A stretch of DNA of 64,000 bases, taken from positions 68,493-132,492 of the forward strand of contig NW_014577534.1 of assembly GCF_000485595.1 (NCBI RefSeq). The letters are read 5' to 3'. The notes beneath the pieces were generated by a model. That model made no database searches. It saw nothing but the letters and a program-made list of their open reading frames with translations, and was not told where the DNA came from. Shown here piece by piece: positions 1-64,000 of the stretch (positions are counted from its first letter, which is position 1; the number at the start of each line of letters is the position of its first letter). Position numbers and translations under genes: made by a program. The DNA is from Priapulus caudatus. Its lineage: Eukaryota > Priapulida > Priapulimorpha > Priapulimorphida > Priapulidae.

Positions 1-415
1 GCTTGTCAGCTGCGAATATAGGGGCTGCGAGCTATACGACAGTAGGGGGGCTCTTCTGCAGGTCATACATGTACTACTACATACAGAATCTCAATTAACA
101 TATTACATAACCCTCAGCACACAACAAAGAATAAAACACCGCTTCACATATGCACACTAATATTACTGTGAATCTCAATAACATATTACATAACTCTAGC
201 ACACACAAAAGAATTAAACACCCACTTCACATTATGCCACTACTATATCACAGTGTATCCAATAAACATATTACATAACTCTCAAGGCACACACAAAGAA
301 TAAACACCACTTTCCCCCACTCTATCCGGGTGTGCATATGGGTACGGCGGATAATCTTACACTCTGAGAAGTGCTGCCCTCAAGCGCAACTGTTTCTGCG
401 GCTAAACCCATTTCA
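1..415. repeat. Partial higher-order satellite unit
   Basis: Positions 1-85 carry a block (gcgaatata...gtacgacagta...ctcttctgcagg...catacatgtac) that recurs at 2964-3045 and 4526-4600. It is followed by about three tandem copies of a ~75-80 bp repeat containing aacatattacataactc and cacacacaaa (about 90-320). The closing block (gggtgtgcatatgggtacg...ctgcc) at about 322-410 recurs at 4661-4745. Copies differ mostly by single-base indels, which looks like unpolished long-read noise as much as real divergence. Confidence 0.8.
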
Positions 416-904
416 TTTCATTTTGCATCCACTTCTCCCCCCCAGCAGTAAGAAATAAGAACCTTTACAATTACAATACATGCATCCACCTTATACATTT
501 TTGTGTACATTTTAGGTCAATGATTCACTATAGCCTGTCCTACACGACAAAATTTAACTCGAGTTAAGCGTTAAGTGCAGTACCAGGCAAAGTCTAGCCT
601 TCATTCTTTCACTTTCTTCATTAATGCAGAGACAGTTGTTAGGGATAGACGTATCGCATCTTTAAGAGTATTCATGTAGAGAGGGTCATTGGTCTAAGCA
701 AGACATACATTTTAAAATATTAAAAGAGACTGCCCATCAGAAGATTTCTCTCGGTGGAAGAATTGTTAAGGTGTGCTTCATGATTTCCAACTTTAGGCGA
801 GCTATTGTCAGCAGTAATGCCTAGTGTCTGTAGTAAATGGCTCGCATTTTAGAAATAAAGATATACATAATTTGTATTGCAACTTGAGTCTTTGTAGCAT
901 TAAT
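416..904. other. Spacer between satellite blocks, no gene seen
   Basis: This stretch is mostly unique AT-rich sequence between two satellite blocks. I see no convincing ORF, splice-bounded exon, RNA gene or terminal inverted repeat in it. It is not repeated in the neighbouring satellite copies, so it may be an insertion or a truncated unit. Confidence 0.4.
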
Positions 905-1139
905 AATCTCAATAAACATATTACATAACTCCTGAGCACACAAAAGAATCAACACCACTTCACATATGCCACACTAATATCACGTTGAATCTCAATAAAC
1001 ATATTACACAACTCTGAAGCCACACAAAAGAATCAACTCCCCACCTCACATTATGCAACACTAATATCACGCGAATTCAATAAACATATTACATGAACTC
1101 CTCAGCACACACAAATTAATAAAACTACCCACTTCAATT
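905..1139. repeat. ~75-80 bp tandem repeat, about three copies
   Basis: Tandem copies of the aatctcaataaacatattac...cacacacaaaagaat...cacttcacatatgc...aatatcacg unit lie directly before the ACGC satellite. The same unit flanks the satellite at 90-320, 3041-3356 and 4602-4660, so it is a regular part of the composite array. Confidence 0.8.
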
Positions 1140-2963
1140 ATGGACGCAAGCGCACACGTACGCATTGAGACTGCACGCACACACAGCACGCACACATTGT
1201 AGTGCGCCATGTACGTGCACACGCACGCACCCATACACTGTGGACGGCACACGCAATGCACACACGCACGCATGCAACACGCGTGTACCTGTACAACCGC
1301 ACCATCACACGCACCGCATTGCACGCTATGTGTACGTACACACGCACGCACGACACGCACGCACATACGTGTACGTGCAACGAACGCACGCACGCACGCA
1401 CGCAGGCACATACCTGTACGTGCCAACGCACGCACGCATGCACGCATTGTACGTGCAACACGGCACGCGCACGTAATTACGTTTACGAATGCACGCACAG
1501 TACGATGCATACGCACCGCACGCAGCCACACCTAGCATGCAGCACGGGTACGTACACACGCACCCACGCAGCATTGCACGCACCGAGTACGTGCACACGC
1601 ACGCACGCACATGTACGTGCACACGCAGCGCAAACGTGCGTGCACAACCACGCACACACTGCACAATGCACGTACATTGTATGACAACACGCACACGCAC
1701 GCACACACGTGCCGTTTACACGCACGCACACACGCAGCATGCACGCAGTTACTACACGACGCAGGCACGCACGCACGCAAACTTGTCCGTGCAAACGGCA
1801 CGCACGCTGGCACGCATGCGTACGGTGCACACGCACGCCCCGCAGTACATACGCACGCACTGTACGCACCGATGATGTTACGACACCACGAAGCACACAC
1901 GATACGCATGCACGCACGGTGGAGTACACACGCACCACGCGCATGCACGCCGAGTACGTGCACACGCACGCACGCACACACGCACGCAACACTTGTTAGT
2001 CGCGCAGCATGTACGTGCCAACACGACATCGACTGCCACAGCCACACGCACGGCAGTGCACACACGGACCTGCAGCAGCCACGCACGCATAGCGCACGAG
2101 CACTACATGTATGAAACACGCACACGCACGCACAACGACGCTGACGTTTACACGCACGCGACACACGCACGCATGCACGCATGTGTACGTTACGCACGCA
2201 CGCAGCGCACGCAACGCACATACGTGTACGTGCAAACCGACGCAGTATGCACGCCATTGTACTTGCACACGCACGCCCGCACGTACATACGCACGCATGC
2301 ACGCGCCACTGTTACGTGCATACGCACGCACGCAAGCACAACACTACGGCATGCACGCCACGGCGGGTACGTACACATGCACCACACGCACGCATGCACG
2401 CACGAGTATCGTGCCACGCACGCACGCCACATGCTACGTGCACACGCACGCACACACGCTGGACGTGCAACCCCACGCACACACTCAGCGATGCACGTAC
2501 ATTTTGGTATTGACAACACGCACACGCACGCCACACACGTGCACGTTTTACAACGCACGCTACACAACGCACGCCATGCACGCATGTGTACGACACACAC
2601 GCACCGCACGCACGTCACATACGGTCAGTTGCAACGCAACGTCTACGCATGCACGCATGTGTACGTGAAAAACGCAACGCCGCATTACTACCAAGCATGA
2701 CGCACCTGACGTTGCAGTACGCACGCCACGGCAAGCACACACTACGATGACACACGGTACGTACACCACGCACCCACGCACGCATCACGACGAGTACGTG
2801 ACACGCCGCAAGCATCATGTACGTCACACTCACGCACACACGTGAAGTGCACACCCACGCAACACGCAGCATGCACGGTACATGTATGACACACGCACGC
2901 ACGCACGTACTTGTACGTGACAGCACGCACGCACACGTGGACGGCACACACGCAGCGCACGAC
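1140..2963. repeat. CpG-rich (ACGC)n satellite block A
   Basis: About 1.8 kb made of ACGC/ACAC tetramers punctuated by palindromic cores such as gtacgtgcac and acgtgtacgtgc. It is free of stop codons over long distances on both strands, which creates long spurious Arg/Cys/Val- or His/Thr/Arg-rich reading frames; these are low-complexity artefacts, not genes. CpG density is extreme, unlike the AT-rich gene introns nearby. Confidence 0.9.
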
Positions 2964-3356
2964 TATATATTGCAGCGCGAATATAGGGAGGTGTACGACA
3001 TAGGGGTCTTCTGCAGTATACAGTGTACTACATACATACATGAATCTCAATTAAAAATATTACATAACTCCTCAGCACACACAAAGATAAACACCGCTTC
3101 ACATATGCACCACGAGATTACGTGAATTTCTCATAACATATTACATATACTCCTGTGAGCACACACAAAAGAATCAATCACCAGTTCACTATGCACCACT
3201 AATATCACGGAATCTCACATAATACTATTACCAAACTCCTGAGCACACACAAAGAATCAACATTCAATTCAATATGCACCATGAATATCACGTGAATCTC
3301 AATAAAACATATTCATAAATCCTCAGCACACCAAAAGAATAAACACCCACTCACAT
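2964..3356. repeat. Satellite junction block plus ~4 copies of the ~75-80 bp repeat
   Basis: Block 2964-3040 (tatatattgcagcgcgaata...gtgtactacatacatacatg) is the boundary motif of the higher-order unit, also at 1-85 and 4516-4600. It is followed by about four tandem copies of the repeat with aacatatta...cacacacaaa. Together they separate satellite blocks A and B. Confidence 0.8.
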
Positions 3357-4525
3357 ATGGCACGCAATAGCGCACACGTAAGAGCATGCACTCCGCACGA
3401 CAACGCACGCACACATTGTAGTGTCACACGGCAATGCGCACATGAAACGGCATGCACACACGTGTACCCTGCACACGCACGACACCACACGCACGCATGC
3501 ACTTACATGTATGACACACGCACCACGACGCACACAGTGCACGTTTACACGCACGCACACACGCACGCATGCACGCATGTGTACGTACACACGCACGCAC
3601 GCACGCACGCACGCACATACGTGTACGTGCAAACGCACGCACGCATGCACGCATGTGTACGTGCACACGCACGCCCGCACGTACATACGCACGCATGCAC
3701 GCACGCAAGCACACACGTACGCATGCACGCACGGGTACGTACACACGCACCCACGCACGCATGCACGCACGAGTACGTGCACACGCACGCACGCACATGT
3801 ACGTGCACACGCACGCACACACGTGTACCTGCACACGCACGCATGCACGTACATGTATGACCACACGCACACGCACGCACACACGTGCACGTTTACACGC
3901 ACGCATGCACGCATGTGTACGTACACATGCACGCACGCACGCACATACGTGTACGTGCAAACGCACGCACGCATGCACGCATGTGTACGTGCACACGCAC
4001 GCCCGCACGTACATACGCACGCATGCACGCACCTGTACAAGCATACGCACGCACGCACGTACGCATGCACGCACAGGTACGTACACACGCACCCACGCAC
4101 GCATGCACGCACGAGTACGTGCGCACGCACGCACGCACACACGTGTACCTGCACACGCACGCATGCACGTACATGTATGACCACACGCACACGCACGCAC
4201 ACACGTGCACGTTTACACGCACGCACACACGCACGCATGCACGTACATGTATGACAACACGCACACGCACGCACACACGTGCACGTTTACACGCACGCAC
4301 ACACGCACGCATGTGTATGTACACACGCACATACGTGTACGTGCAAACGCACGCACGCATGCACGCATGTGTACGTACACACGCACGCACGCACGCACGC
4401 ACATACGTGTACGTGCAAACGCACGCACGCATGCACGCATGTGTACGTTCACATGCACGCACGCACGCACGCACTTGTACGTGCACACGCACACACGTGG
4501 ACGTGCACACCCACGCACGCATATA
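3357..4525. repeat. CpG-rich (ACGC)n satellite block B with ~330 bp periodicity
   Basis: The same ACGC satellite as block A, but cleaner. The marker catgtatgaccacacgcac (or a close variant) followed by gtgcacgtttacacgc recurs near 3509, 3852, 4172 and 4247. This gives spacings of about 343, 320 and 75 bases, so a ~330 bp higher-order unit sits on the tetramer background. Long open frames here are repeat artefacts. Confidence 0.85.
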
Positions 4526-4755
4526 TATTGTCAGCGCGAATATAGGTGGTGTACGACAGTAGGGGCTCTTCTGCAGGTCATACATGTACCTACATACATA
4601 CATGAATCTCAATAAACATATTACATAACTCCTCAGCACACACAAAAGAATAAACACCCACTCTATCCCGGGTGTGCATATGGGTACGCGGATAATCTTC
4701 ACCTCTGCAGATGTGCTGCCCTCCAGCGGCAACTGTTTCTAGCGGCTAACCCCAT
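4526..4755. repeat. Closing block of the composite satellite
   Basis: Carries the boundary motif (gcgaatataggtggtgtacg), one copy of the ~75-80 bp repeat and the terminal block (ctatcccgggtgtgcatatg through gtgctgccctccagcggcaac). It matches the order of elements at 1-410, so the array has a repeated composite structure. Confidence 0.8.
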
Positions 4756-5472
4756 TTGCTACTCCCAAGGCACCCTCCACCCCTGCCTGGAAAATGGGAG
4801 TGCCACTATGGATGTATATTTTGGTCTTGCGATAGTTTGCATTCAATAAAGGGGCCAATTTTGTCATATTATTGTGGTTTAAATGTGAATTTCTAGCTGG
4901 CCAGCTAAAGAATACAAGTTTATGTTGCAGGCTAGGGTAATTTTTTATTGTGCCACAGACTGCAGCGTTGCAGGCCACGATGTAAACGTTTGTCTCCGAT
5001 TCGTGTCATAGATTGTAGTATAGCCCTGTACCGGAAGCGAAGGGGCTACGCTGGTACAGCTATTTCTTCATCTGATCTGGATCTTTGGCAGTGGGATCAA
5101 GTCTGCCCCTCCCACAACGCTCACACTGCAGCACACACACACGTATATATATATAACAACATGGTGTCTAACTCGCCACCGAGTTTGGCCAACTCACTGT
5201 TTACAATCACCTCCAACTCTGGTGTTCCTGCAGATGTCACCACTTTCTAATGATTGTTAGAATCACTGATGACTTCTTAACCATCTACATTCTACACCCA
5301 CCATTTTTGAACAATCGGACTGCCAAAATGCATTCAAATCACTGGAAATCCTCAAATATTGGTGCAAAACGACTGCTCGAATGTTACACAGGCTGAGACA
5401 GGCACGGGCAACTGTTGGTGGCACACACAATTTCAATGCACGCACACCACTGTGCACAAACTTACACTACAG
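4756..5472. other. Non-coding spacer, no gene seen
   Basis: Unique sequence between the satellite and a small transposon. It has a short (TA)n/(CA)n tract near 5133-5154 and a segment at 5036-5065 (gaagcgaaggggctacg) that resembles the hairpin arms at 24385-24462. No exon with supporting splice sites was recognised. Confidence 0.35.
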
Positions 5473-5690
5473 CAGGGTTCTCCAAGAGCACCTATAGCCT
5501 GGCGGCCCGCCAGGCTATCGTCGAGCCCCGCCATCCTAAAATGCACCCGCCACTCTAAATATCATAGCCGCCATGCTAAATATCATAGCCCCTGGACCCC
5601 CCTAGCACGCAAACCGCCTTCGGCGATTTGCAACTAGGATCGTAAAGGCAGCACCCGCCATGCTATAACGAAAAAGCTTGGAGAACCTTG
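5473..5690. mobile_element. Small non-autonomous TIR element, 218 bp
   Basis: The ends are inverted repeats: CAGGGTTCTCCAAGA at the left, and the reverse complement of AGCTTGGAGAACCTTG at the right. Five bases, tacag, are duplicated directly outside both ends. The interior is rich in GCCGCCATGCTAAATATCATAG-like repeats and has no ORF. The TIR sequence resembles hAT-type ends, but a 5-bp duplication is not typical of hAT, so superfamily is uncertain. Confidence 0.65.
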
Positions 5691-6397
5691 TACAGAGAGA
5701 TATGATAGGTGGAAAAGCGTGAGTGCCAAATTCTCACAACACATCTTCACAGCGCAAATACACAAACAACCGCCTCCATATTGATATCTATAATGCGTAG
5801 CCGAATGTTCACTTGTTCAAATTATCGCCCTTGCCGATGGATAGATCATAGTTTACCTAGAAAAATATAGTATATTCCTGCAGAAAACTCCCCCTTCATG
5901 GCAATGTAAATGGGATCAACTGCTTGTTTATACATGAGTAATGGCGATGCATTGCATTCTGTGTTCAAGCTAATGATTATCATGCACACGGAAGCAAACT
6001 TGAACATACCTGCCTTTAACTCTTGGCCAGAACGATGTGTTATCCATCCAGGTTTCTTCCCAGGTATTTTAGAAGGCCTGTTGAGCAATCTCGCAGTTCA
6101 TCTCCGATTGCTAATTAGAGTCAATTACTTGTGTCGTAAGCGGCCCCAATACGCAGGTAAACTTTATTATTTTGGAAACATGTTCATGAAGTTGTAAAAA
6201 CAGTATGACTGTCTGGGAATTTGAAAAGGTAAAGACAGCTCGAAATTAATGCATGTCAATTAGGCAATTACGGCATCCCGGGGGATTAATAAAATAATGA
6301 GAGGTCGCAAATAAGGTTTAGCTTTAAAGGTATGTCGACCCCGACATGCATTAAAGACCTGAGGAGAACCCTGTGTCATAATGGTGCTATTTTTCAG
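5691..6397. other. Upstream region of the KAT7 gene; holds a dispersed repeat
   Basis: No convincing exon is visible, although the 5' coding exon(s) of the KAT7 gene should lie here or further upstream. Bases about 6225-6360 form a dispersed repeat with the motifs aaattaatgcatgtc and gaccccgacatgcattaaag. A diverged copy lies at about 52984-53092, upstream of the visible DNAJB exons. Confidence 0.4.
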
Positions 6398-17319
<10,922 letters not shown>

Positions 17320-17748
17320 ATAAATGAAGCTTGCTTAACTATATAATGTACAGATGGTAAAACAATCTAACAATTTTTAACTTGTAAATAGCAGGAGGAG
17401 TAAAGTGGGTGGCTTAATCTCTTACAAAAACCTTCATAATTTTGATAGCAATGACTGTGTAATATTTGTAGTGCAATATACAGTGATTAGACAGGTGAAG
17501 AATAAGAAATACTTATTAAACTCACATAATGCGTAAAAAACCACAATGCTCGAAGCATTCTGAACATGTTCAGTGTTGGCAAGACTTTTGTAATACTATT
17601 ATTGTACACCTATTATGGTGTGTGTTTCTAACTTCAAATTGGGAATGTAGTCTCGGAAAAATTCATGGGCCCTGGTGATCTGTGTATTGACAATTTTTTA
17701 ATGAAATACAAGACACAAGTTGCTCCCGCAGAAGTGAGACTTGGTTAA

Positions 17749-17754
17749 AATAAA
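17749..17754 (+). terminator. Candidate KAT7 polyadenylation signal
   Basis: AATAAA lies 430 bases after the stop codon and is followed within ~15 bases by GT-rich sequence (gtggtgtgtgtag), the usual layout of a cleavage/polyadenylation site. A second AATAAA overlaps the stop region at 17319-17324 but lacks a GT-rich downstream element. Confidence 0.4.
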
Positions 17755-18303
17755 ATCGTAATAGTGGTGTGTGTAGAGTCCGTTATAGACGTAGTGCATG
17801 TCTACAAGGAACATAAATTGATGTATGTAATGCTGTAAAACTTGCAGTGGTAATAATCTACCTATAATTGTGTAACGGTATATGTATTATAGTTTTCATA
17901 TAATGACTTGCAGTCAGTGAAATAGGTGTAAATGACTGACTAATTAGTTTTATTTTTTTATTTAAGCAAAGTTTTGTGGTTGTCATAGACTAGTATGTAC
18001 TTCTAATACAACTATTTCTTCTACCAACACCAATCAAAATTGAATTTGTAAGTAGAAATGACTTGGCACGTATTTTTCATGCAGCACTAATTTAGATAGT
18101 GACGGGTCATTTAATTAGGATTATGACAAATTCGTTGTTTTTTTATTTCACAATACTTCCATGTTTGGAGGCATAATGCAGAAAGCTCATCTGATATTAA
18201 CTTACATATAAGTATGAAATAAGTTTACAAATTCAATAAGGGCATTTGTTTTACACTATCAAGTTATTGCTGTCGTTATTTTAATAGCTTCCTTATTGTA
18301 CAG

Positions 18304-18348
18304 TGTGTGTGTGGTGGGTGGTGCGTGCGTGTACGTGCGTGCGCGCGC

Positions 18349-18388
<40 letters not shown>
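18304..18388. repeat. (TG)n/(GC)n microsatellite
   Basis: A tgtgtgtggtgggtggtgcg...gcgcgcgcgcgtgtgcgtgtg tract followed by pure (GT)n. The same tract recurs with different lengths at 21043, 21582 and 22101 in the duplicated units. Confidence 0.85.
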
Positions 18389-18390
<2 letters not shown>

Positions 18391-18516
18391 GTTATATCCA
18401 TAAGACGTCACTGCCTTTGTAAATTCTGTCAATTTGGATTGAAACGAATTAAAATAATAAATTCCAATAAATTTCAAGATCTTTCAAAGGTTTTGTTGCC
18501 ACATGTCATTGATACA

Positions 18517-18878
18517 TAATTTAATGATAGAAAGATGTTCAATAATGATGCATAGAAATTTAAAAAATAATGTAATCGAATCCATGTCGGATATAGCGAT
18601 TAAGCATAGCTATAAGCTATATATACGTACGCGTATATCTAATTCATATAACTATTAATAACGTCAAGAGTAGATAATAACACAAGTAGATAATAAGACA
18701 ATTGTGTTATTATCTACTCTTGACGTTATTAATAGTTATATGAATTAGATATACGCGTACGTATATATAGCTTATATATATATAGCTATGCTTAATCGCT
18801 ATATCCGACATGGATTCGATTACACTATTTTTTTAATTTCTATGCATCATTATTGAACATCTTTCTATCATTAAATTA
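18517..18878. repeat. Large inverted repeat (foldback) ending at the assembly gap
   Basis: Bases 18517-18664 are repeated in reverse complement at 18723-18878 with small differences, for example an extra ~8 bp in the tatagct stretch. The centre is the 58-bp palindrome at 18665-18722. The right arm runs directly into the run of Ns. A contig that folds back on itself and then stops is typical of a snap-back read or palindromic contig-end artefact, though a real inverted duplication is possible. Confidence 0.8.
18665..18722. mobile_element. Palindromic micro-element, 58 bp
   Basis: Starts CAAGAGTAGATAATAACACA and ends with the inverted TGTGTTATTATCTACTCTTG. The left flank ATAACGT (18658-18664) is the 7-bp target seen at the other copies. 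The right flank reads acgttat, the inverse, because the foldback starts here. The same 58-bp element is present at 22444-22501. Confidence 0.8.
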
Positions 18879-18888
18879 NNNNNNNNNN
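18879..18888. other. Assembly gap (10 N)
   Basis: Ten Ns join the foldback end to a second copy of sequence already present from 16149 onward. Ten is an arbitrary gap length, so the true distance is unknown or negative (overlap). Confidence 0.99.
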
Positions 18889-21397
18889 GAGTTAGTGAGT
18901 TTAACTCAGAGTTAGTCTTAACTCAGGGTTAAAGTTAATCCACGACTGTGGAACGTGGTCCTGTACTGTACTACAATTCCGAAACGTGTCTGGTCCCAAG
19001 GGTTTCGGATAATAGATTGTGTACTGTATTAATGTTTAATCTAAAAAAAAATAGTGGAAAGCTGAAATTCCCATTGCTTTTCAATTAGCATTTTGGTTCT
19101 TGTTCAGGTGTGACAAATTCAAAAAAGCATTGAGTAACCTGATACGATGTAATTTAGCCCCTGCATTGCATGTACCTATCAATGTGTAAATACATATTTG
19201 TATGGACATTATGAAAGATTGATCGCAATTTTATTATATCATAGATTTGAGTCATGCTACTGGAATCAATACCTATGACATCGTGAGCACATTCCAAGCT
19301 CTGGGTATGCTGAAGTATTGGAAAGGCAAACATCTGGTTCTTAAGCGACAGGTCAGTGGATTGATAATGTATATTGATAAAATTTGTACTTTACACTCAA
19401 GACCTCGACTCATGCACTCGATAACATGCTATAAACAGGCAAATTGAACTGTTCAAGAAACTGTCCAATGGAATGCAATGAAAATAAATTACATATTTGT
19501 TAAAAGTCAATATGCTATGTTAATTCATCTTTAAATCAGCTAATTGGGGTAGAGGTAAATAGCTGTAGGTCGGATAATATCAGGAGTCTATTGATTTAAT
19601 CCAAAGGCTGCTGATAGCATTTCTGCTGGTGCTGGATTCTTAACTGATCACTTGTAATAAATAAGCCAAAGCACCCATGTATAACACATGATCACAGGCA
19701 GTGTTATAGAGAAAAGGGGGGTAGGAAAGTGAGGGAGAGATATGGAGAATAAGAGACAGGGAGAATGGGCAAAAAGAGAGAGAGGGGGCAAGGGAGGGAG
19801 GGACCAAGCGAGCAATAATGAGGTCACTAAAGAGAAATTCCATGAACTATTCGAGACTTATGATTTGTTATCTGAAAATAAGAAGCCAGACTATTTACAT
19901 TGACATGCTGTAGATGATGTAATATTTGTGGCAATTTCTGCTCATTTCAGGATCTCATTGATGATCATATTGCAAAGCGAGCCAAGAGAGGACCTGACCA
20001 CAAAGTAATTGATGAAAATAGCCTCAAGTGGCGTCCCCCTGTGCAAGTGGACACCCGATAAATAAATTAAGCTTGCTTAACTATATAATGTACAGATGGT
20101 AAAACAATCTAACCATTTTTAACTTGTAAATAGCAGGAGGAGTAAAGTGGGTGCTTAATCTCTTACAAAAACCTTCATAATTTTGATAGCAATGACTGTG
20201 TAATATTTGTAGTGCAATATACAGTGATTAGACAGGTGAAGAATAAGAAATACTTATTAAACTCACATAATGCGTAAAAAACCACAATGCTCGAAGCATT
20301 CTGAACATGTTCAGTGTTGGCAAGACTTTTGTAATACTATTATTGTACACCTATTATGGTGTGTGTTTCTAACTTCAAATTGGGAATGTAGTCTCGGAAA
20401 AATTCATGGGCCCTGGTGATCTGTGTATTGACAATTTTTTAATGAAATACAAGACACAAGTTGCTCCCGCAGAAGTGAGACTTGGTTAAAATAAAATCGT
20501 AATAGTGGTGTGTGTAGAGTCCGTTATAGACGTAGTGCATGTCTACAAGGAACATAAATTGATGTATGTAATGCTGTAAAACTTGCAGTGGTAATAATCT
20601 ACCTATAATTGTGTAACGGTATATGTATTATAGTTTTCATATAATGACTTGCAGTCAGTGAAATAGGTGTAAATGACTGACTAATTAGTTTTATTTTTTT
20701 ATTTAAGCAAAGTTTTGTGGTTGTCATAGACTAGTATGTACTTCTAATACAACTATTTCTTCTACCAACACCAATCAAAATTGAATTTGTAAGTAGAAAT
20801 GACTTGGCACGTATTTTTCATGCAGCACTAATTTAGATAGTGACGGGTCATTTAATTAGGATTATGACAAATTCGTTGTTTTTTTATTTCACAATACTTC
20901 CATGTTTGGAGGCATAATGCAGAAAGCTCATCTGATATTAACTTACATATAAGTATGAAATAAGTTTACAAATTCAATAAGGGCATTTGTTTTACACTAT
21001 CAAGTTATTGCTGTCGTTATTTTAATAGCTTCCTTATTGTACAGTGTGTGTGTGTGGTGGGTGGTGCGTGCGTGTACGTGCGTGCGCGCGCGCGTGTGCG
21101 TGTGTGTGTGTGTGTGTGTGTAGATGTTATATCCATAAGACGTCACTGCCTTTGTAAATTCTGTCAATTTGGATTGAAACGAATTAAAATAATAAATTCC
21201 AATAAATTTCATGATCTTTCAAAGGTTTTGTTGCCACATGTCATTGATACATAATTTAAGGATAGAAAGATGTTCAATAATGATGCATAGAAATTTAAAA
21301 AATAATGTAATCGAATCCACGTCGGATATAGCGATCAAGCATAGCTATAAGCTATATACGTACGCGTATATCTAATTCATATAACTATTAATAACGT
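18889..21397. repeat. Near-identical second copy of 16149-18664
   Basis: From the gap onward the sequence repeats 16149-18664, starting at an offset of 2740 bases. Only scattered SNPs and microsatellite or homopolymer length changes are seen (for example ttgatttcatcc versus ttgatttaatcc, gggggcaaagggagg versus gggggcaagggaggg). This includes the end of the 15435 TIR element, the last two KAT7 exons and the 3' region. The divergence looks allelic, so a false duplication of two haplotypes across the gap is the simplest reading. Confidence 0.9.
19245..20061 (+). pseudogene. Duplicated last two KAT7 exons
   Basis: Exon copies at 19245-19351 and 19951-20061 are intact and encode the same C-terminal MYST residues as 16506-16612 and 17209-17319, including the TAA stop. 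There is no upstream MYST sequence after the gap, so this is not a second complete gene. It is best treated as an assembly duplicate of the KAT7 3' end, or as a real partial tandem duplication. Confidence 0.85.
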
Positions 21398-22615
21398 ATA
21401 GTGTATATTTTACTGCAATTCACGCGTCACGCCTCTGTACAAAGTACACCATGTTGGTCATTTACCAATCTCAGATTTCCGAAACAGTGCTATGTGTTCA
21501 GAGGGCATTTCAATAAGGGCATTTGTTTTACACTATCAAGTTATTGCTGTCGTTATTTTAATAGTTTCCTTATTGTACAGTGTGTGTGGTGGGGGGGGTG
21601 CGTGTGCGTGCGTGCGCGCGCGCGTGTGCGTGTGTGTGTAGATGTTATATCCATAAGACGTTACTGCCTTTGTAAATTCTGTCAATTTGGATTGAAACGA
21701 ATTAAAATAATAAATTCCAATAAATTTCAAGATCTTTCAAAGGTTTTGTTGCCACATGTCATTGATACATAATTTAATGATAGAAAGATGTTCAATAATG
21801 ATGCATAGAAATTTAAAAAATAATGTAATCGAATCCATGTCGGATATAGCGATTAAGCATAGCTATAAGCTATATATACGTACGCGTATATCTAATTCAT
21901 ATAACTATTAATAACGTATAGTGTATATTTTACTGCAATTCATGCGTCACGCCTCTGTACAAAGTACACCATGTTGGTCATTTACCAATCTCAGATTTCC
22001 GAAACAGTGCTATGTGTTCAGAGGGCATTTCAATAAGGGCATTTGTTTTACACTATCAAGTTATTTCTGTCGTTATTTTAATAGCTTCCTTATTGTACAG
22101 TGTGTGCGTGCGTGTACGTGCGTGTGCGCGCGCGCGTGTGCGTGTGTGTGTGTGCATGTGTGTAGATGTTATATCCATAAGACGTCACTGCCTTTGTAAA
22201 TTCTGTCAATTTGGATTGAAACGAATTAAAATAATAAATTCCAATAAATTTCAAGATCTTTCAAAGGTTTTGTTGCCACATGTCATTGATACATAATTTA
22301 AGGATAGAAATTAAGATGTTCAATAATGATGCATAGAAATTTAAAAAATAATGTAATCGAATCCACGTCGGATATAGCGATCAAGCATAGCTATAAGCTA
22401 TATACGTACGCGTATATCTAATTCATATAACTATTAATAACGTCAAGAGTAGATAATAACACAAGTAGATAATAAGACAATTGTGTTATTATCTACTCTT
22501 GATAACGTATAGTGTATATTTTACTGCAATTCACGCGTCACGCCTCTGTACAAAGTACACCATATGGTAATTTACCAATCTCAGATTTCCGAAACAGTGC
22601 TATGTGTTCCACGAA
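20973..22615. repeat. ~520 bp tandem repeat, about three units
   Basis: The unit runs from atagtgtatattttactgca through the gggcatttgttttacactat segment and a (GT)n/(GC)n microsatellite to ctattaataacgt. Units are 21398-21917 and 21918-22508, with a partial unit 20973-21397 before and a partial unit 22509-22615 after. The 22444-22501 micro-element makes the second full unit longer. Units also differ in microsatellite length. No exons are inside. Confidence 0.9.
22444..22501. mobile_element. Palindromic micro-element, 58 bp, with perfect 7-bp target duplication
   Basis: CAAGAGTAGATAATAACACA...TGTGTTATTATCTACTCTTG is flanked by ATAACGT on both sides (22437-22443 and 22502-22508). Sister tandem units carry a single, uninterrupted ATAACGT at 21391-21397 and 21911-21917, so the empty sites are visible and the insertion with duplication is directly documented. 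Confidence 0.92.
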
Positions 22616-24094
22616 TCACCAGATAGAACTAAAAAACGTGTCTACGTCTACGTGTGAATATTCATGGTACCATGGTTACAGTACCAGGTGTTTGTAGAGA
22701 TTATCACGTCATGTTCCCCTGATAAGTGGCGTCTATGGCACGTTCCATATGTTGCCGTGAAGTGAACGACGAGGGGTGACACGTTGTTAGGTAGTTGATT
22801 TACGTAATAGAAGTTCAACACAGCGAAATATTGACGAATAGAGAAGCTGACTTAGCTGAGAATGTATATATAACGTGAAGCGCGTGCATTTTCAAGTGCT
22901 TAGAATATAGCATATGCATAACTATTAGATGGGAATCTTGATATATCGTTCTATTAAAATACAGCTATTTAAATACAGCTTATACACAAGAAATCCGCAT
23001 GTACGCTTTGGATTCAATATAAAAAGTAGTCGCGCGGAGAAAAGCCACGCTTAATTGGTACGAAAATAGAGGTCAAGGATGAGGCATTGGTGCAAAGCAA
23101 AGTTCGTCGAAGGGAAGATTTAAAATATTTTTGGAGGATGCACGTTGTGGTTCCAACGACAAATATATGCTCCGGAAAATCATCTCAACTGCGGAAATTA
23201 CCATGGCCATGTTGGCAATAATCCTGACACAGCGCAAAGAAGTCATTTCGAAACTTCAACGTTTGGAAAATTCGTGTCACTCTAGTTTTCGACAGTGTTG
23301 TAGTGGTAAATTATTTTTTGGGTATACTCCCTTATACTGATAGCTCAATCCTCAAAGCAACAAGCCAACTATTTTTTTTAAGTATACGGCGTATACATAA
23401 GTATACCCTCCACTACATCACTGAGATAGTACCAGGGTACGTTCCGGTATACCTGACCGTACCCAGGGTACGTTCCGGCAGTAGGTACCCTTGGGGACAT
23501 AGACCCTCTCAGCATTAGTAAAAGCTCTGGTAAAAGGATCGTATATTTGAGAGGTAAAAGTTTATTTTCGGTACACGGTATTGATCTATCCAATAGATAT
23601 AGCTAGAAATCGGGAAATTCCAGATAAAAACCGCGATCCGGGAATAGAATTAAGTCACCGCGGGACACGGGAAAGGATCCGAAACTATTTTATTTAACAG
23701 AGAACCGGGAAATGGCACCACGGAGAAACCCCCTCCCCCTTCCACACGCGCACACACACACGCGCGCACGCACGCACGCAGGCGCGCACGCACCCCACGC
23801 ACGCCCGTCCTCGTTCTCCACGATTGCATTGTTTGCACAAAATTCTTCCTCCACTCCCCCTTCGCATACATAAGTGGTATCGTCCAGCCTCGTTTTGGCG
23901 CAAAGAGCAAAAGCTCGGCGCGAGCTTATCTTTCGCTCATTACAACTTTAGTAGGCTACCGATTTGTCTTCCATTCTAGGTCTATTTATTTAGGTTTTAT
24001 ATTGGAAACAATACATTGGAACTCAACTCCGGTGGCTGCCCCAAGCAGTAGAAACCAATACATCTTGTATCAAATACGCAGCGAAACCTACAAA
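22616..24094. other. Intergenic and presumptive GFPT upstream region
   Basis: Between the tandem repeat and the GFPT start codon there is no convincing gene. A low-complexity (GCAC/GCGC)n stretch lies at about 23748-23812. The last ~500 bases before the ATG are more GC-rich and probably contain the GFPT promoter and 5' UTR, but no TATA box or defined motif could be assigned. Short open frames here show no recognisable protein. Confidence 0.4.
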
Positions 24095-44276
<20,182 letters not shown>

Positions 44277-44753
44277 AACATTAAACATTTAGAAGAGGTT
44301 AGGTGGGCCAATAGTATAAGAAAAGCAGGGTATCAACTGCCATGTACAGTGATAAATTTTCAAGGTTATTTTTTGGAAGTATTTTGTTATTTATATTTAA
44401 AAATCATGTGAAATAATTTGGTTGTTAGGTGGTACGAAATTAGGCTTCTTCGTCCAATTCCTGTTAGTAGAGTGAAAAACAGAATTCTCCAATAATCTCT
44501 TCTGTAGCAAAAATGTAGCTAAACAGAGGTCAAGGAGACATAGGCCTTATCTGCTATAATAACTGTAACAGTAAGCATAGTAGGTATCTGTAGCAAAAGT
44601 TACAAATTACATTTACGAGTTTGTAGACGGCATAATAATAACAACATTCCAATTATCGTTTTACAGCTTTATTCCAGTTCACCGACAGTGTACATTTGGA
44701 TTACTCATTTAAACATGTTGTGATTATATGGTGGTATGGACGATTCATATAAT

Positions 44754-44795
44754 CATAGATATATATACCAAAATTGGTTGGTATATATATCTATG
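44754..44795. mobile_element. Palindromic micro-element, 42 bp
   Basis: CATAGATATATATACCAAAA followed by TTGGTTGGTATATATATCTATG is a near-perfect palindrome flanked by perfect 7-bp direct repeats ATATAAT (44747-44753, 44796-44802). Its ends (CATAGAT) differ from the CAGGAG-type ends but keep the terminal CA...TG. Confidence 0.8.
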
Positions 44796-45347
44796 ATATA
44801 ATATACACACTACACACAATATGAGCTGGCCCACGTTTCATCTGAAGTAGTAATCACTGTGCAGAATGATTACAATAATTATACATAGATCAGATTGTTT
44901 CTTTCAACAGCATGTTAGCTATTAACTTTGAAAAGCAGAAGGACAATCAAGCATAAGACAGATCTGTGGCACTTATGTATGACTGGACGTTTGAATGCAG
45001 TTGCAGTGTATAATCAAATATGTTTTTGTTAGTTCAAAGAAGTGCACAATGTAGAGAAATACATCCAAAGTGCCTTAATTAATATAATATATATATATCT
45101 CTATTGTTGTCATTTATTTAAATATTTTTGACTTATTCTGGGCACAGGCTATATACCGTTTTAATGCCTTTTACTACTAGCATCCGTTTAACCAGCAACA
45201 GAATAATCATGCCTTTGACAGTGCGTTTATTATAGTGGTAGGGACTTCTTACTATGGGTGGTATTCCTTATACATTAATTCCGTTTCCAGCACTTTAACG
45301 TAGCAGGTTCATGTACAACTTTTCTGATATACACACACATATATAAT

Positions 45348-45377
45348 CAGGAGTGTATCAATATTGATACACTCCTG
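45348..45377. mobile_element. Palindromic micro-element, 30 bp (smallest seen)
   Basis: CAGGAGTGTATCAAT followed by ATTGATACACTCCTG is a perfect 15+15 palindrome flanked by perfect 7-bp direct repeats ATATAAT (45341-45347, 45378-45384). Confidence 0.9.
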
Positions 45378-45788
45378 ATATAATGTGCATGTAGCTTGGT
45401 AGTCGTAGATGAAGAGTGGCAGTGTATATATCGTATACCAATTATGACCAATATATTCTTGTACAGAACCTGGGATGTTATGTAAATTAATGTATTATAA
45501 AACGTTAAATTGTTGGCAAATGTGAGTGCTATTGAGTGAAGGCATTAATAGTAATTTATGTGTTAAATGGTTGTTACCAAAATTATACTTGCATTGGGGT
45601 ATAACATTCTGAGTGTGATCAAGTTGTAAATGTTGTTTCAATGGGTAGCAATTCCCATGGGTTTAGCCCAAAATGAGTTGGTTGTAACTACTACTAATTG
45701 TAAAATTGCAAATTAATGAAATTACAGAATGTGATGCTTGTGCCATAATTATTAATCATATTATTATAATTATTAATCCCGTTTTCAA

Positions 45789-45794
45789 AATAAA
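45789..45794 (+). terminator. Candidate GFPT polyadenylation signal
   Basis: AATAAA about 1.5 kb after the GFPT stop, followed by a GT-rich stretch (gcggttgttagtatttc) within 30 bases. The 3' UTR would then hold two palindromic micro-elements, which would form hairpins in the mRNA. Confidence 0.35.
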
Positions 45795-46261
45795 AGGTTA
45801 TTGCAAAGAACGCGGTTGTTAGTATTTCTCAGCTTTCACATGGTCAGATGCAGATAGTTTGGGCAGAGCCAGGAATTCTTAAAATTGCTGAAATGGCCAT
45901 CTGCTTGATATTGCAACGAACAAGATTAGTATCTTCTACACTGAAATTTATGCTGTGATAACCTGCTCTTTATTCGATTGGCAAATGTTCACACGATCTC
46001 TCATAGACTATAAGTATGTACACTTCCACATTGGTTGGGTTTTATTCGAGATAGCATGCAAAAATGTCAAATTATTTAAAACAAAGGAACAACTTGCAAA
46101 AGAAAGTCACCAGGCAAGAGGTTCTATCCCTCTTCTCTGCCTGTCCCACTATGTATGCAGCACACAACTACGTTTAACAGCATTTTAACAATCCACAAGA
46201 AAGTGAAACGGTTATGCAACGATGTATGCACATTGTAGAATGAGGCTAACGTATACGCTTC

Positions 46262-46368
46262 ATTAGGAGTGTTCACAACTTTGATATCATTAATGATTAA
46301 TGATTGATAATCCTAACCCTAACCCTAACCTAAATGACATTAAACCACAAACTAATATATGACCATGA

Positions 46369-46403
<35 letters not shown>

Positions 46404-46440
46404 GACCATTAATGACATTAAAGTTGGGAACACTCCTAAT
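46262..46440. mobile_element. Palindromic element with telomere-like core
   Basis: The left arm attaggagtgttcacaactttgatatcattaatg and the right arm cattaatgacattaaagttgggaacactcctaat are inverted repeats. Between them are CCTAACCCTAACCCTAACCT (46312-46331), i.e. (TTAGGG)n on the other strand, and a (TA)n run (46370-46400). The tip taggagtgtt resembles the micro-element ends, but no 7-bp direct repeat flanks it. Confidence 0.7.
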
Positions 46441-49400
46441 TATCACCCCAGAATGGCTATGTACATGTAGAATTTGCATTAGTATGTCCATTTTTCCCAT
46501 AATATACTAGGATTACAATGAGTTGAATTTCACAATATATAAGCATTTGCAGGGTTGAGTAATGACAATAAACCGCAGTAGTTTCTGAAAAATCAAAATT
46601 TTCGGCCATAGAAACCGACAGTCGACTAGCTACTAAATTACTTAACTCTGTAAAATGCATAAAGACATGCATAAAGACTCCTTTGAATGATCAGCAACAT
46701 CTAATTCTATACATAGCGCATATGGTTGCCATACAATCACTCTACATCAGTATTAATAATGCAGAGTATGATAGAAAGAGTGATCATTTTTACGTTGCGT
46801 TATGGAAATAATTATTTATAGTTATAACATGGAACGAATATGTAAACACAGTAACCTTTACAGTGTATACCATAGCAACCACATACATAATTTATAGAAA
46901 CACAAAAAGTAGTTAGTGAATTTACAATACACATGGATTATGGTGTATATTGAAAATAAGAAGAAATCAACTATTCAATCGATAGGTCACTTTAATGACA
47001 ACGTGCTGAGAGTTTTGGCATAGTTATCTCGCTCCAGAAGATAGGTTGTTTAAATAGCAGCATGTACTTTAGAGGTGTTGCAATCATGACAATAAATCAC
47101 AGTCTTATTGCCGTCACAGTTATCTGATAATAGGAATCGTTGTTCTAGCTAAAGTCTCAAAGAAACAGACTGAAACTCACTGTTATCACAAAGAATGACA
47201 AAATAAAACGTTTTCACGTTTTTGCATGAGTGAACAGTCTTGTGCAACATAGCCTCGCAACAACTGATAACTATATATCTTAATAGTCTTTATTCAATAC
47301 AGCCAGATACGGTTGTAAAATATCCCTACAGTTTCACTGCTCTTCATAGTATTCAAGTATTTTAAAAGCCAGTTGCAGGAATTCATGTCAATTTTACTAA
47401 TAACATGCATAAGCCTTACAAAATTCCACTATTCCTGAACTGCATTGTTGAGCCACCAACATCTACAAAATTTGATAATACAATGAATGAATGACACATT
47501 TTACACCCCTACAAAACGATAGCACTTTCTTTGTCCATTGTTATGGTTTGTTACAAAAATTGCCCAAGATACATAAATGCTCTCCATGAAAATTCTAAAA
47601 CTGTAATACTTATTGTATATTTATTTTTCCTTCTTATCCAAAAAGGATTAGATACAATCCCTTCCTCAAGTAGCAACACCAATCAGCATATAAACAACCA
47701 TAACGCATGTTTAAAAAACCTGTGTCTAGCCTGGCATACATATAGTGCTGGTGCTTGAAGAATTTTCAGCATTTTTCTATTCTCGCTTTTGGATTAGTGA
47801 CTAGGATGCCGTGCCTTACTCCAAAACATTACATATTTCCACTTATTATATATTTGAAAAAGGAATAATCTGACATTCCGTTATACACTAGCACTTTCAT
47901 CTTGATAGAATCTTCAGATCTGAATCTGTGTATAATGGAATGTTGGATTATTCTTTTTTCAAATATTAACAACTGAATATCTTGAAACCCAATAACTTTT
48001 CTACTATATATATATAATATACATACTGCCAATGACCCCTGAATGCATAATATATACTATAGTAATATGTAAATATCTCGTAGTTTCAGTTTCCACCTTT
48101 TTAGTAGGTGGCAGTGAGCTTACAGTATTACCACAGAGTAAATATGTATAAATAGGGATCTATGAATTTCATAAGCTAGTGCCACCTAGCAACCAAGAAA
48201 AACCAAACGAAAAAGAGGAACGATAGACAAGTAAAACGAGTCCCTGCAACAGTGCAGCAGTACAGAACTTGATAAGGGATACACGGGTAACACGGATACC
48301 AGCTTAGGAACATTGTAGGCAAATATGGATTGTCTCATTGTGATGGTAGGAATGCTAATTATGATGAAATTTGTTAATTGTAAAAAATCATGAAGATAAC
48401 ATGAGGAAATTGAATAGAAGCAACAACCTGAATATCACATTTAACCATTTTACTAATTTTACACTTTAAAAAATGCATTGGCATGTCTTACTATAGTGTG
48501 TAGTGTTTATAATAGGGATAACCAGAATTATCGAGTAAATACCTATACTAAACAAAATTTAAATTCCAATACTTGACAGAATATTAAATTACTTCTTAGA
48601 CTTAATCATTTAGCGTAAAGATAAGCATTTATGATTGATAGGCAAAACGTTTTCACATCCATGAGTAAGAGTTGCAGAAACATAACTCACATACCAAGCA
48701 ACCACTTTATTCTTCTCCCGTGCATTTTATATCTGCAAAATATTAAAGACAATACAAAGTATGATTCTATTGTACTATGCAGGTGGGAAATTTAATGTGA
48801 AATATTAGAAGATTTCAAGTTTTTGGTTTTTTAACAATGTACAATGACACTTAGCAAGCATGACACAACATATTAAATAAATCTGTCTTTTCTAAACGTA
48901 CCATTCTGTACATAGACTTATAAATATTCTCACATTCTCAAAACGAATTTTTCAACAGGTGTGAATAATCAATCATTAAAAACAACAACACAGATCAAAC
49001 ACATTCATCTGTTTAGACTTTATGATAAATCAATCAGAGTATGATAGTTACTAATAATACACACGAGAATCAAATTTACATAGATGTAATAATGAATTTT
49101 GTTTTTCATCTGGGATGACAGGATAGCAGAAAAGACAGGCAGTCAACAACTGCATTATCATTATGCAATCACAATGCATTTTGTAAGGGATGGACAAATA
49201 ATCGATCATGTCCTTATAATTTTTTTGATATCAATTTCAAAAAAGCTCTACATTTGTCATTTGAAATAGGGTGTAGTAGTAACACTTTGCACTACATGTC
49301 GCTATACTTCTAGAGTAGTGAGGTCATAGTGTCGGGCAAGAGGAACTTTTGTGCTACTACATGGAAATTCACGCAGCAGACACGCAGGAGGGATGATTAC

Positions 49401-49884
49401 AATAATGTCACCATCAGTGCTCAACATCAACTGTCACTGTCAACTCACACTGTCAAGTGTCACTGTCATCATATGACCATCAGACTTCACTGCTAATAGG
49501 CACAATTAACAATCATCACTGACACTCAGAATCAACTGTCACAATCAAGATCAGCTGCTGTGGCAGATTCCGTTTTTAAGCAAAGGCTACAAAACCAACA
49601 CGCCCCATGTCAGTAAATAACGTATTTCAACCAATGACACTGGACAACAATGGTAATGATCGCCGTTCTTTTCACTCACCCTTATCCTACCACTCCGTGC
49701 AACTCAGCCTGCGTGTCTATCCTCGTTATGCATCAGGGACACATTCAATCACACTGAGAATCCCAGTACGTGATCGCCTAATCCCATGAACAAATAGCAG
49801 ATAACCCACCAAAAACATAAGTGCAAAACTCTCACATCAGGGGCGAGGTGAGAAAACTGCACACTACTGCAGGTTACGCGTCGG
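46441..49884. other. Intergenic region between convergent GFPT and DNAJB genes
   Basis: AT-rich sequence with no recognisable exon, RNA gene or transposon terminus. It probably contains the DNAJB 3' UTR (minus strand). AATAAA signals on that strand occur at several places (for example the reverse complement of tttatt at 48707-48712 and 47289-47294), and I cannot choose between them. A palindrome of cattccgttatacac/gtgtataatggaatg lies around 47873-47945. Confidence 0.45.
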
Positions 49885-52767
49885 CTACGCTCCATACAGG
49901 TAGGTCAGTTTGTCACAGGAGGCTGTTGCGTACTTCTTCGCCTTCTCATACATCTTGGCATCCCCAAAGCTTCTTGCTCGCCATAACAAAGTTTCTCCTG
50001 CACAAGCAAAACAAGCAGCTACTGTAACTGAGTGGAAGGTCGTGCCATTACTGGGACAGTGAGGCCACTGTGCATTAGAAAGCCACTATAACAAGATGTT
50101 CTGTAATGTGAATGACTACAGAGTTTGTAAATCTAGCCCTGTTACAGACTTTATATACATGTACGAAAAGGCTCAACAAATTTTTTCCATGCGAGATCAA
50201 ATACGACATGCATGACATACCACTTAATCCACATTTATAATATTTCATCACATTGTAAACCTGCACTGTGGCTGTCGTGAACTAAAGTCTAGAGAGCTAT
50301 ATAATTCACTTACTGTAGTTTCTTTCCTTGTAACAGTTAGTTCGCAGACTATCTACATAATCACTCTCAACGTTCTGCTCCACTTTCTTCAACAGCGATA
50401 GAGTGTTATAGTCTTTAGTAAAAGAGTCTTTTACGTAGTAAAACACGCCAAGGTTTTGCGTTTTCCTCTCCTGGATAAATTTTCTGTAATGTATAAATAT
50501 ATTTTAGTTGCTTTAATTCACGGCCAGTTCCTTACAAAAAATAGAACTAGGTATATTTAATAATCCAGTAAAATTCATTTCAGTCGCACAACCGGACAGA
50601 TTCTACATTACTTAGTATAGAGCTGAAATCCTAAACCTATTAGACTTCATCATCAAACTGTCCATTTATAATGTCATGTTTAAAGACAGACTGCAGCTAA
50701 AATCGACACGGATTGTATGGCTGTATCACATTACTAAAATATCTGCTTAGTAAAATGTGAAAATGTAATTTCTTAGCATGCAAATGCTACTAGTGGACGA
50801 ACAAGATGAGCTATTGGTATATTACCCATCGCGACGCAGGCTATAGATGGGATCAGCAGCAAAGTAGCTACTGACGAGTGTCAGGCACACGAGCAGCAAT
50901 ATTGGCATCAACTGTATCATTACCGACACTGTCTGCTCAGAGTAGAAACCAAAAAAAACATGCACATATATAGTGACACACAAGAAGGTATTTTTTCTCA
51001 TTTTTGCTAACCATAAACAGATACATTATAGAATAATCACTGTTTGCCTGGAACAGAATACAGCGAAGTCAACATGAAAGGGTTGTTTCAATGAATCACT
51101 ATACCAAGTTACCAACTATACTTTTATCTAACAATTATTGATACTGGACACATAAAACTGGCATAAGATTACCTTGATTTACTCACTACAATGCCCCTAC
51201 CCTTATTAGCCTAACTAATGAGTACTTGCACATTTCAAACCCTGGATTTGACCCTCTGAAACTAACCTCTGCAGACTGCTGTTGCTGATGGTTATGATTG
51301 TGATGTGTATGATGCCTCGTGTGCGTGTTTCTCCTGGAATATGTATGTACATTGCCTGAAAAAAACAGCAAAATAGATTGCATGTCACAAGCAAGAATAT
51401 ACAGGCACCACACAAAATCCCATGAAAACAAGCAAATTAAAACCATTTCCAATCAACCACTCCATTCATTATACATCAGCATGACGTGGCCGAAAATCTA
51501 CTAAAATAAGATCATTTTCTTTAAAGACAGGCATCATATTCTAATTAAGGCAATAACTACGTTAAACTACCTCACCTGTAGGAAATCCCCCACCAAAGAA
51601 CATGTTGAACAATTCCTCTGCAGATATGTCCCCTGGAACAGATTAAGAACAACAAGTAATGAAACCCATATTTCTGATAATATATGTATGAAATTAATAT
51701 CACTGTTAATAACATGCTTCTGGTTAGTTTGTTGCTATTACTGGCACTTTGCGTGACCAGACAATTGTATGAAATATTAAAAGCATGTTTGAAAAATATT
51801 GCAGTTTTACTGGGATATCAAATATTATATGAGACTGATGATTATATTATGTACACTTATATGTGACAGAAACCATTTAATATTTGACTGTTAGTTAGAA
51901 ATGCATATATGGCATGCACATAAAATACTTAAAATACAAAGTTTACCTTCAAACCCCCTGCTGAAGTCAAATTCATATTCTGGATGCCTACTGTGGGTTC
52001 GCCTGCTAGTCGTGGCTACATTATCCTCTGCACCATACAAATCATAGCGCCTGCGCTTCTCTGGATCACTGATCACAGCAAATGCATTTCCTATTGCTGA
52101 AAATCAATAATTACTTATCAGGAGTACTCAACAGGAAAGACTGGTATGGAGTATAAACAAATGCCAGGTTAACAAGAGAATTTTAAATACTACAGTACTA
52201 AAAGTTTGAGCTGTAAGCTCCTACGCATAGTCAACATTCACATACACCAACCATTAATGTAGCAGCTTTGAAATACCTTTAAATGCTTCTGTTGCTCCAG
52301 GTGCTTTGTTCTTATCTGGATGGTTTTGCAGAGCCAACTTTCTATATGCCTTCTTTAAGTCTGCATCGCTACAGTCTTTTGATAAGCCAAGAATTTCATA
52401 ATAATCTTTACATTTCCTTATTCTGAAAAGCAAAATATTACTTAACAAACATAAAACTCTAGCAGACAGCATTATCTTCATATTACTTACCAGTATTACC
52501 AAGCAGACGTATAATTACTTTATATTCGTCCATTTCGACACCCTGACATCTGAATACAAGCACACAAACATTTACACACACAACACCTTTTAACAGTATG
52601 TAGTTGTTCCTGTGTATAGGATTCTCCCTCGTGGTCCGAATGTGAGCCATGATTGGCAGCCTTTGATCTGTTGCGTGAACCTGATCTATTTCTACGATTA
52701 CGGATGTCATTATCGGCTGTATGACTGCCAGCCGAACCATTCATCGTGTGTAGGCTGTTCAGCAAAT
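49885..52767 (-). CDS. DNAJB14: DNAJB12/DNAJB14-type ER membrane J-protein (first exon missing)
   Basis: An ER-anchored Hsp40 that recruits cytosolic Hsp70 to membrane-protein quality control. Exons in transcript order (minus strand): 52767-52587, 52422-52277, 52096-51947, 51632-51576, 51355-51267, 50932-50826, 50483-50314, 49997-49885. Phases agree throughout, giving 337 codons including the TAG stop. Visible features are a Ser/Asn-rich N-terminal part, a J domain ([27 protein letters not shown]), a Gly/Phe segment ([19 protein letters not shown]), a His/Gln-rich stretch, one transmembrane helix ([20 protein letters not shown]) and the C-terminal DUF1977 domain ([25 protein letters not shown]). 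The HPD motif is intact. DNAJB12 and DNAJB14 are vertebrate paralogues, so the symbol is approximate. Exon 1, expected to encode an MEGNRDEAEK-like start, was not found. Confidence 0.93.
52277..52422 (-). CDS. DNAJB14: DNAJB: J-domain exon
   Basis: Encodes helix I to III of the J domain: [40 protein letters not shown] and PGATEAFK. The HPD tripeptide that stimulates the Hsp70 ATPase is present. The acceptor (gcttttcag) and donor (AAAG|gtattt) are good; the next exon continues with [22 protein letters not shown]. Confidence 0.95.
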
Positions 52768-52983
52768 CTGCAACCAAGTGATTGTCACAAAACATTCTAA
52801 ATAAGGTTCTCCCGAGAAATTTCAGAAGACATGTCAGGCAACAAGGCTACTATTATCCCTCATTGCTAATTGAAATCAACTATGCATGCCATAATGCAGT
52901 CTCAATAGAAAGGTAATCTCGGTCTGTTCAAAGACTGACACATCAAGCTGTGAAAAGACTAGTATCACTGTGTTGGGATTGTC

Positions 52984-53092
52984 AAAGGTAAACACAGCTT
53001 AAAATTAAAGCATGTCGGACCTCTTATAGGATGTCACAACTAAGCTTCCCCTTTGAAAGCATGTTGGACCCGACATGCACTAAAAGCCTGCT
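52984..53092. repeat. Dispersed repeat related to 6225-6360
   Basis: aggtaaacacagcttaaaattaaagcatgtcgg...ttggacccgacatgcactaaaagcctg is a diverged copy of the sequence just upstream of the first visible KAT7 exon. Both contain acatgca...taaa and an inverted gcatgtc/gacatgc pair. Confidence 0.6.
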
Positions 53093-53152
53093 AAATATGC
53101 TTAGGAACATGGAAAGGAATAAGTCTTTTAACCTGACCCATACACTATTTAT

Positions 53153-54238
53153 TAGTGATGGGAATCGGCTGGAATTTAATAATCGATTATCGGTTTCCCT
53201 TAACTGATCGATAATCGATTATAATCGGATAATCGGTTAATAATAGCATCGATTTAATTTAATCTTACTTTGTATATACAATTATACATAGCATTCAATA
53301 TTATCATGTTTTATGATCATGTATTAACTCTGTGAAGGTTGCTGTATGTATATCAATGTCTGTTCCTATACAGTATTTAATCAATTGAAAAAGAAATGGT
53401 TTATATGCATTTATTAAAACATTAAAAGTTTTAAACAAACATGATCAAGACTTGTTCTTTATTATAGTAAGTAAGTTGTTTGTGTTCTAATAGTGTAGGC
53501 TGTGTAGCCGAGTTAATATATGTCCCGCCAATGGAATATCCTCTCCAACACAATGTAACAAACAATACGGAGACTCTCGTAGCATTAACATTAGTCGTAA
53601 GTGTTATCGTAGCATTAACATTAGCATTAACTAGTGTTGTCAATCGGTTGTAATTTCGTAATCGATCATCGGTTGGACCCAAGTAACCGATGATCGGTTA
53701 CAATCGGTTACTCGGGGTGTTGAATGCCTGCGTGTGCGTAACATCGTGTGCATGTACGTGTGTGCATGTATGTGCAGTGGCTGTTTAGCGGCTGTTTACT
53801 GTTTGTTTTGCACTGTTTACTACTGTGTGTTATAATACATGTATGTTAATTAAAGGATAACTTGTTATACTAGGGCGATGATATCTCTGATGTCTCATCA
53901 CTTTTTTCTAATTTTTTTTTTTCGGATTTTTTTTTTTCCTGGATGATATGCGATTATTGGGGATTTTGATAACCAAGCGCTTGGTTTCGAGCCACTGTTC
54001 AACGGCGATGATCGAGTATGAATCGATGATTCGTGACATCACTAGGGCATTAACTTTCAGCGATGTTTCTGACAACCGGGCCCCCCCCTTGAAGGACTTG
54101 TGCTCTACTTGTGCATTCAATTGCACACATGCATGAGTACAGTTCTCTTGTTTATTTGTTTTTTTATAATTCGATTATAGAATTGAGCTATAATCGATCG
54201 ATTTTTCGATTAATAATGCGATCATCGGACAGTCACTA
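53153..54238. mobile_element. hAT-like non-autonomous element with perfect 8-bp target duplication
   Basis: The element starts TAGTGATGGGAATCGG and ends CGGACAGTCACTA. CTATTTAT is duplicated exactly on both sides (53145-53152 and 54239-54246). An 8-bp duplication and TAGTGATGGG-type ends are characteristic of hAT elements. The subterminal regions are full of ataatcgatta/taatcggtta repeats. The 1,086 bp interior has no transposase ORF. It lies upstream of the visible DNAJB exons, probably within its first intron. Confidence 0.85.
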
Positions 54239-54530
54239 CTATTTATACATCAATATTGGCATTTAAGTTAGCGACGACATCCGGTATAGCGCCTGTGATA
54301 ACCAGGGAAGTTTAGAAAAGCCAGAACCAGAATGACTTGACAAAGTTAAAATTTGTATCCCTACAGTAATATTACCATAGTACTGTGGTGAACAATATTC
54401 GAAAACTACGATGTTGTACGAATCATATAGAAAGAAAAGTGTACCACATCAAAATTCAACAAGGCAAGGGGTTATAGTATCTAAGCCTACCTCCGGGCAG
54501 CGCCACCTAAAACAACCAGAGCGAATTAAA

Positions 54531-54555
54531 GGGGGGGGGGGGGGGGGGGGGGGGG
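54531..54555. repeat. (G)25 homopolymer
   Basis: Twenty-five consecutive Gs, followed by tggaccctgcg. Such runs are prone to sequencing error and may mark a poorly resolved segment near the missing DNAJB first exon. Confidence 0.95.
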
Positions 54556-55348
54556 TGGACCCTGCGAGCAGTGGGTGGGTGTAGGGTATACTGTCAGGCC
54601 AATAGGAAGGGCATGGCAGGTTCTTTTTTCCTGTATTTCTTATGACATTACTACTAGCTTAGTACTAGTCAGCAGGGCATGCTTGAAGCGTTTCAATAAA
54701 ATATAATTGCTAAACAAGTGCGCAGAGCGCAGGCGCTACATGCTGACGGCAGGTGTTCTGATGGCTAAACTCAACGGGCAACGAAATGACGAGCCCCCCA
54801 TCACCGCGTTCGCAGCTGCAAGAGCATATATCTAGGATCTACTAATACCAAGGGTTCGACACTAACGCTAGTCGTTAGTCGAGACTAGTAAAAAATCAGA
54901 AGGACTTAGTCGATTCCCATAGCAGTTAGTGGCCGGCGGGACTAGTTTATATTTTCCCCGTCCCTCACGCGGTCCCAACTTTCGCGCATCGTTTTACCGG
55001 GCGGCAGCGTCTCTCATATCCAGATCCAAAGAGGCTATATATATAATGCGTCCCATTGTAACAAGTTTTCCTGTTAGACCGGCGCTAGTACAACGAGAGT
55101 AACGGCTACAGCGGCTCTAAGGCATGCTCCTAGAGACCTACGGTAGTACATAACATTGTTAAACAATGGGGCCAGCGAAGCGGCCAGTCTACTGATGGAG
55201 TCGCTTGACAGTTAGCTGTTGACATAGAAAAACAAAGGTCTGATTGTAGAAATGACGCATAATGCAGTTATGTACGCTCTCATAGTGAGGTATTTACATA
55301 CAACACATCGCATGCGTGTGTTAGCTTGAAGCAGTCATACAAATAGTA

Positions 55349-55675
55349 GTGAAGCTAATAGTAGGTACATCATTATCCAATGAGTATAACACTCTAACAT
55401 CAAGGTTGTTTTGTGGAATTATTTGGAACAGCAACTCGGCCTGCACGCTCCCAAACGTAAATGCGCAGGAAGGAGAAAATAGATGGGCGCAGCGTGTCTA
55501 TGAAGACGAAAAGGATGCGTGGCGTTGTCAGCCTACGTGGAAATCGTTCATCCCGTGGCTAGAGTATGGCCGGGCCGCCAAGGGGTATGACTGTGGTGCA
55601 GCTGTAATGTCTGGGCAGTTTTTTCACTCGGCACTACAAAACTATCGTTTTGAAACTGTTAAAGCGGCATGAGCT
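55349..55675 (+). pseudogene. Unrecognised ORF, possible remnant of a hAT/ZMYM-type zinc-finger protein
   Basis: A 107-residue frame ending in TGA. The segment WRCQPTWKSFIPWLEYGRAA has the W...F.PWL.Y pattern seen before the zinc-binding cysteines of TTF/hAT-type transposase N-termini, but the expected C..C pair is degraded (YDCGAAVM). There are no intron signals, and the position inside a TIR-like pair fits a transposase relic. Function cannot be assigned with confidence. Confidence 0.25.
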
Positions 55676-55839
55676 TCCGAGGGGCACAGAAAGATCCTCA
55701 GGCACAGAAATGCAAGGACATGCCTATTCAGACGAAACGTGGGGGCGCGGCAAGTGACGGCCAGACTGAGATTGAAATGGTGTGCTGCGATCAAGAGGTG
55801 ACTGAAAGTGCGACACTGCACTGCACACCGGGCACGTGT

Positions 55840-56575
55840 AACGTGCACACGCATGCACAACGTGTAGCGTGCACCGCCGCACACAGCCCGCGGACGTACG
55901 TGCACACGCACCCACGCACGACGGCATCGTGTACGTGCACGCACGCCGCGCACACACGTGTACGTGCACACTGAACCACGGACTACACGTGTACGTGCCG
56001 ACGGCGCACAGTGTACGTGCAGCATGGCTCTCTGCGAGGCACGTGTGTGCACACGCAGCCCACGGCACGACACGTGTGACGAGCCGACGTAGCAGCACGT
56101 GTACATGCACATGCACGCACGGCACGTGTACTGTACAGCACACACGCCGCACGTGTTACGTGGCACACGCACGTGGCACGAGCGCAGCGCACACACACAC
56201 ACGAGCACACACACACATACAGCACACACACACACACGACGACACGCAACACACAACGCACACACACAAGGCACACGACGTGTACGTGGGCCTGATGCAC
56301 GCAGCGGCACGTGTTACGTGGCAGCCATCGCATCACGCAGCACGACGTGTACGTGGCCAACGCACAACGGTAAGCACGTGTACGTGCACGGACTCACCAC
56401 GCCCACGACGTGTAAGTGCGCGGACCGCACAGCACACACGTGTAGCGTGCAAACGCAGGGACGCGCACACTACGTGTACATGCCTATGCACGCACCGGCC
56501 ACACTGTCCAGTGCCCACGCACTGTGTACGTGCACGACGCCGCACGCACGTGTACGTGTACGTGCAGATCAGTTT
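55840..56575. repeat. CpG-rich ACGTGTACGTG satellite
   Basis: About 735 bp in which palindromic cores cacgtgtacgtgc or variants recur every ~30-60 bases among acgcacgc/acacacac. It resembles the satellite at 1140-4525 in composition and core words but is more diverged and lacks the ~75-80 bp companion repeat. Open frames here are composition artefacts. Confidence 0.85.
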
Positions 56576-57769
56576 TTCCTCACAGATGTCTTTTGCAACC
56601 TCTACTTTGCAAACTCTGTATTTCAATGCATTTACGGTTTTCTTTCGTAACTAGACCATTGTTTAGCAGTGATACGTACAGTGCACAGCGCGCTCACTCT
56701 ATCCAGCGATTAGTAAATGCGAAACGAGGTTGCCCATTAGAATGGCACATGCTATTGAAAAAAGCTGCAGCCCTACAGCGCAATTCGTCAACTGTGCGCA
56801 GCTTGACAAGGCCAAGGGTTTGACTGTCGCAGCACTTACCTTACGACAAGGCCTGCCAGAGAGGTTCATTAGCGGCGTAGCGCGATACAAGGCGCGCGGG
56901 AACAGTTTGTAGCTTAATGAGGCCAAATTCTTTGCTGTGATAAGTGCGGATGCCACAGATTCCGCTCATCAAAGGAGGCCGCTTTTATTTTATTTTAAAT
57001 TTTAATCTTATGATCCATATCGAAAATCATGTATTTAATACAATTGAATGTCTTTTTAAAAACCTTTTTGAGGGACACCTTGTAACGCCTGGGAGAGACC
57101 CCCTGTACCCTAGCAGAAGGGGGACCTGCGCACCCCTCCTACGCCACCTACCTGCCTGGCAATCAGGCAATACTGCGCTCTGTGGCCTAGTAAGAGTCGT
57201 TCGCAGGACTAGTAGAATGTTGGAAGGACTAGTACATTTTTTCTTTTACTAGTCGCTGTGGACTAATGAATTAAAATGGTGTAGTGTCTACCGCTGAATA
57301 GCAGATCTATAAATCTATGATAGGCTAGGCTTTTGCTATACCGGTAGTACAGTAATACAGATCAGCTGTGTAACTTTAATGATTCGGGCTATATAAGATG
57401 TCATCATGATATGCATGCAGCGGCGAGCCGTAGTGGTGGTGGTGGAGAGTGGGAGGGGGCAGGTGGAAGGGGCTCTAATAGCAAAAGAAAAGTTGCCGCG
57501 AGATTGGCGCGTGCAGTGTCATCATAATCAAGATGGCATCAGCCCTTCGTGGCGTGAATAGACTGCATCCAGTGAGTTGCTGGAAATCCAAGTATATTCA
57601 GGCAGGGCAAGAGATTTCGCTCAGCTGGTGAGTTAAACACATCTGGCAGTTTGTAGGTTACGCAGGCAATAATTATGATTAGAATAGTGCCTAGTTCGAA
57701 CAGGGCCGCATGCATGCGTAATGGGGCTGCCCCATGCTTTTGGGGGCCTACACACGCGATCATTCAGGT

Positions 57770-58376
57770 CAGGGCTTGAATTAACGCGGACGGCACGATG
57801 GCAATTGCCGTCGGTGCCCTTATGGCAATCGGGCCGTACTGGCCCCTGAAAATCGCAACTCGCGACGGCAGTCCTCCTTGCGCCTTTTGTGTAATTGGCC
57901 GTCGTGCGCTTTTAATCTACTGCCCTAGTTTCGTTTTTTAGTCGAAATCAAAGCATAACCTGCGCGTGCGTGCTGTAGTTGGCATGATGAGCTTTAAAAC
58001 CGATAGTCGCAGGGGGAATAATAACTAGCATTGGATAATTATTCACTCGCTGAGAGCGGGCCATGTAAAATTTGCTTGTTACTGTACTTCCATTAGCAGA
58101 GGGGGGGTACAGGGTCGGTGTTACGGTGTAAGCTTACATGGGGCATATTGTTTTCGTAGCATTTAAAAGCAAGACGATGTTGATGTAGCTAATTTGTTAT
58201 GAGTTTTTCCTTTATTTTTACACAATGTGGCCTTGGTGCCCTTCTCAAAATTTTGAGAGTTGCCTTGGTGCCTTTTAAATTGCCTCTGTGCGCCTCCTTT
58301 TAGAGAAAATTCAAGGCGATTTCTCACATGCCCTAAAAATTGGGCCTTGCCCTTCTCGTGCGTTAATCGAGCCCTG
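57770..58376. mobile_element. hAT-like MITE, 607 bp
   Basis: The left end CAGGGCTTGAATTAACGCGG and the reverse complement of the right end (CAGGGCTCGATTAACGCACG) are clear TIRs of the hAT CAGGG type. The flanks ttcaggt (left) and ttcagggt (right) look like an 8-bp duplication with one indel. The interior repeats short gcccttctc/gtgcctttt modules (gccttggtgccctt). No ORF. Confidence 0.75.
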
Positions 58377-60399
58377 TTCAGGGTTGCATTACAGTGGTGG
58401 CTCTTAGCAAGGTGGGCTACTCAGGGTGCTAATAGCAGACTGCTTTATGAAAATAATATGATTAAGGAGGCGTAAACCTTGTCAACAAAGCATTTGCCTT
58501 TGGCATTGCAGCAGTGGCAACTGTAAGCCCTCACTCGCCAATGGCAAAGCAGTTCAGCTCCCTTTCTGTAGAGTGCACAATCCATGTTGTAGCCTCCTCT
58601 TGAGGTCAAGATATGCCGGTCACTCTCTTGCGCCTGTCCAGCAGAAGTGAGCATTTTCCTGTCTCTCAATGAAAGCCATAAAAATGCTAGGTACTGCTGA
58701 AAGCAAAAAAGTTTTTCAATGCTCGTCAGACCATGTCTCAAAGAAAAAAAAAAATGTCTAACTCTTCCCTGTGCCCCATTGACCTTTGACCTGTGACCTC
58801 GCAATTTGGCACAGTGATGTCTTTTCGGCTACATGATGCTATACCCGACTATGCACGAGTCTAGGTCGAGCCGTTTTAATTTGTGCGCGCAATTCTGCCT
58901 TTCCTCGCCTATACTTAAGTTGAACGGAGGGAATGTTGCCGCCTTCTTTTACACTCTTTACTTTGAGCGCTTTGGCGGCCTCAGCTTCGACATCCTACCA
59001 TCGTTTTGACGAATTCCCCCCCACGTCCGGCGAATATCGCGCGGTTAGATTTTGTGCCTAACTCTTGACGGCGCACGGACCGGAACGTCATGCGATTCTA
59101 CAAGCTGCATCTGACTATGTCAGATGAGTAATAATATGAAATCTTATTTACTACCAATCAAAGTCTAATTGTCTATATCTTGCGTCTCTGTTCTATATAT
59201 ATAAGTGTAGTTGTGCAGGGCTGGAGCGGCATGCATGGCGCTTGCGGCGCCAGTGTTTGTTTGTAGATGATGGCCACTTTTGGATGGCATTTACAGGAAA
59301 TTGTGGCATAAAGGTAAAAGGAGAGAAACAAGTACTTGATGGTAGTAAATATGATTCGTATATTTTAGCATATAGAAACGCTCACGCCTGGGAACAGTAG
59401 TGGTGTGAGAGTGGCCATAGGATAGAGAACATGGGTCTCCAATAAACGAATGTGCGTCTATAGCCATACCCTATCCTACCTAACCTAACCCTAATCTTGT
59501 TATAGGTAATTATTATTGATATATATTATTATAATTGATGTAAATGACATTGTTATGGGACGCATGACCTACTGACCGTGAGGAGTGTAGTGAATTCACT
59601 TGATGGATCATTTCTCTTGAATTTGCTTGTTTTTATGCAGGTATTGAGGTAATGCGTGATTATATTTTTTGTCAAAATAATATTATACCATAGAAATAAA
59701 ACGGATTGTTCAGATGAATTTAATCGCGAATTATGACGGGGCCACTCGTTAGGTATTTACTGTTTCAAGTCTTTTAAGTTGTAGTTGTACAGTGAAGTCC
59801 AGCGATCTCGACTTACTATGCGAAGGAATCGGACTAAATAATACGCTCACTAAAGGCTATTAGATCTTGCTGAGGAAGTCTGGCTCGCTGAAACGCTCTG
59901 GGGCTGATGTTGCCTCTCCTTGAACTTGCTATAATGCTCTTTCACTCTCATCTCGATTAACCTCCATCTTGACTGCCCATGCATTGTAAACGGAGCTTCA
60001 TTGGTTGTTTTCTAGTGATGAGTGACGTGGCAGTCCAATACGAAAGGTAGCTAGCTCATAGAAAAATATGAATCATGTAGACAGTAGGACATAAACAGTA
60101 TATGTTTTATAGATAACAAATATTAGGGGAAACAGTCAGATTACAAGGTCCAATATGATCGCGGAAGTTAACCAATGCACTACCAATATAGCCACAACCG
60201 CTCATTTCCGTATACACTAGGGGGCGTGTCAACTAACAGCTGGTCGAATATTACCAATATATGTGGACCACAAGAACATCATCATCTAAAAAATTATGAA
60301 CTCGTTACTCTAGTGAAGAGGCATATAAACTAGCTGAGCCGCCCGCCTGCGGCGCGTGTGGCTGACTCGAAATGATCTGAGTCCTGCTGCTCTGATTTT
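58377..60399. other. Intergenic, no gene recognised
   Basis: The longest frame (minus strand, 58445-58804, 119 codons) shows no recognised domain. A piece at about 59278-59375 is related to the right arm of the 24609-25094 element, and cctacctaacctaaccctaa near 59476 is a degenerate telomere-like tract. Otherwise nothing was recognised. Confidence 0.4.
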
Positions 60400-62043
60400 G
60401 CTATTATTTTAATTGTATTGTTGTAATTATGTGGTGGTGTTCTCTTATATGTCCTGTTGTATCTATGTTTATTGTTCTACTGTCCATATTTATATATATC
60501 TGTGTGTATTGTATATATCTTTGTGTTGGCTAGTCTTGTATGTCTAATTTTGGTCGTGTATGTCAATGTGTGGTGTTGTGTTTGTGTATGTTTTTTGATT
60601 TCGAATGTATATAGGTGTTGGCTCATAAATTTCGTGTGTGGGTGTGTCTGTGGAGTATAGTTTTTGTTTTGGTGTTCATTTAATCTGATTGTTGTGTTGG
60701 GTGGTTTAATATAACTAGTGGTGTATATTACTATTTCTGTTTAAATTATTATCTCGCATTGTTTATGTGTATTATAAAATATAATGTATGGTAAATTTCT
60801 GTGTGGTGCTGGCTAATTTTTTATATTCTTATTTCTCTTTTTCTCTATTATTTTGGTAATGGTTCTGTAAGTGTTATATGTGTGTTATGTTCTATCTATC
60901 TGTTGTGAAAGCATGGAGAGAGATCGATGGTGAATTTGTATGTGTATGTGCTATGCTGTGTGTACTAGATGTGATGTATATTTGTATCATTTTTTTTTTT
61001 CTACTTATGTATGGTGTGTGTGTCATCTATGTGTGTGGTGTTTTTCTATATGTATGGTATCGTAGTGAACGCTAGTATCGGTCGCGGGGACGGGGGGGAC
61101 GTTGCACGTTTTCATGTCTATTTGTAAGTCGTGGTGTATGTTGCGATGTGTGGTATTGGTCATGGGTATTCTGTCTGTGGTGGTGTGTTTGGCGCTAGGT
61201 CTAGTCATACTGTGTGTCTGTGATGTAGTCTATATGAATGTATGTGCTGTCTATATATATTAGGTGTGTTGGTGTGGTGTGTGTGGTGTGTGTTTCTGTG
61301 ATGTTTATATGTTGTTGTGGTGGTGGGTCTCTAGTTATATGTTATGTGTGTGTGTGTGTGTGTTGCAATATCTATGTGTTTGTAATATCTATGTTTCTTC
61401 CATTATATATGTAATATCATCTGTCTAGTTTTTTTTTTTGTCATGTGAATATATATAATAGATGGATTATTGTCGTCTGTGGCTGTGTCTGTAATATAGT
61501 ATCTTTGCTCAGTGTGTATTGTGTGTGCTGTGATATTGTGTGTGATGTCTACTATCTGTGGATATATGTCTAGAGTATGTATGTGTATGTGGGGTATTAG
61601 TTGATGTCTATCTGTCGGTGCTATCTGTTTATGTATGAGTATGTATTGTATTTTTGTATGCATTATCGTAGTGTGTGTGTGTTCTTACTTGTGTGTTTGT
61701 GGTCTTTGGTGTGTTATTTGTATGTGTATTCATGTTACTGTTGTATGTTTTGTCTGGTGGTATCCTGTGTGTGGTGGATCGGTCTATGCTACTTATCGTC
61801 GTGGTATGTTTGCGAGGGGGAAGGTGCAGGGAGCGTGTCCGGTGTGGGTCGTGTTTTTGTGTCATGTCTATTGTATGGCTCTGTGTATTGTATGCTATAT
61901 ATGTTAATGTGTATGTGGTCTATTCTATATGATCTTCTCTGTATCTATGTTTCGCGTAATCTGTCTGTTATATCTCGCTGTATATCTGTATATCTCTGTA
62001 TATTCTGTAATTTATGGGGGGGGGGGGGGGGGGGTGGTTTTTT

Positions 62044-62106
<63 letters not shown>

Positions 62107-62163
62107 TTTTTTTTTTTTTTTTGTTTTTTTTTTGTTTTTTTTTTTTTTTGTGTTTTTTTTGTT

Positions 62164-62199
<36 letters not shown>

Positions 62200-64000
62200 T
62201 TTTTTTTTTTTTTGTGTTTTTTTTTTATTTTTTTTTTGTTTTTTTTTTTTTTGTTATTTTATCTATTTATGTGTGTGTTCTGCGATGCGATCGTGTAGTA
62301 TTGATTCGTGGTTCCTGAGTATGTGTGTGTTTTTCCAATTCAGTGATGCGTATGTGTGTGTGTCTATATTTTCTTGTGGTCGGTTGTATGTGATCGCTAG
62401 TATGAATATTATGTATTGATGTATGTATCAGTATTATGTATATTTTTTTATATGTTTATATCTGTAATTATGTATTATGTATATGGTAAGTGATTTAATA
62501 TGTGTGATATTAAGTATGATTTTTTAATGTAGTATTTTTTTTGAGGTATAGTATGATATGATAGATTGTGGTGTGTGATGTGATGTGTGTATGTTTGTGT
62601 CGTAGGGTGTTGTTGTGTGTGTGTGGGATGTGTACTGTGTCTATCTATTTTTTTTGTTGTTTTTTTTTTTTTTTTTCGGACTGTGGTATTTTTTCATGTC
62701 TGTATCTATAGCTTTTTTATCTTTTGTTTGTATGTGTCTAGTTGTCTATGTGTGCGTGTTTGGTATATTCTGTATTGTATGGCTTCGATTTCGTTGATGT
62801 GTCTAGTATCTATGTGTCTGTCTTGGCTAATCATGTTGTGTTAGTAGTTGTCTCTGATGTGTCACTGTAATGTTCTGCTTGTATGTATATGTGTATGATT
62901 GTGTCAGTAGTATATTTTTTTTTTTGTCGATGTCTGTCGTGCTTATGGTATTGCTGTGTTATATTTTAGTTGTATTTTTAGTGAGATTTTTGTTTGTATG
63001 TCTCGCTGCAATCAATCTTAATCTATACGAGGTATGTGTATGGAAAGTAGTAGTAGATTGTGTATATGTAGTATATGTGTATATTTGTTGTATATTGATT
63101 GTATGTCTTATGTGTGATTTGATGGAGTGTGGGATGTATTTATGCTTGTTAGATGTGTATGTATTTTTGTGTATGTGTATGGATCAGTGGTATCTGTCGT
63201 GTGATGTGGTCCGTTGGTGGAATGTGCGCGGTGTTAGTTTCGTATGACTGTTGTGTGTATTATTATGTTGTTTTGTTGTCTCTATGTGTAACTGTGTATT
63301 TGTGTATGTGCGTGATGTCAGTGTAGGTCAGTGTGACGTCATACCACCACCGTCCATAGAAATAATATAGTAACATATTATTATTTTTATTCTTATTTAT
63401 TTATTTTATGTTATATATTTTTTTATATATTATATATTATTGTATATATTTATTGTTGTTTTTATTATTATTATGTTGTCTCTATCTCTAGACCGTTGTT
63501 GACACCCTATATTGATTTGTGGATTATCTTATTTTGATCATGGTATTTTATATGTTCGATTCTCGAGTTCTATTATTTTTGTATTTGTTAGTGTATGTGT
63601 GTTGTGGTGTCGGTATGTGTGTTGTGTATGTGTTGTTATGGGTGTTTTGTTATGCTATCTTGATATTTCTTTCTGTGATATATGTGTGTATGTGCATTTG
63701 GCGGTCTATCTCACTGTGAGAGTATCATGGTCTATGTGCTATCTTATGTGGTAGAGTCGTATTGTGTGTCTGTGGTCGTGACTGTATCTATTCTGTAATG
63801 TCAGCGTCGTTAGCAGTGCTTGGTGCAGTATGTAACATTGTTATTGCGTCTCTTACTTATGTGTTGCATACTATGTATGTGTGTGTGTGGTTAGGATAGC
63901 GAGGAGGGATACTGAGGCGAACGGTCACTGCAGAGATGAGTGAGGCTTGGTCTATTCTTGGTGTGTTGTGTCTGTATACCTGTGTGTCGCTGTGTCTCTG
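60400..64000. repeat. Strand-asymmetric T/G-rich low-complexity region
   Basis: Over 3.6 kb the plus strand is dominated by T and G (tgtgtatgtg-like words), with little C and long stop-poor frames encoding Val/Cys/Phe/Tyr repeats. There is no fixed repeat period. Nothing with codon or splice structure was seen. It may be a degenerate microsatellite expansion or poorly corrected single-molecule sequence. Confidence 0.75.
62016..62262. repeat. (G)19 followed by a ~225 bp poly-T tract
   Basis: Nineteen Gs at 62016-62034 run into an almost pure T tract (62038-62262) interrupted only by single Gs, a C-free pattern. Such an abrupt homopolymer switch is a common sequencing or assembly error signature; translated frames give poly-Phe and are spurious. 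Confidence 0.9.

Follow-up and report, generated by a model that had tools for sequence, protein, structure and literature searches.

The short palindromes in the window (the entire 64,000-nucleotide stretch of Priapulus caudatus DNA analyzed here) are most likely, at a probability of roughly 0.8, excision scars of the P-superfamily type, left by larger transposons cut ~20 nt inside their ends, rather than mobile elements themselves. All eight palindromes of the original prediction are present, and its tally of six perfect 7-bp flanking repeats and one copy with a single mismatch was reproduced. Seven palindromes with 7-bp direct repeats are independent of one another, six with exact repeats (at 22444, 26380, 29619, 30894, 44754, and 45348) and one with a mismatched repeat (30694).

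Six of these seven sites span 30–58 bp, and all are recorded without strand. The 58-bp palindrome at 22444–22501, a proposed excision scar, is flanked by ATAACGT on the left (22437–22443) and the right (22502–22508), so that scar and duplication occupy 22437–22508. Its exact arms are 21 nt in length, and it is the sole window site with clear templated filler, as its center includes a 12-nt copy of the arm. The putative 35-bp scar at 26380–26414 (26373–26421 with its ATAATAT duplication) has exact arms of 15 nt around the center CCTCT, and the 55-bp one at 29619–29673 (29612–29680, ATTATAT duplication) has exact arms of just 8 nt (CAGAAGTA) with an indel beyond. The 41-bp site at 30694–30734 (30687–30741) carries ATAACAT on one side and ATAGCAT on the other, one mismatch within the repeat, and has exact arms of 18 nt around AATTA. 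The 42-bp site at 44754–44795 (44747–44802, ATATAAT duplication) likewise has exact arms of 18 nt, around AATTGG, and the site at 45348–45377 (45341–45384, ATATAAT duplication) is a perfect palindrome of 30 bp. The 83-bp palindrome at 30894–30976 (30887–30983, ATAACGT duplication), with 31-bp arms of 87 percent identity, fits the scar model less well. CA...TG termini occur at both ends in six of the seven sites; the site at 30894 starts with TA on one side. The originally proposed tip list (CAGGAG, CAAGAG, and CAGAAG) is loose: the tips are CATAGA at 44754 and TAGGAG/CAGGGG at 30894.

The eighth palindrome (18665–18722; feature 18658–18878) is the same 58 bp as that at 22444, located inside a duplicated stretch, and is not an independent insertion. 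It has ATAACGT on its left and the reverse complement of ATAACGT on its right. Beyond the palindrome, the sequence runs back as the left flank in reverse complement until a 10-N gap at 18879, a fold-back that looks like an assembly artifact. CAGGAG tips also follow ATAATAT at 16842 and 19581; these may be decayed scar and were left uncounted.

Chance palindromes were considered and rejected. Among 79 palindromes in positions 5000–55800, an abutting direct repeat of 7 bp was found in five, of 5 bp in one, and of 4 bp in five (all of these inside a single AT microsatellite), with none in the remaining 68. A mismatch, either in the repeat or in the tip, keeps the palindromes at 30694 and 30894 out of this strict count. 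Across 30 simulated sequences, 0 of 514 palindromes had an abutting repeat of at least 6 bp. Displacing the left flank gave a repeat of at least 7 bp in 22 of 1580 comparisons, and 61 of 162,601 trials found an AT-rich 7-mer again at the corresponding spacing. By offset, the exact 7-bp test yielded six matches (five strong) at the real offset and one to six (zero to two strong) at ten displaced offsets. A test allowing one mismatch did not separate the two, with 15 matches (seven strong) at the real offset versus 5–20 (one to seven strong) at displaced ones. Taken alone, the tip pattern showed no clear enrichment across the window (37 occurrences versus 27 expected, with 6 of 100 shuffles as high).

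Insertion is evident from empty sites identified by alignment. Two tandem paralogues of the 22444 locus, c1 and c2, contain unoccupied ATAACGT targets (21391–21397 and 21911–21917, + strand), and a paralogue of the 30694 site contains an unoccupied ATAGCAT target (30302–30308, + strand). Unfilled paralogues with a single 7-mer at two loci (22444 and 30694) mean that insertions did happen. These comparisons support the view that the window sites arose by DNA transposition that duplicated 7 bp of target.

The sites form a large class, as the pattern ATAATAT-CARRAG-N(10–40)-CTYYTG-ATAATAT has 566 matches (275 + 291) in the 385-Mb genome and none (0 + 0) in the reversed control. Among the 100 matches listed of these 566, 98 are distinct copies, with common arms and locus-specific centers. 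Two pairs are repeated, one of them locally, with its members 839 bp apart; one identical 38-bp palindrome lies on contigs C25 and C56. A 25-nt probe from the 22444 copy occurs just twice in the 385-Mb genome, both times in the window. Exact arms in the 100 listed copies reach 20 nt in 11 and 21 nt in four and are longer in none, despite the pattern permitting 26. In seven distinct listed scars starting with CAGGAGTTAATA, positions 13–20 are conserved at 86–100 percent and position 21 at 36 percent. Filler in the listed scars extends to as much as 22 nt, and perfect 40-bp forms without any center also occur (e.g., CAGGAGTTAATAAAGACAAATTTGTCTTTATTAACTCCTG), none of which is repeated among the 100 listed.

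The arms of one family correspond to the outermost 20 nt of a long element with hundreds of end matches. An intact copy (L035:14-788) is 775 bp in length, with terminal repeats of ~300 bp at 90 percent identity, an exact 7-bp duplication, CA...TG termini, and a tip that matches the scars. The 33-nt end of this element has 624 matches genome-wide with at most three mismatches (control, 0). At 775 bp, this copy lacks room for a transposase gene, and the parents of 474–813 bp examined here are MITE-like. Among 40 listed scar ends that fit the 775-bp parent, exactly 20 nt are kept in ten, 21 nt in one, and more in none; 24 match for just 14–16 nt, and most of these look like sister repeat variants rather than trimmed ends. 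In 21 intact end pairs of the family, the duplication is exactly 8 bp in 13 (four of which lie in TA repeats, making their length ambiguous), 7 bp in three, and 10 bp in one (a TA repeat); four have none, one of which is 8 bp with a mismatch. Scar duplications are mostly 7 bp, in a scan whose strict tip rule excludes the window sites 29619, 30894, and 44754; one scar with a tip of the 775-bp family has an 8-bp duplication with a mismatch.

We propose that a transposon enters an AT-rich target, duplicating 7 bp, and would later be excised by a transposase that cuts one strand at each border of the element and the other strand ~20 nt inside. Both donor ends would then keep a tail consisting of the first ~20 nt of the terminal repeat; this length is proposed because the scars retain no more than 20–21 nt of the element end. 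End joining would fill or trim the identical tails and join them, often adding filler, to give the anatomy seen here: target duplication, tail, filler, inverted tail, and target duplication. The parents would be elements with long terminal repeats, as found for one family. The transposase most likely belongs to the P superfamily, by analogy with the Drosophila member, which breaks DNA in like manner and leaves a 17-nt tail. Staggered excision leaving a long tail is consistent with this anatomy and with a ceiling of 20–21 nt set against a terminal repeat of 300 bp. On balance, we also favor the view that hundreds, perhaps thousands, of P-type scars stand in this non-drosophilid genome, made by a cut at ~20 nt instead of 17 nt, and that scars lie in head-to-tail series and inside one another, because excision leaves an intact duplicated target that is again a preferred target.

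Several observations count against scars: most intact copies examined in the parent family carry 8-bp rather than 7-bp duplications; the 31-bp arms at 30894 exceed a 20-nt tail; the window scars are longer than published fly junctions of at least 24 bp (Mann-Whitney P 0.012); the transposase loci and end pairs described below yielded no partner; the window tips bear little likeness to that of fly P; clear templated filler is confined to 22444; and most ends matching for 14–16 nt look like sister variants. The first two would also suit an unlikely alternative, in which the 30–83 bp hairpins are micro-MITEs moved as units by a transposase that duplicates 7 bp, with the duplication lengths setting two populations apart. 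Precise 7-bp duplications, empty sites, copies by the hundred, and the 38-bp palindrome shared by C25 and C56 agree with such movement. It is opposed by the near absence of repeated copies among those listed, one of the two pairs being local, by the confinement of the 22444 probe to its two window copies, and by exact arms that end at 20–21 nt and, for one family, coincide with the outermost bases of a longer element. P and hAT transposases moreover require end sequence beyond 15 bp. The original prediction of mobile elements is supported as to transposition and the 7-bp duplication, through the empty sites and the 566 matches against 0, and is not supported as to hairpins moving as units or an undescribed class of them.

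It is very improbable that the parent was itself a palindrome of ~40 bp, composed of two abutting 20-nt arms, that inserted repeatedly and was then altered at its center by hairpin cleavage or replication slippage. Palindromes are prone to change at the center, and perfect 40-bp forms do occur. These forms are not repeated among the 100 listed, and the model leaves unexplained filler of up to 22 nt and an arm identical to the outermost 20 nt of a long intact element. An origin as scars or remnants of a hAT-type element that duplicates 7 bp is likewise very improbable: CA...TG tips and a target bias toward T second and A second-last resemble hAT, with five of the seven window targets fitting nTnnnAn, but hAT excision makes small changes in the duplication rather than retaining 15–20 nt of element, and a long retained tail is documented for P. 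The usual hAT duplication is 8 bp; the window sites have 7 bp and their intact relatives mostly 8 bp. An example command in a Repbase paper does extract hAT families with a 7-bp TSD (PMC4455052).

The P-type transposase domain PF21787 has 64 matches in the 385-Mb genome versus 0 of 14 control genomes, and one 827-amino acid frame contains five P/THAP9 domains. CARRAG ends were sought at ten transposase loci (each at most 8.9 kb, some truncated by a contig end or by N), and none showed them; inverted repeats across the core were also sought, and duplications were tested at 7 bp only. Four P-type frames compared with two 9-kb end pairs matched neither convincingly (best E 0.19). None of these searches linked a transposase to such ends.

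Footprints of P elements have been described in fly crosses, and comparable junctions are numerous here in a wild animal genome. We found no description of such palindromes as genomic excision scars in the open literature searched. If the scar explanation is correct, repeat annotators should class such micro-palindromes as scars and not as MITE families. Each scar would preserve the manner of one cut and of its repair, so that the transposase cut position, the target, and the end-joining habits of the host could be read straight from sequence, and one genome would provide a natural catalogue of animal end-joining outcomes without laboratory genetics. Chains of scars would reveal repeated use of one target, and the cut ~20 nt inside the element is a prediction testable in vitro.

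Like MITEs, the window palindromes are short, noncoding, and numerous, with inverted repeats and precise target duplications. Unlike a MITE family, they have no common center, as centers vary even within arm families (98 distinct among 100 listed of 566), and they span just 30–58 bp at six of seven sites, features that post-excision remains would explain. Duplications of 7 or 8 bp and CA...TG termini are both P-superfamily characters. The first is seen as 7 bp in the window and as exactly 7 bp in 3 of 21 and exactly 8 bp in 13 of 21 intact pairs, and the second in the intact element as well as in most window sites; CA...TG termini are described for P and zebrafish Pdre2. The window tips resemble the fly P tip weakly (the smallest of ten shuffle fractions is 0.042). 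The fly tail ends in ...CATA, after which the P element continues AGG; the tail deduced here ends in ...GGAA, and the element continues GG.

Dada elements share the duplication size, at 6 or 7 bp (PMC8869645), but many Dada families target multicopy RNA genes, and no tRNA or Rfam matches were found in the window. The suggestion that a 7-bp duplication matches no known value overlooked Galileo, a P-superfamily element described with 7-bp and occasionally 8-bp duplications (PMC4168063). Galileo also shares long terminal repeats, abundant non-autonomous copies, and a palindromic target, which is GTANTAC in Galileo and ATAATAT, ATAACGT, or a similar 7-mer in this genome; it differs in that the relevant passages of that paper do not mention excision scars. 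A close match in anatomy is Drosophila P, whose excision leaves 17-nt 3' tails (PMC2895639). The P{wa} junctions reported there consist of the duplication, at most 17 nt of each terminal repeat joined bluntly, by microhomology, or through filler, the inverted tail, and the duplication. They differ in having an 8-bp duplication and a 17-nt tail and in coming from laboratory repair mutants, whereas here the duplication is 7 bp, the tail ~20 nt, and hundreds stand in the genome. In 67 fly junctions counted from Tables 1 and 2 of that paper, with both duplications kept and with Table 3 as a whole and any rows showing long microhomology or loss of a duplication excluded, the commonest length is 30 bp, which is also the length of the scar at 45348.

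Eight palindromes in the window, named here by their start positions (18665, 22444, 26380, 29619, 30694, 30894, 44754, and 45348), agree in their coordinates with the original prediction. We use scar for a micro-palindrome flanked by a 7-bp target duplication, and propose that it is the excision remnant of a larger, P-like transposon. The predicted 7-bp direct repeats are perfect at six palindromes and have one mismatch at 30694; at 18665, the right flank is the palindrome's own left flank reverse-complemented. Among 79 palindromes found in 5000–55800, abutting direct repeats measure 7 bp in five, 5 bp in one, and 4 bp in five (all in one AT microsatellite), and 68 have no abutting repeat. The 7-bp repeats exceed chance: repeats of at least 6 bp occurred at 0 of 514 simulated palindromes, and a displaced-flank control gave repeats of at least 7 bp in 22 of 1580 comparisons. 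Window scars are 30, 35, 41, 42, 55, 58, and 83 bp in length. Palindrome 30894, with arms (palindrome halves) of 31 bp at 87%, is evidence against the scar reading and agrees more with a small element. The succession ATAATAT, CAGGAG...CTGCTG (about 33 bp), and ATAGCAT occurs at 16835–16881 and 19574–19620, and is perhaps an old, decayed scar.

Empty paralogues of the 22444 and 30694 loci show that these palindromes were inserted. The 22444 locus belongs to a tandem set of several paralogues; two members lack the palindrome and have a single ATAACGT each (at 21391 and 21911), and a single ATAGCAT lies at 30302–30308 in a stretch related to the 30694 locus. Of three related stretches in 30150–31010, one is empty and two have different palindromes (30694 and 30894) at about the same place, which suggests that the same target was struck twice. 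Palindrome 18665 repeats the 58 bp of 22444. It lies in a stretch (16149–18675) having 98.9% identity to 18889–21408 across a 10-N gap at 18879, and the stretch left of the gap terminates in a fold-back at this palindrome. The simplest explanation of the fold-back is an assembly artefact where a palindrome adjoins a gap, and the two 2.5-kb stretches of 16149–21408 resemble a pair of haplotypes, or the products of a recent duplication, set in tandem.

The window is animal nuclear DNA, as judged by its exons. Exons of glutamine-fructose-6-phosphate transaminase (GFPT) extend from 31268 to 44273, and those of a MYST acetyltransferase lie around 9.8–15.4 kb; no window scar lies inside the GFPT exons listed. 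The nearest protein has 95% identity to the joined exons. Inverted-repeat elements at 15228–16281 (flanks TACAGTA/TACTGTA) and 41774–41977 (flanks TACTGTA/TACAGTA) are compatible with TA-duplicating (mariner/pogo-type) non-autonomous elements, and a 607-bp element at 57770–58376, with ends CAGGGCTTGAATTAAC/CAGGGCTCGATTAACG and an imperfect duplication, is presumably hAT-like. The printed flanks of further inverted-repeat elements, at 46262–46440, 32486–32861, 9064–9201, and 24589–25112, showed no 7-bp duplication. Tandem arrays, GC-rich and with CACG-type and 83–87-bp units, occupy 1–4700.

Scars were sought in the window's own genome, which has 385,217,808 bases in 2952 contigs. A 25-nt probe from the start of the 22444 element matches nowhere but at that element's two window copies. 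For the pattern ATAATAT-CARRAG-N(10-40)-CTYYTG-ATAATAT, forward matches number 275 and reverse matches 291; its backward reading, the control, has 0 forward and 0 reverse. Ninety-eight of 100 matches listed are distinct copies, with two repeated pairs, one local (839 bp apart) and the other on contigs C25 and C56. The matches listed include scar families with a common arm and different centres (the stretch between arms): in seven distinct scars starting CAGGAGTTAATA, the arm is CAGGAGTTAATAAAGACAAA or a variant of it, and the centre may be absent or be, for example, G, CG, GAC, or AGA. Among these 100 matches, 11 copies have exact arms of 20 nt and four of 21 nt, with none longer, under a pattern that would have permitted up to 26 nt. 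Conservation in the CAGGAGTTAATA family is 86–100% at positions 13–20 and 36% at position 21; in the five other families with at least 10 ends it drops below 70% somewhere within positions 14–19, partly because sister variants were pooled. Three head-to-tail scars (51, 39, and 43 bp; L022:1501–1661, contig C4) have ATATTAT common to neighbours, two more chains (C20 and C60) appear among the matches listed as matches overlapping by one 7-mer, and one scar is nested within another at L005:1478–1563 (C1). From these chains and the nesting, a duplicated target remaining after an event seems to be struck again.

Unpaired arms within fetched loci led to an intact element of 775 bp (L035:14–788; C2:1478814–1479588) with an exact 7-bp duplication, ATTTCAT. 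Its terminal repeats are about 300 bp at 90%, and its end sequence is CAGGAGTAGATAATAGGGAA, then GGAGTGTGACATC. The 33-nt end of this parent has 304+320 genome matches at up to 3 mismatches (control, 0+0). Among twenty facing end pairs fetched from 100 places listed, 18 span 474–813 bp and two span 9.2 and 9.5 kb. Of the listed scar ends, 40 fit the parent over its first 14 nt, allowing one mismatch. The match stops at exactly 20 nt in 10, at 21 nt in one, at 19 nt in four, and at 17 nt in one, with none beyond 21 nt; the 24 stopping at 14–16 nt are no proof of trimming, since most are sister variants of the repeat. Read by the parent's sequence, the join is blunt in four of 19 listed scars and contains filler in the other 15.

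The duplication lengths of 21 intact end pairs count against the scar reading. Exact 8-bp duplications occur at 13 (four in TA repeats), 7 bp at three, 10 bp inside a TA repeat at one, and none at four, one of which has 8 bp with one mismatch. In contrast, 31 of 42 scanned scars have exactly 7 bp, many of the 42 having been chosen by the 7-bp pattern. Apart from the central copies of fetched loci, the 42 include 18 scars: eight have exactly 7 bp (two, in L013 and L022, themselves among the pattern matches), five have 7 bp with one mismatch (those in L016 and L017 seem to be copies of a single site), one has 8 bp with one mismatch, three have none, and the last is the fold-back copy. Either two transposases of different spacing that use similar ends, or partly separate populations of scars and intact copies, would account for the difference.

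The P-type RNase H domain has 64 matches in the genome and 0 in 14 control genomes, and one 827-aa frame contains the P helix-turn-helix, both RNase H parts, the GTP-binding insertion, and a THAP9 C-terminal domain. Intact parents were found, but a transposase within these ends was seen neither at the ten transposase loci examined nor in either of two 9-kb end pairs. Membership of the scars' parents in the P superfamily is for this reason likely, not established. The 9.2-kb pair (L051; C185:12401–21625) has an exact 8-bp duplication and more end copies inside; none of four P-type frames matched it convincingly. Elsewhere, at about 1066–8758 of L048 (C1102) and in L047 (C559), P-type RNase H frames sit beside helicase-like frames whose motif by eye looks like Pif1-type. 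Those in L048 lie between the arms, about 7.7 kb from each other, of an inverted repeat (AATTAACAGTTCCCACACGTA, at least 21 bp) and may form a large P-like element that carries a helicase.

Scar formation would take three steps: insertion, which is observed, with a 7-bp target duplication; excision, in which the arm-length ceiling suggests that one strand is cut at the border and the other about 20 nt inside; and repair of the donor ends, to judge from the diversity of centres, by end joining. Clear templated filler was found in one case (12 nt in 22444). In the P superfamily, Galileo has a 7-bp duplication, occasionally 8, a palindromic, AT-rich target, and long terminal repeats, according to PMC4168063 and PMC2775673. 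In PMC2895639, donor ends keep 17-nt non-complementary 3' tails after cleavage by Drosophila P transposase, and PMC10983969 also gives the 17-nt tail. The end joining product, in the former, runs from a target duplication and a tail, through filler or microhomology, to an inverted tail and a second duplication. Junction lengths published there range from 7 to 78 (median 30), and the commonest among the 67 counted, 30 bp, is that of window palindrome 45348, which has no centre. Window scars are somewhat longer than the 58 of these published fly junctions of at least 24 bp (Mann-Whitney P 0.012).
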